Assembly: GCA_017795085.1 (NCBI GenBank) | Contig: CP051246.1 | Coordinates: forward strand, 2,110,514-2,174,513 | DNA: 64,000 nt | From: Salegentibacter sp. | Lineage (GTDB): Bacteria; Bacteroidota; Bacteroidia; Flavobacteriales; Flavobacteriaceae | Direction: 5' to 3' | Shown: piece by piece, positions 1 through 64,000 of the stretch | How positions within the stretch are numbered: the stretch's first letter is position 1 | Layout: each line of letters begins with the position of its first letter | Program-made: the position numbers and the translations under genes | The notes under the pieces: generated by a model | Database searches by the model: none | The model's input: only the letters and a program-made list of their open reading frames with translations | What the model was told of the DNA's origin: nothing

Positions 1-399
1 TTTAGTATCGATATTCTGGAAATTGAAAAAAAATATGCTGAAGAAAAGCAGGTACGTATCCGAAAACAAACCCATATCGTAGTTTCCATTATCCTTATTT
101 TAGTAATGATGGCCTTTAAATATGCGATTGCCGATAAAAGTGTAATCAATAAATTATTTGAATTTGCGGGTTACACCTATGGTCCGCTTTTAGGGCTTTA
201 CACGCTGGGGCTTTTTACAAAAATGAAAGTTAAAGATAAACTGGTACCACTGGTTGCTGTGTTATCTCCGGTACTTTCTTATATCATCAGTTCCAACAGC
301 CTGGCCTGGTTGGGATTTGAATTTGGTTTTTTTATATTAATCCTAAACGGCTCTATTAGTATTCTGGGCTTAATATTGATTAGAAGTAAGCATCACTAA
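1..399 (+). CDS. Sodium:solute symporter, C-terminal part (5' end outside window)
   Basis: The reading frame is open from base 1, so the protein starts upstream; 132 residues are visible. A charged cytoplasmic stretch (about residues 5-25) is followed by three hydrophobic segments ending in a short basic tail (IRSKHH). The motif GYTYGPLLGLYTLGLFTK is typical of the last helices of Bacteroidota members of the SSS family, which carry solutes such as sugars, amino acids or sialic acid with sodium across the inner membrane. The substrate cannot be told from this end. The last 30 bases overlap the 3' end of the convergent broken CoA-binding gene. Family assignment is fairly firm, substrate unknown. 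Confidence 0.75.
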   Translation, partial: FSIDILEIEKKYAEEKQVRIRKQTHIVVSIILILVMMAFKYAIADKSVINKLFEFAGYTYGPLLGLYTLGLFTKMKVKDKLVPLVAVLSPVLSYIISSNSLAWLGFEFGFFILILNGSISILGLILIRSKHH

Positions 400-732
400 A
401 GTACAGGCAGGTATGGCTTCAATATTATTTTTTTTCAGTATTTGATAAAGTTCCGGGTTTTCAGTCACGGGATTAAAAATTACCCGTCTTGGTTCTAGTG
501 AGAGGATATAATTATAATATTCCGGTTAATTTTTAGCTCCCAGATAAAGCATAATAGTGTCTACATTCTTATATGCCAATTTTTCGGTTTCGATTTTCAC
601 CCCTTCAACTTCGCCTTTTCTTAAACCAAGCGCCACGGTTGGCTGGTTTGCCTCAACCAACCATTTTATAGCCATGTTGGAATAAGGTGAAGGATAAGTT
701 AAAGCACCGATTACTAATGTTTTTTTCTTCAT
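370..732 (-). pseudogene. CoA-binding domain protein (YccU-like) interrupted by an in-frame stop
   Basis: The first 68 codons (732 down to 529) give a Rossmann-type start, MKKKTLVIGALTYPSPYSNM, ending in LYLGAKN. A TAA follows at 528-526. Reading on in the same frame gives PEYYNYILSLEPRRVIFNP and ends CTLVMLTSNQY before TAA at 372-370. That is the expected second half of the small CoA-binding family (about 120 aa), in which a Gln normally follows KN. The lesion is therefore one substitution (CAA to TAA on the gene strand), with no frameshift. The N-terminal loop is also unusual for the family (GALTYPSP where GASTNPSR is usual, from memory). The 3' end overlaps the symporter gene by 30 bases. 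Either a recently inactivated gene or a truncated half-domain. Confidence 0.8.
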
Positions 733-756
733 ATCACAAAGATATATTTTTCAATG

Positions 757-878
757 CCCTTGTAACAATTCTATTGTAAAAGGGTCTTTATTATAAATCT
801 CCCAATGGTTTTTGATGGTTAGTGGCCAACGGGAATTTTAACCCATAATTCCGAATTATGGGTTTTTTTATTTTTTTT
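757..878 (+). ncRNA. Candidate small structured RNA or leader, unknown class
   Basis: A first hairpin pairs CCCTT (757-761) with AAGGG (780-784) and, inside it, ACAAT (765-769) with ATTGT (773-777). About 55 bases later a strong terminator-like hairpin with a T-run ends near 878. No plus-strand gene precedes the terminator since the symporter stop at 399, and the next plus-strand gene starts 220 bases after it. The terminator may therefore end a short independent RNA, or attenuate a long leader of the receptor gene. No promoter was identified and I do not recognise a known RNA family. Confidence 0.25.
841..878 (+). terminator. Rho-independent terminator-like hairpin upstream of the receptor gene
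   Basis: ACCCATAATTC (841-851) is perfectly complementary to GAATTATGGGT (853-863) and is followed by T7, A and a long T-run. In RNA the innermost pairs would open to form a loop. The position is odd: it lies 225 bases before the start of the downstream gene. Confidence 0.7.
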
Positions 879-1102
879 TCTAAAAACTGTAACATTTCAT
901 TTTTATACTCGTCTTTATAATGTAAGCAAATTGCAATTTTCCGAATATTTGTATTTATCTAATTGGTAATACAAAGTATTAGGTTATAAAAATTAACATA
1001 AAAACACTTGGGATTTACTCAATTTTTCGAGGTCATTCATCAATCAATTATGTATAACAAGGTAATTTATTTTACACACTAATCATCAAAATCAATCAAA
1101 AA

Positions 1103-3457
1103 ATGAAACAGTTATTTTTAATCATCATTAGTTTTTGCAGTTTAAATGCTTTTGCCAACGAAATCTTTGGAGATGTTTCGGGAAAAGTAATAGATGAACA
1201 ATTAAATGAACCTATCCCCTACGCCACTGTGGTTATCCATGATAAGGAAGGAAACCTGATTTCAGGTAACACTTCTTCAGATGACGGAACTTTTGTAATT
1301 GATAAAATTCCGGCTGGGAACTATGTATTTCAGGTGCAATTTATAGGCTATGAAACCTATTCCGAAGAAATCAATATTTCTAAAAACAATACCCATATTA
1401 ATTTAGGGGAAATTTCATTACAGGCCAATGTTGCCGAACTAGATGACGTAACAGTAGTAGCAGAGCGAACTACTATTGAGCAGCGAATAGACCGAAAAGT
1501 GATTAATCTTGGAAAAGACCTGACCACCACCGGTGCCAGTGCCGCTGAAATTATGAATAACCTGCCTTCAGTAAATGTAGACCAGGATGGTAATATCTCA
1601 CTTCGCGGAAATTCAAACGTTCGTATTTTAATAGATGGTCGCCCTACCAATATGGACCCCTCACAGGTACTTCAGCAAATTCCACCAACATCCATTAAAA
1701 GTATTGAGCTTATTACCAATCCTTCCGCAAAATATAATCCTGAAGGAATGAGTGGCATCATTAATATCATTCTGCATAAAAATGCCAATGATGGCTTTAA
1801 TGGAAACCTCAATGCCGGGATTACCCAGGGCGAAAACACCCGTTACAACGGAACCCTGGATATGAACTACCGAAAAGGGAAATTCAATTTTTACGGGAAT
1901 TTTAGTGCGCAAACAGGCGACCGCAACAACCTTGGACGAATTTATCTACCGGAAGATAATTATCGTCAAAATTTTGATTTAACCAATAAAAGAGAAAGTT
2001 ATCTATATAAAGTGGGCGTTGATTTTTATTTAAATGATAACAATACTTTCTCTTTTTTTACCAACCAAAATTATTTTATGGGTGGACCTAAAGGTGCTTT
2101 AAGAATTCTATATCCTAACAATCCAGAGCTAAATTTAACCCAAAACCTAGATCTGAATTTTGACAATTTAAATGCGACTTACAATTTCGCCTACGACCAT
2201 AAATTTAATGATAAAGGCCACAAAATACTACTAGAGGTAGATTATAATGATTTTGAAGAAGATGAAAACTCCTATTTTGATTTTACAGGAAATACAGCCG
2301 GTTTAATAGATTATGATGAATATGTATATCAAAATCGCCAAAATATAACCGCCAATCTTGATTATGAAAATCCGATAGGGGAAAATGCAAAATTGGAAAT
2401 GGGCGCTGAAGCCAGAATTTTGGATACCGATAATGATTACAGTACTGAAAACCCAGAAATGGATAATTCAACATATCAATACAAACGCGATATTTACAGC
2501 TTTTACACCACTTTTGGTCAGGAATTTGAAAAATGGTCCTATCAAGCCGGAGCAAGATTAGAAAATTTTCATGTAGATGCTATTTACAATGGCGAAGAAG
2601 TATTTACTGATGATTATTTTACGGTTTATCCTTCTGGCTATTTAAATTATACGCCTAGCGAGAAAAACAACTACCAGTTAAGTTACAGTCGTCGTGTAGA
2701 TCGGCCTGGTTTTGGACAGGTAAACCCTATCCGGGAAGTTAGTAGCCCAAGGTTAACTGTTACCGGAAATCCTGAACTTACCCCTCAATTCACGAATTCT
2801 TTAGAATTAAATTACACCCGGAATATCGAAAGCAAAGGAAGCCTTACCGCCGGCGTTTTTTACCGGAATATGAACGATCAAATAAGTCAGATTTTTGCTG
2901 AAGACCCCGACGAAGCCGGTTCCCTTCTCTTAACATATGATAATTTTGACGATAATAACTCTTACGGTATAGAACTTTCAGCAAATTACAAATTCACCAA
3001 ATGGTGGAGTACTAACTCTAGTTGGGAACTTTACAGCCAACAATTACGGGGACTGGTAGGTTCTGACATCTTAGAAACCAACAACACCGCTTTCACTTTT
3101 AGGAGCAACCATACTTTTAAAGCTACTGAGCAACTCAGTTTTCAGTTATTCGGGTTCTACCGAAGTGCTGCAAAAGATTTACAGATGGATATGAAACCTA
3201 TATACTTTATGAATACCGGTGCCCGATATTCATTCTGGGAAAATAAGGCCAGTTTAAGCCTGAACTTTAATGATGTTTTTAACACTCAGGAATTCCGCTT
3301 TGATAATGGTAGGCCAATGCCACAGGAAGGCCGCTTTAAAGGCGAAACCCAAAATATTTACCTGGGTTTTAGTTACCGTTTTGGAGGTGCTAAAAACCAG
3401 GCTATGAAGAGAAAGCAACGTGATGATAATGAAGCCCAGGGTGGCGGAATTATGTAA
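1103..3457 (+). CDS. TonB-dependent outer-membrane receptor, CarboxypepD_reg plus plug plus OMP_b-brl_3 type
   Basis: 784 aa with a signal peptide (residues 1-18, ending FANE). A carboxypeptidase-regulatory-like beta sandwich spans about 25-105 (SGKVIDEQLNEPIPYATV). A plug domain follows at about 130-225 (AAEIMNNLPSVNVDQDG, then LIDGRPTN, then NPSAKYNPEGMSGIINI), and then a long beta barrel. The NPSAKY...GIINI pattern and the length place it with the outer membrane beta-barrel family common in Bacteroidota rather than with SusC, and no SusD partner adjoins. The ligand is unknown. It ends in a basic, Gly-rich tail (QGGGIM) instead of the usual terminal aromatic residue. It is transcribed alone and ends in a bidirectional terminator. 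Confidence 0.88.
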   Translation: MKQLFLIIISFCSLNAFANEIFGDVSGKVIDEQLNEPIPYATVVIHDKEGNLISGNTSSDDGTFVIDKIPAGNYVFQVQFIGYETYSEEINISKNNTHINLGEISLQANVAELDDVTVVAERTTIEQRIDRKVINLGKDLTTTGASAAEIMNNLPSVNVDQDGNISLRGNSNVRILIDGRPTNMDPSQVLQQIPPTSIKSIELITNPSAKYNPEGMSGIINIILHKNANDGFNGNLNAGITQGENTRYNGTLDMNYRKGKFNFYGNFSAQTGDRNNLGRIYLPEDNYRQNFDLTNKRESYLYKVGVDFYLNDNNTFSFFTNQNYFMGGPKGALRILYPNNPELNLTQNLDLNFDNLNATYNFAYDHKFNDKGHKILLEVDYNDFEEDENSYFDFTGNTAGLIDYDEYVYQNRQNITANLDYENPIGENAKLEMGAEARILDTDNDYSTENPEMDNSTYQYKRDIYSFYTTFGQEFEKWSYQAGARLENFHVDAIYNGEEVFTDDYFTVYPSGYLNYTPSEKNNYQLSYSRRVDRPGFGQVNPIREVSSPRLTVTGNPELTPQFTNSLELNYTRNIESKGSLTAGVFYRNMNDQISQIFAEDPDEAGSLLLTYDNFDDNNSYGIELSANYKFTKWWSTNSSWELYSQQLRGLVGSDILETNNTAFTFRSNHTFKATEQLSFQLFGFYRSAAKDLQMDMKPIYFMNTGARYSFWENKASLSLNFNDVFNTQEFRFDNGRPMPQEGRFKGETQNIYLGFSYRFGGAKNQAMKRKQRDDNEAQGGGIM

Positions 3458-3490
3458 ACTTTGTTTTATTTAATTTGTTTGTTTTAGCCA

Positions 3491-3518
3491 AAAAACCCGG
3501 TTGGAAGACCGGGTTTTT
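3491..3518. terminator. Bidirectional rho-independent terminator
   Basis: AAAAACCCGGT (3491-3501) pairs perfectly with ACCGGGTTTTT (3508-3518) around a 6-base loop. The A-run and T-run on either side let it serve both the receptor gene (plus strand) and the convergent ABC-F gene (minus strand). Confidence 0.85.
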
Positions 3519-3580
3519 ACTTGATATTATAGCATTAATAAGCTCGAAGTACGCCCCCGAGTTATATATAAAAAAATGAA

Positions 3581-5251
<1,671 letters not shown>

Positions 5252-5313
5252 TTAAGACCACAATAATAAAGATTAACGTTTTAATTGCGCTTTTAACGCG
5301 TGGTTAACAGTGA

Positions 5314-5338
5314 TGGCCTTTAAGGCCAATTATATTTG
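5314..5338 (+). promoter_or_regulatory. -7 box with an adjoining perfect inverted repeat
   Basis: TATATTTG at 5331-5338 matches the Bacteroidota -7 box. Just upstream, TGGCCTT (5314-5320) and AAGGCCA (5322-5328) form a perfect 7-bp inverted repeat with a 1-base spacer. It sits where a -33 element should be, and no TTG is present there. The layout fits an operator or activator site for the lipoprotein gene at 5378. Confidence 0.45.
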
Positions 5339-5377
5339 TCACATGATGTTCCAAATCTTTAGTTTTTAAAGCACTGC

Positions 5378-6790
5378 ATGAAATTACAACTACTTGTATT
5401 TTCGCTTTTTAGCATCCTGATTTTCGGTTGTTCACCCAATAAAGAAAATGACTCTGTTTTTATTGGCGGCGAAATTATAAACCCTGTTTCTGAATATTTT
5501 ATTTTATCTCGCGATGATAAAATAATCGATACCGTATTTCTTAATCAGAAAAATCAGTTTAGACAACAATTTAAAGGTTTAAAAGAAGGTATCTATACCT
5601 TTAATCACCCCCCCGAAAACCAAATTATGTATTTAAGCCCCGGCGATAGTATTATGCTCTGGTTAAATACCATGGATTTTGACCAATCTATTAATTTTAG
5701 TGGGCGTGGAGCCGAAAAAAGTAGCTATTTACTAGAAATGTTTCTTCATAATCAAGAAAATAATGATTTTATACTCTCTTATTATAAAATTCCCCCTGCT
5801 GAATTTGCCAGTATCACCGATTCCATCCGTAAACATAGGTATAACAAATTAAACAGGTTTATTGAAAACAAAGAATATTCTGAGAAATTCCTTGATATTG
5901 CCGAAGCTAGTATAGATTACGAATATTTCCATTTGCGGGAGCGTTATACCTTTTTAGCCGAAAAATATTATCGGGAACTTGCCGAGCAAATCCCCAAAGG
6001 TTTTCATAATTATCGAGATGAAATTGATTTTAATAACAAAAACCTTAGCTCCTATTATGTTTACAATAATTTTATAGAAGATTTTTTACGTACACAGGCT
6101 ATAGAACGCTGTAGAAGTCAAAATAACCCGGAATGTTATAATCTTACTAATTATGAAGGCATAAAATACCGTATTTTATTAGGTGATTCGTTAATTGAGG
6201 AGAAAAAAATAAAAAATCGGTTTTTAAATCGGCTGGCTTCACAAGGAATCACTTTTGCAAAAGATTCCACCGATATCGAAGCTACTTTAGCATTACTGGA
6301 CAGTATAAATTACTCTGGGAATTTTGAAGATATCAAGACCATGGCCACTATTCAGAAACGATTATTACCAGGCAACAATCTTGGAGAACTCGAGCTTTTA
6401 AATAAAGATCTAAATTCAATAAAAATTAAAGCTCTTACACAAAAACCTGCAGTAACCTATCATTGGTCTATGTATTCAAAAGGACATTTTTATTGGCAAC
6501 AAAACATTATTAACCGTCTTAGAGAACGCTATCCTGAAGTTGATTTTATAGGAATAAATATCGATAATAACACTAAGCAAACCTGGCAAAAAATTGTACG
6601 TGAGGATAGCAAAGACCCCAAGTACGAATTTCAACTGGGCGAAGTAGATGTAAACCGTGAACTTTTACAAGCTTACCTTCACAAACTCTTTTTTATAGAT
6701 TCTTCGGGTACTATTGTTTACGGGGGCGCAAAACTCAATTCTCCCACCTTTGAACGCGAAATCCTGGAATTTTTAAACAGTCAGGAATAA
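5378..6790 (+). CDS. Lipoprotein with C-terminal thioredoxin-like fold lacking the CxxC motif
   Basis: 470 aa. A signal peptide with lipobox (LIFGC, Cys18) predicts a lipid-anchored periplasmic or outer-membrane protein. The N-terminal third is beta-rich (ILSRDDKIIDTVFLNQKNQF) like the DUF4369-type start of Bacteroidota TlpA-like proteins. The middle is helical and charged. Residues about 345-470 look like a thioredoxin fold (FIGINIDNNTKQTWQKIV, then LFFIDSSGTIVYGG), but the redox site reads TYHWSMYSKGH with no cysteine. It therefore cannot act as a disulfide oxidoreductase. A binding or structural role is possible. It is monocistronic with its own promoter-like element. Confidence 0.65.
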   Translation: MKLQLLVFSLFSILIFGCSPNKENDSVFIGGEIINPVSEYFILSRDDKIIDTVFLNQKNQFRQQFKGLKEGIYTFNHPPENQIMYLSPGDSIMLWLNTMDFDQSINFSGRGAEKSSYLLEMFLHNQENNDFILSYYKIPPAEFASITDSIRKHRYNKLNRFIENKEYSEKFLDIAEASIDYEYFHLRERYTFLAEKYYRELAEQIPKGFHNYRDEIDFNNKNLSSYYVYNNFIEDFLRTQAIERCRSQNNPECYNLTNYEGIKYRILLGDSLIEEKKIKNRFLNRLASQGITFAKDSTDIEATLALLDSINYSGNFEDIKTMATIQKRLLPGNNLGELELLNKDLNSIKIKALTQKPAVTYHWSMYSKGHFYWQQNIINRLRERYPEVDFIGINIDNNTKQTWQKIVREDSKDPKYEFQLGEVDVNRELLQAYLHKLFFIDSSGTIVYGGAKLNSPTFEREILEFLNSQE

Positions 6791-6904
6791 AATAAATTGG
6801 TTCAAGGTTTAAAATTTGACATTTAGTTTTCAGTATCCAATTTTTAGAAGTAGGAAACTCCCAATTTTCTAGGCCTAACAGGTTAAAGCGTATATTGCAA
6901 CATA

Positions 6905-7064
6905 CTAGTGTTAAGTTAAGCATAGTTTAGCCGGCCCAAGTTTTGTTCTTTTTCCCTTTTTCTTCGTTGGAAAAGCCTCACTTAGCTATGCTATGCTACG
7001 TTTTTCCGCCTCCAAAAAGAAAAAAATTGCGGCAACTTAACCGACACACTGAACTTAACACTAG
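6905..7064. repeat. 160-bp MITE-like palindromic element with 13-bp terminal inverted repeats
   Basis: CTAGTGTTAAGTT (6905-6917) and AACTTAACACTAG (7052-7064) are perfect inverted copies bounding 160 bp. The interior is rich in smaller inverted pairs, such as GGAAAA against TTTTCC and a T-rich run against an A-rich run. It carries no transposase ORF. No clear target-site duplication was found. From memory, similar elements with the same core (GCTATGCTATGC) recur in other Flavobacteriaceae, but no second copy was found in this window. The right end lies in the reading frame of the FecCD-type permease. Confidence 0.75.
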
Positions 7065-8163
7065 ATTTGCTTTAAAAGTTTTAGCACCAACGAAAAATTC
7101 AGATATTTACATTCTCAATTCCATTGCCAATCTTTTGTTCAAAAACAATTATATACTTGTACTTTCTCTACTCCTGCTATGCGTAGGTTTACTCACCTTA
7201 GTCAATCTGGCCAGTGGTTCGGTAAATATTCCGGTAAAAGATGTAATCGCATCCCTTTCTAATTTTGAGGTTAGTAAAGATACCTGGAGATATATCGTAC
7301 TGGAATACCGGCTTCCTAAAGCAATTACAGCAATTATTACCGGATCGGGCCTTGCAGTTAGCGGACTTCTAATGCAAACTCTTTTTAGAAACCCTTTGGC
7401 CGGACCGTATGTATTAGGATTAAGTAGTGGCGCGAGCCTGGGGGTTGCCATTGTTTATATGGGAGCCGGAATATTTGGCGGAACTTTCGCTGCTTTATTA
7501 CTTTCTAAATGGAGCGTAGTCATTGCTTCCAGTTTGGGTAGTTTATTGGTTTTACTTGCTGTAATGATTGCTTCCTTAAAACTTAGGGATACTATGGCTA
7601 TTCTTATTATCGGGTTAATGTTTGCCAGTTTAACCGCTGCTGTGGTAAGTGTCCTTTCTTATTTTAGTCCTGCAACAGATTTACAACAATATATATTCTG
7701 GTCTTTTGGAAGTTTAGGAAATCTTTCCTGGGAAGAAGTCTTGGTTTTAAGCCTTTTTTGGATACTTGGAATTATTCTTTCCATCGCCTGTATTAAAAAC
7801 CTTAACAGCTTATTACTCGGCGAACAATACGCAAAAAGTTTGGGGGTTAGCATACAAAGCAATCGGTTTTTAGTGATTATCGCCACCAGCTTACTGGCCG
7901 GAAGTATTACCGCTTTCGCCGGCCCTATCGCTTTTGTTGGATTGGCAGTACCGCATTTAATCAGACAGGTTATTCCTACCAATAATCATAGTATCTTAAT
8001 TCCGGCTGTAATTTTAGGTGGGGCGGTTTTAATGCTTTTGTGCGATATTGCCGCACAAATACCGGGCACCGAATACACTTTACCCATAAATGCCATTACC
8101 TCTATAATTGGAGCACCGGTAGTGATTTGGTTATTGGTTAGAAAACGCCGATTTTTATTCTAA
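6943..8163 (+). CDS. FecCD-family ABC permease for iron-siderophore, heme or cobalamin uptake
   Basis: From about residue 66 the sequence is a standard FecCD permease: many hydrophobic helices, LEYRLPKAITAIITGSGLAVSG, TLFRNPLAGPYVLGLSSGAS, and the EAA-like loop FAGPIAFVGLAVPHL. It imports a metal chelate across the inner membrane with the ATPase at 8232. The start is doubtful. An ATG at 6943 or 6988 gives the long form, but residues 1-41 then come from the MITE-like element. A TTG at 7135 would leave 342 aa, the normal family length. The insertion may have displaced the original start. No substrate-binding protein gene is adjacent. Function firm, N-terminus uncertain. Confidence 0.85.
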   Translation: MFFFPFSSLEKPHLAMLCYVFPPPKRKKLRQLNRHTELNTRFALKVLAPTKNSDIYILNSIANLLFKNNYILVLSLLLLCVGLLTLVNLASGSVNIPVKDVIASLSNFEVSKDTWRYIVLEYRLPKAITAIITGSGLAVSGLLMQTLFRNPLAGPYVLGLSSGASLGVAIVYMGAGIFGGTFAALLLSKWSVVIASSLGSLLVLLAVMIASLKLRDTMAILIIGLMFASLTAAVVSVLSYFSPATDLQQYIFWSFGSLGNLSWEEVLVLSLFWILGIILSIACIKNLNSLLLGEQYAKSLGVSIQSNRFLVIIATSLLAGSITAFAGPIAFVGLAVPHLIRQVIPTNNHSILIPAVILGGAVLMLLCDIAAQIPGTEYTLPINAITSIIGAPVVIWLLVRKRRFLF

Positions 8164-8231
8164 TGAAGTCCACTATAAGTATTAAATAATTATTTAATAC
8201 ATATCAAAATAGATCTAATTCAGTTTTTTAT

Positions 8232-9026
8232 ATGAACACCAATCCTAAAAATAGCATATTAAAAACCGAAAACCTTAACATTGGCTACCCCGGAAAAAAA
8301 TCGGGGGTACTTATTGCTGAAAATTTAAATATTGAAATAAATCCTGCAGAATTAGTGGCAGTTATCGGCATTAACGGAATTGGAAAATCAACTTTATTAC
8401 GTACCCTAAGCGGAGTACAACCGGCACTGTCAGGAAAAATTCGCATAGATGGCAAAGAACTTGAAAAATTAGATGCGCTTAGTCAGGCTTCCCTTATTAG
8501 TTTGGTACTTACAGGCCAGCCTGTTTCCAAAAATCTCAGCGTTTTTGAACTTGTAGCCCTTGGCAGACAACCCTATACCAATTGGATTGGCCGCTTAACC
8601 AAAAAAGACTTGCGCCAAATTAAAAAAGCTTTATCCCTGGTAGATATTGAAAATTTAGAACAACAAAAATGTTACGAATTAAGTGACGGGCAAATGCAAA
8701 AAGCACTTATTGCCCGGGCCCTGACACAAGATACTCCGCTGGTAATTTTAGATGAACCAACCACACACCTGGATCTTTATCATAAGGCCTATGTACTAAA
8801 ATTACTAAAAAAACTAACCCAAAAAACCAACAAAGCCATTGTTTTTGCCTCCCATGAAATTAACCTAGCACTGCAATTATGCGATAAAATTATCCTGATG
8901 CAAAAAGACAAATTAATAAGCGGAAGTCCCAAAGACCTAGTTAGGTTTGATGAACTTGAAAAAGTTTTCCCACCCGATCTTATTTTTTTTGATAAACAAA
9001 GTGCTTCTTTTAAAATAAAAACCTGA
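8232..9026 (+). CDS. ABC transporter ATP-binding protein, FecE/HmuV/BtuD type
   Basis: 264 aa. Walker A GINGIGKST at about 48-56, Q-loop region LVLTGQPV, signature LSDGQMQK (D in place of the usual second-position G), Walker B LVILDEPT, D-loop THLDL and H-loop ASHEINLAL. The order, and the short C-terminal tail, fit ATPases of type II metal-chelate importers. It starts 68 bases after the FecCD permease and would energise it. The substrate (heme, siderophore or cobalamin) cannot be decided without the binding protein, which is not in this window. Confidence 0.88.
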   Translation: MNTNPKNSILKTENLNIGYPGKKSGVLIAENLNIEINPAELVAVIGINGIGKSTLLRTLSGVQPALSGKIRIDGKELEKLDALSQASLISLVLTGQPVSKNLSVFELVALGRQPYTNWIGRLTKKDLRQIKKALSLVDIENLEQQKCYELSDGQMQKALIARALTQDTPLVILDEPTTHLDLYHKAYVLKLLKKLTQKTNKAIVFASHEINLALQLCDKIILMQKDKLISGSPKDLVRFDELEKVFPPDLIFFDKQSASFKIKT

Positions 9027-9059
9027 GTGCTTCCCTGTTTCAGGTTAATGGCAATTAAG

Positions 9060-9067
9060 TATCTTTG
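9060..9067 (+). promoter_or_regulatory. Probable -7 box of rmuC
   Basis: TATCTTTG matches TAnnTTTG and lies 20 bases before the rmuC start codon. No TTG occurs at a proper distance upstream, so the -33 element is unclear. Confidence 0.5.
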
Positions 9068-9087
9068 AAAAAATCGGTACTAATTGT

Positions 9088-10437
9088 ATGGAACAAACTT
9101 CTTTTTATATTTATTTACTTATAGGTATTACCGCCGGTTTTCTTTTTGGATGGCTTTTTAATAAGCTAAAAAGCCACTCGGTAATCAGTAAATTGGAAGC
9201 TGAAAACAATCAATTATCCCTACAAATAGAAAAAAATAATGAACAATTATCAAAAAGCTTAGAAGAAAAAAAATCAGATATTTCTGAATGGAAAAATGAA
9301 GCTGAAAAATATAGAAATGAGAAAGAATTTTTAAATAATGAACTTATCCGAAAAAATTCTAATCTAGAACATCTTCAGCAAAAGCTCCATGAACAAAAAG
9401 CGGAAATAAAAAAACTTCAGGAGAAATTCAGCAAAGAATTTGAAAACCTGGCCAACCGTATTTTTGAGCAGAAATCAGAGAAATTTACCTCAACAAACAA
9501 GGAAAATATTAAAAATATCCTGGAGCCGCTTCAGGAAAAAATCAAAACATTTGAGGAAAAGGTCACTAAAAACAATACTGATTTCATTGAGCGAAATGCC
9601 CGGCTTGATAAACAACTTCAATATTTAAACGAGCAAAATCTTAAAATAAGTGAAGAAGCCATCAATTTAACAAAAGCTTTAAAGGGTAATACCAAAATGC
9701 AGGGAAATTGGGGCGAGGTGGTATTGGAACGTATCCTCGAACGCAGCGGACTTCAAAAAGACAGCGAATATTTTATTCAGCAAAATTTTCAGCAAGAAGA
9801 CGGGAAACGTGTAATGCCTGATGTGATTATTCATTTGCCGGGAGATAAACGAATGATTATTGACTCAAAAGTTTCCCTAAATGCCTACGAGCGTTATGTA
9901 AATGAAGTCGATGAAAATTCCCGCCCCCTGCATTTAAAAAATCATCTCATGGCTGTAAGAAAGCGGGTTTCAGAATTAAGCCAAAAAAATTATCAAAACA
10001 TATATCAGAACGAAAGCCTAGATTTTGTACTGTTATTCATTCCGGTAGAAGCTGCATTTGCTCTGGCCTCAAATGAATATCCTCAACTTTATAATGAAGC
10101 CTTTGATCAAAATATCATTATGGTTACCCCCACAACTTTAATGGCGGTTTTAAAAACCATTGACAGCATGTGGCAAAACGAAAAACAAAAACAAAATGCT
10201 ATTGAAATTGCTTCTCGTGCCGGGGCATTGTATGATAGCTTTGTAAATTTAACCACAGAACTTGAAAAGGTTGGTAAACAACTAGGGACCGTGCAAAGTA
10301 GTTACGATAACGCAATGAAAAAACTCACCGGAAAAGGTAATTTAATCGGAAAAGTAGAAAAACTAAAAAAACTAGGGGCAAAAGCCAGTAAACAAATTGA
10401 CGAAAAACATTTAAAATCAGCCGAAAGGCATGAATAA
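9088..10437 (+). CDS. rmuC: DNA recombination protein RmuC
   Basis: 449 aa. An N-terminal membrane segment (about 6-24, YLLIGITAGFLFGWLF) is followed by a long coiled coil (about 30-200) rich in Lys, Glu and Asn. The conserved RmuC core then runs to about residue 400: QGNWGEVVLERILERSGL, MPDVIIHLPGDKRMIIDSKVSL and FVLLFIPVEAAFALA. The D...D-K pattern is the PD-(D/E)XK-like nuclease signature of the family. RmuC limits inversion at short inverted repeats in E. coli; the mechanism is not well known. It has its own -7 box and is followed 18 bases later by a thioesterase gene. Confidence 0.93.
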   Translation: MEQTSFYIYLLIGITAGFLFGWLFNKLKSHSVISKLEAENNQLSLQIEKNNEQLSKSLEEKKSDISEWKNEAEKYRNEKEFLNNELIRKNSNLEHLQQKLHEQKAEIKKLQEKFSKEFENLANRIFEQKSEKFTSTNKENIKNILEPLQEKIKTFEEKVTKNNTDFIERNARLDKQLQYLNEQNLKISEEAINLTKALKGNTKMQGNWGEVVLERILERSGLQKDSEYFIQQNFQQEDGKRVMPDVIIHLPGDKRMIIDSKVSLNAYERYVNEVDENSRPLHLKNHLMAVRKRVSELSQKNYQNIYQNESLDFVLLFIPVEAAFALASNEYPQLYNEAFDQNIIMVTPTTLMAVLKTIDSMWQNEKQKQNAIEIASRAGALYDSFVNLTTELEKVGKQLGTVQSSYDNAMKKLTGKGNLIGKVEKLKKLGAKASKQIDEKHLKSAERHE

Positions 10438-10455
10438 ACCAATAAATATCACTCT

Positions 10456-11001
10456 ATGAATGAAAAATACAAAACCGTAGCCGAATCAAGCGTATTGATT
10501 TCTGAATTAATGCTGCCATCACATTCCAATTTCAATAATAAAATACATGGAGGATATATATTATCTCTCTTAGACCAAATTGCCTTTGCCTGCGCTTCCA
10601 AGCATTCCGGTGCTTATTGCGTTACCGCTAGCGTAGATACTGTAGATTTCCTGAAACCTATAGAAATTGGAGAATTGGTCACAATGAAAGCTTCAGTAAA
10701 TTATGTAGGTTCCAGCTCTATGGTAATCGGGATTCGGGTGGAAGCTGAAAACATTCAAACCGGGGTAAAGAAACATTGCAATTCTTCCCACTTTACCATG
10801 GTTGCCAAAGACGATAAAGGAAAATCTGTAAAAGTACCCGGACTTATCTTAAAAACCGATGATGATATTCGTCGTTTTGCAAAAAGCATCAAACGAAATA
10901 AAGTAAAAAAACAACGTCGGGAAGAATTTCACGAAACCGATTTTATTTCTGAAGAATACCTGCACCTTGTTGAAAATTATAATGTAAAAATTGAACGCTA
11001 A
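10456..11001 (+). CDS. Acyl-CoA thioesterase, hotdog fold (YciA/ACOT-like)
   Basis: 181 aa. One hotdog domain spans about 8-130, with NNKIHGGYILSLLDQIAFACA on the central helix and SVDTVDFLKPIEIGE on the following strand, as in acyl-CoA hydrolases of the YciA/BFIT group that release CoA from medium or long acyl-CoA in the cytoplasm. The remaining 50 residues are a basic helical tail (KSIKRNKVKKQRREEF). The gene lies between rmuC and an SBF-like transporter with tight spacing on both sides, so it is probably co-transcribed. Family firm; substrate range unknown. Confidence 0.88.
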   Translation: MNEKYKTVAESSVLISELMLPSHSNFNNKIHGGYILSLLDQIAFACASKHSGAYCVTASVDTVDFLKPIEIGELVTMKASVNYVGSSSMVIGIRVEAENIQTGVKKHCNSSHFTMVAKDDKGKSVKVPGLILKTDDDIRRFAKSIKRNKVKKQRREEFHETDFISEEYLHLVENYNVKIER

Positions 11002-11003
11002 TT

Positions 11004-11978
11004 TTGAAATTTAACGGGTTTATAGCAACGCTTTTTGCTGCTATTGGTATTGCTTATTTTTTTCCGCAGGGAATTGAGATTTTTCCACTGCAAACCATTA
11101 CCGATATCGGGATAGGGCTTATTTTTCTGTTTTACGGTCTAAAATTATCGCCGGCAGAATTTAAACTGGGCTTTTTCAATTACCGGGCACACCTGGTAAT
11201 TCAGCTTAGTACTTTTTTGTTCTTTCCCCTATTGGTTTTAGCTTTACTCCCGATTTTTAAAAACGGTACTTCTTCAGAATTATGGCTGGCATTATTTTTC
11301 TTGGGTACATTACCATCTACGGTTTCCTCATCAATAGTTATGGTTTCCCTGGCCAAAGGAAACGTTCCCACTGCCATTTTTAACGCTAGCCTTTCTGGAC
11401 TTATCGGGATTATCGCAACCCCGCTCTGGCTTAGCTTTTTTATGAAGAAATCAGGAGGAGATTTTGATTTTAGTACTATTATTCTGAAATTATTCCTGCA
11501 AATTATTTTACCGCTAATCATTGGGCTTTTCCTGCAACGCCTTTTGGGTAAATTTGCCAGGAAATATAGTAAAACCCTGGCTCTCTTTGATAAAACTACA
11601 ATTATCTTAATTGTTTATTCCAGTTTTAGCGCTTCCTTTTTATCGGGAATGTTTAGTGAAACCAGTTGGGCAGATTTAGGGAAACTCTTTGGTACTGTGC
11701 TTATTTTATTTTTTGTTGTCTACTACGGATTAGGCCTGTTATCTAATAAATTAGGCTTTAGTATTTCAAATAAAATAACCACGCAATTCTGCGGAACAAA
11801 AAAATCACTTGTTCACGGTTCGGTTATGGTAAAAGTTATTTTTGGTGCCGCGGCAAATACCGGCTTAATTCTTTTACCTATTATGCTCTACCATTCCCTT
11901 CAGCTTTTACTCGTGGCCTATTTTGCTGAACGTTACCGTAAAAAACAAATGACTGAAATTGAAGGGGAAAAACTATAA
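11004..11978 (+). CDS. Bile acid:sodium symporter-like (SBF-like) membrane transporter
   Basis: 324 aa, nine to ten hydrophobic helices. Motifs such as IGIGLIFLFYGLKLSP, FFLGTLPSTVSSSIVMVSLAKGNVPTA and FCGTKKSLVHGSVM are characteristic of the SBF-like group (yeast Rch1 and bacterial homologues), sodium-linked inner-membrane transporters of mostly unknown substrate. The only fitting start is TTG at 11004, two bases after the thioesterase stop codon, which suggests translational coupling. The last six bases overlap the convergent DUF423 gene. Confidence 0.87.
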   Translation: MKFNGFIATLFAAIGIAYFFPQGIEIFPLQTITDIGIGLIFLFYGLKLSPAEFKLGFFNYRAHLVIQLSTFLFFPLLVLALLPIFKNGTSSELWLALFFLGTLPSTVSSSIVMVSLAKGNVPTAIFNASLSGLIGIIATPLWLSFFMKKSGGDFDFSTIILKLFLQIILPLIIGLFLQRLLGKFARKYSKTLALFDKTTIILIVYSSFSASFLSGMFSETSWADLGKLFGTVLILFFVVYYGLGLLSNKLGFSISNKITTQFCGTKKSLVHGSVMVKVIFGAAANTGLILLPIMLYHSLQLLLVAYFAERYRKKQMTEIEGEKL

Positions 11979-12365
11979 AAATATTGAAATTCTAACAATA
12001 TTCATAGTAAAAAGAATCCAGCCCAAAATAAACAATAAGCCCCCCAGGGGTGTAACCGGCCCTAAAAACCTCATCTTTTTACCGAATAACGAAGAGATAG
12101 TCAATGCATAAATACTGAAAGAAAACAGAAAAACCCCTATGATAAGGGACCAGCCCATTAACATTTCTGAAAAGTTAAGAAACGGAAAAACAATCCCACA
12201 GATAATTAGTAAAATTGCGTGATACATTTGATATTTCACACCGGCTTCAAAACTTTTGAGCCGCTCGTCTGAAAATTGATCTTTCAGAAAATGAGCACCA
12301 AAAGCACCAAAAATTACGGCTAAAGCTCCGTAAATCCCTCCAAAAATAAGGACGAGTTCTTTCAT
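11973..12365 (-). CDS. DUF423 family membrane protein (YgdD-like)
   Basis: 130 aa with four hydrophobic segments. The N-terminus GGIYGALAVIFGAFGAHFLKD, the loop FEAGVKYQMYHAILL and the closing GPVTPLGGLLFILGW are the DUF423 hallmarks. These are small inner-membrane proteins of unknown function, near-universal in Bacteroidota. The gene overlaps the convergent transporter gene by six bases and stands alone on its strand. Family firm, function unknown. Confidence 0.9.
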   Translation of the reverse strand: MKELVLIFGGIYGALAVIFGAFGAHFLKDQFSDERLKSFEAGVKYQMYHAILLIICGIVFPFLNFSEMLMGWSLIIGVFLFSFSIYALTISSLFGKKMRFLGPVTPLGGLLFILGWILFTMNIVRISIFL

Positions 12366-12463
12366 TATATCTTATTTAAATCAAAAATCGCTGGGAATTA
12401 AAAAATCCATTGATAGGATTTAATATTATGCACTACTTTAATTATGACAGCAATATAATAAAA

Positions 12464-12612
12464 AAGAAGCTGTCTGAAAGTCTCATTTCGTCAGGCTAAA
12501 ATATTTCAGACTTTATCTGGAATTCATTTCGGGGTTTTATACCATGTTTTAATTTTGAACATCTTGGAAATGAATTCAGGATAACGATAAAAAAACTCTC
12601 ACACAGCTTCTT
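12464..12612. repeat. 149-bp palindromic MITE-like element, second family
   Basis: AAGAAGCTGTCTGAAA (12464-12479) is the inverted copy of TCTCACACAGCTTCTT (12597-12612) with two mismatches in 16. A second pair lies inside: CTGGAATTCATTTC (12517-12530) against GAAATGAATTCAGG (12567-12580), two mismatches in 14. There is no coding capacity. It fills the gap between DUF423 and the 3' end of carB. Its termini do not resemble those of the 6905-7064 element, so it is a different family. Confidence 0.65.
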
Positions 12613-12631
12613 AAACTATTTTTTAAAAAAA

Positions 12632-15484
12632 CTATTTACTCAAATACATTTTCCTTCTGGAATATAAATCATAAAAGTCATCATCTTTCAGGCTGTCGAT
12701 AAACAGAATGCTCTCGCCGGTACTTTTCATTTCCGGGCCGAGTTGTTTATTTACATTCGGGAATTTATTGAAAGAAAACACCGGTTGTTTAATGGCATAA
12801 CCATCTAATTTTGGTTCAAATTTAAAATCAGATAGCTTTTTAGCACCAAGCATTACTTTGGTAGCATAGTTCACATAAGGTTCTTTATAAGCTTTTGCAA
12901 TAAATGGCACTGTTCTCGAAGCACGTGGATTGGCTTCAATAATGTAAACCATATCATCTTTTATCGCAAACTGAATATTGATTAAACCAACAGTGTTTAA
13001 TGCTAAAGCGATTTTACGGGTATGATCTTTAATTTGTTGCATTACCAAATCACCAAGATTAAATGGCGGAAGGACTGCGTTAGAGTCTCCTGAATGGATT
13101 CCGCAAGGCTCAATATGCTCCATTATTCCAATGATATGAACATCCTTTCCATCACAAATCGCATCGGCTTCAGCTTCTATAGCACCATCTAAATAATGGT
13201 CAAGCAACAGTTTATTATTTGGAATTTTTCGAAGCAAGTCTACTACGTGCGCTTCAAGGTCATCTTTATTGATTACGATTTTCATCCCCTGGCCGCCCAA
13301 TACGTATGAAGGGCGCACCAAAATTGGAAAATCCAGTTCATCCGCAAGCGCCAGGGCCTCATCGGCAGTTTCAGCTACACCAAACTCTGGATAAGGGATA
13401 TCATTTTCCTGTAATAATTTAGAAAAACTTCCTCGGTCTTCGGCTAAATCAAGAGCTTCATAGCTGGTACCCATAATTTTAATTCCGTAGCGCTCAAGTT
13501 TTTCAGCAAGCTTAAGAGCGGTTTGCCCCCCAAGCTGCACAATTACACCCTCAGGATTTTCGTGACGAATAATATCGTAGATATGTTCCCAGAAAACCGG
13601 CTCAAAATACAGTTTATCGGCAACATCAAAATCGGTGGATACTGTCTCAGGATTACAGTTTATCATTATGGTTTCATAACCACATTCGGCTGCAGCCAAA
13701 ACCCCGTGCACACAGGAGTAATCAAATTCGATCCCCTGGCCTATTCGGTTTGGCCCTGAACCAAGTACCACGATTTTTTTGCGGTCGGTTACCTTACTCT
13801 CATTCGATACATAACGCTTTCCATCTGGCGTTTCTATATCGGCTTCAAAAGTGGAATAATAATATGGAGTTTCCGCCTTAAATTCGGCCGCACAGGTATC
13901 TACCAGTTTAAACACGCGGTTAATTCCTAATTCTTCTCTTTTTTGATGCAATTCACTTTCCCAGCAGTCAAGCATATGCGCTATCTGCCTGTCGGCAAAA
14001 CCTTTTTGTTTGGCCTCAAGTAATAATTCCTTAGAAAGTGAATTGATATCGTAAGTTGAGATTTCAGTTTCCAGTGCTGCAAGTTCCTCGTATTGCTTAA
14101 GGAACCACATATCGATTTTCGTGATTTCATGAATACGACTAAGCGGAATTCCCAGCTGAATAGCATCGTAAATCACAAATACCCGATCCCAGCTTGCATA
14201 GGTAAGTTTATCGATGATGGTCTCATAATTTTTATACCCCTTCCCATCAGCACCGAGTCCGTTTCTTTTTATTTCAAGGGATTGGGTGGCCTTATGCAGG
14301 GCTTCCTGGAAAGAGCGCCCAATACCCATAACTTCTCCCACCGATTTCATTTGTGGACCTAAAGTACGGTCAGACCCTTCAAACTTATCAAAATTCCAAC
14401 GTGGTATTTTTACAATTACATAATCTAAACTTGGCTCGAATAAAGCTGATGTAGATTTTGTAATTTGATTATCAAGTTCATCTAAAGTATAACCAAGGGC
14501 CAATTTACTAGCAACCTTAGCAATTGGATACCCCGTTGCTTTAGACGCCAAAGCCGAAGAACGCGATACACGCGGATTAATTTCTACAGCAATAATATCT
14601 TCATTTTCGTCGGGACTTACCGCAAATTGTACGTTACATCCTCCGGCAAAATCACCGATATTACGAATCATTTTTATGGCCATATCCCGCATACGCTGAA
14701 AAGCAGAATCGCTCAAAGTCATTGCCGGTGCAACGGTAATTGAGTCTCCGGTATGGATACCCATTGGATCCATATTTTCAACGGTACAAATAATAACCAC
14801 GTTATCATTTTTATCCCGTAATAACTCCAACTCATATTCTTTCCAACCCTGCAAAGCTTTATCAATTAAAACTTCGTGAATTGGAGATACTTCTAAACCG
14901 TGCGATAAGGCTTCTTCAAATTCTTCTTCTGTTTCTACAAAAGCTGCTCCTGCTCCTCCCAACGTAAAAGAAGCACGAATAAGTAAAGGAAGTCCAAATT
15001 CCTGGGCAATTTCTTTTCCCTGTAAAATAGATTTTGCTGTTTTTGCCGGAGCTACAGGAATATCTATTCTAGACATTAACTGCTTAAACTTTTCGCGATC
15101 TTCGGTAATATTAATCGCATCGATATCAACACCGATTAACTTTACATTAAAATCTTCCCAAATTCCTTTTTCATCGGCTTCAATACAAAGGTTTAAAGCC
15201 GTTTGTCCTCCCATTGTTGGTAGTACAGCATCAATTTGCGGATGCTCTTTAAGGATTTGGATAATAGATTTTGTTGTAAGTGGCTTAAGGTATACATGAT
15301 CGGCCATCGAAGGGTCGGTCATAATGGTTGCGGGATTTGAATTTATAAGAATTGTCTCAATCCCATCTTCTCTTAAAGACCTTAAAGATTGTGTTCCCGA
15401 ATAATCGAATTCACAGGCCTGGCCAATTACAATAGGTCCCGAGCCTATAATTAAAATACTTTTGAGCTTTTCGTTTTTTGGCAT
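12632..15484 (-). CDS. carB: Carbamoyl-phosphate synthase, large subunit
   Basis: 950 aa. It makes carbamoyl phosphate from bicarbonate, ammonia and two ATP for pyrimidines and arginine. The internal duplication is clear: GSGPIVIGQACEFDYSG at residue 13 and GSGPNRIGQGIEFDYS near 575, each starting an ATP-grasp half (FTLGGAGAAF and YVLGGQGMKI as the Gly-rich loops). It ends after KQLGPEMKSTGE and about 25 more residues, so the C-terminal MGS-like allosteric domain (about 120 aa in E. coli CarB, 1073 aa) is missing. I recall this short form in other Flavobacteriaceae. carA is not next to it. rpmH lies upstream on the same strand but is separated by a terminator. Confidence 0.96.
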   Translation of the reverse strand: MPKNEKLKSILIIGSGPIVIGQACEFDYSGTQSLRSLREDGIETILINSNPATIMTDPSMADHVYLKPLTTKSIIQILKEHPQIDAVLPTMGGQTALNLCIEADEKGIWEDFNVKLIGVDIDAINITEDREKFKQLMSRIDIPVAPAKTAKSILQGKEIAQEFGLPLLIRASFTLGGAGAAFVETEEEFEEALSHGLEVSPIHEVLIDKALQGWKEYELELLRDKNDNVVIICTVENMDPMGIHTGDSITVAPAMTLSDSAFQRMRDMAIKMIRNIGDFAGGCNVQFAVSPDENEDIIAVEINPRVSRSSALASKATGYPIAKVASKLALGYTLDELDNQITKSTSALFEPSLDYVIVKIPRWNFDKFEGSDRTLGPQMKSVGEVMGIGRSFQEALHKATQSLEIKRNGLGADGKGYKNYETIIDKLTYASWDRVFVIYDAIQLGIPLSRIHEITKIDMWFLKQYEELAALETEISTYDINSLSKELLLEAKQKGFADRQIAHMLDCWESELHQKREELGINRVFKLVDTCAAEFKAETPYYYSTFEADIETPDGKRYVSNESKVTDRKKIVVLGSGPNRIGQGIEFDYSCVHGVLAAAECGYETIMINCNPETVSTDFDVADKLYFEPVFWEHIYDIIRHENPEGVIVQLGGQTALKLAEKLERYGIKIMGTSYEALDLAEDRGSFSKLLQENDIPYPEFGVAETADEALALADELDFPILVRPSYVLGGQGMKIVINKDDLEAHVVDLLRKIPNNKLLLDHYLDGAIEAEADAICDGKDVHIIGIMEHIEPCGIHSGDSNAVLPPFNLGDLVMQQIKDHTRKIALALNTVGLINIQFAIKDDMVYIIEANPRASRTVPFIAKAYKEPYVNYATKVMLGAKKLSDFKFEPKLDGYAIKQPVFSFNKFPNVNKQLGPEMKSTGESILFIDSLKDDDFYDLYSRRKMYLSK

Positions 15485-15529
15485 CTTGAATAGTTGTGTT
15501 GGTGATAAAATTTCGAAGCGTTTGGATAT

Positions 15530-15562
15530 AAAAAAAGGCGTTACTTAAAAAGTAACACCTTT
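15530..15562 (-). terminator. Rho-independent terminator of rpmH
   Basis: GGCGTTACTT (15537-15546) and AAGTAACACC (15550-15559) form a 10-bp stem with one GU-type pair and a 3-base loop. On the minus strand it is followed by a run of seven T, in line with termination after rpmH and before carB. Confidence 0.85.
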
Positions 15563-15585
15563 ATTATTTTCAATAATGATATTCA

Positions 15586-15744
15586 TTAGTGTTTATGTCT
15601 GTTTTCAGAAGATACAGATAATTTCTTTCTTCCTTTTGCACGTCTTCTGGCCAATACTTTTCTGCCATTGGCACTCGCCATGCGTTCCCTGAAACCGTGC
15701 TTGTTTTTTCTTTTTCTCTTAGAGGGTTGAAACGTTCTTTTCAT
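15586..15744 (-). CDS. rpmH: Ribosomal protein L34
   Basis: 52 aa, almost entirely basic: [20 protein letters not shown], then [19 protein letters not shown], the family pattern. It is a structural protein of the 50S subunit. The open frame extends upstream to 15813, but that extension starts inside the promoter -7 box, so the start is the ATG at 15744. The C-terminus is a few residues longer ([11 protein letters not shown]) than in E. coli (46 aa), as is usual in Bacteroidota. Confidence 0.97.
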
Positions 15745-15802
15745 TTTAAATATCTTTAAATCTTCTGATAATTCTTTTTTCTTGCGCTCGCAAAACTGCG
15801 TG

Positions 15803-15833
15803 CAAATATACAAAGGTTTTTAACTATAGCAAA
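15803..15833 (-). promoter_or_regulatory. rpmH promoter with both Bacteroidota elements
   Basis: On the minus strand TTTG (15833-15830) is followed by 19 bases and then TATATTTG (15810-15803), matching the -33 and -7 elements of Bacteroidota primary-sigma promoters. It leaves a leader of about 50 bases before the rpmH ATG. Confidence 0.8.
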
Positions 15834-15866
15834 CCTCAAAGCTAAATTATTTACAATACTTTTTTA

Positions 15867-15874
15867 TACCTTTG
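15867..15874 (+). promoter_or_regulatory. Probable -7 box for the gene at 15895
   Basis: TACCTTTG matches TAnnTTTG, 20 bases before the ATG. It faces away from the rpmH promoter, giving a divergent promoter pair 60 bases apart. No clear -33 TTG was found. Confidence 0.5.
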
Positions 15875-15894
15875 CGGCCTGAAAAATCAGCTTT

Positions 15895-16410
15895 ATGTTT
15901 AATAAGAATATCAAGATTGTTTTAGCGGGTATTATTTTGGCCCTAGCCGTATGGCAGTTTATTGAAGGGAACATCGGAAATGGAATTATGTGGGTTCTGC
16001 TCTCCCTAATTTTCGTATTTCTTTATTTTAAAAACGAAATGATATTACTGGCCTTTCTCCGGCTTAGAAAGCAGGATTTTGACGGAGCAAAAAAATGGCT
16101 GGATAAAATTAAAAATCCTGAAAAATCGCTTATTCAAAAACAACAGGGGTATTACTGGTACCTTCACGGCTTAATGGTTTCCCAAACCAATATTACCCAA
16201 GCTGAAAAATTCTTCAAACGTGCAATTCGATTAGGCTTGAATATGGATCAGGACCTGGCAATGGCCAAATTAAACCTTGCCGGAATTGCGATGACCAAAC
16301 GCCGTAAACGCGAAGCTACCAATCTTCTTGCTGAAGCTAAAAAGCTAGATAAACACGGAATGATGAAAGACCAGATTAAAATGATGAAGCAGCAAATGAA
16401 GAAGATTTAA
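15895..16410 (+). CDS. Small membrane protein with TPR-like C-terminal region
   Basis: 171 aa. Two adjoining membrane helices (about 7-45: IVLAGIILALAVWQFIEG, IMWVLLSLIFVFLYF) precede a soluble helical region containing TPR-like pairs: DFDGAKKWLDKIKNPEKSL, YYWYLHGLMVSQTNITQAEKFFKRAIRLG and AMAKLNLAGIAMTKRRKREA. It ends in a Met- and Lys-rich helix (MMKDQIKMMKQQMKKI). Such proteins are widespread in Flavobacteria and are sometimes labelled DUF2892, which I could not confirm here. Probably an inner-membrane scaffold; function unknown. It stands alone, divergent from rpmH. Confidence 0.8.
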   Translation: MFNKNIKIVLAGIILALAVWQFIEGNIGNGIMWVLLSLIFVFLYFKNEMILLAFLRLRKQDFDGAKKWLDKIKNPEKSLIQKQQGYYWYLHGLMVSQTNITQAEKFFKRAIRLGLNMDQDLAMAKLNLAGIAMTKRRKREATNLLAEAKKLDKHGMMKDQIKMMKQQMKKI

Positions 16411-16431
16411 ACTTCTTTAGGAATTAAAACC

Positions 16432-17901
16432 TTACAGCAAAGGCGCCCATAAACGGCACAGAGCTTCCTTAACTTTAGCCGAATACGCGCGATTTATCCA
16501 GGCTTCCAGTTCCAATTCTTTACATTCCTTCAAATCGTCGTTATAAACATCAAACATTTCGGTGGCCAGGTATTTATCGTATACAAAAGCATTGACCTCA
16601 AAATTGATGTCAAAACTTCTATTATCAAGATTACAAGAACCAATACTGGTTAGAACACCATCTACCACCATGGTCTTTGCGTGAACCATACCTTTATGAT
16701 AATGAAAAACCTTAACTCCAGACTCCAGTAATTTTTCTATATAAGAATTTGTGGCATATCGTGCAATCACTGAATCACCCTTCTCCGGAATAATTATTTT
16801 CACCTCAACACCTATCCTGCTTGCCATACAAAGCGCGGTAAGTATCTGGTTATTTGGGATAAAATAGGGAGTGGTGATATAAATGTATTCCTCAGCCGTA
16901 TTTATACCGGTTAGAATTGCCTCCATAATATTCTGCCAATCCGTATCAGGACCACTGGCAGCAATTTGAACGGCAGTTCTTTCAGGTATACCTATCTTAG
17001 GAAAAAAATTGTCTTCAATTTTTAATTCTTTCCCACTAATAAAATTGAAATTCAATAGAAATTGCGCCTGTAAAGATTTCACCGCATGGCCTTTAATTCT
17101 AAGATGTGTGTCCCGCCAAAAAAGTTTCTCTTTAGGGTTTTCTTCAAAATTAACATATTCGTCACAAATATTAATTCCTCCAATAAATCCTATATCACCG
17201 TCTATAATTGCCATTTTTCGATGGTTCCGGTAATTTAATTTCCGGGTTAGATTAGGAAACCACACCGGCATAAATGGATAAATTTCAATCCCTGCAGCTT
17301 TCATTTTCTTTACCGCTTTAGAGGAAAGTCTGCTAGCCACATAATCATAACTTACACGTACTTTCACTCCTTCTTCTGCTTTTTCACAAAGTAAAAGGAT
17401 AAGTCTATTACCTAATCTACCACTATTAATAATGTAATATTCAATATGAATATGGTGTTTGGCATTTTTAATATCCTCAAATAAAGCTGTAAACTTATTT
17501 TCCCCATTTATAAGAACATTGACTTTATTTTTAAACGTTACCGGCTTTGTTTGGTTGTTTTGAAGCAAACTTACCAGTTTTATCTTTCGTTCAACACAAT
17601 CCTGATTTTTATTTTTATCAATCAGGTCCTGTTCAGTAAGCATTAGCTTATCTTCCCAATGCTGAATAATTTTCTGGTCGTAGAGCTTTTTACGATTAAA
17701 TAATTTACTTTTCCTGAATTCCTGAGCAAAGAAATAATAAATCAAAAGTCCAATAACCGGTAATACAAAAAGTGCAAAAATCAGGGAAATACTTTTCACC
17801 GGTTCCCGAAAATGCATTAATTCATAACCCGTTGTTATAAAAACAATTAGAAAATTGACAGATAAAAGAATCCACCAAATATTATCTATCAAGAAGTCCA
17901 T
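16432..17901 (-). CDS. cls: Cardiolipin synthase, phospholipase D family
   Basis: 489 aa. Two N-terminal membrane helices (about 5-25 and 38-58) come before two PLD domains, each with an HKD motif: HRKMAIIDG (His227) and HAKTMVVDG (His407), followed by GGINICDEY and GSCNLDNRSF. The enzyme joins two phosphatidylglycerol molecules, or PG and another phospholipid, into cardiolipin at the inner membrane. The length fits bacterial Cls. The next gene on the strand (lytic transglycosylase) lies 22 bases upstream of its start, so the two are probably co-transcribed as an envelope pair. Confidence 0.93.
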   Translation of the reverse strand: MDFLIDNIWWILLSVNFLIVFITTGYELMHFREPVKSISLIFALFVLPVIGLLIYYFFAQEFRKSKLFNRKKLYDQKIIQHWEDKLMLTEQDLIDKNKNQDCVERKIKLVSLLQNNQTKPVTFKNKVNVLINGENKFTALFEDIKNAKHHIHIEYYIINSGRLGNRLILLLCEKAEEGVKVRVSYDYVASRLSSKAVKKMKAAGIEIYPFMPVWFPNLTRKLNYRNHRKMAIIDGDIGFIGGINICDEYVNFEENPKEKLFWRDTHLRIKGHAVKSLQAQFLLNFNFISGKELKIEDNFFPKIGIPERTAVQIAASGPDTDWQNIMEAILTGINTAEEYIYITTPYFIPNNQILTALCMASRIGVEVKIIIPEKGDSVIARYATNSYIEKLLESGVKVFHYHKGMVHAKTMVVDGVLTSIGSCNLDNRSFDINFEVNAFVYDKYLATEMFDVYNDDLKECKELELEAWINRAYSAKVKEALCRLWAPLL

Positions 17902-17923
17902 CTTTTTATCAGGTTATATTTTT

Positions 17924-18859
17924 TTATTCAGGAATCTTTATTTCATATTCCCGTCTCGAAGCATTATTAAGATGGGCTTCCCTGAGCCATGGATTATGAA
18001 TTTTTAAGATTTTGTAATTAATATTGAATTGCTTAGCAAAATCGGCAAAATCATTCACTACGGTATCTACTTTAACCTTCCTGGTAGGAATTCGTTTGTA
18101 GAGATGCTTTTCATCAAAATTGAATCCGTATTTCTGTGGATTGGTTAAAATTTCCTTCAGAGCCAAAATCCTGAAAACGTAACGCCCAGTTTCTTCCCCT
18201 AAGAGCAAATCGTAATAATCGTCTACTTTTTGGCGATCTAATTGACGTTGCACTCCACGATTTCCAGCATTGTATGCTGCGGCAGCCAATGTCCAGGTGC
18301 CAAATTTCTCCTTGGCCTTCTTTAAATATTTGCAGGCAGCCCGGGTAGATTTTTCAATGTGGTAGCGTTCATCTACATTTCCATTAACCTCTAAACCATA
18401 ATCACGTGCCGTACCTTCTAAAATTTGCCAAAAACCTACAGCCCGGGCAGGAGAAACCGCCTGAGTTAATCCGCTTTCGATAACAGCCAGATATTTAAAA
18501 TCATCTGGCACCCCCTCTTCCGCTAAAATAGGCTCAATCATTGGAAAATATTTATGTGCACGCTTAATAAGGAGCAATCCGTTTGACTGCCAATACGTAT
18601 TTACCAATAATTCACGATCTAACCTTTCATGTATATCTGGCAATTCCAACGGAGCAGGTTCTCCGGCAAAATCAATTTCTTTAGGAAGGGAAAGCGCATA
18701 AACATTATAGTCTTTCACCGCTTTTGCAGTATCTGCACTTTTGTTTTTATTTTCAACAACAGGTTTTGGGTTTTCATTTGTATTGGTAACCGCGTTGATA
18801 CTTACCGCGCAAATACTTACTACTCCAACTCCTATCAAAACATTTTTTAAAATCTTCAT
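17924..18859 (-). CDS. Lytic transglycosylase, MltD-like SLT domain
   Basis: 311 aa. Signal peptide at 1-22 (IGVGVVSICAVSINAV). The SLT domain spans about 95-215: YLAVIESGLTQ supplies the catalytic Glu (E128), followed by SPARAVGFWQILEGTARDYGL and AAAAYNAGNRGV, all typical of MltD-type enzymes that cleave peptidoglycan to 1,6-anhydro ends in the periplasm. E. coli MltD carries LysM repeats; here only about 70 residues follow the catalytic domain (a short LysM-like stretch, IHNPWLR). Likely co-transcribed with cls downstream. Confidence 0.9.
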   Translation of the reverse strand: MKILKNVLIGVGVVSICAVSINAVTNTNENPKPVVENKNKSADTAKAVKDYNVYALSLPKEIDFAGEPAPLELPDIHERLDRELLVNTYWQSNGLLLIKRAHKYFPMIEPILAEEGVPDDFKYLAVIESGLTQAVSPARAVGFWQILEGTARDYGLEVNGNVDERYHIEKSTRAACKYLKKAKEKFGTWTLAAAAYNAGNRGVQRQLDRQKVDDYYDLLLGEETGRYVFRILALKEILTNPQKYGFNFDEKHLYKRIPTRKVKVDTVVNDFADFAKQFNINYKILKIHNPWLREAHLNNASRREYEIKIPE

Positions 18860-18963
18860 CTATTTCTTTTTTTGGGAACATTCCACAATCACGCTATATC
18901 AACACTCGTAAAAGCTGAAGCTCCTGAATTATTTTATAATTTCTTCTTTCGTTTTTTCAGCAT

Positions 18964-19641
18964 TTAATTCTTTCCGGTTAAAATTATTTTCGGAAGGTGT
19001 TCATTAAACCAACGGTACCGGTTAATAATCATTACGTGGGTACCCCCTTTAACTTTAATAAAATTACTAATATAACGCACCGGAAAAACCTGATCTTTAT
19101 CACCGTGAATATGAATAACCTTTTTATTAGCTTCGGTACAATTCCATAATACCATATTTCTGATGGCCCAACTTAAATAGTACCGGTTTGTTACCGAAAG
19201 ATATTGTTTATATAATTTTGCCCTTCGTTTTAGGAAATTTCCAACAGCAATCCTTTCAAAATAATCAACATAATCAAGTAGCCCAAGAGGCAAAAGCTTA
19301 AATACCCCGGTAGTAGCAGCAAACTGCATTCGCCGCGGTAATTCATCACGGCATTTTACACTAGAAACAATAATAAGCCTTTTTAAATCTATAAACCTAG
19401 CCATTTCCTGCACCACTACCCCACCAAAAGAAACACCTATAAATACAGGATTTTCGTGTTTCACATATTTCAGCATTCTTTTGGCATAAGCCTCCAAGCT
19501 TTCCTTTTCAAATGGAATAATCCATTCAAGATAATGAATTTTAAATTGGTCTTTTGGTAATTTAATAAATTCAAATATGGTGGAATTTGCCGCAAGACCG
19601 GGCATTAAATATACGTGTATGAGCCGGTTAGCTTCTTTCAT
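18964..19641 (-). CDS. Alpha/beta hydrolase fold protein
   Basis: 225 aa, single alpha/beta hydrolase domain with no signal peptide. The nucleophile elbow is GVSFGG (Ser71). A plausible acid lies in HIHGDKDQVFP and the His in KGGTHVMI near the end, so the triad appears complete. The oxyanion-region sequence near the start is YLMPGLAANST. The substrate is unknown, and similar Flavobacterial proteins are annotated only as alpha/beta hydrolases. It lies 104 bases upstream of the lytic transglycosylase gene on the same strand; linkage is uncertain. Confidence 0.85.
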   Translation of the reverse strand: MKEANRLIHVYLMPGLAANSTIFEFIKLPKDQFKIHYLEWIIPFEKESLEAYAKRMLKYVKHENPVFIGVSFGGVVVQEMARFIDLKRLIIVSSVKCRDELPRRMQFAATTGVFKLLPLGLLDYVDYFERIAVGNFLKRRAKLYKQYLSVTNRYYLSWAIRNMVLWNCTEANKKVIHIHGDKDQVFPVRYISNFIKVKGGTHVMIINRYRWFNEHLPKIILTGKN

Positions 19642-19887
19642 TTTAACAAGTGTATAACACTACGCCACTTTTTAAAGTCGTAAATTTATACTCCAAATTA
19701 CTGCTATTTTATTGGCTTTCACAACCCGAAAGATTAAAAATAATGAAGATTTTTCCAGGAACTGTAATTTCTGATAACAAGGTTCTATTTTCTTGTCCTG
19801 TTTCTGTTTCCCCCTCTCTTATTTCTCAATTATTCCTAAAATTAATGGTATACCACCATTAATTCTTAACATTAAACTATTAACGTA

Positions 19888-20190
19888 ATGAATGCTGAAG
19901 ATCTGAAAATTACCGATAACGAGTTTTTAAGACAATTTGAAACCGATATAAATGCCGAATTAGCTGTGATTGAATACGCCCAACAAGAACGGAAAATATT
20001 TCTCACCAAACTCGTCATGTCTAACCAACTGAAAGAAAAAGGTTATTTAGAACCTTTTATTGAAGCGGTTTTAAATGAAATCAAATCCAGAGAAATTCGC
20101 GTGATGCCCACTAGTCCTGAAGTGGTGAAATTTATGCGTAAAAATCGTCGCAAGTATAAAGATATGTTACCGGTGGGAATTAATATTTAA
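19888..20190 (+). CDS. Small GNAT-like N-acetyltransferase (Acetyltransf_CG / YjdJ type)
   Basis: 100 aa. The layout is the mini-GNAT of about 95 residues: strand pair (INAELAVIEYAQQERKIFLTKLVM), helix (GYLEPFIEAVLNEIKSREI), then strand and helix (RVMPTSPEVVKFMRKNRRKY), ending KDMLPVGINI. YjdJ-like proteins have a similar P...F..K.P.Y pattern at the end. The acetyl-CoA pyrophosphate loop is weak (LKEKGYLEP in place of RGQGIG), so activity is uncertain. The stop overlaps the 3' end of mtaB by four bases (convergent). Family assignment from memory, moderate. Confidence 0.65.
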   Translation: MNAEDLKITDNEFLRQFETDINAELAVIEYAQQERKIFLTKLVMSNQLKEKGYLEPFIEAVLNEIKSREIRVMPTSPEVVKFMRKNRRKYKDMLPVGINI

Positions 20191-21521
20191 ACGGCTATTT
20201 TTTCTTTAGCAAGTTCAAAGCGCACTAAGCCGTCTTCATCAATTTCGGCTAGTTTTATACGGTGTAGAGTATTGACAAGCCCGGGATCCCAGGGCGCTTT
20301 TACTTTTACATAATTTTCTGTAAATCCGTGGATGTAGCCTTCTTTATTCTCACCTTCAAAAAGCACCGTAAGCTCATTCCCCAACTGACTTTCATAAAAA
20401 GCGCGGCGTTTTTTTGCTGAAAGTCCGCGGAGCATTTTACTTCGTTTTTTTCTGACTTTCTGCGGCACTACAGCCTCCATTTCAGCAGCCGGTGTATTAT
20501 CCCTTTCTGAATAAGTAAAAACATGCAAATAAGAAATATCCAACTCATTTAGATAATTATAGGTTTCTAAAAACCGCTCTTCTGTCTCGCCGGGGAAGCC
20601 AACAATTACATCAACTCCAATACAGGCATCGGGCATTGTTTGCTTAATTTGCAGAACCCGATCGGTATATAATTCCCGCATATAGCGACGCTTCATCAGC
20701 TTTAGCAAATCGTTGCTCCCGCTTTGCAACGGAATATGAAAATGAGGCACAAAGGTATTACTAGCCGCTACAAAATCTATCGTCTCATTTTTCAATAAAT
20801 TAGGTTCTATAGAAGAGATACGAAGGCGTTCAATACCATCAACTTCATCTAATGCTTTTACAAGATCGAGAAAAGTATGTTCGTGTTTTTTATTGCCAAA
20901 TTCCCCCTTTCCGTAATCACCTATATTTACCCCGGTGAGCACGATTTCTTTAATACCTTTTGCAGAAATTTCAGCGGCGTTATGCAGCACATTTTCCAAT
21001 TTATCACTTCGAGAGATACCCCGTGCCAACGGAATGGTACAATAAGTACACTTATAATCACACCCATCCTGAACTTTTAGAAAAGCCCTTGTTCGATCGC
21101 CTATTGAATAGGCACCCACATAAAAATCGGCTTCATTAATTTCACAGGAATGTACTTCTCCAAAATCATTTTTGGAAAGGTCATTAAGATAATCGGTAAT
21201 TTTAAATTTTTCAGTAGCACCTAAAACCAAATCCACACCATTTACATCAGCCAGTTCTTCAGGTTTTAATTGGGCATAACACCCCACGGCAATCACAAAA
21301 GCATCCTCATTTACTTTTTGAACTTGTTTTACGATGGTTTTAAAACGCTTATCAGCATTTTCAGTAACCGAACATGTATTTATAACATAGATATCAGCCT
21401 CTTCTGAAAAATCAACCCGTCGAAAACCTTCCTCTTTAAAAGAACGAGCAATAGTTGAAGTTTCTGAAAAGTTGAGTTTACAACCCAGCGTATAAAATGC
21501 TACTTTTTTATTGTTCATCAC
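20187..21521 (-). CDS. mtaB: tRNA t6A37 methylthiotransferase MtaB
   Basis: 444 aa. The N-terminal MTTase domain opens with YTLGCKLNFSET and carries further Cys in INTCSVTE and AVGCYAQLKPEEL, ligands of the auxiliary 4Fe-4S cluster. The radical SAM core follows with CDYKCTYC (CxxxCxxC) and LRISSIEP. A C-terminal TRAM-like region (about 380-440) ends the protein. The HGFTEN loop there and the short N-terminus place it with MtaB (ms2t6A at position 37 of tRNAs reading ANN codons) rather than MiaB or RimO. A double Met start is present, with a -7 box 41 bases upstream. Confidence 0.93.
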   Translation of the reverse strand: MMNNKKVAFYTLGCKLNFSETSTIARSFKEEGFRRVDFSEEADIYVINTCSVTENADKRFKTIVKQVQKVNEDAFVIAVGCYAQLKPEELADVNGVDLVLGATEKFKITDYLNDLSKNDFGEVHSCEINEADFYVGAYSIGDRTRAFLKVQDGCDYKCTYCTIPLARGISRSDKLENVLHNAAEISAKGIKEIVLTGVNIGDYGKGEFGNKKHEHTFLDLVKALDEVDGIERLRISSIEPNLLKNETIDFVAASNTFVPHFHIPLQSGSNDLLKLMKRRYMRELYTDRVLQIKQTMPDACIGVDVIVGFPGETEERFLETYNYLNELDISYLHVFTYSERDNTPAAEMEAVVPQKVRKKRSKMLRGLSAKKRRAFYESQLGNELTVLFEGENKEGYIHGFTENYVKVKAPWDPGLVNTLHRIKLAEIDEDGLVRFELAKEKIAV

Positions 21522-21561
21522 CTGCCTGTTTCTGTTAGGGTTACCTGAAATTTTAAGGTCG

Positions 21562-21569
21562 CAAAGATA
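21562..21569 (-). promoter_or_regulatory. Probable -7 box of mtaB
   Basis: The minus strand reads TATCTTTG, matching TAnnTTTG, 40 bases before the mtaB start. The -33 position reads TTTT and not TTG, so it is a partial match. Confidence 0.5.
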
Positions 21570-21669
21570 CTAACTTTGACTGGAAAACAGAAAGGATTCG
21601 GAAAAGTGAGAAATTATTCAAATTTTGATCTATCAATAATTGTGTAAATTTATCTTAAAATCGTATACA

Positions 21670-21933
21670 ATGGGTTTTGGAGGAAGCACTAGTGGCGCAA
21701 ATGTAAGCCTTAAAAATAACCGCAGGGAAAAGAGATCTAAAATTGAAAAATTTCAAAAAACTACCGGCTCAAAAATTCAAGGAATAAAGTCAGAAAAAGT
21801 TAATGTGGTAGAACTCGAGAAAATCAGAAAGAAACTAACCTCAGAACATCAAAAAAAAAGACGAAGAACCTTACTAATCACTTCACTCATTTTTGTAGTA
21901 TTATTGACTTTATTTTGGTTTTTAATGTTCTAG
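21670..21933 (+). CDS. Small basic protein with C-terminal membrane helix, unknown function
   Basis: 87 aa from the ATG at 21670. An upstream in-frame ATG at 21640 would add ten residues, but MGFGGSTSGANVSLKNNRRE resembles the N-terminus of a small Bacteroidota family I recall (glycine-rich start, then LKNN and basic residues). The middle is highly charged (IRKKLTSEHQKKRRR), then one membrane helix (LITSLIFVVLLTLFWFLMF) reaches the C-terminus, a tail-anchored layout. Function unknown. Stands alone between mtaB (divergent) and the GlmU-like gene. Confidence 0.7.
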   Translation: MGFGGSTSGANVSLKNNRREKRSKIEKFQKTTGSKIQGIKSEKVNVVELEKIRKKLTSEHQKKRRRTLLITSLIFVVLLTLFWFLMF

Positions 21934-22072
21934 CTTTAAAACTGATGGTCATGTTTCACCATATCTTTCCCAATCAGCACTTAGTAATTTTCAAAAAAAC
22001 AATTTACAGTTGACTGAAGCCAACTGATCAATAAAATGAAGATAAAAGCTTTAGCCACATTCAACCCCAAAC

Positions 22073-23266
22073 TCATTCCCATCTCCTCCATTTAGCTGTT
22101 TCCTCAAAAACATGTTCCAGGATTCTTTTATCGACTTCAGTAAACTTCAAATTGCGACGTTGCATCACAATTTCGGCTACCTCAAAAGCTTTTCGGGTTT
22201 GATAAGTGCTTAATCCGGCACTGCCCCCCCAACTAAAACTGGGTACAAAATTTCGCGGAAAACCGGCGCCGAAGACATTGGCGCTCACCCCCACAATAGT
22301 TCCGGTATTAAACATGGTATTGATAGCACATTTACTGTGGTCGCCCATCATAAGTCCGCAAAACTGCAAACCGGTTTTTGCAAAACCCTCGGTATCATAA
22401 TCCCACAAACGGACTTCAGCATAATTATTTTTAAGGTTAGAGTTATTAGTATCAGCACCTAAATTACACCATTCGCCCAACACCGAATTTCCTAAATAGC
22501 CATCGTGTCCTTTATTGGAATTAGCAAACATCACGGCATTATTTATCTCTCCGCCACCCCGGCAACCTGGCCCGAGGGTAGTAGCCCCATAAATTTTTGC
22601 ACCCATTTTCACCAATGCCCCTTCACAGGCTGCAAAACCACCACGGATTAAACAACCTTCCAAAAGCTTCGCATTTTTTCCGATGTAAATTGAGCCTGAA
22701 GAAGCATTTAAGGAACAGTTTTCCACTTCTGCGCCCTCTTCAATAAAAATTTTCTCAGGGTTTTTAACATAGTTTGAATCAGGAATAGGCTGCGATTTTC
22801 TTCCGGCGGTCAACAGTTTAAAATCAGCCTCCAGAGCTTCGGCATTTTTAGAGAAAATGTCCCATGTATTTTCAATGCTCACCAGATTTTCTGTTTCAGA
22901 AAAATCTATTCGTTCAAGATTTTCAATAGCGATATCTTGTGCACTTTCGGTTTTATAAGCCAATATTTTTTCTTTGAAATATAAAACCTGTCCCGGGTTT
23001 AAGCTACTAAGCGCTGCTATTAATTTTTCTGTAGGCAAAAAAGAAGCATTGATAAAAACAGTAGCTTCGGCAATATTTTTTAGCAAAGGCCATTTTTCAG
23101 CTAAATAAGTTTCAGTTTGCGTATAGGTTTTTTCATCTAAATATTTTTCCCATTTTTCCCTTATACTAAGTATCCCGACACGAATATCAGCTACCGGTCG
23201 CGTATAGGTAAAAGGAAGCAAACGATGTCGGTTTGGACCGTCGAGTAATATATAATTCATCCGCAC
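22073..23266 (-). CDS. GlmU-like protein: nucleotidyltransferase-like domain plus left-handed beta helix
   Basis: 397 aa. The N-terminus (YILLDGPNRHRLLPFTYTRPVADIRVGIL) is typical of the Bacteroidota proteins annotated as GlmU family or putative sugar nucleotidyltransferase. It lacks the LAAGxGTRM motif of true GlmU. The C-terminal half is a hexapeptide-repeat beta helix (IYIGKNAKLLEGCLIRGG, GAKIYGATTLGPGCRGGG, FANSNKGHDGYLG). Without the nucleotide-binding loop it is unlikely to be the UDP-GlcNAc pyrophosphorylase. A sugar-phosphate acetyl- or nucleotidyltransferase role has been proposed for the group. rpmE2 is upstream on the same strand, separated by a terminator. Confidence 0.8.
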   Translation of the reverse strand: MRMNYILLDGPNRHRLLPFTYTRPVADIRVGILSIREKWEKYLDEKTYTQTETYLAEKWPLLKNIAEATVFINASFLPTEKLIAALSSLNPGQVLYFKEKILAYKTESAQDIAIENLERIDFSETENLVSIENTWDIFSKNAEALEADFKLLTAGRKSQPIPDSNYVKNPEKIFIEEGAEVENCSLNASSGSIYIGKNAKLLEGCLIRGGFAACEGALVKMGAKIYGATTLGPGCRGGGEINNAVMFANSNKGHDGYLGNSVLGEWCNLGADTNNSNLKNNYAEVRLWDYDTEGFAKTGLQFCGLMMGDHSKCAINTMFNTGTIVGVSANVFGAGFPRNFVPSFSWGGSAGLSTYQTRKAFEVAEIVMQRRNLKFTEVDKRILEHVFEETAKWRRWE

Positions 23267-23318
23267 AAATTTTATATTTCAAAGTTACAAGTTCCCGGCA
23301 AAATGAAAACCCTAAAAA

Positions 23319-23348
23319 TAAAAAAAGGCCGCAAACTGCGACCTTTTA
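23319..23348 (-). terminator. Terminator of rpmE2
   Basis: AAGGCCGC (23326-23332 region) and GCGACCTT (23338-23345) form an 8-bp stem with one GU pair. On the minus strand the hairpin is followed by six or more T. It separates rpmE2 from the GlmU-like gene. Confidence 0.75.
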
Positions 23349-23371
23349 TATATTACAAAATTACAAAAAAC

Positions 23372-23623
23372 TTATTTCTTGAATTTTTTGTACTTATTTT
23401 TAAACTTATCAATACGCCCGGCGCTATCAACCAATTTGGTTTGCCCGGTATAATAAGGATGAGAAGTTCTTGAGATTTCAAGCTTTATCAACGGATATTC
23501 AGTTCCGTCTACTTCAATAGTTTCTTTAGTATTCGCGGTAGATTTGGTAAGAAATACATCGTCGTTAGACATATCTTTAAAAGCTACCAATCTATAATTT
23601 TCCGGATGGATTCCCTGCTTCAT
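23372..23623 (-). CDS. rpmE2: Ribosomal protein L31, type B (zinc-free form)
   Basis: 83 aa: MKQGIHPENYRLVAFKDMSN, then EISRTSHPYYTGQTKLVDSAGRIDKF, ending in KYKKFKK. There is no cysteine, so the CxxC zinc site of type A L31 is absent. The insert TANTKETIEVDGTEYPL is the type B insertion. In many bacteria type B is used under zinc limitation beside a type A copy; in Bacteroidota it is often the only one. Transcribed singly from a strong promoter and ended by a hairpin. Confidence 0.96.
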   Translation of the reverse strand: MKQGIHPENYRLVAFKDMSNDDVFLTKSTANTKETIEVDGTEYPLIKLEISRTSHPYYTGQTKLVDSAGRIDKFKNKYKKFKK

Positions 23624-23651
23624 CGCTTTGTTTCTTTTAATTTTCAGGGTG

Positions 23652-23681
23652 CAAATTTAATTAATTCTCCTTTAAATACAA
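23652..23681 (-). promoter_or_regulatory. rpmE2 promoter with both Bacteroidota elements
   Basis: On the minus strand TTG (23681-23679), 19 bases, then TAAATTTG (23659-23652). Spacing and sequence agree with the rpmH promoter in this window. The -7 box is 29 bases from the start codon, giving a short leader. Confidence 0.8.
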
Positions 23682-23941
23682 TACGATATTCAATAATTTT
23701 CAAAATTAAATTTTATTATAATAAATACACACTTTTGAACCCGAGAGGAGTTTATTTCCGGTATCCCAATGATTCTAAATTGAAAACCTTATTGTTTTTG
23801 CCATTTTTTATCTAAATAACTTGTAAGAGAGAAAAACAACAAAGTAAACTTAGATATTGGTAAAATATAATTATATACTATAAAAAACAAGTCGGGAAAA
23901 GAGCTGTTTAAAAATACACTTTATCCTTTGTAACGTTTTTC

Positions 23942-23949
23942 TATATTTG
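23942..23949 (+). promoter_or_regulatory. -7 box for the DUF4199 gene
   Basis: TATATTTG, an exact TAnnTTTG match, lies 36 bases before the ATG at 23985. The nearest upstream TTG is only 11 bases away, so the -33 element is not supported. Confidence 0.5.
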
Positions 23950-23984
23950 CTAACTAATAGGGGTAAATCAATCAATCTTTTAAA

Positions 23985-24512
23985 ATGGAAAAATCTATTA
24001 AATCTGTTGCTTCCAGTTACGGAATTGCTTTAGGACTTGCCCTGATTTTAATTTCTGTACTTGCCTATGTGTTTAGCCTAAGTCTATTTAGTGCCTGGTG
24101 GTTTGGTATTTCTCTTTTGGTTCTTATAATTGTTTGGGGTATTGTAGCTACTTCAAAAGCAAAAAAAACAACTGCCGCCCTATTTACTTTTAAAAATGCT
24201 TTTACTGCCTATTTTGTAACTATTCTTATTGGTAGTTTTCTGTCTATGGTATTTTCTATCCTTCTCTTTAACATTATAGACCCTGAAGCTTCAAAAGCTA
24301 TTTTAGAGGCTACGATAGAAAATACCCGGGGAATGATGGAAAGTTTTGGTGCCCCTCAATCAGAAATAGATAAAGCAGTGGAAAAAATGCAGAATGAAAA
24401 TAGTTTTGCTCCTTTAAAACAACTTCAGGCTTACGCATTTCAACTGGTATTTTATGCCGTGATTGGCCTTTTGGTAGCTTTAATTTTCAGAGAAAAAGAC
24501 CCTAACAAATAA
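23985..24512 (+). CDS. DUF4199 membrane protein
   Basis: 175 aa with four membrane helices: YGIALGLALILISVLAYVF, WWFGISLLVLIIVWGIVA, FVTILIGSFLSMVFSIL and LVFYAVIGLLVALIF. Between helices 3 and 4 a helical, acidic loop contains TRGMMESFGAPQSEIDKAVE. The layout and the loop are typical of DUF4199, an inner-membrane family confined mostly to Bacteroidota. Function unknown. The next gene starts two bases after the stop codon, so it is co-transcribed with, and perhaps partnered to, the glycosyltransferase; this pairing recurs in Flavobacteria as I recall. Confidence 0.88.
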   Translation: MEKSIKSVASSYGIALGLALILISVLAYVFSLSLFSAWWFGISLLVLIIVWGIVATSKAKKTTAALFTFKNAFTAYFVTILIGSFLSMVFSILLFNIIDPEASKAILEATIENTRGMMESFGAPQSEIDKAVEKMQNENSFAPLKQLQAYAFQLVFYAVIGLLVALIFREKDPNK

Positions 24513-24514
24513 CT

Positions 24515-25474
24515 ATGCAGCTATCCATCGTTATTCCTTTATTAAACGAAGAACAATCTCTGGTTGAATTATATAATTGGATTGCAAAAGTTATGCGATC
24601 CAATTCCTTTTCCCACGAGATCATCTTCATTGACGATGGAAGTACCGATAATTCCTGGAGAACCATAGCATCGCTCGCTAAGCAAGATACCGCAGTAAAA
24701 GGTATAAAATTCAATAGGAACTACGGAAAATCTCAGGCCTTACATGCCGGCTTTCTAAGTGCTTCAGGAGAAGTTGTAGTAACCATGGATGCCGATTTAC
24801 AGGATAATCCCGAGGAAATACCAGAGTTATATAAATTGATAAAAGAAGAAGGTTATGACTTGGTTTCGGGTTGGAAAAAGAAACGTTATGATCACGTGCT
24901 TACCAAAAATATGCCTTCTAAACTTTTTAACTGGGCTGCACGAAAAACATCAGGCGTAAAATTGCATGATTTTAATTGCGGACTTAAAGCATACCGCACC
25001 GAGGTGATAAAAAACATTGATGTATACGGCGAAATGCATCGCTATATTCCGGTTTTAGCTAAAAATAACGGGTATAATAAAATTACCGAGAAAGAAGTAC
25101 AGCACCAGGCTCGTAAATATGGAAATACTAAATTCGGAGCCGAGCGATTTCTCTATGGTTTTCTCGATTTACTAAGTATTTGGTTTTTGTCTAAATTCGG
25201 TCGGCGACCCATGCATCTTTTTGGATCCTTAGGAGTCTTAATGTTCCTTTTTGGTTTTCTCACTGCCGGTTGGATTGGTTTTTCTAAACTATGGAAAATG
25301 TACCATAACGAACCGAATATCCTGGTAGCCCTAAACCCCTGGTTTTACATAGCCCTTACTGTAATGATAATTGGTTCTCAATTATTCCTGGCAGGCTTTT
25401 TAGGAGAACTTATTTTGCGCACCAAACGCGAAAAAGACCGTTATTTAATCAACAAAACCACCCCCTCTTTATAG
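24515..25474 (+). CDS. Family 2 glycosyltransferase with two C-terminal membrane helices (DPM/GtrB-like)
   Basis: 319 aa. The GT-A domain spans about 1-230: VIPLLNEEQSLVELY, IFIDDGSTDNSW (Asp40-Asp41), TMDADLQDNPEEI (the DXD motif near 92-94) and FNCGLKAYRTEV. Two helices close the protein (LGVLMFLFGFLTAGWIGF and FYIALTVMIIGSQLFLAGFL). Such enzymes move a sugar from a nucleotide sugar to undecaprenyl or dolichyl phosphate at the inner membrane. Directly downstream of DUF4199 (two-base gap). Acceptor and sugar cannot be read from sequence. Confidence 0.9.
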   Translation: MQLSIVIPLLNEEQSLVELYNWIAKVMRSNSFSHEIIFIDDGSTDNSWRTIASLAKQDTAVKGIKFNRNYGKSQALHAGFLSASGEVVVTMDADLQDNPEEIPELYKLIKEEGYDLVSGWKKKRYDHVLTKNMPSKLFNWAARKTSGVKLHDFNCGLKAYRTEVIKNIDVYGEMHRYIPVLAKNNGYNKITEKEVQHQARKYGNTKFGAERFLYGFLDLLSIWFLSKFGRRPMHLFGSLGVLMFLFGFLTAGWIGFSKLWKMYHNEPNILVALNPWFYIALTVMIIGSQLFLAGFLGELILRTKREKDRYLINKTTPSL

Positions 25475-25495
25475 GGTTTTTCGCTCATTAATGTT

Positions 25496-25503
25496 TATTT
25501 TTG
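25496..25503 (+). promoter_or_regulatory. -7 box upstream of the phosphohexomutase gene
   Basis: TATTTTTG matches TAnnTTTG, 20 bases before the ATG at 25523. No -33 TTG at the right spacing. It suggests separate initiation after the DUF4199 and glycosyltransferase pair. Confidence 0.45.
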
Positions 25504-25522
25504 CTTCCTAAATATTTAGAAT

Positions 25523-27253
25523 ATGACTGAAATTAAACCTGAAATCCTGGCCAAAGCAAAGGCCTGGCTTACCGATATTTTTGACGAAGACACTAAAAAA
25601 GATATTAACCATTTAATAGAAAATGACCCTGCAGAACTGGAGGAGAGTTTTTATAAAAACGCTGCTTTTGGTACCGGAGGCATGCGTGGGGTAATGGGTG
25701 TAGGAACCAACCGCATTAATAAATATACCCTCGGAAAAAATACCCAGGGATTATCAAATTTTCTAAAAGAAGAATTTCCGGGTGAAAAGCTTAAAGCAGC
25801 TATCGCCTACGATTGCAGAAATAATTCAAAAGAATTGGCTCAGGTTGTAGCTCAGGTTTTTTCAGCTAACGAAATTGAAGTTTTCCTCTTTTCAGACTTG
25901 CGTGCTACTCCTGAATTATCTTTTGCGGTAAAACACCTGGAATGCCATGCGGGTATTGTACTTACTGCAAGTCATAACCCGCCAGAATATAACGGGTATA
26001 AAGTGTACTGGCAGGATGGCGGTCAATTGGTGCCACCACAAGACACCAAATTGGTTGAAATTATAAACAACCTGGAATATAAAGAAATTAAATTTGAAGA
26101 AAACCACAATCTTATCCATTCTATAGATACAGAAGTTGATGAGGCTTTTGCCAAAGCTTCCGTTGAAAATGGCAGTTTTGATACTTCTTCTTCAGCAAAA
26201 GATAATCTGGGGATTGTATTTACTTCCCTACACGGCACTTCCATCACCCAAATTCCGCAGGTTTTGGAAAAAGCAGGCTATAAAAATATCCATATTGTAA
26301 AGGAACAGGAAAAACCCGATGGTAATTTCCCCACGGTAAAATCGCCTAACCCTGAAGAACCAGAGGCTCTGGAAATAGCACTTACCTTAGCCGAAGAAAA
26401 AAATGCAGATATTGTAATTGGCACCGACCCTGATGGCGACCGTCTAGGAATTGCTATTCGCGACCTTGACGGCAAAATGAAATTGCTAAACGGAAACCAA
26501 ACTATGTTGGTCATGACCTGGTTTCTACTGGAGCAGTGGAAAAAACAAAACCGGCTTGACAATAAGTCTTTTGTAGCTTCAACCATTGTTTCTACCCCCA
26601 TGCTTAAAAACATCACTGAAAACTATGGGGCAAAATACTTTGAAGTATTAACCGGCTTTAAATGGATTGCCAAATTAATAAAAGATCATCCTGAACTAGA
26701 CTTTGTTGGTGGTGGTGAAGAAAGTTTTGGTTATATGGTAGGTGATTTTGTTCGGGATAAGGATGCCGTTACCGCTACATTACTGGCCTGTGAAATTGCC
26801 GCACAAATGAAAGAACAAGGAAGTTCTTTTTATGAACAGTTGCTTCAGCTTTATACTGAATTTGGATCATATAGAGAAGAGTTGATCTCTCTGGTTAAAA
26901 AAGGAATTCAGGGCGAGGCCGAAATCAAGCAAATGCTAATAGATTTACGAGAAAATCCGTGGAAAGAAATCGACGGGGAAAAAGTAGTGCTTGTCGAAGA
27001 TTATCAATCTTCTGTTGCTAAAAACCTACAAGACCATTCCGAAGAGAAAATTGATCTCCCTAAATCTAATGTGCTTATATATTACACCGAAAACGGAACT
27101 AAAATCGCAGCTCGCCCAAGTGGTACCGAGCCAAAAATAAAGTTTTATTTCAGTGTAAATTCAGCTCTTGAAAAGATTGAAGATTACGAAGAAGAAAATC
27201 AAAATCTTGCCGATAAGATTGCCCGTATAAAACAGGAATTACAATTGGGCTAA
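25523..27253 (+). CDS. Phospho-sugar mutase (phosphoglucomutase/phosphomannomutase, PgcA type)
   Basis: 576 aa in the four-domain alpha-D-phosphohexomutase fold. Early Gly-rich loop FGTGGMRGVMGVG; active-site serine in LTASHNPPEYNGYK (Ser150); metal loop TDPDGDRLG; sugar-binding GGEESFGYMVGD; C-terminal phosphate site ARPSGTEPKIKFY. It interconverts glucose-1-phosphate and glucose-6-phosphate (or the mannose pair) in the cytoplasm. The length and the N-terminal helix match Bacillus PgcA rather than the shorter GlmM. An MsbA-like exporter follows after ten bases. Glucose-1-phosphate would feed nucleotide sugars for glycan synthesis or trehalose metabolism. Confidence 0.93.
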   Translation: MTEIKPEILAKAKAWLTDIFDEDTKKDINHLIENDPAELEESFYKNAAFGTGGMRGVMGVGTNRINKYTLGKNTQGLSNFLKEEFPGEKLKAAIAYDCRNNSKELAQVVAQVFSANEIEVFLFSDLRATPELSFAVKHLECHAGIVLTASHNPPEYNGYKVYWQDGGQLVPPQDTKLVEIINNLEYKEIKFEENHNLIHSIDTEVDEAFAKASVENGSFDTSSSAKDNLGIVFTSLHGTSITQIPQVLEKAGYKNIHIVKEQEKPDGNFPTVKSPNPEEPEALEIALTLAEEKNADIVIGTDPDGDRLGIAIRDLDGKMKLLNGNQTMLVMTWFLLEQWKKQNRLDNKSFVASTIVSTPMLKNITENYGAKYFEVLTGFKWIAKLIKDHPELDFVGGGEESFGYMVGDFVRDKDAVTATLLACEIAAQMKEQGSSFYEQLLQLYTEFGSYREELISLVKKGIQGEAEIKQMLIDLRENPWKEIDGEKVVLVEDYQSSVAKNLQDHSEEKIDLPKSNVLIYYTENGTKIAARPSGTEPKIKFYFSVNSALEKIEDYEEENQNLADKIARIKQELQLG

Positions 27254-27263
27254 GTGCCAAAAT

Positions 27264-29087
27264 ATGAAATATTTTAAGAAGATACTCCAATTTGCCATAC
27301 CGTATAAAAAGTATGCAATCCTAAATATTATTTGTAATATTTTTTACGCGGTTTTTAGTACGCTATCTTTTGTAGCTTTAATACCTGTAATCCAGGTGCT
27401 TTTTGACAAAACCAAACAAGTAACTGACAAACCCGTATGGGAAGGTTTAGGCAGTATCAAAAATTATGTTTCAGAATATTTTAATTTTTATATAACGCAG
27501 CAAGTAAGGCAGGATGAAATTTCTGCCTTACTCTTTATTTGCGGGATTGTGGTAGTTTTATTTTTATTAAAAAACCTCTTTGGTTATTTAGCAGCATTTT
27601 TTATTACTTTTTTGCGTAATGGTGTTTTAAGAGATGTACGTGATGCTATGTACGACAAAATGCTGGCATTGCCCATTTCTTATTTTTCTGAAAAGCGAAA
27701 AGGCGATACCATTTCCCGAATTACCGCCGATGTAAATGAAGTGCAAACCTCGTTTTTATCAATCTTAGAATTAATTGTTAGAGAACCCCTCACCATTATT
27801 TTTACCATCATTGCCATGTTGGTAATGAGTGCAAAACTCACCTTATTTGTTTTTATCTTTTTACCAATTTCAGGTTTTATTATTTCCCTTATCGGTAAAC
27901 AGTTAAAAAAGCAATCGCACCGGGCACAGGAAGAAAACGGTTATTTTCTATCAGTGGTTGAAGAAACCCTTACCAGCTTAAAAATTATTAAGGGTTTTAA
28001 TGCAGAAGGAAAAATGCAGAGAAAATTCAGGGAATCTACCAACAGGCTAAAAAATATTTTAAATAAGTTAATCAACCGGCAAAACCTGGCTTCCCCGGCC
28101 AGTGAATTTCTTGGCATCTTTGTAATTGTAATCATTCTTTGGTTTGGTGGAAATATGGTGTTGGTTGAAGAAACTCTTGACCCGGAAACCTTTATCGCAT
28201 TTCTCGGACTTGCTTATAATATTCTTACACCGGCCAAGCAAATTTCAAAAGCTTCCTACTCTGTAAAAAAAGGGAACGCTGCTGCCGAAAGAATTATGAA
28301 CGTACTGGAAACACCTTCAAGTCTTACCGATGCCTCTAATGCCATAGAAAAACAAGACTTTGAAAAAGATATTTCCGTAGAAAATATTAGTTTTAAATAC
28401 GAAGAAGAAAAGGTTTTAAAGAACTTTAGTTTAAAGGTTCAAAAAGGACAAACAGTTGCCCTGGTTGGTCAATCGGGCAGCGGAAAATCTACCATTGCCA
28501 ATCTAATTACCAGGTTTTATGATGTCAACGAAGGCAGCATAAAAGTGGATGGTAATGATATTCGCCAAATCACAAAAAAATCCCTTCGGAATTTAATGGG
28601 GCTGGTTACCCAGGATTCTATTTTATTTAATGATACTATAAGGAATAATGTGGCACTTGGAAAGGATGATGCTTCGGAAGAAGAAATAATAGATGCTTTA
28701 AAAATTGCCAATGCCTGGGAATTTGTAAAAGAACTACCCAAACAACTTGAAACCAATATTGGGGATGCGGGCAATAAATTAAGCGGTGGACAAAAACAAC
28801 GTTTATCTATCGCCCGGGCGGTTTTAAAAAATCCGCCAATTATGATTCTAGACGAAGCGACTTCTGCCTTGGATACCGAAAGTGAAAAATTGGTTCAGAA
28901 AGCCCTGGAAAATATGATGAAAAACCGGACTTCTATCGTAATTGCCCATCGTTTATCTACCATTCAAAATGCCGATAAAATTGTGGTAATGCAACGCGGC
29001 GAAATTGTAGAAAAAGGCAAACATCAGGAATTACTCGATAAAAAAGGCACCTATCAAAAACTTGTGGCAATGCAGTCTTTTGATTAA
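27264..29087 (+). CDS. ABC exporter, fused permease and ATPase (MsbA-like)
   Basis: 607 aa. The N-terminal six-helix ABC-transmembrane domain covers about 1-325, including the coupling-helix region YFSEKRKGDTISRITADVNEV. The ATPase domain covers about 360-600: Walker A GQSGSGKST, Q-loop LVTQDSILF, signature LSGGQKQRLSIARA, Walker B IMILDEATSALD and H-loop IVIAHRLST. Such homodimeric exporters flip lipids (MsbA, lipid A) or drugs. Location beside sugar and glycosyltransferase genes favours a lipid or glycolipid substrate, which remains an inference. It overlaps nothing and ends 300 bases before the next gene. Confidence 0.93.
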   Translation: MKYFKKILQFAIPYKKYAILNIICNIFYAVFSTLSFVALIPVIQVLFDKTKQVTDKPVWEGLGSIKNYVSEYFNFYITQQVRQDEISALLFICGIVVVLFLLKNLFGYLAAFFITFLRNGVLRDVRDAMYDKMLALPISYFSEKRKGDTISRITADVNEVQTSFLSILELIVREPLTIIFTIIAMLVMSAKLTLFVFIFLPISGFIISLIGKQLKKQSHRAQEENGYFLSVVEETLTSLKIIKGFNAEGKMQRKFRESTNRLKNILNKLINRQNLASPASEFLGIFVIVIILWFGGNMVLVEETLDPETFIAFLGLAYNILTPAKQISKASYSVKKGNAAAERIMNVLETPSSLTDASNAIEKQDFEKDISVENISFKYEEEKVLKNFSLKVQKGQTVALVGQSGSGKSTIANLITRFYDVNEGSIKVDGNDIRQITKKSLRNLMGLVTQDSILFNDTIRNNVALGKDDASEEEIIDALKIANAWEFVKELPKQLETNIGDAGNKLSGGQKQRLSIARAVLKNPPIMILDEATSALDTESEKLVQKALENMMKNRTSIVIAHRLSTIQNADKIVVMQRGEIVEKGKHQELLDKKGTYQKLVAMQSFD

Positions 29088-29190
29088 AATAGCTGAATAA
29101 CAACGGTAATATATGTTGCCATCTGCCTTGCCTCAGGATTGATTCAGGCGGCTTGTTTATTTTGAATATCAATATTTCAGCATACCATAA

Positions 29191-29285
29191 ATCAACAGGC
29201 TCAGGTAAGCCCACGAAGTATGTATCGGAAAGACTTTTTCTCGATCGAGACAAGTCTCGGGGTATTAAACCCAATTGGTGGTAAT
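29191..29285. repeat. Interspersed intergenic repeat, copy A
   Basis: Aligns almost end to end with 40699-40793: both start ATCAACA, share TTTTCT(C/A)GAT(C/T)GAGACA and TCGGGGTATT, and end in a small palindrome near GTGG(T/A)AAT. Copy A carries CGAGAC (29246-29251) facing GTCTCG (29254-29259) and the palindrome CCAATTGG (29271-29278). Both copies lie downstream of plus-strand genes. No ORF. Possibly a transcribed, folded 3' element. Confidence 0.6.
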
Positions 29286-29336
29286 AAAATATTACTAATA
29301 ATGCGAATCAAGGCATAAAAAGATTACCCCCATTAA

Positions 29337-29365
29337 AAAACCCGGCAAAATTATTACCGGGTTTT
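29337..29365 (-). terminator. Terminator of the secreted-protein gene
   Basis: AAAACCCGG (29337-29345) pairs with CCGGGTTTT (29357-29365) around an 11-base loop. The minus-strand side continues into six T, fitting termination of the gene at 29389-29742. It can also act on plus-strand transcription. Confidence 0.8.
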
Positions 29366-29388
29366 ATTATTTATAAGATTTATAGCTC

Positions 29389-29742
29389 TTAGATTTTTAG
29401 TTCTCCTGCTTCCATAGAATCTTCTAAGTTTGCTGAAATTGTAGGGTAGCTACGGAAAAATTTTCTACCGTCTTCCCGTTTTAAAACTACTTTTTGGTCG
29501 CCATCAGCATTGGTTTCAATAGCAACAACTTCTACCCGGTTGTTGATGATACTTTTATAATTAGCAATGCCCCCTTTTTTAATTATAAAATTAGCTTTTG
29601 GAAGATTCAGGTGCTTAAAATTATGCCCCTCTTCCGGTTGGCTAATTGTTAGGATATCACCTACTTCAACCTCAGGTTCATTTTGAGCTTTAATCGGTAA
29701 AGCCATTAAAATCATAATCGGAATAAAAACTAACTTCTTCAT
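29389..29742 (-). CDS. Small secreted protein, unknown function
   Basis: 117 aa. Signal peptide MKKLVFIPIMILMALPIKAQ (cleavage after AQ or shortly before). The mature part is about 97 residues, mostly predicted beta (VEVGDILTISQPE, ANFIIKKGGIANYKSI, RVEVVAIETNADGDQKVVLKRED). It could be a small SH3-like or OB-like periplasmic domain, but I do not recognise the family beyond its presence in other Flavobacteria. It has a full promoter (29775-29803) and a terminator, so it forms its own transcription unit. No neighbour suggests a role. Confidence 0.75.
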   Translation of the reverse strand: MKKLVFIPIMILMALPIKAQNEPEVEVGDILTISQPEEGHNFKHLNLPKANFIIKKGGIANYKSIINNRVEVVAIETNADGDQKVVLKREDGRKFFRSYPTISANLEDSMEAGELKI

Positions 29743-29774
29743 AACATATTGTTTATTTTATCGAAATATAGCTA

Positions 29775-29803
29775 CAAATTTACTGAATTACAAAAATAAA
29801 CAA
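29775..29803 (-). promoter_or_regulatory. Promoter of the small secreted protein gene
   Basis: Minus strand: TTG (29803-29801), 18 bases, then TAAATTTG (29782-29775). Both elements match the Bacteroidota pattern, 33 bases before the start codon. Confidence 0.7.
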
Positions 29804-29990
29804 GCATAAACAAAAATATCCTCAATTTAAATTTTTGAATATTTCGTATACACTCCCCTAAAAAAAGGGGATGACTTTGGCAGTTAATTATGGTCTAATT
29901 TCCACACCCCATTTTATGAAGTATAATCGAAATAAAAAAGAAGAAAAATGAGGTAATACCCCAGATAAAAAAAGATAGTTAAAAAAAACA

Positions 29991-30024
29991 AAAAACGGAT
30001 AGAAATAAATTTCTATCCGTTTTT
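29991..30024. terminator. Perfect 15-bp bidirectional terminator-like hairpin without an adjoining gene
   Basis: AAAAACGGATAGAAA (29991-30005) is fully complementary to TTTCTATCCGTTTTT (30010-30024) with a 4-base loop; both flanks carry A-runs or T-runs. The flanking genes point away from it, so whatever it terminates is not an annotated gene. Confidence 0.75.
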
Positions 30025-30040
30025 CTAACTTATTCTCATT

Positions 30041-30082
30041 TTGGGGCAAATGAAAATAAATCTATTATTAAGTTGGGGCAAA
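30041..30082. repeat. Direct repeat pair TTGGGGCAAA, 32 bases apart
   Basis: Identical 10-mers at 30041-30050 and 30073-30082, with the same orientation and a repeat distance of 32 bases, close to three helical turns. The first also lies inside CATTT...AAATG, a short inverted repeat. It could be a binding site for a regulator of the sigma factor operon 210 bases downstream. Confidence 0.4.
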
Positions 30083-30258
30083 AAAGATTAATTCATCATA
30101 CGTACTATAGCTAAATTAAGACAATAGAACCTATTCAACAAATAAAATATACAGTTCATCTCAAAAAGGTTATTTTTTTCGTATATGAGTTAGAGAATAT
30201 AATGAATTTTCTTACAAATCTTTTATTCAGTAAAATTTACCAGCTCTAAACTTTTCAA

Positions 30259-30266
30259 TATCTTTA
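30259..30266 (+). promoter_or_regulatory. -7-like box of the ECF sigma operon
   Basis: TATCTTTA, one mismatch to TAnnTTTG, 30 bases before the GTG start. No TTG partner at the expected distance; an ECF-type autoregulated promoter is another possibility. Confidence 0.35.
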
Positions 30267-30295
30267 GGGGCTAATTATGGGAAATCTAAAATAAC

Positions 30296-30847
30296 GTGGC
30301 CCCATTGCACTCCGAAAATCTATTAGTACAGCGATTAAAAGAAAAATCTTCTGCTGAAGCTGCCTTTAAAGAGCTCATTACCTTATATAAAGAGCGACTT
30401 TACTGGCATATCAGGAATATGGTTAAAGACCATGAAGATACTCACGATGTGCTTCAGAATACGTTTTTAAAAGTTTATCGCAACATTGGTCAATTCAAGG
30501 GCGAAAGCCAGTTATTTAGCTGGATGTACAGAATTGCCACAAACGAAGCTATTAGTTTTATCAATAAAAAAGCTCGAAGACTGCAAATTTCATCTGAAGA
30601 TTTGCAAAATCATGTAATTGATAATTTAGAAAGCGATGTTTATTTTGAAGGAGATGAAATTCAACTTAAACTTCAAAAAGCGATTAATACTTTACCGGCT
30701 AAACAACAACAAGTCTTTAATATGAAATATTTTGAAGACCTCAAGTACCGTGAAATAGCCGAAATTCTCGAAACCAGTGAAGGTGCACTCAAAGCTTCTT
30801 ACCATATTGCTGTAAAAAAAATTGAAGAGTATTTAACCGGTAATTAA
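30296..30847 (+). CDS. ECF-type RNA polymerase sigma factor
   Basis: 183 aa, starting at GTG (30296); a TTG nine bases later is a possible alternative. Region 2 spans about 20-90 (FKELITLYKERLYWHI, then DVLQNTFLKVYRNIGQFKG and the -10-recognition helix SQLFSWMYRIATNEAIS). Region 4 spans about 125-180 (INTLPAKQQQVFNMKYFEDL, then YREIAEILETSEGALKASYHIA). No region 1 or 3, as in ECF sigma factors. It heads a three-gene unit with a membrane protein and a periplasmic protein, the normal arrangement of a signal-responsive sigma and its anti-sigma partners. Confidence 0.92.
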   Translation: MAPLHSENLLVQRLKEKSSAEAAFKELITLYKERLYWHIRNMVKDHEDTHDVLQNTFLKVYRNIGQFKGESQLFSWMYRIATNEAISFINKKARRLQISSEDLQNHVIDNLESDVYFEGDEIQLKLQKAINTLPAKQQQVFNMKYFEDLKYREIAEILETSEGALKASYHIAVKKIEEYLTGN

Positions 30848-30879
30848 ACCTTTAATAGATTTTGGAGTCAAATAAACAA

Positions 30880-31413
30880 ATGAAAAAGAATAAATTACCA
30901 TATCAGGGCGAGACAGGTTTTTCAGTTCCTTCAAATTATTTTGAAGAACTGAACGGGCAGTTGCTGGAGATGGTAGAGCAAAATAATGAAAGTTTTCGAC
31001 TGGCGAAAGAGAGTCCTTCTTCAGGCTTTAAAACCCCCGGGGATTATTTTGAAAACCTTGAAGAAAAAATTCTTTCTGAAGCTCAGAAAGATAAAAAACA
31101 ACCCAGGGTTATTTCTTTATTTAAAAAGGAATATCTTTATTATGCGGCCGGTATTGCAGCCATTGTAATAGCACTTGCAAACACGCTATTTATAAACCCG
31201 GTAACACAAGATAGTTGGGAAAGTGTAGAAGTTTCGGTATTAGAAAGTTATATAAATGGAAATGATATTGAATTTTCTACCAACGAACTTTCCACTTTTT
31301 TATATGAAGAAGGAGGTAATATAGAAAACGCCTCTTTTAGTGAAATGAATACGGAAGTTATGTTTGATTATCTTGATCAAAACATAGAAGATCCTTCGTT
31401 TATTCTTGAATAG
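30880..31413 (+). CDS. Probable membrane anti-sigma factor
   Basis: 177 aa from the ATG at 30880; a TTG at 30862 would add six residues. The cytoplasmic N-terminus holds two copies of one motif: GFSVPSNYFEELNGQLLE and GFKTPGDYFENLEEKILS (about 20 residues each). One membrane helix follows (about 88-108, YYAAGIAAIVIALANTLFI), then a periplasmic acidic tail of about 65 residues. It has no HxxxCxxC zinc-anti-sigma motif. Position directly after an ECF sigma gene (32-base gap) and topology support an anti-sigma role. It is followed six bases later by the sensor-like gene. Confidence 0.75.
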   Translation: MKKNKLPYQGETGFSVPSNYFEELNGQLLEMVEQNNESFRLAKESPSSGFKTPGDYFENLEEKILSEAQKDKKQPRVISLFKKEYLYYAAGIAAIVIALANTLFINPVTQDSWESVEVSVLESYINGNDIEFSTNELSTFLYEEGGNIENASFSEMNTEVMFDYLDQNIEDPSFILE

Positions 31414-31419
31414 AAAACT

Positions 31420-31887
31420 ATGAGAAACCTACAGCTTATATTATTGTTTTGCTTCGGGTTGGGATTTTTAAATATTTATGCCCAAAACCCAAACAAAGAA
31501 GAACACAGGGAACGTATAAAATCTTTAAAAACAGCTTTTATCACTCAGGAGCTTAATCTAAACAAAGAAAAGGCACAACAGTTCTGGCCTATTTATAATG
31601 AATACGAATCGAAAGTACATGAATTAAGAAAACGGGAACACCGCGATTTGCCCAACTTAGAATGTATAAATGAAACAGATGCTGAAGAAATGCTATCAGA
31701 ATTTGTGGAACTGGAAAAACAGGATTACGTTCTTAAAAGAGAACTTTTTAATGATTTAAAAGAAATAATTTCAGCACAGGATATTATTAAACTACAAAAG
31801 CTGGAAGAAGAATTCCATAAAAAATTGATTAGAGAATATCGTGCCAGGAAAGAGAAAGAAGAGCAAAGAAAACGAGAAGAAGAATAA
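31420..31887 (+). CDS. Periplasmic Spy/CpxP-like sensor protein of the ECF operon
   Basis: 155 aa. Signal peptide to about residue 21 (FGLGFLNIYAQ). The mature protein is all helical and highly charged. LNLNKEKAQQFWPIYNEYESKV resembles the LTxxQ-type helices of Spy/CpxP and heavy-metal-resistance proteins. The end is an extended Glu-Lys-Arg helix (REYRARKEKEEQRKREEE). Similar proteins in Flavobacteria are annotated as sensors of ECF-type sigma factors. Placed last in the operon, six bases after the anti-sigma gene, and followed by a terminator. The signal sensed is unknown. Confidence 0.8.
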   Translation: MRNLQLILLFCFGLGFLNIYAQNPNKEEHRERIKSLKTAFITQELNLNKEKAQQFWPIYNEYESKVHELRKREHRDLPNLECINETDAEEMLSEFVELEKQDYVLKRELFNDLKEIISAQDIIKLQKLEEEFHKKLIREYRARKEKEEQRKREEE

Positions 31888-31925
31888 ATTTTTCAGATTT
31901 AGTTTTTTGGTTAGTTAGTAGTAAG

Positions 31926-31962
31926 AATCCCGGTAGGCTTTGAGCTTAGCCGGGATTTTTTT
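31926..31962 (+). terminator. Terminator of the ECF sigma operon
   Basis: AATCCCGG (31926-31933) pairs with CCGGGATT (31950-31957), followed by a run of seven T. The inner part adds a partial stem around GGC and GCT. Confidence 0.8.
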
Positions 31963-31969
31963 ATCTATT

Positions 31970-33037
31970 TTAATAAAACTCAAGTATGGCAATTCGCCCC
32001 TTCCCGGCAGCGTAAGCTGTATTTTCATCAATAAACCGTATGGTATAAAAACCTTCCTTACTTATTTCATTCCAGGTTTTCCCGGCATCAGCCGAGTAGG
32101 AAATTCCGGAGGCTTCAACCGCAACAATGTGTTTTCCTTCACCACCGGGAACAAATCTTACACTTCCCTTATATCCCGGGCCTCCCCCATCAGCGATAAG
32201 TTTCCAGGTTTTTCCGCCATCAGAAGTAATGGCTTTATTTTTTGAATTATCTTCAGGTTTAGTGTAATCCCCACCTATAATTATTCCGATATTCTCATCA
32301 TAAAAATCCATACTATAACCACCAGTAGTTTCGCTACCTTGAATTAAAGGCGTATCAAAAACTTCCCAGGTTTCCCCTTTATCTTCAGAATAATAAATAC
32401 GTGATTTCACCCCTCCTGAAAGGAGCCATGTTTTGTCACCCTGTATTGCAATATTTGAATTACTTGCGGCAAAAGCGGCTTCTCCTTTAGCAGCTTCAGG
32501 TAAATTTTCGCAAGGTATTTTTTCCCAGTTCGCCCCCCCATTACGTGTTATTATAACCGAAAGGCAGCTTTCAGTAGGATCACCCATTGCAATGCCTTCT
32601 TTTTCATTCCAAAAAGCCATAGCATCATAAAAAACCGTTTCATCATTTTCACGGTATACCAAATCCATCTGGCCGCTATCTCCCGTTTTATACAGTAAAG
32701 CAGGACTACCGATACTAAGTAGGAAAAAATCGGTATCGGTGCTGGCAACCGCTCTAAACTCAGGTGCTACACCATCTTCTTCTAAAATCTTAGTTTGCAT
32801 GCTTCTATTTTGCGCATTGTATAAACCATAAAAGCCCTTATTAGCAGCAAACCCCAAACTTGTCCCCATTAATTCAATAGCACGAATGCTTAAACTATCG
32901 TTCTCTAAAACCGGTTCAATGCTTACACTTTTAAATTCTATTGGAGATTCCTTTTTTTCTGCGGAATCATTATCATTTTGTTTGTCAGATTTACAGCTAA
33001 ATATTACAATAGCTGTTATAAATAGTAGTCTTTTCAT
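31970..33037 (-). CDS. Lipoprotein beta-propeller with Asp-box (BNR) repeats, Ycf48-like
   Basis: 355 aa from the ATG at 33037; an upstream ATG at 33061 would place eight residues before the lipobox and is less likely. Lipobox VIFSC (Cys15 of this form). Repeats of the S-x-D-x-G-x-T-W type are visible: SEDKGETWEVF, TSDGGKTWKLI, SADAGKTWNEI and TRNGGANWEKI, giving a sortilin or Ycf48-like propeller. Such proteins are often annotated as oxidoreductases or as photosystem assembly-factor homologues without evidence. Probably an extracytoplasmic binding or scaffold protein. Stands alone, convergent with the ECF operon. Confidence 0.8.
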   Translation of the reverse strand: MKRLLFITAIVIFSCKSDKQNDNDSAEKKESPIEFKSVSIEPVLENDSLSIRAIELMGTSLGFAANKGFYGLYNAQNRSMQTKILEEDGVAPEFRAVASTDTDFFLLSIGSPALLYKTGDSGQMDLVYRENDETVFYDAMAFWNEKEGIAMGDPTESCLSVIITRNGGANWEKIPCENLPEAAKGEAAFAASNSNIAIQGDKTWLLSGGVKSRIYYSEDKGETWEVFDTPLIQGSETTGGYSMDFYDENIGIIIGGDYTKPEDNSKNKAITSDGGKTWKLIADGGGPGYKGSVRFVPGGEGKHIVAVEASGISYSADAGKTWNEISKEGFYTIRFIDENTAYAAGKGRIAILEFY

Positions 33038-33165
33038 AGGTATTGAAACTCTTTGGTTCAAAGATAGATTTTTAAGCTGAACATTTTTTGATCAGAAAAT
33101 GAATTATACTCCTAAACTGAAAAATTCACTTTCTTTTCAACTAAATGTCATGCCATAAAAAAGCC

Positions 33166-33173
33166 TACCTTTG
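33166..33173 (+). promoter_or_regulatory. -7 box of the RNA methyltransferase gene
   Basis: TACCTTTG, a TAnnTTTG match, 18 bases before the ATG at 33192. No -33 TTG at normal spacing. Confidence 0.5.
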
Positions 33174-33191
33174 CTGCTTTAAAATAAAATT

Positions 33192-34406
33192 ATGCGCTTA
33201 CACAGAAATCTGGTTTTTGCAACAATTGATGCCCTCTCCGAAATTTTTAATGAAGGAGCTTATGCCGATAAAGTTATAGAAAAAACCCTAAAACGAGACA
33301 AACGCTGGGGTGCAAGAGATCGTAGTTTTATAGCAGAAACCACTTACGATATTGTAAGATGGAAGCGCCTTTATGCTGAAATAGCTGAAGTCAAAGAGCC
33401 GTTTGATCGTGAAAACCTGTTCAGGATGTTTACGGTTTGGGCTACGCTTCGCGGAATTAAATTACCCGACTGGCCGCAATTTGAAGGTACACCAAGCCGC
33501 CGTATAAAAGGGCGTTTCGATACTTTAACCAAAACCCGAAAATATCGTGAATCTATTCCCAACTGGCTGGATGAAACCGGAGTTTCTGAACTTGGCGAAA
33601 AAACCTGGGAAAAAGAAATCGCAGCGCTCAACAACCAGGCTCCGGTAATTATAAGAACAAATACGCTCAAAACCTCAGTTGAAAATTTACAAAAAAAACT
33701 GCAGGAAGAAGAAATCGAAACCAGACGTATAAAAAATTACCCCGAAGCTTTACAACTCGAAGAACGCGCCAATGTTTTTAAAACCAAAGCTTTTAAAGAC
33801 GGTTTTTTTGAAGTTCAGGATGCTTCTTCGCAACTGGTAGCCCATTTTCTGGAAGTTGAGCCCGGTATGCGCGTGGTAGACACCTGTGCCGGTGCCGGGG
33901 GAAAAAGCCTCCATCTTGCAGCTTTAATGGATAATAAAGGGCAGATTATTGCCACCGATATCTATGGAAATAAACTCAAAGAATTAAAACGCCGTGCAAA
34001 ACGTGCCGGGGTACATAATATTGAAACCCGAAGTATCGATTCTACAAAAGTTATCAAAAAATTATATGGCACAGCCGACAGGGTATTAATCGATGCACCA
34101 TGTACCGGTTTAGGAGTATTAAGTCGAAATCCGGATGCTAAATGGAAATTACAACCCGAATTTTTAGAAAAAATAAAAAAAGCCCAAGCTGAAATCCTGG
34201 AAAGATACTCCCGAATTTTAAAATCCGGCGGTAAACTGGTATATGCCACCTGCTCTATCTTTCCTTCTGAAAACAGAAAACAGGTCGATAGTTTCTTAGC
34301 AGCCGAAACCGGGAAAAACTTCAGACTTATAAAAGATAAAAGTATTCTTTCTTCAGAAACTGGTTTTGACGGATTTTACATGGCCCTTATCGAAAAAACT
34401 AGCTAA
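33192..34406 (+). CDS. RsmB/NOP-family RNA cytosine-C5 methyltransferase
   Basis: 404 aa. A NusB-like helical N-terminus (about 1-140, ARDRSFIAETTYDIVRWKR) is followed by a Rossmann methyltransferase: VVDTCAGAGGKSLHLAAL (SAM loop), ATDIYGNKL, then DAPCTGLG (Cys304) and YATCSIFPSEN (Cys354), the two cysteines used for m5C formation and release. It methylates cytosine in RNA; the 16S rRNA C967 site (RsmB) is the usual target, but RsmF-type specificity is not excluded. Monocistronic with its own -7 box. Confidence 0.9.
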   Translation: MRLHRNLVFATIDALSEIFNEGAYADKVIEKTLKRDKRWGARDRSFIAETTYDIVRWKRLYAEIAEVKEPFDRENLFRMFTVWATLRGIKLPDWPQFEGTPSRRIKGRFDTLTKTRKYRESIPNWLDETGVSELGEKTWEKEIAALNNQAPVIIRTNTLKTSVENLQKKLQEEEIETRRIKNYPEALQLEERANVFKTKAFKDGFFEVQDASSQLVAHFLEVEPGMRVVDTCAGAGGKSLHLAALMDNKGQIIATDIYGNKLKELKRRAKRAGVHNIETRSIDSTKVIKKLYGTADRVLIDAPCTGLGVLSRNPDAKWKLQPEFLEKIKKAQAEILERYSRILKSGGKLVYATCSIFPSENRKQVDSFLAAETGKNFRLIKDKSILSSETGFDGFYMALIEKTS

Positions 34407-34611
34407 GGGTTTTCCCCAGGTTTTTGTTTATGAATCTGTAGAGAGCTTAACGTTTGTATTTTCAAGCTATGAAACCTCATAATTCCAAAATGAATACGGG
34501 ACAAATGTGCATTTAACAAAAATGGACATTACCAAACCTATGTACCTCCGGAAGAAACTAACCATATAATTTTTCTTCAAAAACTTGCTAAAATATTCTC
34601 GTTAAAAAGGT

Positions 34612-34619
34612 TAAATTTG
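34612..34619 (+). promoter_or_regulatory. -7 box of purL
   Basis: TAAATTTG matches TAnnTTTG. A TTG lies 24 bases upstream (34585-34587), slightly more than the normal spacing. The box ends at 34619, the first base of a GTG that would extend the purL frame, which argues against that start. Confidence 0.5.
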
Positions 34620-34651
34620 TGCTTTCGCAAAACAACACAAAACCTTTTAGA

Positions 34652-37600
34652 ATGATCCTTTTCTTCGGAGACCAAACCACTAAAATTTTTGCGGTGGAAA
34701 CCCACACCAATCTTACAGCTCAAGACATCACTAAATTAAACTGGCTTTTTGGCCATACACAACAAATCAATAAATCTGCATTGGCAGATTTTTTTGTTGG
34801 TCCTCGGGCTGCAATGATCACACCCTGGAGTACCAATGCGGTGGAAATCACCCAAAATATGGGTATTAATGGTATTAACAGAATTGAAGAATTTTGGAAA
34901 ATTGATGAAAATTACAAGGATTTTGACCCGATGCTTTCTCAAAAATACAGCAGTCTGGATCAGGATATTTTTGACATTCACATCAATCCCAATCCTATTA
35001 TTGAAATAGAAGATATTGCCACCTATAACCAACAGGAAGGCCTGGCTTTAAGCGCTGAAGAAGTTAAATACTTAGAAGAACTTTCTAAAAAATTAAATCG
35101 TCCACTTACCGATTCTGAGGTTTTTGGGTTTTCACAGGTGAATTCAGAGCATTGCCGGCATAAGATATTCAACGGTACTTTTGTGATTGACGGCGAAGAG
35201 AAACCAAGCTCCCTGTTTAAACTTATCAGGAAAACTTCTGAAGAGAACCCCAACGATATCGTTTCGGCTTATAAAGATAATGTGGCTTTTGTAAAAGGCC
35301 CTCGAGTACAACAATTTGCCCCTAAAAGGCCTGATGTTCCCGAGTTTTATGAAAACAAAGATTTTGATTCGGTAATTTCCCTCAAAGCTGAAACCCATAA
35401 TTTTCCAACCACGGTAGAGCCTTTTAATGGTGCTGCTACCGGAAGCGGCGGGGAAATCCGTGACAGACTTGCCGGCGGAAAAGGTTCCTTGCCTTTGGCC
35501 GGAACAGCCGTGTATATGACTTCCTATTCCCGTCTTGACAAAGACCGAAATTGGGAAAATGCCATGAAAGAGCGTGAATGGTTGTACCAAACGCCAATGG
35601 ATATTTTGATAAAAGCCTCCAACGGGGCTTCAGATTTTGGAAATAAATTCGGACAACCTTTAATTTCAGGTTCGGTACTCACTTTTGAACACGCCGAGCA
35701 CGAAAGAAATTTAGGATACGATAAAGTAATTATGCTGGCCGGTGGGATTGGTTATGGAAAAGCTAATCAGGCCCAAAAAGATATTCCAAAAAAAGGTGAT
35801 AAAATCGTGGTTCTCGGTGGTGAAAATTACCGAATCGGGATGGGTGGTGCGGCAGTTTCATCAGCCGATACCGGCGAATTGGCCAGTGGCATTGAACTCA
35901 ATGCAGTACAACGTTCCAATCCTGAAATGCAAAAACGTGCTGCCAACGCCGTTCGCGGAATGGTGGAAAGCGAAGAAAATCATATTGTCTCTATTCATGA
36001 TCACGGTGCGGGCGGACATCTAAACTGCCTTAGCGAACTGGTGGAGGAAACGGGAGGAAAAATTGATTTGGATAAATTACCGGTGGGTGACCCTACCCTT
36101 TCCGCAAAAGAAATTATCGGGAACGAATCTCAAGAACGTATGGGATTGGTAATCGATGGTGTTCATTACGAAATCCTTCAGAAAATTTCAGAGCGCGAAC
36201 GCTCGCCAATATACGAAGTAGGCGATGTTAGCGGTGATCATAAATTTACCTTTGAAGGTTCTAAATCCTGTCAGAAACCAATGGATTTAGAGCTTTCTGA
36301 TATGTTTGGCAGCTCTCCAAAAACCGTGATGAATGATCAAAGCATACAACGTGAATATGAAGAAATAGCTTATGCTTCACAAAATATTTACAAGTATTTA
36401 GAACAAGTGCTTCAATTGGAAGCAGTAGCTTGTAAAGACTGGCTTACCAATAAAGTTGACCGCTGTGTAAGCGGCCGTGTAGCCAAACAACAAACCGCAG
36501 GCCCATTGCAGCTCCCGCTAAATAATTGCGGTGTGATGGCACTGGATTATAACGGAAAAGAAGGCGTGGCAACCTCTATTGGACACTCCCCTATCTCAGC
36601 TTTAGTTGATCCGGTTGCGGGTTCGAAGAATTCTATTGGGGAGGCGCTTTCCAATATTGTTTGGGCGCCGCTGGAGAAAGGTTTAAAATCGGTTTCACTT
36701 TCGGCAAACTGGATGTGGCCCTGTAATAATGAAGGTGAGGATGCGAGGCTTTACGAAGCGGTTCAGGGCATTTCAGATTTTGCAATTTCCCTTGGAATAA
36801 ATGTTCCCACGGGAAAAGATTCGCTTTCTATGAAGCAAAAATATAAAGACGGAGAAGTAATCGCCCCCGGAACGGTGATTATTTCTGCTGCAGGACATTG
36901 CGACGATATTACAAAAGTAGTAGAGCCCGTTTTACAAGAAAATGGCGGTGATATTTATTACATCAATCTATCACAGGATAATTTTAAACTCGGTGGTTCA
37001 TCTTTTGCACAAATCCGAAATAAAATCGGAAATGAAGTCCCAACGATAAAAAACAATGAAAAGTTTGCCGAAAGCTTCAATGCTATTCAGCAATTGGTAA
37101 AAGAAGAGCAAATCCTGGCCGGTCACGATGTAGCTTCAGGCGGGCTTATCACTACCCTTTTGGAAATGTGTTTTGCCGATACAAATTTGGCTGCGGAATT
37201 AGACCTTTCAGCTTTAAATGAAAAAGATTCGGTGAAGCTATTATTTAATGAAAATTGCGGAATTGTTTTTCAGGTAAAAGATGCTTCCGCAACAAAGATT
37301 TTAGAAGAAAAGAACATCGATTTCTTTAAAATTGGAAAAGTTATTGAAGGGCAAGATTTGAAAATTAAGAACGGCGAAGAAAAACTGAATTTCAATATTC
37401 CACAGCTACGCGATGTTTGGTATAAAACTTCGTTTTTCCTGGACCAAAAACAAAGTGGAATTGATAAAGCTACCGAGCGTTTTGATAATTATAAAAAACA
37501 ACCCCTGGAATTTAATTTTCCAAATAACTTTACAGGACAATTACCTGTCCCTTCAAACGAAGTCGAGAAGTCGGGCAAACCTATAAAAGCCGCGATAATT

Positions 37601-38329
37601 CGGGAAAAAGGCTCTAATTCTGAACGCGAGATGGCGCGCGCGATGCACCTGGCCGGATTTGATGTAAAAGACGTACATATGACTGACTTGATTTCAGGGC
37701 GTGAAACCCTGGAAGATATTCAATTTATTGCCGCAGTTGGAGGTTTTTCAAATTCTGACGTTTTGGGAAGTGCCAAAGGTTGGGCCGGAGCTTTCCTTTA
37801 TAATAAAAAAGCCAAAACCGCACTCGACAATTTCTTCAAAAGGGAAGATACGCTTTCGCTTGGGGTTTGCAACGGTTGCCAGTTATTTATTGAACTTGGC
37901 TTAATCACGCCGGAACACGAGCAAAAACCTAAGATGCTGCATAACGAATCTCATAAGTTTGAATGTAATTTCACTTCCGTGGAAATTCAAGCCAATAATT
38001 CAGTAATGCTTTCGAGTTTAGCCGGGAATAAGCTTGGCATATGGGCGGCACACGGTGAAGGAAAATTTAGTTTTCCTTATGAGGAAGAACGCTACCATAT
38101 TACCGGAAAATACGCTTATGAAGACTATCCTGCCAATCCAAACGGTTCACATTATAATACAGCAATGATGAATGATGCCAGCGGAAGGCATTTGGTAATG
38201 ATGCCACATTTAGAGCGCTCCACTTTCCCCTGGAACTGGGCATACTATCCAAAAAATCGAAAAGAAGATAAAGTAAGCCCCTGGTTGGAAGCTTTTGTAA
38301 ACGCCAGGAAATGGCTGGAAGAAAAATAG
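34652..38329 (+). CDS. purL: Phosphoribosylformylglycinamidine synthase, long form
   Basis: 1225 aa from the ATG at 34652 (MILFFGDQTTKIFAVET). A GTG 33 bases upstream lies in the -7 box and is rejected. This is the fourth step of purine synthesis: FGAR plus glutamine and ATP gives FGAM. Visible parts: PurS-like N-terminus; the linker and FGAM synthetase core with SEHCRHKIFNG, KAETHNFPTTVEPFNGAATGS and HDHGAGGHLNCLSELVEE; the duplicated half with SANWMWPCNNEGED and VASGG; and a C-terminal class I glutaminase (LGVCNGCQLFIELG, Cys near residue 1073). Length and order match the single-chain gammaproteobacterial and Bacteroidota form. Monocistronic. Confidence 0.97.
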   Translation: MILFFGDQTTKIFAVETHTNLTAQDITKLNWLFGHTQQINKSALADFFVGPRAAMITPWSTNAVEITQNMGINGINRIEEFWKIDENYKDFDPMLSQKYSSLDQDIFDIHINPNPIIEIEDIATYNQQEGLALSAEEVKYLEELSKKLNRPLTDSEVFGFSQVNSEHCRHKIFNGTFVIDGEEKPSSLFKLIRKTSEENPNDIVSAYKDNVAFVKGPRVQQFAPKRPDVPEFYENKDFDSVISLKAETHNFPTTVEPFNGAATGSGGEIRDRLAGGKGSLPLAGTAVYMTSYSRLDKDRNWENAMKEREWLYQTPMDILIKASNGASDFGNKFGQPLISGSVLTFEHAEHERNLGYDKVIMLAGGIGYGKANQAQKDIPKKGDKIVVLGGENYRIGMGGAAVSSADTGELASGIELNAVQRSNPEMQKRAANAVRGMVESEENHIVSIHDHGAGGHLNCLSELVEETGGKIDLDKLPVGDPTLSAKEIIGNESQERMGLVIDGVHYEILQKISERERSPIYEVGDVSGDHKFTFEGSKSCQKPMDLELSDMFGSSPKTVMNDQSIQREYEEIAYASQNIYKYLEQVLQLEAVACKDWLTNKVDRCVSGRVAKQQTAGPLQLPLNNCGVMALDYNGKEGVATSIGHSPISALVDPVAGSKNSIGEALSNIVWAPLEKGLKSVSLSANWMWPCNNEGEDARLYEAVQGISDFAISLGINVPTGKDSLSMKQKYKDGEVIAPGTVIISAAGHCDDITKVVEPVLQENGGDIYYINLSQDNFKLGGSSFAQIRNKIGNEVPTIKNNEKFAESFNAIQQLVKEEQILAGHDVASGGLITTLLEMCFADTNLAAELDLSALNEKDSVKLLFNENCGIVFQVKDASATKILEEKNIDFFKIGKVIEGQDLKIKNGEEKLNFNIPQLRDVWYKTSFFLDQKQSGIDKATERFDNYKKQPLEFNFPNNFTGQLPVPSNEVEKSGKPIKAAIIREKGSNSEREMARAMHLAGFDVKDVHMTDLISGRETLEDIQFIAAVGGFSNSDVLGSAKGWAGAFLYNKKAKTALDNFFKREDTLSLGVCNGCQLFIELGLITPEHEQKPKMLHNESHKFECNFTSVEIQANNSVMLSSLAGNKLGIWAAHGEGKFSFPYEEERYHITGKYAYEDYPANPNGSHYNTAMMNDASGRHLVMMPHLERSTFPWNWAYYPKNRKEDKVSPWLEAFVNARKWLEEK

Positions 38330-38352
38330 TTTATTATGCTCTTGAAATCTAA

Positions 38353-38386
38353 AATCCCGGATAGCTATTATTCGGGATTTTTTTAT
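38353..38386 (+). terminator. Terminator of purL
   Basis: AATCCCG (38353-38359) pairs with CGGGATT (38373-38379), with further partial pairing (ATA and TAT) inside, followed by a long T-rich run. Confidence 0.75.
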
Positions 38387-38469
38387 TTTTTTTAAACTTG
38401 TTAAGATTATACACTAATTTTAAAAATTTCATTTGAAATGGCCTATAATTTTGCTATTTTGCATAGTGT

Positions 38470-38479
38470 ATCTTAAGAT
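38470..38479. promoter_or_regulatory. Perfect 10-bp palindrome before the acyl-CoA ligase gene
   Basis: ATCTTAAGAT lies 7 bases upstream of the ATG at 38487, downstream of a -7-like TAATTTTG (38446-38453). It could be a short operator overlapping the leader. Support is sequence symmetry only. Confidence 0.25.
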
Positions 38480-38486
38480 GTAAAAA

Positions 38487-40268
38487 ATGAACGAACCAAC
38501 TCGACTTTTTGATTTCCCATATTATCAACAGGAAAATTTTCCGCTTGAAAAATCATTGGTTACTAAATATAATGGGGAATGGAAAGCTATATCCACACAA
38601 ACCTACCTTGATAAAGCAAATACTATTAGTCGGGGCTTATTGCGAATGGGCATAAAACCCAATGATAAGATTGCGGTTATTTCCACTTCTAATCGCACTG
38701 AATGGAATATCATGGATATTGGAATACTTCAAATAGGTGCACAAAACGTACCGGTTTACCCAACCATATCTGTAGAAGATTACCAATACGTTTTAAACCA
38801 CAGTGAAGCGACTTATTGTTTTGTTTCTGATGAGGAAGTTTTACAAAAAGTAAATTCCATAAAACAAAACACCAAAATTAAAGAAGTCTATAGTTTTGAT
38901 GAAATTCAAAATTGTAAACATTGGACTGAAATTTTAAATGAAGGGGAAGATAAAAGCAATCAGGATGAAGTTGAAAAATTAAAAGATGCTGTAAAGCCTG
39001 ATGATTTAGCTACATTAATCTATACTTCAGGAACTACCGGAAGACCAAAAGCAGTAATGCTTTCGCATGAGAATATTTTAAGCAATGTATTGGGAAGTGC
39101 TCCTCGTGTTCCTTTTGAATGCGGGACTTATGTGGCCTTAAGTTTTTTACCGGTATGTCATATTTTTGAACGAATGATTCTGTATTTATACCAGTATTAT
39201 TCAGTTTCTATACATTTTGCAGAATCAATTGATAAGATTAGTGATAACCTTAAGGAAGTAAAACCACACGTTATTACGGCCGTTCCAAGACTTTTAGAAA
39301 AGGTATACGATAAAATTATTGCGAAAGGGGCTACAGTTGGCGGAATTAAGGAAAAGCTATTTTTCTGGGCTGTAGAGCTCGGTTTAAAATTCGAGCCTTA
39401 TGGTGCCAATGGCTGGTGGTATGAAACCAGGCTTAAACTAGCCAGAAAACTAATTTTCTCAAAGTGGAAAGAAGGTTTAGGTGGAAATATTGAATTAATT
39501 GTCTCTGGCTCTGCTGCGCTTCAACCAAGATTAACCCGCGTTTTTGCAGCAGCCGATATTCCGGTGATGGAAGGTTATGGATTAACTGAAACTTCTCCCG
39601 TAATAGCAGTTAACGACCAGCGAAATCGAAATTTTAAAATCGGCACCGTAGGAAAACCTATTAAAAACGTAGAAGTGAAAATTGCTGAAGACGGGGAAAT
39701 ACTCTGTAAAGGCCCAAATGTAATGAAAGGCTACTATAAAGAACCTGAAAAAAGCAAGGAAGTTTTTACTGAAGACAATTATTTCCATACCGGTGATATT
39801 GGGGAGATTGACGAAGAAGGATTTTTAAAAATAACCGACCGGAAAAAGGAAATGTTTAAAACTTCCGGTGGTAAATATGTAGCTCCGCAACTTATTGAAA
39901 ATACGATGAAAGAATCGCGTTTTATCGAACAAATAATGGTTGTTGGTGATGGCGAAAAAATGCCGGCAGCCTTAATCCAACCCAACTTTGAGTTTATTCG
40001 GGATTGGGCTAAACGAAAAAATATAGACCTGGGCGATGAAACCCACCAGACTATTTCAGAAAACCAGCAGGTAAAAGAAAGAATTCAAGAGGAAGTAAAT
40101 TTCTATAACGAAAAATTCGGGAAATGGGAAAAAGTAAAGATGATTGAATTAACGCCCGATGTATGGAGTATTGAAGAAGGTCACCTCACCCCTACAATGA
40201 AATTAAAACGCAGAAATATTAAAGATCTCTATAAAGTTCAGTATAACAGAATTTATGGATACGATTAA
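38487..40268 (+). CDS. Long-chain fatty-acid--CoA ligase (AMP-forming)
   Basis: 593 aa. ANL-superfamily motifs in order: LIYTSGTTGRPKAVMLSH (P-loop, about 177-195), EGYGLTETSP, YFHTGDIGEIDEEGFLKITD and the KxxxKxxxGxxVxP-like DRKKEMFKTSGGKYVAP. It has no peptide-carrier domain. The size and the GYGLTE/KTSGGKYV motifs match FadD15-type ligases, which activate long-chain fatty acids with ATP and CoA at the membrane. A beta-oxidation operon starts 640 bases downstream, separated by a repeat-rich gap, so the two are functionally linked but probably separate transcripts. Confidence 0.92.
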   Translation: MNEPTRLFDFPYYQQENFPLEKSLVTKYNGEWKAISTQTYLDKANTISRGLLRMGIKPNDKIAVISTSNRTEWNIMDIGILQIGAQNVPVYPTISVEDYQYVLNHSEATYCFVSDEEVLQKVNSIKQNTKIKEVYSFDEIQNCKHWTEILNEGEDKSNQDEVEKLKDAVKPDDLATLIYTSGTTGRPKAVMLSHENILSNVLGSAPRVPFECGTYVALSFLPVCHIFERMILYLYQYYSVSIHFAESIDKISDNLKEVKPHVITAVPRLLEKVYDKIIAKGATVGGIKEKLFFWAVELGLKFEPYGANGWWYETRLKLARKLIFSKWKEGLGGNIELIVSGSAALQPRLTRVFAAADIPVMEGYGLTETSPVIAVNDQRNRNFKIGTVGKPIKNVEVKIAEDGEILCKGPNVMKGYYKEPEKSKEVFTEDNYFHTGDIGEIDEEGFLKITDRKKEMFKTSGGKYVAPQLIENTMKESRFIEQIMVVGDGEKMPAALIQPNFEFIRDWAKRKNIDLGDETHQTISENQQVKERIQEEVNFYNEKFGKWEKVKMIELTPDVWSIEEGHLTPTMKLKRRNIKDLYKVQYNRIYGYD

Positions 40269-40905
40269 TCACAAATAGTAAAAGCCCCCTAACCCCAAAA
40301 GGGAACTCACCTGCGAATTTTCGGATTTTTTTCTCTCTGTGGCAAGACCCACAGGGCGTAATTACTTAGGGCAAACCTAGGCATTTAAATCCCGATTATC
40401 GAGTAAAAAGCCCCTTGCCTCTCCCGAAGTAAATTTGAGACAGGCTTCAACGAAAGACACATTGGTAAAACACTGTAGGGTTTTTAGTTTTTGATTATTT
40501 CTTTTTTTAAATCTGTTCAAGATCCTGTGGGGAAGCCTTCGGTTTTTCTTTTCTATCGGTAAAAGCAAAGCTTCCTGAAATATTATTATATTCCTTTAAG
40601 GCTAAGAAACAATTATTTAAAGCTTATTTATTATGCGTGCATAATATTTTTTCTTACATTTGGAAAAGAGCATTTTATATAAAGTCCATAATCCTAAAAT
40701 CAACAAGCCCGGGGCAAGCTTATGAGATATCTATCGAAAAAATTTTCTAGATTGAGACAGGGTTCGGGGTATTCACCCCACTAGTGGAAATAAATACAGG
40801 ATAAGTTGGACATCCTGAAATATATTCGGGAAAATGACCATTACCAATCGATATAAGCAATACCTCCCGAAGCACCGGGACAAGAGTTTATAATTTTTTG
40901 TATAG
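40269..40905. other. 637-bp repeat-rich intergenic region
   Basis: No credible gene. It starts with a CCCCCTAACCCC motif of a kind that recurs in Flavobacterial intergenic DNA. CTGTGG (40339 region) faces CCACAG a few bases on, and TTAGG faces CCTA around 40366-40380. The second copy of an interspersed repeat lies at 40699-40793. A 63-codon minus-strand frame (40377-40568) reads through repeat-like sequence and shows no domain. The promoter of the MarR operon should lie in the last 100 bases, but no clean TTG plus TAnnTTTG pair was found. Confidence 0.6.
40699..40793. repeat. Interspersed intergenic repeat, copy B
   Basis: Homologous to 29191-29285 over its whole length with scattered substitutions and a small gap. 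The end carries a perfect 10-bp palindrome CCACTAGTGG (40778-40787) where copy A has CCAATTGG, so symmetry is kept although bases differ. Non-coding. Confidence 0.6.
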
Positions 40906-41358
40906 ATGAAAGAAAAAACCATAGATTATGTGCTGCGGGCTACCTGGATGGCAGTTTCTAAAATGTATAATGAAGAAGCTGGAAAAGCCGGAAGTACAAT
41001 GGCTACGGGATTTGCACTTTTAAGTATAGATCCCGAAAAGGGCACTCCCTCTACCTCGCTTGGCCCAAAAATGGGTATGGAGGCTACCAGCTTAAGCCGT
41101 ATATTAAAAACCATGGAAGATAAAGGCTTAATCATCCGTAAAAAGAATCCAAATGATGGCCGTAGTGTGTTAATTTACTTAACTGAGTTCGGACAAGAGA
41201 TGCGAGAATATTCCAAAAAGGTGGTATTGCGATTTGATGAAGCCGTAAAAGAAAATCTTTCTGAAGAAGATCTAAAAACATTTATCGAGGTAGCCAACAC
41301 CATCACAGAGCTTATTTCTGAAAAGAAGATTTATAAAGAAGAAATTAAAATAGACTAG
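40906..41358 (+). CDS. MarR-family transcriptional regulator of the beta-oxidation operon
   Basis: 150 aa winged-helix protein: FALLSIDPEKGTPSTSLGPKMGMEATSLSRILKTMEDKGLI is the helix-turn-helix with SLSRI as the recognition helix, followed by the wing RKKNPNDGRSVLIYLT. Dimerising helices flank it. As first gene of a fatty-acid degradation operon, 46 bases ahead of the HCDH-ECH gene, it is a likely acyl-CoA- or fatty-acid-responsive repressor of that operon (inference from position). Confidence 0.88.
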   Translation: MKEKTIDYVLRATWMAVSKMYNEEAGKAGSTMATGFALLSIDPEKGTPSTSLGPKMGMEATSLSRILKTMEDKGLIIRKKNPNDGRSVLIYLTEFGQEMREYSKKVVLRFDEAVKENLSEEDLKTFIEVANTITELISEKKIYKEEIKID

Positions 41359-41404
41359 AGAAGATATTTAAACCGAAATTTTATAGTAAAAACCAGAAAA
41401 AATT

Positions 41405-43813
41405 ATGAAAAAAAGAATTAATAAAGTAGCGGTAATCGGCTCTGGAATTATGGGTAGCGGGATTGCTTGCCACTTTGCCAATATTGGCGTAGAAGTTCTC
41501 TTGTTGGATATCGTCCCGCGGGAACTCAACGATAAAGAAAAGAAAAAAGGCCTCACTTTAGAAGATAAAGAAGTGCGAGACCGCCTGGTAAACGAATCCC
41601 TGCAATCGGCTTTAAAATCGAAGCCCTCACCTATTTACCATAAAGATTTTGCCAATCGTATAGAAACCGGAAATATGGAAGATGATATTTCTAAAGTTTC
41701 TGAAGTCGATTGGATTATTGAAGTTGTAGTAGAACGCCTGGACATCAAAAAACAGGTATTTGATAATTTAGAGAAACATCGTAAAAAAGGAACTTTAATT
41801 ACTTCCAATACCTCGGGAATTCCTATTCAACAAATGAGTGAAGGAAGAAGTGAAGATTTTCAGCAGCATTTCTGCGGAACTCACTTTTTTAATCCACCAC
41901 GGTATCTGAAATTATTCGAAATTATTCCGGGACCCGATACCAAACCAGAAGTTCTGGAATTTCTTAATGAATACGGAGAAAAATACCTCGGAAAGAAATC
42001 TGTAATCGCAAAAGATACCCCTGCTTTTATAGGAAACCGAATCGGTATTTTCAGCATTATGAGTCTTTTCCATATGGTGAAAGATATGGGTATGACCATT
42101 GAGGAAGTCGACAAACTTACCGGTCCGGTAATTGGCCGTCAAAAATCGGCGACTTTCCGCACGGTAGATGTAGTAGGTTTAGACACCTTGGTACACGTAG
42201 CCAATGGTTTGCATAAAGGCGTTCCCAACGACGAAGCTAACGATCTTTTTGCCTTACCCGATTTTATCCAAACAATGATGGATAATGAATGGCTGGGGAG
42301 CAAAACCAACAACACCGGTTTTTACAAAAAAATTAAAAATGAGGACGGCTCCAGCACGATAAAATCTTTAGACCTGGAAACGATGGAATATCGTGACCAG
42401 AAAAAAGCTTCTTTTGCAACTCTGGAAGAAACCAAAAGCATAGATAATGTAGCCGATCGTTTTAAAGTTTTAATCAACGGAAAAGATAAAGCCGGTGAAT
42501 TTTACCGCAAGAATTTCTCAGCTCTTTTTGCATATGTTTCCAATAGAATTCCGGAGATCTCCGATGAACTTTATAAAATTGACGATGGGGTAAAAGCCGG
42601 CTTCGGTTGGGAACACGGTCCATTTCAAATCTGGGATGCTATAGGTGTTAAAAAAGGTATTGAAATGATGAAGGCTGAAGGCAAAGAACCTGCAGCCTGG
42701 GTTAATGAAATGCTGGAAAACGGTAAAGAATCTTTCTATACCGTAAAAGAAGGAAACACCTACTATTACGATCTTCAGAAAAAAGATTACACCAAAATTC
42801 CAGGTCAGGATGCATTTATCATTTTGGATAACATTCGTGAATCCAAAGAAGTTTTCAGCAACAGCGGCGTTGTGGTTGAAGATCTTGGCGACGGGATTTT
42901 GAACGTGGAATTCCGAAGTAAAATGAACACTATTGGCGGTGATGTTTTAGACGGGATCAATAAAGCCATAGATATGGCTGAAAAGGATTACCAGGGATTG
43001 GTTGTTGCCAACAACGGAAAGAATTTCTCTGTGGGTGCCAACATCGGAATGATCTTTATGATGGCCGTAGAGCAGGAATATGAAGAGCTGAATATGGCGA
43101 TTAAATATTTCCAGGATACGATGATGCGGATGCGCTATTCCTCTATTCCTACAGTTGCCGCCCCACATTCAATGACCTTGGGTGGCGGATGTGAACTTTC
43201 GCTCCACGCCGATAAAGTTGTAGCCGCAGCCGAAACTTATATAGGTTTGGTTGAATTTGGTGTTGGAGTCATTCCCGGCGGTGGTGGTTCTAAAGAAATG
43301 ACCGTTCGCGCCGCAGATACTTTTGAAAAAGATGACGTGGAATTAAACCGATTAAGAGAGCATTTTCTAACAATAGGAATGGCAAAGGTCTCTACCTCAG
43401 CTCACGAAGCTTTCGATTTAAATATACTTCAAAAAGGAAAAGATATCGTAGTGGTTAACCAGGAACGTCAGTTAACAATCGCGAAGAAACACGCTTTGTT
43501 AATGGCTGAAAATGCTTATACAAAACCGATTCACCGTACCGACATTAAAGTCCTTGGAAAACAGGCATTGGGTGCTTTCTTAGTTGGAACCGACCAAATG
43601 AACGCCGGAAAATACATTAGTGACCACGATAAGAAAATCGCCAACAAACTCGCTTATGTAATGGCTGGAGGAGATCTTTCTGAACCACAAATGGTAAGCG
43701 AACAATACCTGTTAGATTTAGAAAGAGAAGCTTTCCTTTCCCTAACCGGAGAACGTAAAACCTTAGAACGACTTCAGCATATGTTGAAGAAAGGGAAACC
43801 GCTAAGAAATTAG
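41405..43813 (+). CDS. 3-hydroxyacyl-CoA dehydrogenase / enoyl-CoA hydratase fusion (FadN type)
   Basis: 802 aa. The NAD-binding dehydrogenase comes first (VAVIGSGIMGSGIACHF at 8-24, then THFFNPPRYLKLFEIIPG and KDTPAFIGNRIG), then the dehydrogenase C-terminal helices (to about 480). A crotonase-fold hydratase follows at about 490-680 (FSVGANIG, MTLGGGCELSLHADKVVA, VEFGVGVIPGGGG). This order is the reverse of E. coli FadB and equals Bacillus FadN. It performs steps two and three of beta-oxidation. MarR precedes it and the thiolase follows after 50 bases. Confidence 0.93.
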   Translation: MKKRINKVAVIGSGIMGSGIACHFANIGVEVLLLDIVPRELNDKEKKKGLTLEDKEVRDRLVNESLQSALKSKPSPIYHKDFANRIETGNMEDDISKVSEVDWIIEVVVERLDIKKQVFDNLEKHRKKGTLITSNTSGIPIQQMSEGRSEDFQQHFCGTHFFNPPRYLKLFEIIPGPDTKPEVLEFLNEYGEKYLGKKSVIAKDTPAFIGNRIGIFSIMSLFHMVKDMGMTIEEVDKLTGPVIGRQKSATFRTVDVVGLDTLVHVANGLHKGVPNDEANDLFALPDFIQTMMDNEWLGSKTNNTGFYKKIKNEDGSSTIKSLDLETMEYRDQKKASFATLEETKSIDNVADRFKVLINGKDKAGEFYRKNFSALFAYVSNRIPEISDELYKIDDGVKAGFGWEHGPFQIWDAIGVKKGIEMMKAEGKEPAAWVNEMLENGKESFYTVKEGNTYYYDLQKKDYTKIPGQDAFIILDNIRESKEVFSNSGVVVEDLGDGILNVEFRSKMNTIGGDVLDGINKAIDMAEKDYQGLVVANNGKNFSVGANIGMIFMMAVEQEYEELNMAIKYFQDTMMRMRYSSIPTVAAPHSMTLGGGCELSLHADKVVAAAETYIGLVEFGVGVIPGGGGSKEMTVRAADTFEKDDVELNRLREHFLTIGMAKVSTSAHEAFDLNILQKGKDIVVVNQERQLTIAKKHALLMAENAYTKPIHRTDIKVLGKQALGAFLVGTDQMNAGKYISDHDKKIANKLAYVMAGGDLSEPQMVSEQYLLDLEREAFLSLTGERKTLERLQHMLKKGKPLRN

Positions 43814-43863
43814 ACATTATAAATGTTGAATGAATAATCATTTAAAATTCAAAATTTAGAATA

Positions 43864-45054
43864 ATGAACAAGACAGCATACATAGTAAAAGCATACAGAA
43901 CAGCCGTGGGAAAAGCCCCCCGCGGGGTGTTCAGGTTTAAGCGACCCGATGATCTGGCGGCTGAAACCATAGATTATATGATGAAACAATTACCCGATTT
44001 TGATAAAACCAGGATCGATGATGTAATTGTAGGAAACGCCATGCCCGAAGCCGAACAAGGCCTAAATGTTGGTCGTTTAATCTCTTTAATGGGACTTAAA
44101 ACCGAGAAAGTTCCCGGAATGACGGTTAATCGTTATTGTGCATCTGGATTGGAAACCATCGCGATTGCCTCGGCTAAAATTCAAAGCGGAATGGCCGATT
44201 GTATTATCGCCGGGGGTGCCGAAAGTATGAGCTACATTCCAATGGGCGGTTACAAACCGGTTCCCAATTACAAAGCTGCAAAAAAAGGCAATGAAGATTA
44301 TTATTGGGGAATGGGACTTACCGCGGAAGCCGTAGCAGAGAAATACAAGGTTTCCCGTGAAGATCAGGATGAATTCGCCTTTAATTCCCATCAAAAAGCT
44401 TTAAAAGCACAAGAAGAAAGTCGTTTTCAGGATCAGATTGTACCTATAGATGTTGAAGAAACCTTTGTTGGAAAAGATGGAAAAAAGCAAACTAAAACCT
44501 ATACAGTAACAAAGGATGAAGGTCCGCGTGCCGATACTTCCAAAGAAGCTTTGGCCAAACTAAGACCTGTTTTTGCAGAAGGTGGAAGTGTTACCGCAGG
44601 GAATTCTTCCCAAACCAGTGATGGAGCTGCTTTTGTAATGGTAATGAGCGAGGAAATGGTAAAAGAATTAAATCTTGAACCCATTGCCAGAATGGTGAGT
44701 TATGCTCCGGTAGGTGTAAATCCAAGGATTATGGGAATCGGGCCGGTTCACGCTATTCCAAAAGCTTTAAAACAAGCCGGATTAAAACAGGATGATATGC
44801 AGCTTATAGAATTAAATGAAGCTTTTGCATCACAATCATTGGCAGTTATCAGGGAACTCGGATTAAACCCGGAAACCTTAAATCCGAATGGTGGGGCTAT
44901 TTCTATGGGCCATCCACTGGGCTGTACAGGCGCAAAACTTTCAGTGCAAATCTTTGATGAAATGCGTAAACGCAAACTAAAAGATAAATATGCCATGGTA
45001 ACCATGTGTGTAGGAACTGGACAAGGAGCAGCAGGAATCTATGAAGTATTTTAA
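43864..45054 (+). CDS. fadA: Acetyl-CoA C-acyltransferase (thiolase, FadA type)
   Basis: 396 aa. The nucleophilic cysteine is in NRYCASGLETIA (Cys92). The base motifs are ELNEAFASQ, GGAISMGHPLGCTGAK and CVGTGQGAAG (second Cys near the end). It carries out the last step of beta-oxidation, cleaving 3-ketoacyl-CoA to acetyl-CoA and a shortened acyl-CoA. Full-length, cytoplasmic. Pairing with the FadN-type enzyme directly upstream supports a degradative rather than biosynthetic role. A broken four-helix-bundle gene starts ten bases downstream. Confidence 0.95.
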   Translation: MNKTAYIVKAYRTAVGKAPRGVFRFKRPDDLAAETIDYMMKQLPDFDKTRIDDVIVGNAMPEAEQGLNVGRLISLMGLKTEKVPGMTVNRYCASGLETIAIASAKIQSGMADCIIAGGAESMSYIPMGGYKPVPNYKAAKKGNEDYYWGMGLTAEAVAEKYKVSREDQDEFAFNSHQKALKAQEESRFQDQIVPIDVEETFVGKDGKKQTKTYTVTKDEGPRADTSKEALAKLRPVFAEGGSVTAGNSSQTSDGAAFVMVMSEEMVKELNLEPIARMVSYAPVGVNPRIMGIGPVHAIPKALKQAGLKQDDMQLIELNEAFASQSLAVIRELGLNPETLNPNGGAISMGHPLGCTGAKLSVQIFDEMRKRKLKDKYAMVTMCVGTGQGAAGIYEVF

Positions 45055-45064
45055 ATGAATAAAA

Positions 45065-45422
45065 TTGAAAAGTAAGAATATCATAGTAGACAAAACCTTC
45101 AAATTTTCTCTTGATATAATTTCACTTTTCAAAAAACTTCAAGAGGAAAGAGAATTTATTATATCCCGACAATTGCTAAAATCTGCGATCGGTATTGGAG
45201 CTAATGTAGAAGAAGCAACTGCGGCACAATCAAAACGGGATTTTATAAGCAAAATGTCAATTGCTTCTAAAGAAGCCAGAGAGACAAAATACTGGTTGCG
45301 ACTTTTGAAAGATTCAGAAATAACAAAAAATTGAAGTTTCAAACCATTTAAATGAAATAACACATATAATAAATATTCTAACCAAAATTATCATTACAGC
45401 TCAAAAGAACAGTAATAACTGA
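45065..45422 (+). pseudogene. Four-helix-bundle protein (S23 / IVP family), frameshifted near its end
   Basis: The TTG start at 45065 gives KSKNIIVDKTFKFSLDIISL, LLKSAIGIGANVEEA, SKRDFISKMSIASKEARETKYWLRLL, all hallmarks of the S23 family (first seen as intervening-sequence proteins in 23S rRNA genes). The frame ends at 45334 after 89 aa. Shifting by one base after the six-A run at 45325-45330 restores IEVSNHLNEITHIINILTK and a stop at 45420-45422, giving 118 aa, the normal family length. One extra A in the run therefore explains the truncation. Could be a real frameshift, slippage-prone expression or a sequencing error. It interrupts an otherwise conserved fad gene order. Confidence 0.8.
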
Positions 45423-45467
45423 ATTATAAGCATTCAAAATTTATAATTCAAAACTCAAAATAATAAC

Positions 45468-47282
45468 ATGGAAACAACAGAAAATAAAAAAGAACTTCTC
45501 CGCGGTGGGCAATTCCTGGTAAAGGAAACCAAAGCGGAAGAGGTATTTACTCCAGAGGATTTTACGGAAGAGCAAAAAATGATGCGCGATTCGGTTAAAG
45601 AATTTGTAGACAGAGAGATCTGGCCGAAAAAAGAAGAATTTGAAAAGAAAAATTATGCACTAACTGAAGAGGTTATGAGAAAAGCCGGGGAACTTGGTTT
45701 TCTTGGCGTTGCAGTTCCGGAAGAATACGACGGACTCGGAATGGGCTTTGTTTCAACGATGCTGGTTTGTGATTATATTTCAGGAGCAACGGGTTCTATC
45801 GCTACCGCTTTTGGTGCGCATACGGGAATTGGGACTTTACCAATTCTGCTTTATGGAAATGAAGAACAACGCAAAAAATATATTCCAAAGTTAGCTACGG
45901 GAGAATGGTTCGGCGCTTATTGCCTTACCGAGCCAGGTGCGGGAAGTGATGCCAATTCGGGTAAAACGAAAGCCGAACTTACCGAAGATGGAAAAAGCTA
46001 CAAAATTAACGGACAAAAAATGTGGATTTCCAATGCGGGATTTGCAAGCGTTTTTATTGTTTTTGCAAGAATCGAAGACGATAAATACATTACCGGATTT
46101 ATTGTAGAATATGATAAAGAAAATCCGAATGGAATCACTTTTGGCGAAGAAGAGAAGAAACTGGGAATCCACGCCTCCTCTACCCGCCAGGTATTTTTTA
46201 ACGATACTGTAGTTTCTGCTGAAAATATGCTTTCAGAAAGAGGAAACGGGTTTAAAATCGCGATGAATGCCCTAAATGTTGGAAGAATTAAATTGGCTGC
46301 AGCATCTCTTGAAGCACAACGACGCGTAACCGATGTTGCGGTAAAATATGCCAATGATCGCGTTCAATTTAAAACCCCGATTGCGCAATTTGGTGCCATC
46401 AAATCGAAACTTGCCGAAATGGCTACTTCAGCCTGGGTTGGAGAAGCTGCAAACTATCGAGCGGCAAAGAATATTGATGATCGCATTAATCTTCGTCTGG
46501 AAAACGGAGAATCGCATTCAGATGCTGAATTAAAAACTTTTGAAGAATATGCAATTGAATGTTCAATTTTAAAAGTTGCCTGTTCTGAAGATATTCAGAA
46601 TTGTAGTGATGAGGGAATTCAGGTTTTTGGAGGAATGGGCTTTTCTGCCGATACTCCAATGGAATCGGCCTGGCGGGATGCACGAATTGCCCGAATTTAT
46701 GAAGGCACCAATGAAATTAACCGGATGCTTGCCGTGGGAATGCTAATTAAAAAGGCGATGAAAGGCCACGTTGATTTACTTGGTCCGGCACAAGCCGTAG
46801 CCGATGAACTTACCGGAATTCCTTCTATGGATAAACCCGACTATACCGAACTCTTTTCTGAAGAAAAAGAAATGATTCAAAAATTGAAAAAGGTTTTCCT
46901 GATGGTAGCCGGAAGCGCCGTACAAAAATTCGGGCAGGATTTGGAAGAACATCAACAACTGCTTTTAGCCGCTTCAGATATTCTTATTGAAACATATATG
47001 GCTGAATCTGCTGTATTAAGAGCTGAAAAAAATGCCAAATCCGCTGGTGAAGAAGCTCAAAAAGAACAAATTGCGATGGCTAAATTGTATTTATATCACG
47101 CTGTAGATACCGTGAACCAAAAAGCTAAAGAAGGGATTGCTTCTTTTGCTGAAGGAGACGAACAACGGATGATGCTTATGGGACTTAAGCGTTTTACAAA
47201 ATACGACCGAATGCCCAATGTGGTAGAATTACGTAATACTATTGCAAATAAATTAATTTCAGAAAACAAGTATTGCTATTAA
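45468..47282 (+). CDS. Acyl-CoA dehydrogenase, long form (FadE of the Bacillus type)
   Basis: 604 aa. It has the acyl-CoA dehydrogenase core (about 30-440: LGFLGVAVPEEYDGLGMGF, YCLTEPGAGSDANS, MWISNAGFASVFIVFARI, GVAFEK-like region RIKLAAASLEAQ) with the catalytic Glu in ARIYEGTNEINRML. A further C-terminal helical domain of about 160 residues follows, as in VLCAD and Bacillus FadE. It introduces the 2,3 double bond, passing electrons through FAD to electron-transfer flavoprotein. Last gene of the operon; a strong terminator follows. Confidence 0.94.
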   Translation: METTENKKELLRGGQFLVKETKAEEVFTPEDFTEEQKMMRDSVKEFVDREIWPKKEEFEKKNYALTEEVMRKAGELGFLGVAVPEEYDGLGMGFVSTMLVCDYISGATGSIATAFGAHTGIGTLPILLYGNEEQRKKYIPKLATGEWFGAYCLTEPGAGSDANSGKTKAELTEDGKSYKINGQKMWISNAGFASVFIVFARIEDDKYITGFIVEYDKENPNGITFGEEEKKLGIHASSTRQVFFNDTVVSAENMLSERGNGFKIAMNALNVGRIKLAAASLEAQRRVTDVAVKYANDRVQFKTPIAQFGAIKSKLAEMATSAWVGEAANYRAAKNIDDRINLRLENGESHSDAELKTFEEYAIECSILKVACSEDIQNCSDEGIQVFGGMGFSADTPMESAWRDARIARIYEGTNEINRMLAVGMLIKKAMKGHVDLLGPAQAVADELTGIPSMDKPDYTELFSEEKEMIQKLKKVFLMVAGSAVQKFGQDLEEHQQLLLAASDILIETYMAESAVLRAEKNAKSAGEEAQKEQIAMAKLYLYHAVDTVNQKAKEGIASFAEGDEQRMMLMGLKRFTKYDRMPNVVELRNTIANKLISENKYCY

Positions 47283-47304
47283 CGATAAAAATTAGATAAA
47301 ATTG

Positions 47305-47337
47305 AAAAATGCCACCTGAAAAAAAGTGGCATTTTTT
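47305..47337 (+). terminator. Terminator of the beta-oxidation operon
   Basis: AAAAATGCCAC (47305-47315) pairs perfectly with GTGGCATTTTT (47326-47336), 11 bp with a 10-base loop, followed by T. Confidence 0.85.
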
Positions 47338-47415
47338 GGTTTAAACCAATAAAATATGGAGAAATCCCAGAAAATAAGTTAAATTTTCAAGAATTATCTT
47401 AAAAATAACTAATAT

Positions 47416-49215
47416 TTAAAATCCGCTTATTTGATCTTCTTCCGAGGCTAATCCCATACTAAAATTTGCCGCGGTTTCAATAAGTGCCAAATGAGAATAT
47501 GCCTGTGGAAAATTCCCCAATAACCTTTTGGTTTTAAAATCAATATCCTCGCTAAATAATCCTAGATGGTTACTGTAGGATAATAACTGATCAAAGAGTT
47601 CTTTTGATTTTTTAACTTCACCAATCTTAAACAGGCTGTTGATTAGCCAAAAAGTACAGATAGTGAACGAGGATGTTGGCTCCCCAAAATCATCCTTATT
47701 CTTATAACGGTACATCAGCCCGTCCTTACACAATTCCTTTTCAGTGGCTCGTACGGTACTCACATACCGTGAATCTTTGGCATCAATAAACCCATATTGC
47801 TCCATTAGTAAAGTTGATGCATCAAGATCGGAAGAACCATAAAATTGCGTATAAGCCTGTACCTCTTCATTCCAACCATTTTCATAAATATCCTGGTATA
47901 TTTCAGAGCGTAAGGATTTCCATTTGGTATCATTAATCCCCATTCGCAAAACTTCCCCAATTTTAATCGCACGATCTATGGCCACCCAACAAAGCAATTT
48001 TGAAAACACAAAATGCCGGTCTTCGGTACGTAATTCCCAAATTCCTTTATCGGGCTTTTTCCAGTTTTTCTCTACAATCTGCACAATACCCCGAACCACA
48101 GTCCAGAGTTCTTCTGAATTTTCCAGCGAGGTTTCAAATTGCAGGAATTGCTGATAGATCACTTCCATCAAAATTCCGTAGATATCGTTTTGCTTCTGAA
48201 TATAAGCCGCGTTTCCTGTACGTACCGGGCTGGAACCTTCGTAACCTTTCAGATGATCAAGAATATGTTCAGTAAGTTCCTTTTCCCGGTTAATACCATA
48301 CATAATCTGAATTTTTTCATCCTTATCGGGAATTATATCAATAATAAACTGAAGAAAATCCCTGGCCGATTTCATATGCCCCAGACCGGCCATTACCTTA
48401 ATTACCATAGAAGCATCGCGAATCCAGCAAAAACGATAATCCCAGTTTCGCTCTTCGCCAATAGTTTCCGGCAAAGAAGTGGTGGCGGCAGCCAAAACTG
48501 CTCCAGATTTTTTATAACTAAGCGCCTTAAGTACAAGGGCACTTCGCATAATTTCATTACTGTAATGTGAATAACGCGTGGTTTTCGCACTCCAGTTCAT
48601 CCAATAGGTTTTAGTACGTTGAAATTTTAAGTATGAACGATCAAGTGATTGGGTCACCAACTTTTCGTGATAGCCAATTAAGAAATAGGAATTACCACTT
48701 AAGCTCATTTCCCTGCCTTCCAAAATATCATCAAGATCCATACTGGAATACAGGTATAGTGAATCGTATTTTCCCTTTTTGGTAAAACTCTTTATATAAT
48801 TTCCTTTATTAACTGTATAGGTTTTCTCCCGGGCAAAATCAAGTCTTGGCTTATAAACCACTTTAAATTTTGGTTTGCCCTTCAATAACCTTAAAAATCG
48901 AACAATATCTGGAGGGGCATAATAAGTGCCATCTTCCCGCGGATAGCGAGGCATAAAGTCTATAAGTTGAAAAGCATCGGTACCGTTATCAAAAACGGTA
49001 CTTAAAATATTGGTTTCCCAAAGATATTCCTGTGTTACCTTATAATCTTCGCTTACATTAAATTCAAAACTTCCACCTATTTCGTTGTCCAGAAGTTTTG
49101 CAAAAATAGCTGCGGAATCAAAATTTGGAAGGCAACACCAATCTAGTGATCCTGATTTTGAAATTAACGCAGCACTTTTACAATTTCCGATTATTCCGTA
49201 ATCTAAATTCTGCAT
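47416..49215 (-). CDS. Glycoside hydrolase family 15 (glucoamylase or trehalase type)
   Basis: 599 aa, no signal peptide, so cytoplasmic. The N-terminal beta-sandwich (about 1-220: DYGIIGNCKSAALISKSGSLDWCCLPNFDS) is followed by the (alpha/alpha)6 barrel with GEERNWDYRFCWIRDASMV and, near the end, DDFGEPTSSFTICTFWLINSL. This bacterial GH15 group includes glucoamylases and trehalases. Its divergent placement 96 bases from a trehalose synthesis gene makes trehalose a reasonable substrate (inference), allowing made trehalose to be recovered as glucose. Activity on alpha-1,4-glucan is the alternative. Confidence 0.9.
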   Translation of the reverse strand: MQNLDYGIIGNCKSAALISKSGSLDWCCLPNFDSAAIFAKLLDNEIGGSFEFNVSEDYKVTQEYLWETNILSTVFDNGTDAFQLIDFMPRYPREDGTYYAPPDIVRFLRLLKGKPKFKVVYKPRLDFAREKTYTVNKGNYIKSFTKKGKYDSLYLYSSMDLDDILEGREMSLSGNSYFLIGYHEKLVTQSLDRSYLKFQRTKTYWMNWSAKTTRYSHYSNEIMRSALVLKALSYKKSGAVLAAATTSLPETIGEERNWDYRFCWIRDASMVIKVMAGLGHMKSARDFLQFIIDIIPDKDEKIQIMYGINREKELTEHILDHLKGYEGSSPVRTGNAAYIQKQNDIYGILMEVIYQQFLQFETSLENSEELWTVVRGIVQIVEKNWKKPDKGIWELRTEDRHFVFSKLLCWVAIDRAIKIGEVLRMGINDTKWKSLRSEIYQDIYENGWNEEVQAYTQFYGSSDLDASTLLMEQYGFIDAKDSRYVSTVRATEKELCKDGLMYRYKNKDDFGEPTSSFTICTFWLINSLFKIGEVKKSKELFDQLLSYSNHLGLFSEDIDFKTKRLLGNFPQAYSHLALIETAANFSMGLASEEDQISGF

Positions 49216-49311
49216 ATAATCTTAAAGTTCTTTTAAAACAATGGTTTTGTGCTATGATTTTCGGAAATTTAATAAAAAACAATTTCGCAGCAACAGCATT
49301 AGCATTTTATT

Positions 49312-51525
49312 ATGAGTAAAACTATTATTATTTCCAACCGATTACCCTTACAAATAAATATAGACGGCGATGACCTTGAAGTTACACCAAGTGTAGGCGG
49401 GCTGGCCACCGGCCTCAAATCTTTTCATCGGGACGGCGACAGCATTTGGATTGGCTGGACTGGCCTTACCGAAGAAGAAATTCCTGAAAACCTTAAAAAC
49501 GACGTAAAAGAAAAAGCCCGAACCGAGGCCTGTGTTTCAGTAAATCTTACTGCTGAAGAAATAGAAGGTTTTTATTACGGCTTTAGCAACCGTACTATTT
49601 GGCCGCTTTTCCATTATTTTATGGAATATACCGAAGCTGATAAAGCGCATTGGGAAACCTATAAAAGCGTGAATGAAAAATATGCCCGGGAAGTATTAAA
49701 ACATTATAAAGAAGGCGACCAAATTTGGGTACACGATTATCAACTTTTACTGGTACCTAACTTAATTCGAAAAGAAGCTCCTGAAGCGATTATCGGTTTT
49801 TTCAATCACATCCCTTTTCCTTCTTATGAAGTATTTCGAACCCTGCCCTGGCGTGAAGAAGTCTTAGAAGGAGTATTGGGCGCCGACCTTATTGGTTTTC
49901 ATACCTACGATTACGAAAGGCATTTTCTTAGTTCGGTAAGTAGAATTTTACGACTTCAGGTAGACTTTAATGAAATCACCCTACCGGAACGTATTGTAAA
50001 AGTTGATTCTTTTCCCATGGGAATTGATTACGAGAAATTTGAAAAAGCTGCTATTAACCATTTTGAAAATACTGCTGAAGAACAGTCGGATTTACAGCGA
50101 CGCCTGGATCACCATATGGAAGCAACGCCCGGTGCCAAACTTATTTTAAGTATAGACCGGCTTGATTATACCAAGGGAATTGCCAACCGAATTCGGGCTT
50201 TTGAATACTTTTTGGATAACAATCCAGAATTTATTGAAAAAGTCCGTTTGGTCATGCTTGCGGTTCCTTCCCGTTCCAATGTTCCACAATATCAACGTTT
50301 AAAACGGGAAATCGATGAACTGGTGGGTCGTATAAATGGAAAATTCTCTACTGTAAACTGGACGCCAATCTGGTACTTTTATAGGTCTATGCCTTTTGAA
50401 AACCTGATAGATCTTTATACCTCTTGTGATGTTGCTTTACTTACGCCAATTCGAGATGGGATGAACCTGGTTGCAAAAGAGTTTATCGCTACACGTATTA
50501 AACAAACCGGGGTTTTAATCTTAAGTGAAATGGCTGGGGCTGCCCACGAAATGAACGAAGCTTTAATTATTAACCCAAATAATTTTGAGCAAATTTCTGA
50601 AGCTTTACAACAAGCTATCGCTATGCCTGAAGAAGAACAGGTACAACGCAACAAAATGCTCCAAAAAAGATTAAAACGTTACAGTGTTGAAAAATGGGCC
50701 CAGGATTTTATGAGTACACTTCAGGGTACACGAGATAACCGTGATGCTTTTAAGTCTACAAGAATTTCTAGCAAAGTTTCCGATGAAATTATGCAAGCTT
50801 TTGACCGGTCTAAAAAACGAATCTTATTTTTAGACTATGATGGTACGCTGGTTAATTTCACCGATAAACCTGAACATGCCAAACCCGATACCGAATTAAT
50901 AGAACTTGTAAAAAAACTGAATTCTAACCAGCATACCGATGTGGTTCTAATTAGTGGTCGCGATAAAAACACCCTTGGTACCTGGTGGGAAGAAAGTCAG
51001 GTAGAGCTAATCTCAGAACACGGCGTATGGATGCGAAAGCAAAATAAAGAATGGGAACTTTCAGAAAATGTAAAAAATGACTGGATGGAAACTGTACGAC
51101 CAGTTATAGAAAACTTTGTAGACCGTACCCCCGGTACTTTTATCGAAGAAAAAAATTATTCCCTGGCCTGGCACTACCGCAAGGCCGATCCTGAACTTGG
51201 AGAAATTAGAGCTAACGAACTTTCAAGTGTGCTAAAAGAATTGATTTCCAACCATGGTTTAAGCGTATTGGAAGGTAATAAAGTTCTTGAGATTAAAAGT
51301 AGCGGAGTAAACAAAGGGAAAGCGGCTAACAAAAAACTTGTGGGTAACAACTACGATTTTATTTTTGCCATCGGAGACGACTGGACCGACGAATATATGT
51401 TTAGGGAACTCCCTGAAGATGCTTTTACTGTAAAAGTAGGAATCAAAAAAACCAGCGCGCAATATTATGTGGAAGACACTAAACGGGTAAGGGATATTCT
51501 AAATCTTTTTGCTGAAAAAATTTAA
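49312..51525 (+). CDS. Bifunctional trehalose-6-phosphate synthase/phosphatase (OtsA-OtsB fusion)
   Basis: 737 aa. The GT20 synthase domain covers about 1-470: IISNRLPLQI, GLKSFHRDGDSIWIGW, VHDYQLLLVPNLIR, DRLDYTKGI (near 281) and TPIRDGMNLVAKEF. A HAD-type phosphatase domain from about 500 has LFLDYDGTLVNF (nucleophile Asp), LISGRDKNTL and FAIGDDWTDEYMF. It makes trehalose-6-phosphate from UDP-glucose and glucose-6-phosphate, then dephosphorylates it, giving trehalose as compatible solute or reserve. Divergent from the GH15 gene. The PgcA-type mutase at 25523 would supply glucose-1-phosphate. Confidence 0.96.
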   Translation: MSKTIIISNRLPLQINIDGDDLEVTPSVGGLATGLKSFHRDGDSIWIGWTGLTEEEIPENLKNDVKEKARTEACVSVNLTAEEIEGFYYGFSNRTIWPLFHYFMEYTEADKAHWETYKSVNEKYAREVLKHYKEGDQIWVHDYQLLLVPNLIRKEAPEAIIGFFNHIPFPSYEVFRTLPWREEVLEGVLGADLIGFHTYDYERHFLSSVSRILRLQVDFNEITLPERIVKVDSFPMGIDYEKFEKAAINHFENTAEEQSDLQRRLDHHMEATPGAKLILSIDRLDYTKGIANRIRAFEYFLDNNPEFIEKVRLVMLAVPSRSNVPQYQRLKREIDELVGRINGKFSTVNWTPIWYFYRSMPFENLIDLYTSCDVALLTPIRDGMNLVAKEFIATRIKQTGVLILSEMAGAAHEMNEALIINPNNFEQISEALQQAIAMPEEEQVQRNKMLQKRLKRYSVEKWAQDFMSTLQGTRDNRDAFKSTRISSKVSDEIMQAFDRSKKRILFLDYDGTLVNFTDKPEHAKPDTELIELVKKLNSNQHTDVVLISGRDKNTLGTWWEESQVELISEHGVWMRKQNKEWELSENVKNDWMETVRPVIENFVDRTPGTFIEEKNYSLAWHYRKADPELGEIRANELSSVLKELISNHGLSVLEGNKVLEIKSSGVNKGKAANKKLVGNNYDFIFAIGDDWTDEYMFRELPEDAFTVKVGIKKTSAQYYVEDTKRVRDILNLFAEKI

Positions 51526-51614
51526 ATTCTAATTGTGTTAAAATCTTGACATTTTTCAACTAAAGTTTAAAGCAAAGTTAACTACAAAAATATGGCAGAA
51601 AATTAATTCTGAAG

Positions 51615-51622
51615 TATCTTTA
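51615..51622 (+). promoter_or_regulatory. -7-like box of the YtxH gene
   Basis: TATCTTTA, one mismatch from TAnnTTTG. It lies 14 bases before a first ATG (51637) and 41 bases before the ATG preferred here (51664). Confidence 0.4.
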
Positions 51623-51663
51623 AATTAAGATTTAGTATGAACCAAAAAACAAAACTTAGAACG

Positions 51664-51957
51664 ATGAAATCAGGAAAAGGAAATATGTTAGTAGGATTAT
51701 TATCCGGTGCTGCTGCAGGTGCTGCTCTTGGACTTTTATTTGCTCCTAAAAAAGGGACAGATACCAGAAAAGCTATCACTGAAACCGGAGATAACTATTG
51801 GAAAGGCACTAAAAAAGGGATTAATGATTTTTCTAATTCCCTAAGCCATAAAGTAGACGCACTTAAAAATAAAACCAAAGCCGGAATTACCGGTTCAAAG
51901 ACTAAAGAAGTAGCGCATGAAGCCAAAGCTGAAATCCATGAGATGAAAGCTAGCTAA
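51664..51957 (+). CDS. YtxH domain protein
   Basis: 97 aa from the ATG at 51664 (MKSGKGNMLVGLLSGAAAGA), where the family similarity starts. An in-frame ATG at 51637 would add nine residues, and both are possible given the -7 box at 51615. One Gly/Ala-rich membrane helix (about 8-25) is followed by FAPKKGTDTRKAI, the YtxH signature, and a helical, lysine-rich tail. YtxH proteins are small stress-related membrane proteins in Firmicutes and Bacteroidota, molecular role unknown. Its position after the trehalose gene may reflect a shared stress context. Confidence 0.82.
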   Translation: MKSGKGNMLVGLLSGAAAGAALGLLFAPKKGTDTRKAITETGDNYWKGTKKGINDFSNSLSHKVDALKNKTKAGITGSKTKEVAHEAKAEIHEMKAS

Positions 51958-51980
51958 ACCTTCATTACAGAAAAAACATA

Positions 51981-52013
51981 AAAACCCCGGAGTGCAACTT
52001 ACGGGGTTTTTTT
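51981..52013 (+). terminator. Terminator of the YtxH gene
   Basis: AAAACCCCG (51981-51989) pairs with CGGGGTTTT (52002-52010), with AGT and ACT pairing inside, then a T-run. Confidence 0.85.
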
Positions 52014-52083
52014 ATGTTCTGTATTTTATCACATTCAACTTTTAAAAGTTTCTGTATATTTAAATTCCTATAAACCACATTTT

Positions 52084-53436
52084 ATGATAAAACATCTACG
52101 TTTCAGCTTATTGATTTTTTTATTGATTTTCACATCAACAATAATGGCTCAACAAACCGATGATCGTATTTATAAAATTATCGATTCGGTTTCAGCAGAG
52201 AGAATTGAAAATGATATAAGAACGCTTGCCGGATTTGGCACCCGAAATACATTTAGTGATACAGTTTCAGATACCCGCGGAATAGGCGCAGCCCGGCGCT
52301 GGATTAAATCAGAATTTGATAATATTTCTTCAAATTGCAATAACTGCCTTGATGTTTTTTATCAAAGAGATTTTGTAACCACCGAAGATAGTGACCGCGT
52401 GCCCCACGATGCCTGGGTAGTGAATGTAGTGGCAGTTCAAAAAGGGACAAAATATCCTAACCGTTATGTAATTATGAGTGGCGATATTGATTCCAGAAAT
52501 TCCGATGGTAGCGATTTTAAAGGCGACGCTCCCGGGGCAAACGATAATGCCAGTGGGATGGCCGGTACTATGGAAGCCGCAAGAATACTTTCAGAATACG
52601 AATTTGAAAGCAGTATCATTTATGTAGGACTTTCGGGGGAAGAACAGGGGCTTTTCGGTGGCCAGGGTCTTGCAAAATATGCTAAAGAAGAAGGATGGGA
52701 TATCATCGGAGTACTAAATAACGATATGATTGGTAATATTGAAGGCGTTGATGGGGTTATCGATAATCGTACTTTTAGGATTTTTTCTGAATCCATTCCT
52801 CCTACGGAAACCGAAAAGGAACGAAAAATGCGTCGTTATTACGGTGGTGAAGTTGACGGAATTTCAAGACAACTGGCTCGGTATATTCATAAAACCACGC
52901 AAACTTATATGCCCGAGATGAACCCGATGATGATTTATCGTTTAGATCGTTTTGGGCGGGGTGGGCATCACCGGCCTTTTAATGATTTAGGCTTTGCCGG
53001 CGTTCGCATTATGGAGGCGCATGAAAATTATAATCGGCAGCATCAGGATATTCGTACCGAAAATGGAATTAAATACGGCGATGTAATCGAAGGGGTTAAT
53101 TTTGATTATGCCAAAAAACTTACCGCAGTAAATGCTATAAACTTAGCCTCACTAGCCTGGGCGCCACCTGCTCCGAAAGAAGTGGAAATTGGCGGAATTG
53201 TAGAGGCCTCAACCCGCTTGCGTTGGAAGGAAACTGAAGATAGTGAGATTGCCGGTTACAAAGTTTACTGGCGTGATACCACTGCCCCGCAATGGCAACA
53301 CTCAAGGTTTGTCGGCAATGTTGATGAATTTACCCTAGATGGAATTGTAATAGACAATTATTACTTTGGCGTGGCTGCAGTTGGTAAAAACGGACACGAG
53401 AGTGTTATAGTTTTCCCTTCTGAAGTTTTTAGATAG
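52084..53436 (+). CDS. M28-family metallopeptidase, secreted, with C-terminal fibronectin III-like domain
   Basis: 450 aa. Signal peptide to about residue 22 (IFTSTIMAQ). The M28 core spans about 40-355: bridging Asp in GANDNASGM (Asp154), Glu pair in LSGEEQGLFG (Glu186-Glu187), metal Asp in NNDMIGN (Asp214), and a late His in EAHENYNRQHQD. The usual first metal ligand His (HxD) reads SGDIDS, with Asp134 in place of His. From about 365 an FN3-like domain (TRLRWKETEDSEIAGYKVYW). Probably an aminopeptidase-like exported enzyme or an inactive relative. Monocistronic. Confidence 0.85.
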   Translation: MIKHLRFSLLIFLLIFTSTIMAQQTDDRIYKIIDSVSAERIENDIRTLAGFGTRNTFSDTVSDTRGIGAARRWIKSEFDNISSNCNNCLDVFYQRDFVTTEDSDRVPHDAWVVNVVAVQKGTKYPNRYVIMSGDIDSRNSDGSDFKGDAPGANDNASGMAGTMEAARILSEYEFESSIIYVGLSGEEQGLFGGQGLAKYAKEEGWDIIGVLNNDMIGNIEGVDGVIDNRTFRIFSESIPPTETEKERKMRRYYGGEVDGISRQLARYIHKTTQTYMPEMNPMMIYRLDRFGRGGHHRPFNDLGFAGVRIMEAHENYNRQHQDIRTENGIKYGDVIEGVNFDYAKKLTAVNAINLASLAWAPPAPKEVEIGGIVEASTRLRWKETEDSEIAGYKVYWRDTTAPQWQHSRFVGNVDEFTLDGIVIDNYYFGVAAVGKNGHESVIVFPSEVFR

Positions 53437-53475
53437 TATAAAAAAGCTGGCAAAGCATTTAATTATCTAATTCAG

Positions 53476-53511
53476 AAAGCCCCTTTAATTGAAATTACCT
53501 CCAGGGGCTTT
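53476..53511. terminator. Terminator hairpin between the peptidase and tex genes
   Basis: AAAGCCCCT (53476-53484) pairs with AGGGGCTTT (53503-53511), loop of 18 bases. T-runs are short on both sides, so strength is moderate; it serves the convergent peptidase and tex genes. Confidence 0.6.
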
Positions 53512-53519
53512 TAAAATAA

Positions 53520-55646
53520 TTAATCTATTAAAGAAAGTTGAACACGTTTTTTCTCCTCGTCTACCGAGAGGACAGTAACTTCGAGTTCCTGGTTTAATTT
53601 TACTACAGAATTCACATCACTTACAAATTCATGGGCGAGTTTTGAGATATGGATAAGTCCGCTTTCTTTGATTCCTATATCTACAAAACAGCCAAAATTG
53701 GTAATATTGTTTACGATTCCCGGTATTTTCATACCCGGTTTTAAGTCGGTTAACGTTTTTACTGAAGGATCAAAACTAAAAGGCTTTTTCTTTGCCCTGG
53801 GATCGGTACCCGGCTTTTTTAATTCGTCCAGAATATCTTTCAAACTCGGTAGACCAAGATTTCCTGCAACATAATCTTTAGGATTTATTTTTTCCAGAAC
53901 TTTTATATTACCAATAAGTTCTTCAGCCCTTAAACTATTATTTTTAGCCATTTTTTCTACTATAAAATAACTTTCGGGATGAACTGCAGAATTATCTAAT
54001 GGATTTTCAGCATTTCTAATCCGTAAAAAACCCGCCGATTGTTCAAAGGCTTTTTCTCCCAAACGCGGCACTTTCAACAATTCTTTTCGGTTTTTAAATC
54101 GTTTATTTTCTTTTCTATAGTCCAGAATGTTTTGTGCTAAACCGGGGCCAATTCCTGAAACATACGAAAGCAGCTCTTTACTTGCGGTATTTAAGTTCAC
54201 CCCTATTTTATTTACACATCGCATCACCACTACATCTAGTTTTTCCTTTAATTTAGTTTGATCTACTTCGTGTTGGTACTGTCCTACTCCAATAGATTTT
54301 GGATCAATTTTCACCAATTCTGCAAGTGGATCACTTAATCTTCTCCCTATGGAAACAGCGCCACGAACAGTAACATCATAATTAGGAAATTCTTCCCGGG
54401 CAATTTTAGATGCTGAATACACTGATGCCCCAGCTTCATTAACCGTAAAAATCGATACTTCTTTTGGTAAATAAACTTTTTTAATAAAGCGCTCGGTTTC
54501 CCGGGCAGCGGTACCGTTTCCTATGGCAATAGCCTCAATTTTATAAGCATTAACCAGGGTTTTAATTTTCGCTGAAGCAGCATCTGTTTTATTCTGGGGT
54601 GGATGCGGGAATATTGCTTGGTTGTGTAAAAGATTTCCCTGTTCATCTAAACAAACAACTTTACAACCCGATTTAAAACCAGGGTCTATAGCTAAAATTC
54701 TTTTGCTACCCAACGGCGCTTCCATTAAAAGTTGCTCTAAGTTAGAAGCAAAAACAGCTATCGCATCTTCATCGGCTTTTTCCTTAGCTTCATTTAGAAA
54801 CTCTGTAGCGAAAGATTTTTTAAGTAACCTTGTAAAAGCATCTTCGCTAGCTTCTTTTAAATATTTTATTCCAGAAAAACCAGGGTTTTTAAGTATTACT
54901 TTTTCTATAATATTTAGCGCCTCAGATTTATCTACTTCAATTTTAAGCTTAATTATTCCTAATTTTTCAGCACGATGAATGGCCAAAAATCTATGTGAGG
55001 GAATTCTTTTAAGCGGCTCTTCCCATTTTTTGAACTGGGTAAATTTTGAAGCTTCGGGATGTTCTTCTTCTGTTTTCACCCACTTTGTAGTTAGCTGTGT
55101 CTTCCAGTCATATAACTTTCTAAGTGAATTTCTAACATAGGTATTTTCATTAACCCATTCTGCAATTATATGACCTGCACCGGTAAAGGCTTCTGCTTTG
55201 GTTTTAACCGTTTCGGAAATAAATTGTCTTACCGACTGCTCAATATTCGGCGTATTTTGTGCCATTAGAATTTTGGCAAGAGGCGCTAACCCAGCTTCCC
55301 GAGCGGTATCTGCTTTTGTTTTTCTTTTTTTCTTATATGGTAAATAAAAATCTTCAACCTGGGTTAAAGTTGTAGCATTTTTAATTTTTTCAGTTAAAGC
55401 ATCAGTTAAAGCTTCCTGTTCTTTTATTGCTTTAAGAACAGCAATTTTTCGTTTTTCCAGCTCTTTAAAATTTGTGAGTAGTTGCGAAATCTTTTCCACA
55501 GCAACCTCATCTAAATTTCCTGTCGCTTCTTTCCGGTAACGGGAAATAAACGGAATTGTAGCATCAGCTTCTAAAAGGGCAATGGTGTTTTGAATGCTTT
55601 TGGCAGGTAATTGCGCCCGGGATTGTATATAGTCCTGTACTTTCAA
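53520..55646 (-). CDS. Tex-family RNA-binding transcription accessory protein
   Basis: 708 aa. Domains in order: Tex N-terminal helical region (IPFISRYRKEATGNLDE), YqgF-like RNase H fold (LAIDPGFKSGCKVVCLDEQG, then IAIGNGTAARETERF), helix-hairpin-helix pair (LLSYVSGIGPGLAQNILDYR and LLKVPRLGEKAFEQSAGFLRI), and a C-terminal S1 RNA-binding domain (GMKIPGIVNNITNFGCFVDIGI, ESGLIHIS). The first residues of the S1 domain follow a linker shorter than 40 residues. Tex is a conserved nucleic-acid-binding protein with a role in transcription and virulence gene expression, mechanism uncertain. A promoter and inverted repeat lie just upstream. Confidence 0.94.
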   Translation of the reverse strand: MKVQDYIQSRAQLPAKSIQNTIALLEADATIPFISRYRKEATGNLDEVAVEKISQLLTNFKELEKRKIAVLKAIKEQEALTDALTEKIKNATTLTQVEDFYLPYKKKRKTKADTAREAGLAPLAKILMAQNTPNIEQSVRQFISETVKTKAEAFTGAGHIIAEWVNENTYVRNSLRKLYDWKTQLTTKWVKTEEEHPEASKFTQFKKWEEPLKRIPSHRFLAIHRAEKLGIIKLKIEVDKSEALNIIEKVILKNPGFSGIKYLKEASEDAFTRLLKKSFATEFLNEAKEKADEDAIAVFASNLEQLLMEAPLGSKRILAIDPGFKSGCKVVCLDEQGNLLHNQAIFPHPPQNKTDAASAKIKTLVNAYKIEAIAIGNGTAARETERFIKKVYLPKEVSIFTVNEAGASVYSASKIAREEFPNYDVTVRGAVSIGRRLSDPLAELVKIDPKSIGVGQYQHEVDQTKLKEKLDVVVMRCVNKIGVNLNTASKELLSYVSGIGPGLAQNILDYRKENKRFKNRKELLKVPRLGEKAFEQSAGFLRIRNAENPLDNSAVHPESYFIVEKMAKNNSLRAEELIGNIKVLEKINPKDYVAGNLGLPSLKDILDELKKPGTDPRAKKKPFSFDPSVKTLTDLKPGMKIPGIVNNITNFGCFVDIGIKESGLIHISKLAHEFVSDVNSVVKLNQELEVTVLSVDEEKKRVQLSLID

Positions 55647-55678
55647 AAAATAGGATTTCAGATTAAGTAATTATTTCA

Positions 55679-55708
55679 CTTAAATTCCAATGAATTTAAG
55701 CAAATATA
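55679..55708 (-). promoter_or_regulatory. tex promoter -7 box with adjoining inverted repeat
   Basis: On the minus strand TATATTTG (55708-55701) lies 55 bases before the tex start. Directly after it CTTAAATTC and GAATTTAAG (55700-55692 and 55687-55679) form a perfect 9-bp inverted repeat with a 4-base spacer over the expected transcription start. It could be an operator or a 5' RNA hairpin. Confidence 0.4.
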
Positions 55709-55721
55709 TGATTCAAAATCT

Positions 55722-56687
55722 TCAAATAATCCCTTCTTCCCGCGAATGTTCTATTGCTTTATGACTATGTTTAAAGTAACAAACGCTAACGTCAAGACTC
55801 TCAATGTTTTTTAGAATTTTAACTATTTCAGGTTTCTGTTTTTTCCTTGTCTTCCTTATGTAAACCGCCTTCACATTTTCAGGAAAAATCTTGCAAATTC
55901 GTTCGTAAATTTCAGCATCTTTTTGAGAATCATCGCCAAGTAAAACATATTTTAAATTGGGGTAAAACCCAATAATATCTTTTATTTTTTCAAATTTATG
56001 ATCGTGAGAGCCACGTCCTGTAAATAAGAAATCGGAAATTCCTGTTTTAATTTTCTTCAACTTCATTACCGCTTTTGGAAGTTGATGCATAATGGCAAAA
56101 TCGTTAATAAACCCGTATAAATTCCATTCGCTGCTGGAAACGTAAAAAAAAGAATTAGAGGCTTTCTCACTGTCTTGCCCGGCCAAGCTTAATTCGCGAT
56201 AATGCTCTACTACATCATCAAAAATCTTTCGTTTATTGATATTTTTCAATAATATAACATAAAGCTTCTTTAAAAAACTATTGCTGTGGGAAATTAGAAA
56301 AGTATCGTCTATATCACTTATAATAGCATATTTACTTTTATAGGGTTTAAGCAACTCCTCTCGTTCTATAATGCCAAATCCCTGAAAATCTGAACTTACA
56401 GTATATTGATGCCAACCTGGTTCTAATGGTTCATCAAAAGGAATATTAAACCTAAAATAACCATCTTTTAAGGTTTTGGTACTAACCTCTGTATGTTTAA
56501 ATTTTAGTTTAACTTTTATATTTTTAAGAGGTTTTATACGAAACATTTGAAAAACAGAAACGGCATGTTTAATCCCCCTACGGTCTAAACGATAACGGTC
56601 TGGAGACAAAGATTTAAACAAATGGCCATTCACCACAAGTTCTTGCTCATTAACATAACCCCGATAAAGTTTTAAATCCAGTTTCAA
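55722..56687 (-). CDS. APP1-type phosphatidate phosphatase family protein (DUF2183)
   Basis: 321 aa. The HAD-like catalytic motif DxDxT is SDIDDTFLISHS (Asp125-Asp127), followed by FFYVSSSEWNLYGF, DFLFTGRGSHDHKF and LLGDDSQKDAEIY, all marks of the APP1 catalytic domain, first described as a phosphatidate phosphatase in yeast. The N-terminal 110 residues form a beta-rich domain (GWHQYTVSSDFQGFG). No membrane segment. Divergent, 66 bases from a diacylglycerol/lipid kinase gene; the two may act in opposite directions on phosphatidate (inference). Confidence 0.85.
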   Translation of the reverse strand: MKLDLKLYRGYVNEQELVVNGHLFKSLSPDRYRLDRRGIKHAVSVFQMFRIKPLKNIKVKLKFKHTEVSTKTLKDGYFRFNIPFDEPLEPGWHQYTVSSDFQGFGIIEREELLKPYKSKYAIISDIDDTFLISHSNSFLKKLYVILLKNINKRKIFDDVVEHYRELSLAGQDSEKASNSFFYVSSSEWNLYGFINDFAIMHQLPKAVMKLKKIKTGISDFLFTGRGSHDHKFEKIKDIIGFYPNLKYVLLGDDSQKDAEIYERICKIFPENVKAVYIRKTRKKQKPEIVKILKNIESLDVSVCYFKHSHKAIEHSREEGII

Positions 56688-56753
56688 ATTTTAAATTTTC
56701 CTCAAGAAATTATTACTCCAAATTACTTAATTTTAAATATAACAAAAAGCCAG

Positions 56754-57626
56754 ATGAAAGATTTTAATAAGGTTTTAATAGTAGTTAATCCAATTTCCGG
56801 TGGACTCGATAAAGAAGAGCTTCTCGCCACAATTAAAAAGGCTATACTAGATAAAAAAGCTGAACCTTTTCTTTTTAAAACTACCGGAAAAAACGATACC
56901 GAAAAATTAAATGCTAAGATAAAAGAAATACAGCCCGATCGAATTTTAAGTGTTGGAGGCGATGGAACTATAAAATTGTGTGCAGAAGTAATTTTGAATC
57001 ACGAACTCCCGTTGGGAATAATTCCTGCCGGTTCAGCCAACGGACTCGCCCTTAATCTTAAGTTGCCGGGAAACCTCAAAGAACAATTAGCCATTGCCCT
57101 TGGCGCTCAATCTTCTAATCTTGACGTATTGCAGATAAATAATGAAATCTGCCTGCATCTTGCCGACTTAGGTATTAATGCTGAATTGATCAGAAACTAT
57201 GAATCTTCGAATATAAGGGGAAAGTTTGGTTATTTATTACAATCGGTACCCACCTTAATTCGCAGTAAATATCCCTTTACTTTTGAGATTTCTACTGTTG
57301 ATAACCCTATAGAACGGCAAGGAATTCTTCTGGCTTTTGCAAACTTTAATAAATATGGAACAGGCGCTAATATCAATCCGCAAGGAAAACCGGATGATGG
57401 TATTTTTGAAATAATAATATTTAAAAGTTTCGATGTTTTTGAAATTATAAACACGCTTCGAAATCAACAAAAATTAAACCCTGCTTTTGCAGAAACCATT
57501 TCTACAAAAGAAGCAAAAATTACTTGTAAAAAACCGGTTGCTTTTCAAATTGACGGTGAATATTTAGGAGAAAAAGAAGAAATCTTTATCAAAACCAGCG
57601 CTAACAAATTAAAAATACTCTCTTAA
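56754..57626 (+). CDS. Diacylglycerol/lipid kinase (DAGK catalytic domain, YegS-like)
   Basis: 290 aa. VVNPISGG at about 10-17, the nucleotide loop SVGGDGTIKLCAEVI (GGDGT at 68-72), PLGIIPAGSANGLALNL, and a C-terminal beta-rich region ending in QIDGEYLG. This is the full two-domain fold of soluble lipid kinases (DgkB, YegS, LCB5-like), which phosphorylate diacylglycerol or similar lipids with ATP. Which lipid it uses cannot be told. Opposite in direction to the APP1-type gene. Confidence 0.92.
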   Translation: MKDFNKVLIVVNPISGGLDKEELLATIKKAILDKKAEPFLFKTTGKNDTEKLNAKIKEIQPDRILSVGGDGTIKLCAEVILNHELPLGIIPAGSANGLALNLKLPGNLKEQLAIALGAQSSNLDVLQINNEICLHLADLGINAELIRNYESSNIRGKFGYLLQSVPTLIRSKYPFTFEISTVDNPIERQGILLAFANFNKYGTGANINPQGKPDDGIFEIIIFKSFDVFEIINTLRNQQKLNPAFAETISTKEAKITCKKPVAFQIDGEYLGEKEEIFIKTSANKLKILS

Positions 57627-57638
57627 AACCCTTTAAAT

Positions 57639-57666
57639 AATTAAAAGTTGTCAACAATTTTTAATT
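57639..57666 (+). terminator. AT-rich terminator-like hairpin after the lipid kinase gene
   Basis: AATTAAAAGTTGT (57639-57651) and ACAATTTTTAATT (57654-57666) pair over 13 bases with one GU pair and a 2-base gap. The T-run after it is broken, so termination efficiency is uncertain. The remaining sequence to 57899 is AT-rich, with no ORF and no confident promoter for the SusC gene. Confidence 0.45.
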
Positions 57667-57899
57667 ATTTTAAGAATATGCGAATTGTTAAAATTACATT
57701 TATTTTTAAATTACTGATTATCAAATTTTTAAACATTTAAAAAACACCACAAGATTATCTTCATTTTTTAATTATTTTACTGTTAATATAGCATAACGAA
57801 AAGGTTTGCGTGAATTAAGGCTCTATTTTTATCCTTAATTTTTTATTAATTTCATACTGCTATTTTTAGTTTTAATTAAGCAACTGAAAAATTAAATTT

Positions 57900-60800
57900 A
57901 TGGAACAACGATTATTTAAAATTAGTCTGTTTTGTTTTTCATTACTGAGTTTTGGATTTCTCCAGGCCCAATCTACGGTATCAGGAAGAGTAATCGATGG
58001 TACAGATATGCCCTTACCCGGTGTTAATATCGTGGTTAAAGGGACTAGCAATGGAACCACTACCGATTTTGATGGAAATTACTCTTTAGATGAGGTAGCC
58101 GATGATGCCGTACTTGTATTCAGTTTTGTGGGCTTTGCCCAGCAGGAAATACCTGTAAATGGTCGTCAAACCATTAACCTTACCATGCAGGAAGATGCCG
58201 ATGCACTTAGCGAAGTTGTTGTGATTGGTTATGGTAATGTACAGCGAAGGGATGCAACAGGAGCTGTTTCAACCGTTTCTGCAGAAGAATTTAATCAGGG
58301 GGTCATTTCTTCTCCTGAAGAACTCATTCAGGGTAAAACAGCAGGACTGCAAATTACAACATCTAGTGGGGAACCCGGTGCCGGAGTTAGTATAAGGATT
58401 AGAGGTACCACCTCTGTTCGGGGTGGTAATGACCCATTATTTGTTGTTGATGGAGTACCCTTAGCAGGTAATGCAACTGCTTCTGGTGGTAGCGATGTTG
58501 GTTTTGGAACCACAACCTCCAAAAACCCGCTCAACTTTCTTAACCCTTCTGATATTGAAAGTATAAGTGTATTAAAAGATGCTTCTGCCACCGCTATTTA
58601 TGGTTCTCGTGGTGCAAACGGTGTTGTAATTATCACTACTAAAAAAGGACGTGGTGCAAAAGGTGCCTTAGAATACTCTTCTAATGTTGGTGTAGCTACT
58701 CCTGCAAATAAATTTGATTTATTAAACAGAGAACAATTTTTAAACGCAGTTGAAAGTTTTGGCGGCGATGTAGATGACCTTGATTTTGGTGGTAACACTG
58801 ATTGGCAGGATGAAATTATGCGTACAGCTTTATCACATAATCACAACCTGTCTTATTCTAATTCCTATCAAGATGGGAACTATAGGGTTTCGGCCAATTA
58901 TACCGATCAAAATGGAATTATAGAAAACTCATCTATGGAAAGACTGGCTGGGCGTTTGAACCTCACCCATCGTTTATTTGAGGATAGGTTAAAATTGAAT
59001 TTACAGTCAACAATTTCAAGAGTAACTGATGATCGAGCGCCAATTTCAGATAATGCAGGAGCGCAGGGCGATTTATTAGGTACCGCATATTTGGCTAACC
59101 CTACTTATCCGGCAGACCCAGAGTTTTCTCCGGGAGGTGATTTTATCAACCCACTAGCATTACTGAAATATAACAGAGACAATACCGAAACCGATCGCTT
59201 TTTGATAAATTTCTCTGCTGATTATGATATTTTCTCTGATCTAAATGCAAAAATCACCCTGGGTTACGATAATTCTGAATCCTTCCGTGGTTCAGCAATC
59301 TCTGGAGATATCCAGGGAGTTGGATCCGGGGTTCCCGGCAATGGTAGAGGAAATATTAATGAGATTAAAGCTACCAATCGTTTGATGGAGTTTACGCTCA
59401 ACTATGAAAAAGAATTTGAGAATTCTAAATTCACAGCTCTTGCAGGGTACTCCTTTCAGGATTTTAGAAGAAGAGGAACTAATGTAAGTGGATTTGGATT
59501 TAATACAGGAAATATGGCAGGAATGATTAATGAACTTCAAAGTTCTCGAAATGTGCTTGAGGGGGCCATCAACGGTTCGTACCAACAATATGGTTATGAT
59601 GTTAATGGATTTTTTGTCAATCGTCTGTTTCCAAACATTCAAAGTGAAGATCTAGATGCACCAGGGGGAGTAAATACGAGTACCGTGGCCACAGACACCT
59701 TTGATACCACCGATGAACTGCAATCATTCTTTACCCGTTTAAATTATGACATTGCTGGAAAATATTTATTTACCGCAACCCTTAGGGCCGATGGCTCTAC
59801 TCGTTTTGGTGGCAATAACAAGTATGGATATTTCCCTTCTGGGGCATTTGCCTGGCAAATAGCAGAGGAAGATTTTACACCTGATGCTTTTTCAACTTTA
59901 AAATTCAGAGTTGGGTACGGGGTTACCGGTAACCAGGAAATTCCGTATAATCAATATGAGCAGCGGGAACGCTATTCTGAAATTGGAATTCAGAACAGTG
60001 GGGAGATCAACCCTCCCGGTACTTCATTAGTATCTTTTGCAAACCCCGATTTAAAATGGGAAGAAACCACTCAAACTAACCTAGGAATAGATTTTGGATT
60101 TATGGAAGATAGGTTGAGTGGTGCCGTAGATGTATATTATAAAAATACCACCGACCTTTTAATCCAGGTATTTTCAGCGCAGCCTTCCCCCCAGCCTTTT
60201 GTTTATCAAAACCTTGATGCTAACGTAATAAACAAAGGGATAGAATTTAATATTGATTATAATATTTTCCAAAGTCAGGATTTCCTATGGAATTTTGGTT
60301 TCAACATTTCCTACAATGAGAATATGGTAGAAGACTTTAACGGAGTTATAGACACTGGAGCTATTAGCGGCCAAGGGCTAACCGGTGCTTTTGCACAACG
60401 TCTTGTTGGAGGCCAACCTTTATTCTCCTATTTCTTAAGGGAATTTGCCGGCTTTGATGAAGATGGTCAATCAATTTATCCTAATGGAGATGTGCAGGAA
60501 TTTGTTGGAAAAGGCGCCTTACCCACCACCAACCTTGGAATTTCTACCCGTTTTGAATATCAAAACTGGGATTTCTCGGTATTCATGGCCGGACAATTTG
60601 GGCATTATATCTATAACAATACTGAAAATGCATTCTTTACAGCCGGTGCCATTGGTAACGGCCGTAACGTAACTCAGAATGTAATAGGTAACGGAGAATC
60701 TAATTTGAATGCTCCCGATGTTTCTACCCGTTTTCTTGAAAAAGGAGATTTCTTGAGATTGCAAAATGCCAACCTGGGTTATAACTTTGATTTAGATGAA

Positions 60801-60989
60801 GAAAGCTTTATAAATTCACTTCGTCTATCATTAACCGGGCAAAACCTCTTTGTAATTACGGGATATTCAGGCCTGGATCCTGAAGTAGACACGAACAAGT
60901 CACTTAACAATGTGCCATCAGCGGGAATAGATTACACCGCTTATCCACGACCAACGACATTGACAATGGGAGTTAACGTATCATTTTAA
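57900..60989 (+). CDS. SusC/RagA-family TonB-linked outer-membrane protein
   Basis: 1029 aa. Signal peptide to about 23 (LLSFGFLQAQS). Carboxypeptidase-regulatory-like domain at about 25-100 (VSGRVIDGTDMPLPGVNIVVKG, FDGNYSLDE). Plug at about 115-225 (VVVIGYGNVQRRDATGAVS, SIRIRGTTSVRGGNDPLFVVDG, IYGSRGANGVVIITTKKG), then the barrel with final ...GVNVSF ending in the expected aromatic. It imports a large ligand through the outer membrane with TonB energy and a SusD lid. Substrate unknown; no glycoside hydrolase or peptidase gene is seen next to it in this window. Confidence 0.95.
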   Translation: MEQRLFKISLFCFSLLSFGFLQAQSTVSGRVIDGTDMPLPGVNIVVKGTSNGTTTDFDGNYSLDEVADDAVLVFSFVGFAQQEIPVNGRQTINLTMQEDADALSEVVVIGYGNVQRRDATGAVSTVSAEEFNQGVISSPEELIQGKTAGLQITTSSGEPGAGVSIRIRGTTSVRGGNDPLFVVDGVPLAGNATASGGSDVGFGTTTSKNPLNFLNPSDIESISVLKDASATAIYGSRGANGVVIITTKKGRGAKGALEYSSNVGVATPANKFDLLNREQFLNAVESFGGDVDDLDFGGNTDWQDEIMRTALSHNHNLSYSNSYQDGNYRVSANYTDQNGIIENSSMERLAGRLNLTHRLFEDRLKLNLQSTISRVTDDRAPISDNAGAQGDLLGTAYLANPTYPADPEFSPGGDFINPLALLKYNRDNTETDRFLINFSADYDIFSDLNAKITLGYDNSESFRGSAISGDIQGVGSGVPGNGRGNINEIKATNRLMEFTLNYEKEFENSKFTALAGYSFQDFRRRGTNVSGFGFNTGNMAGMINELQSSRNVLEGAINGSYQQYGYDVNGFFVNRLFPNIQSEDLDAPGGVNTSTVATDTFDTTDELQSFFTRLNYDIAGKYLFTATLRADGSTRFGGNNKYGYFPSGAFAWQIAEEDFTPDAFSTLKFRVGYGVTGNQEIPYNQYEQRERYSEIGIQNSGEINPPGTSLVSFANPDLKWEETTQTNLGIDFGFMEDRLSGAVDVYYKNTTDLLIQVFSAQPSPQPFVYQNLDANVINKGIEFNIDYNIFQSQDFLWNFGFNISYNENMVEDFNGVIDTGAISGQGLTGAFAQRLVGGQPLFSYFLREFAGFDEDGQSIYPNGDVQEFVGKGALPTTNLGISTRFEYQNWDFSVFMAGQFGHYIYNNTENAFFTAGAIGNGRNVTQNVIGNGESNLNAPDVSTRFLEKGDFLRLQNANLGYNFDLDEESFINSLRLSLTGQNLFVITGYSGLDPEVDTNKSLNNVPSAGIDYTAYPRPTTLTMGVNVSF

Positions 60990-60998
60990 AAGATTATC

Positions 60999-62594
60999 AT
61001 GAAGAAGAATATATTTAATATAGCACTGGTAATAGGAGTTCTGGGGTTTACCGCATGTACCGACCTCGAACTTGAAGACACCGATTCGGTTTCCCGAGAA
61101 GTAACCGATGAAGATTTTTCCGGAGTGAGCGAAGTAGGTAGCTCACTAGATAACGCCTACAACTCAATCCAGGAACATTTACAAACTCAGGAGAATCTCT
61201 ACGCTTTACAGGAAGCCACATCAGATGAATTATTAATTCCAACCCGTGGAACGGACTGGGGTGATAATGGAGTCTGGCGAACTTTACACCAACATACCTG
61301 GGACGCCACGCATCCATTTATTTTAAATACCTGGAATAACTTTAACTCCAGTATTTTTTCACTTACGGAGATTATACATCCTGCGAGTAACGGAAACGCA
61401 CAGCAGGTAGCTGAAGCAAAATTCCTAAGGGCATTTAGCATGTTTTGGATAATTGACCTTTATGGCCAGGTGCCTTTTAGAGAAGTAAATGAAGGGCCAG
61501 ATGTTAATCCATCAGTAATGAGCAGAAGCGAAGCTTTTGATTTTGCAATGCAAGATTTAGAAGAAGCTCTTCCAGACCTACCAGCAACCGAGCCGGGAGC
61601 CAGTACAGATAGGGCATCTCAAGCAGCTGCACATTTATTAATCGCAAAAATGTACCTGAATAAACATATCTATTTAAATAGCGGTTCGCCTGCTGCTGAA
61701 GATATGAACCAGGTAGTTATGCATGTAGACGCCATAGGTGAAAGTGGATTTGCCCTTCAAAGCGGTTTTTTTGAAATCTTTGAACCGGATGTAGATGTTT
61801 CTGATACCGAAGTTATTTTCAGAACAAATTATGGTGGTGATACCAGAATTTGGAGTACCCTTCATTACAATCAGCAAACTCCAGATAATACAGCAGGCGG
61901 ATGGAATGGCTTTTCTACCCTTGCTGAATTCTATGATCTTTTTGAAGGTGATGCTGATAGCAATGAACCAGGCTCAGGACAGGAAGAACGCCGTGGGTTT
62001 GTTCCGCTTGAAGGAAGTCAAGCAGGAGAAGGCGATAGAGATGAAGACGAAGATGGACTAGAAGATGGATCAAATATAGGATATGGTTTCTTAATTGGAC
62101 AGCAATACGCTCTTAACGGTGATGAACTTAATGACCGTGCAGGAAATTCTTTAGTATACACCAAAGAACTTCCAGGCCTTGTAGGTAATAATGAACGTAC
62201 AGGTATTAGGGTTTTGAAATACCACCCTTCTGACGGGGCATTTCCCGGAAACCTTATTGTTTTTAGATATGCTGATGCTCACTTAATGAAGGCGGAGGCT
62301 ATTCATCGCGGTGGAAGTTCAGATCAAAGCGCTCTTGAAGTAGTAAATGAACTTCGCGAATTACGAAATGCAACTCCGCTAGAATCATTAACAGACCAGG
62401 TTTTGCTTGACGAAAGAGGCAGGGAACTTTATATGGAATTCCAACGGCGCCACGATCAAATTAGGTTTGGCACCTATACCGATACCTGGGAGCTAAAAGA
62501 AACTACAGACGATTACCGGGTACTCTTCCCGATTCCGGCTACAGCTCTTACTTCTAACCCAAACTTAGAACAAAACCCGGGATACGAATTATAA
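60999..62594 (+). CDS. SusD/RagB-family nutrient-binding lipoprotein
   Basis: 531 aa. Signal peptide with lipobox GFTACTDL (Cys20). The SusD fold is clear: DNAYNSIQEHLQTQENLYAL, LTEIIHPASNGNAQQVAEAKFLRAFSMFWIIDLYGQVPF (the TPR-like helix pair), RASQAAAHLLIAKMYLNKHI, and the C-terminal DERGRELYMEFQRRHDQIRFGTYT with LFPIPATALTSNPNLEQNPGY. It captures the ligand at the cell surface for SusC, nine bases upstream. Acidic stretches (ERDEDEDGLEDG, about 350-360) suggest calcium binding near the surface. Ends in a strong terminator before the next gene. Confidence 0.95.
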   Translation: MKKNIFNIALVIGVLGFTACTDLELEDTDSVSREVTDEDFSGVSEVGSSLDNAYNSIQEHLQTQENLYALQEATSDELLIPTRGTDWGDNGVWRTLHQHTWDATHPFILNTWNNFNSSIFSLTEIIHPASNGNAQQVAEAKFLRAFSMFWIIDLYGQVPFREVNEGPDVNPSVMSRSEAFDFAMQDLEEALPDLPATEPGASTDRASQAAAHLLIAKMYLNKHIYLNSGSPAAEDMNQVVMHVDAIGESGFALQSGFFEIFEPDVDVSDTEVIFRTNYGGDTRIWSTLHYNQQTPDNTAGGWNGFSTLAEFYDLFEGDADSNEPGSGQEERRGFVPLEGSQAGEGDRDEDEDGLEDGSNIGYGFLIGQQYALNGDELNDRAGNSLVYTKELPGLVGNNERTGIRVLKYHPSDGAFPGNLIVFRYADAHLMKAEAIHRGGSSDQSALEVVNELRELRNATPLESLTDQVLLDERGRELYMEFQRRHDQIRFGTYTDTWELKETTDDYRVLFPIPATALTSNPNLEQNPGYEL

Positions 62595-62611
62595 CCTTAA
62601 ATTGTTCTCCC

Positions 62612-62647
62612 AAAAAGAGGCTTGAATATATTTTTAAGCCTCTTTTT
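62612..62647 (+). terminator. Terminator of the SusCD unit
   Basis: AAAAAGAGGCTT (62612-62623) pairs perfectly with AAGCCTCTTTTT (62636-62647), 12 bp, followed by more T-rich sequence. Confidence 0.85.
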
Positions 62648-62702
62648 CTTATCTGATTTCTTAATAAAATCTTAATTTAGGTACTATCCAACGATTCTGA
62701 AT

Positions 62703-64000
62703 ATGCAAGTTAAGCTAGAACATTTATTTCTTCTAATAGGACTAATTCTTTGTGACTCCTGTTCAAATGAACCTAAGAAATCATCACAAAACAAAGTTAG
62801 ACCTGAGAATAACCTATTTACAAGAATGCAACCTGAAGAAACAGGAATTGAATTTAAAAACACGGTTGAAAACAAAGAAGATTTTAACATTTTTAGATAC
62901 CGAAATTTTTACAATGGCGCAGGTGTTGGAATTGGCGATATTAACAATGACGGACTCCCCGATATATTTCTCCCCTCAAATATGGGACAGAATAAATTAT
63001 TCCTAAATAAAGGCCATTTTAAGTTTGAAGATATAACAGAAAAATCAGGAATCGGTATAAATAAAAAATGGTCTACCGGGGTTAGTATGGTAGATATAAA
63101 TAATGACGGACTTTTAGATATTTATGTTTCAAATGCTGGAAATATTGAAGGCCACAACAGAAAAAATGAATTATTTATCAATAATGGGAACGAAACTTTC
63201 ACCGAAGCCGCAACCGATTATGGTTTAGATGAAGATGGTTTCACGACCCACACTGCTTTTTTTGATTACGACAGTGACGGCGATTTGGATGTTTATATTC
63301 TAAACAATAGTTTTATACCGGTTTCAAGCCTAGGCTATACCAATAAACGAGATCGTAGAAGCGAAGATTGGGATATGCCTGAAATTTTTAAAGGCGGCGG
63401 CGATAAACTCCTACGTAATGATGATGGTGAATTTACCGATGTGAGTGAAGAAGCCGGAATTTATGGAAGTTTAATCGGTTTTGGTTTAGGAGTTACCGTT
63501 GGCGATGTAAACAACGACCAATTACCGGATTTATATATTTCTAATGATTTTTACGAACGGGATTACCTTTACATCAATCAAGGCGATGGTACCTTTAAAG
63601 AAGACCTCCAATCTCGTATTTCACACTTAAGCCTCTCTTCTATGGGTGCCGATATGGCCGACATCAATAATGATGGCCTTCCTGAAATATTCGTAACCGA
63701 TATGCTTCCGGAAAAAGATGAGCGCCTTAAAAATACCAGTGATTTTGAACGCTTCGATTTGTATAAACTCAAGGAAAACAAAGGGTTTTACCACCAGTTT
63801 ATGCAAAATACACTTCAACTTAATAATGGCGACAATACTTTTTCTGAAATAGCATTTTACAGTGGAGTCGCTGAAACCGACTGGAGTTGGGGAGCGCTTA
63901 TTTTTGATATGGATAATGATGGTTTTAAAGATATCTTTGTGAGTAACGGCATTTACCACGATCTTACCAACCAGGATTTTATGGATTTTTTTGCCAACGA
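62703..64000 (+). CDS. VCBS/FG-GAP repeat lipoprotein of the SusCD locus (3' end outside window)
   Basis: 432 codons are open to the window edge. The N-terminus MQVKLEHLFLLIGLILCDSC carries a lipobox-like Cys (17 or 20). FG-GAP/VCBS repeats with calcium-loop motifs recur: DINNDGLPD (79), DINNDGLLD (131), DYDSDGDLD, DVNNDQLPD, DINNDGLPE and DMDNDGFKD, each followed by a hydrophobic strand (IFLPSN, IYVSNA, VYILNN, LYISND, IFVTD, IFVSNG). This forms an extracellular integrin-like propeller. Such proteins, many with ASPIC/UnbV C-termini, follow SusCD pairs in marine Bacteroidota; role uncertain, perhaps ligand capture. The terminator at 62612 suggests separate or read-through expression. Confidence 0.85.
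   Translation, partial: MQVKLEHLFLLIGLILCDSCSNEPKKSSQNKVRPENNLFTRMQPEETGIEFKNTVENKEDFNIFRYRNFYNGAGVGIGDINNDGLPDIFLPSNMGQNKLFLNKGHFKFEDITEKSGIGINKKWSTGVSMVDINNDGLLDIYVSNAGNIEGHNRKNELFINNGNETFTEAATDYGLDEDGFTTHTAFFDYDSDGDLDVYILNNSFIPVSSLGYTNKRDRRSEDWDMPEIFKGGGDKLLRNDDGEFTDVSEEAGIYGSLIGFGLGVTVGDVNNDQLPDLYISNDFYERDYLYINQGDGTFKEDLQSRISHLSLSSMGADMADINNDGLPEIFVTDMLPEKDERLKNTSDFERFDLYKLKENKGFYHQFMQNTLQLNNGDNTFSEIAFYSGVAETDWSWGALIFDMDNDGFKDIFVSNGIYHDLTNQDFMDFFAN

Follow-up and report, generated by a model that had tools for sequence, protein, structure and literature searches.

A FecCD-family ABC permease gene of Salegentibacter sp. raises the question of where its protein begins, and of what the short repeat lying just upstream has brought to it. 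The gene lies in a stretch of 64,000 bp (hereafter the window), which corresponds to positions 2,110,514-2,174,513 of a genome represented by a single 4.73-Mb contig. A first-pass annotation of the window had placed both ATG codons available to the gene inside a 160-bp MITE-like element, which thus appeared to donate the start of the permease. We examined the ends of the element, the start of the gene in relatives, and the inner part of the element, which turned out to be present in many other genomes. The features discussed are listed in Table 1.

Table 1. Features of the element and its surroundings (positions in the window)
Feature	Positions	Strand	Remarks
MITE delimited by 13-bp ends, CTAG included	6905-7064	+	160 bp
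Left terminal inverted repeat, CTAGTGTTAAGTT	6905-6917	+	same sequence as one end of each of six genomic IS630-family copies
In-frame TAG inside the element, closing the upstream reading frame	6928-6930	+	
Conserved polar hairpin core, common to MITEs with other ends	6942-7032	+	model R2: 78.5 bits on +, 22.0 bits on -
TTG, called ATG in the first-pass annotation	6943-6945	+	
Only in-frame ATG inside the element	6988-6990	+	predicted RNA fold: apical loop (two bases) and closing stem (one base)
Right terminal inverted repeat, AACTTAACACTAG	7052-7064	-	inverted match of CTAGTGTTAAGTT
TTCAGATATTTACA, remnant of the ~65-bp leader found upstream of the permease gene in the genus	7098-7111	+	
FecCD-family ABC permease gene, from the likely TTG start	7135-8163	+	Pfam PF01032, orthologue comparison
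ABC transporter ATPase gene, downstream of the permease	8232-9026	+	

Results

The element and its ends

The element could be seen directly in the window, its ends CTAGTGTTAAGTT and AACTTAACACTAG forming a perfect 13-bp inverted repeat. The genome-wide search for these ends, proposed with the first-pass annotation, returned eight exact matches in the 4.73 Mb: two are the MITE's own ends, and six are one end each of IS copies of 1,212-1,214 bp, whose other end differs from the 13-mer by one or two mismatches. Domain search on one IS copy revealed two overlapping frames, HTH then DDE_3. The second was identified as an IS630 transposase (NF033545, 167.7 bits vs a cut-off of 100), while the first alone scored 64.7 bits, below the same cut-off. 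Because its 13-bp ends are identical to one end of this resident IS630-family IS, the 160-bp element is a MITE with ends of IS630 type. The MITE-like nature suggested at first pass is also supported by two related degenerate copies, at positions 897,290 and 1,106,557 of the genome. At six other places in the genome where the 13-mer is nearly matched (L050, L051, L054-L057), no match to the IS was found.

All six IS630-family copies (L044-L049) share a run of eight A near base 497, and their transposase is split over two overlapping frames, which suggests that it may be produced by programmed frameshifting.

Similarity between the element and the resident IS copies exceeds chance at the ends only (13-19 bp). 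The inner part, a core of about 90 bp, was looked for in the six IS630 copies and is absent from them, and we rejected the idea that it could be a deleted IS fragment. The element contains no transposase gene: among ORFs of 60 aa or more, just two overlap it, the FecCD frame and a 62-aa ORF at 6735-6923 on the minus strand. Neither tandem repeats nor tRNA genes were found in the window, and the element region had no match in a plasmid collection.

IS630 elements duplicate TA at their target. If this boundary applies here, the element proper spans 6908-7061 (154 bp), for a net gain of 156 bp, or 52 codons; TA was found on both sides in two of the three IS630-class copies scored. The empty site before insertion would have been ACATA-CTAG-ATTTG, and the uninterrupted target would read ...ACATACTAGATTTG..., with a single CTAG.

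The start of the permease gene

The FecCD frame is open from 6931, that is, back into the element, and the ATG at 6988 looks like a start because the stretch from the element's stop to the gene is open. Of the two ATG codons claimed at first pass, the one at 6988 is indeed an ATG and the one at 6943 is a TTG; a further ATG, at 6993, lies in another frame. Although 156 bp, the net length inserted, divides by three, this is meaningless for the upstream side because of the TAG inside the element. As previously placed, the conserved protein begins around the TTG at 7135, which sits just before it: Pfam PF01032 (FecCD) matches residues 83-400 of the 406-aa ORF starting at 6943.

Of the 14 other genus genomes searched, 13 have a FecCD orthologue. 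Neither the element nor its core was detected at any of these 13 loci, which were covered to about 1.5 kb on either side. The earliest codon able to start translation is, in each of the 13, a TTG at codon -1 relative to 7135; no ATG or GTG precedes it in frame, and seven have a TTG at the 7135 position itself as well. The preceding gene appears to overlap the permease start in two of them. The window has CTT at codon -1, and its start would fall one codon later than in its relatives. In other genera (20 of 80 loci looked at), the codon just ahead of the 7135 position reads ATG in 5/5 Christiangramia, GTG or ATG in two Gillisia and TTG in 3/3 Salinimicrobium.

Because the 13 orthologues without the element have a TTG at codon -1 as their first possible start, the permease is likely translated from TTG 7135, the ATG at 6988 being incidental, and the comparison indicates that the element does not supply the ancestral start of the gene. 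What it donates is the apparent start retained by a computer gene call. Between the two outcomes envisaged at first pass, a chimeric N-terminus or a non-ATG start, the orthologues thus favour the second, and we rejected the chimera as the main reading. Orthologues lacking the element and sharing the same N-terminal 60 residues were looked for, and none was found among the 13, which start downstream. The same position of their starts, downstream of the element-derived residues, sets the element apart from protein-invading palindromic elements of the RPE type.

We consider it very improbable that translation really begins at ATG 6988, which would place the permease start 49 codons before the TTG 7135 position and make its N-terminus element-derived. 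In-frame fusions of MITEs to proteins are known in other bacteria (PMC2229807), and here the ATG is in frame with an open reading frame. Yet not one of the 13 genus orthologues has an in-frame ATG upstream while all have the TTG before the 7135 position, the Pfam domain starts past the element-derived part, and the ATG occupies the tip of a hairpin within a predicted fold of -40.9 kcal/mol.

Leader and promoter context

A strongly conserved leader of about 65 bp precedes the permease gene, as one copy per genome, in 11 of the 15 genus genomes, the window's own genome being unmatched at the search threshold. Identity to the copy at L140:1405-1500 is 89-96% in nine genomes and 77% in a tenth (G006). 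The leader is absent from the two species whose preceding gene seems to overlap the permease start, and common to the other 11 of the 13 with an orthologue. In the window, TTCAGATATTTACA lies 23 bases before codon 7135, vs 22 in a relative; because this one-base difference in length puts it in another reading frame, the stretch is best taken as a leader and not as conserved coding sequence. Conserved as it is before the permease (window 7065-7134), it may be a regulatory leader.

The insertion might then alter permease expression, either by parting the leader from a promoter further upstream or by bringing in a promoter, an outcome that we hold to be unlikely. The element does lie directly upstream of the position of the leader kept in 11/15 genomes, and TAGATTTG at 7062-7069 (TAnnTTTG), which we take to fit the flavobacterial -7 consensus, spans its right junction. 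However, the window shows no clear excess of TAnnTTTG (106 occurrences vs 91.0 +/- 8.7 after shuffling, with as many in 9/100 shuffles), and, judged from the inferred empty site ACATA-CTAG-ATTTG, the -7-like motif would predate the insertion. A scan for sigma-70-type promoters remained at chance level (1 found, 1.1 expected).

A hairpin core present in many genomes

In an early search of 99 genomes, the middle of the element matched other genomes where the ends did not (four genomes, its own included). A first model of this core, R1, was built from an alignment of eight copies, and a larger one, R2, was used thereafter for wider searches. Model E-values are rough, and searches over more than 40 genomes used stricter filters, so that the counts below are lower bounds. 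With R1 at E<=1e-3, the window's own genome has three copies, a fourth match standing at E 0.19, and the core was found in at least 49 of 199 sampled genomes of the family (Flavobacteriaceae), or at least 49 of 198 genera. In two of the family genomes, at least 22 R1 candidates were scored. With R2 at E<=1e-4, the core was found in at least 10 of 395 genomes of the phylum, including two (G398 and G402) from another order of the same class, with up to 10 candidates scored per genome. Among the 80 loci from which the other genera above were taken, R2 gave two clear matches, in the MAG Bacteroidetes bacterium B1_G11 (L098, 74.8 bits) and in Hyunsoonleella flava (L127, 48.3 bits). The core, submitted as a 261-bp copy, had no match in either a plasmid or a phage collection.

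At one locus (L263, G187:C1:1164700-1165050), we observed a core-MITE variant of about 215 bp with some 50 extra bp inside the hairpin; ends spaced in the same way recur at two other places in that genome.

Different ends around the same core

We then surveyed the ends of 94 copies of the core from 40 genomes, using 60-bp flanks. The best 13-bp inverted match between the flanks had 11 or more matching bases in 86/94 copies, vs 15/94 when the right flank was taken from another genome. Sixty-one copies could be classed by end motif (TACCA 37, TACGA 8, GAGnCTG 8, GTGTTA 3, TACTCA 3, G(T/G)AACTGT 2), the motifs and the search range of 25-48 bp from the core having been chosen after looking at the copies; the other 33 met no motif on both sides and were left uncounted. 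All 58 non-IS630 copies are 158-163 bp long, although lengths of roughly 136-186 bp could have been recovered within the search range. The IS630 class comprises just five copies, two of which have degenerate ends; the three scored for length and flanks measure 154 (window), 159 and 162 bp, so that 60 of the 61 classed copies are 158-163 bp long, the sole exception being the 154 bp of the window. Identical TAA/TTA trinucleotides flank 39 of the 58 non-IS630 copies, and identical flanking duplications are missing in the other 19, including 3/3 of the TACTCA class. A single genome (G177) contains core copies with IS630-type, TACCA-type and GAGnCTG-type ends.

For the GAGnCTG ends AGAGCCTGTTTAA, an IS5 parent was found: an 860-bp IS in genome G441 (NF033580, 139.9 bits vs a cut-off of 110), in which the core was looked for and is absent. 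No parent IS was recognised for the ends in G229 and G187, where inspection by eye of the 33 and 24 places listed gave no end pair at IS distance, nor for those in G132, where the pattern of the ends occurs at two places only. The IS5-family copy of G441 (L259) has an early in-frame stop in its transposase, and that genome contains many short copies bounded by the same ends.

A tree of the core was built from 92 columns and 78 of the 94 copies, labelled by hand, the rest being left out. It is poorly resolved (44 of 70 inner branches open, 9 starred, 7 names with long end branches). Ends and core seem to have been mostly inherited together, with few switches, because this tree needs 10 end-class changes, vs 30.4 when labels are shuffled and a least possible number of 5; genome changes number 38. 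We read these data as describing a MITE superfamily whose hairpin would have outlived changes of ends.

Covariation in the hairpin, and how it might act

To examine the pairing, 48 non-redundant cores from 31 genomes were retained out of 74 copies, rows alike at about 85% or more, or containing N, being dropped, and were aligned by MAFFT without structure. Over the 26 pairs of the hairpin, covariation was 0.340, vs 0.117 +/- 0.009 after shuffling and 0.10-0.15 when the pairing was slid. Changes on both sides of a pair numbered 159 (50.3 in shuffled data) and occurred in 23/26 pairs, and 83.3% of cells were paired, vs 45-52% when slid. Related rows inflate such covariation scores, and part of the covariation could have been selected for, since the recruiting model R1 held 17 of the pairs; for the six pairs absent from R1, it was 0.391, vs 0.141 +/- 0.022 shuffled and 0.09-0.18 slid.

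In the known process of quasi-palindrome correction, template switching in imperfect palindromes copies one arm to the other. The matched changes of the two arms could therefore be neutral, with no function needed, which we regard as somewhat unlikely though deserving of weight. MITEs are palindromic by nature, and RNAalifold predicted no consensus structure on the 48-row alignment. On the other hand, correction should erase mismatches, yet a C.C mismatch at columns 40/58 is retained in 37/48 rows, and 38/48 keep an extra T at column 28. The core is moreover polar, the window copy scoring 78.5 bits with R2 on one strand vs 22.0 on the other.

The core could also act as RNA, either in neighbouring transcripts (processing, stability or termination) or as a small RNA of its own, an alternative that we find distinctly unlikely. 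Transcripts of bacterial MITEs can regulate adjacent mRNAs (PMC2229807), and the window copy folded as RNA (-40.9 kcal/mol, z -3.26) does better than 200/200 shuffles. As single-stranded DNA, the window element is moderately better than its shuffles (z -2.74, with 3/200 as good). This difference points against a preference for DNA. However, orientation to the neighbouring genes shows no bias over 52 loci (++14, --17, -+16, +-4, one unassigned), as determined from crude ORF calls of at least 90 aa, by which the window permease was itself missed as right neighbour, its ORF running into the element. Wobble cells favour neither strand (87 G.U vs 85 A.C), a search for terminator-like sites at 6780-7200 found none, and the core has no Rfam match at gathering score, either in the window or at 15 core loci.

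The only Rfam match above cut-off at these 15 loci lies outside the core: a Flavo-1 RNA (RF01705, 45.7 bits, cut-off 42) at L160:1167-1307, in genome G057, which adjoins a core MITE (1501-1587).

We favour DNA over RNA because of the absence of orientation bias and the equal wobble counts, both of them weak results. That the hairpin acts as DNA in the transposition or maintenance of the element itself has, in our estimate, slightly less than an even chance.

Discussion

The whole account that we propose, a MITE with IS630 ends upstream of a permease gene started at TTG, and belonging to a superfamily with a shared core and changed ends, appears probable to us. A 154-bp MITE with IS630-family ends would have inserted at CTAG, about 70 bp upstream of a permease gene already using TTG. 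It would belong to a MITE superfamily defined by a polar hairpin core of about 90 bp and a length of about 160 bp, hosted by Flavobacteriaceae and by at least one family of another order. The ends of this superfamily would have changed several times, between IS630-type ends with TA duplication and IS5-type and other ends with TAA/TTA duplication, the matching transposases presumably mobilising the MITEs in trans. The hairpin would act as DNA, as a single strand or a cruciform, and would serve transposition of the element itself, not the control of host genes.

MITEs are generally portrayed as remnants of a single IS, and little importance is attached to their inside. In the BOX repeat, the inner modules vary in number, whereas in the family described here it is the ends that vary, around a constant core. 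BOX, from Streptococcus pneumoniae, is a modular folded repeat whose boxC can encode a start codon in expressed frames (PMC3049150). Another pneumococcal repeat, RUP (repeat unit of pneumococcus), is an IS630-Spn1-related MITE of 107 bp with a TA target (PMC2229807, PMC3049150). As presented there, it is similar to the window family in being short and non-coding, in targeting TA and in having ends that resemble those of an IS630-family element resident in the genome; it differs from it by its length, 107 bp vs about 160 bp, and the family described here spans many genera and has a core common to MITEs with non-IS630 ends. The Correia/NEMIS elements of Neisseria, of 107 and 155 bp, also have inverted repeats and a similar size, and functional motifs have been proposed for them at the DNA or RNA level (PMC2229807). 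They have other hosts, and the available part of that source, with which we compared by description only, makes no mention of a core common to different ends. Rickettsia palindromic elements and Yersinia RU-2 are MITEs fused to proteins (PMC2229807), in frame with the host gene, as had been proposed at first pass for the window element; unlike them, the fusion in the window is unsupported, the orthologues indicating a protein start downstream of the element. REP/RAYT palindromes carry a GTAG or CGTC tag beside the hairpin and have a tyrosine transposase partner (PMC3733652, PMC2817692), and the inverted ends with flanking duplications found here point away from them. A search of terms in the accessible text of a 2024 review of prokaryotic MITEs (PMC10969869) gave no match. 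In titles and the beginnings of abstracts, drawn mostly from literature outside subscription and without ISfinder, we found no description of the core or of MITEs with a common core but different ends.

For annotation, the locus illustrates that a MITE can displace the predicted start of a TTG-starting gene by 49-64 codons. For the biology of these many related marine bacteria, what stands out is a hairpin common to MITEs with quite different ends. A polar hairpin with compensatory change, found in dozens of genera at a near-constant length and with varied ends, suggests that the inside matters and that the ends are exchangeable. We tentatively raise the idea, which we judge more doubtful than not, that the hairpin is the real unit of selection, possibly acting as single-stranded DNA, carried by the ends of at least two unrelated transposase families, IS630 and IS5, and needing a spacing of about 160 bp between ends. 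If true, this would be a MITE swapping its driver while retaining its engine part.
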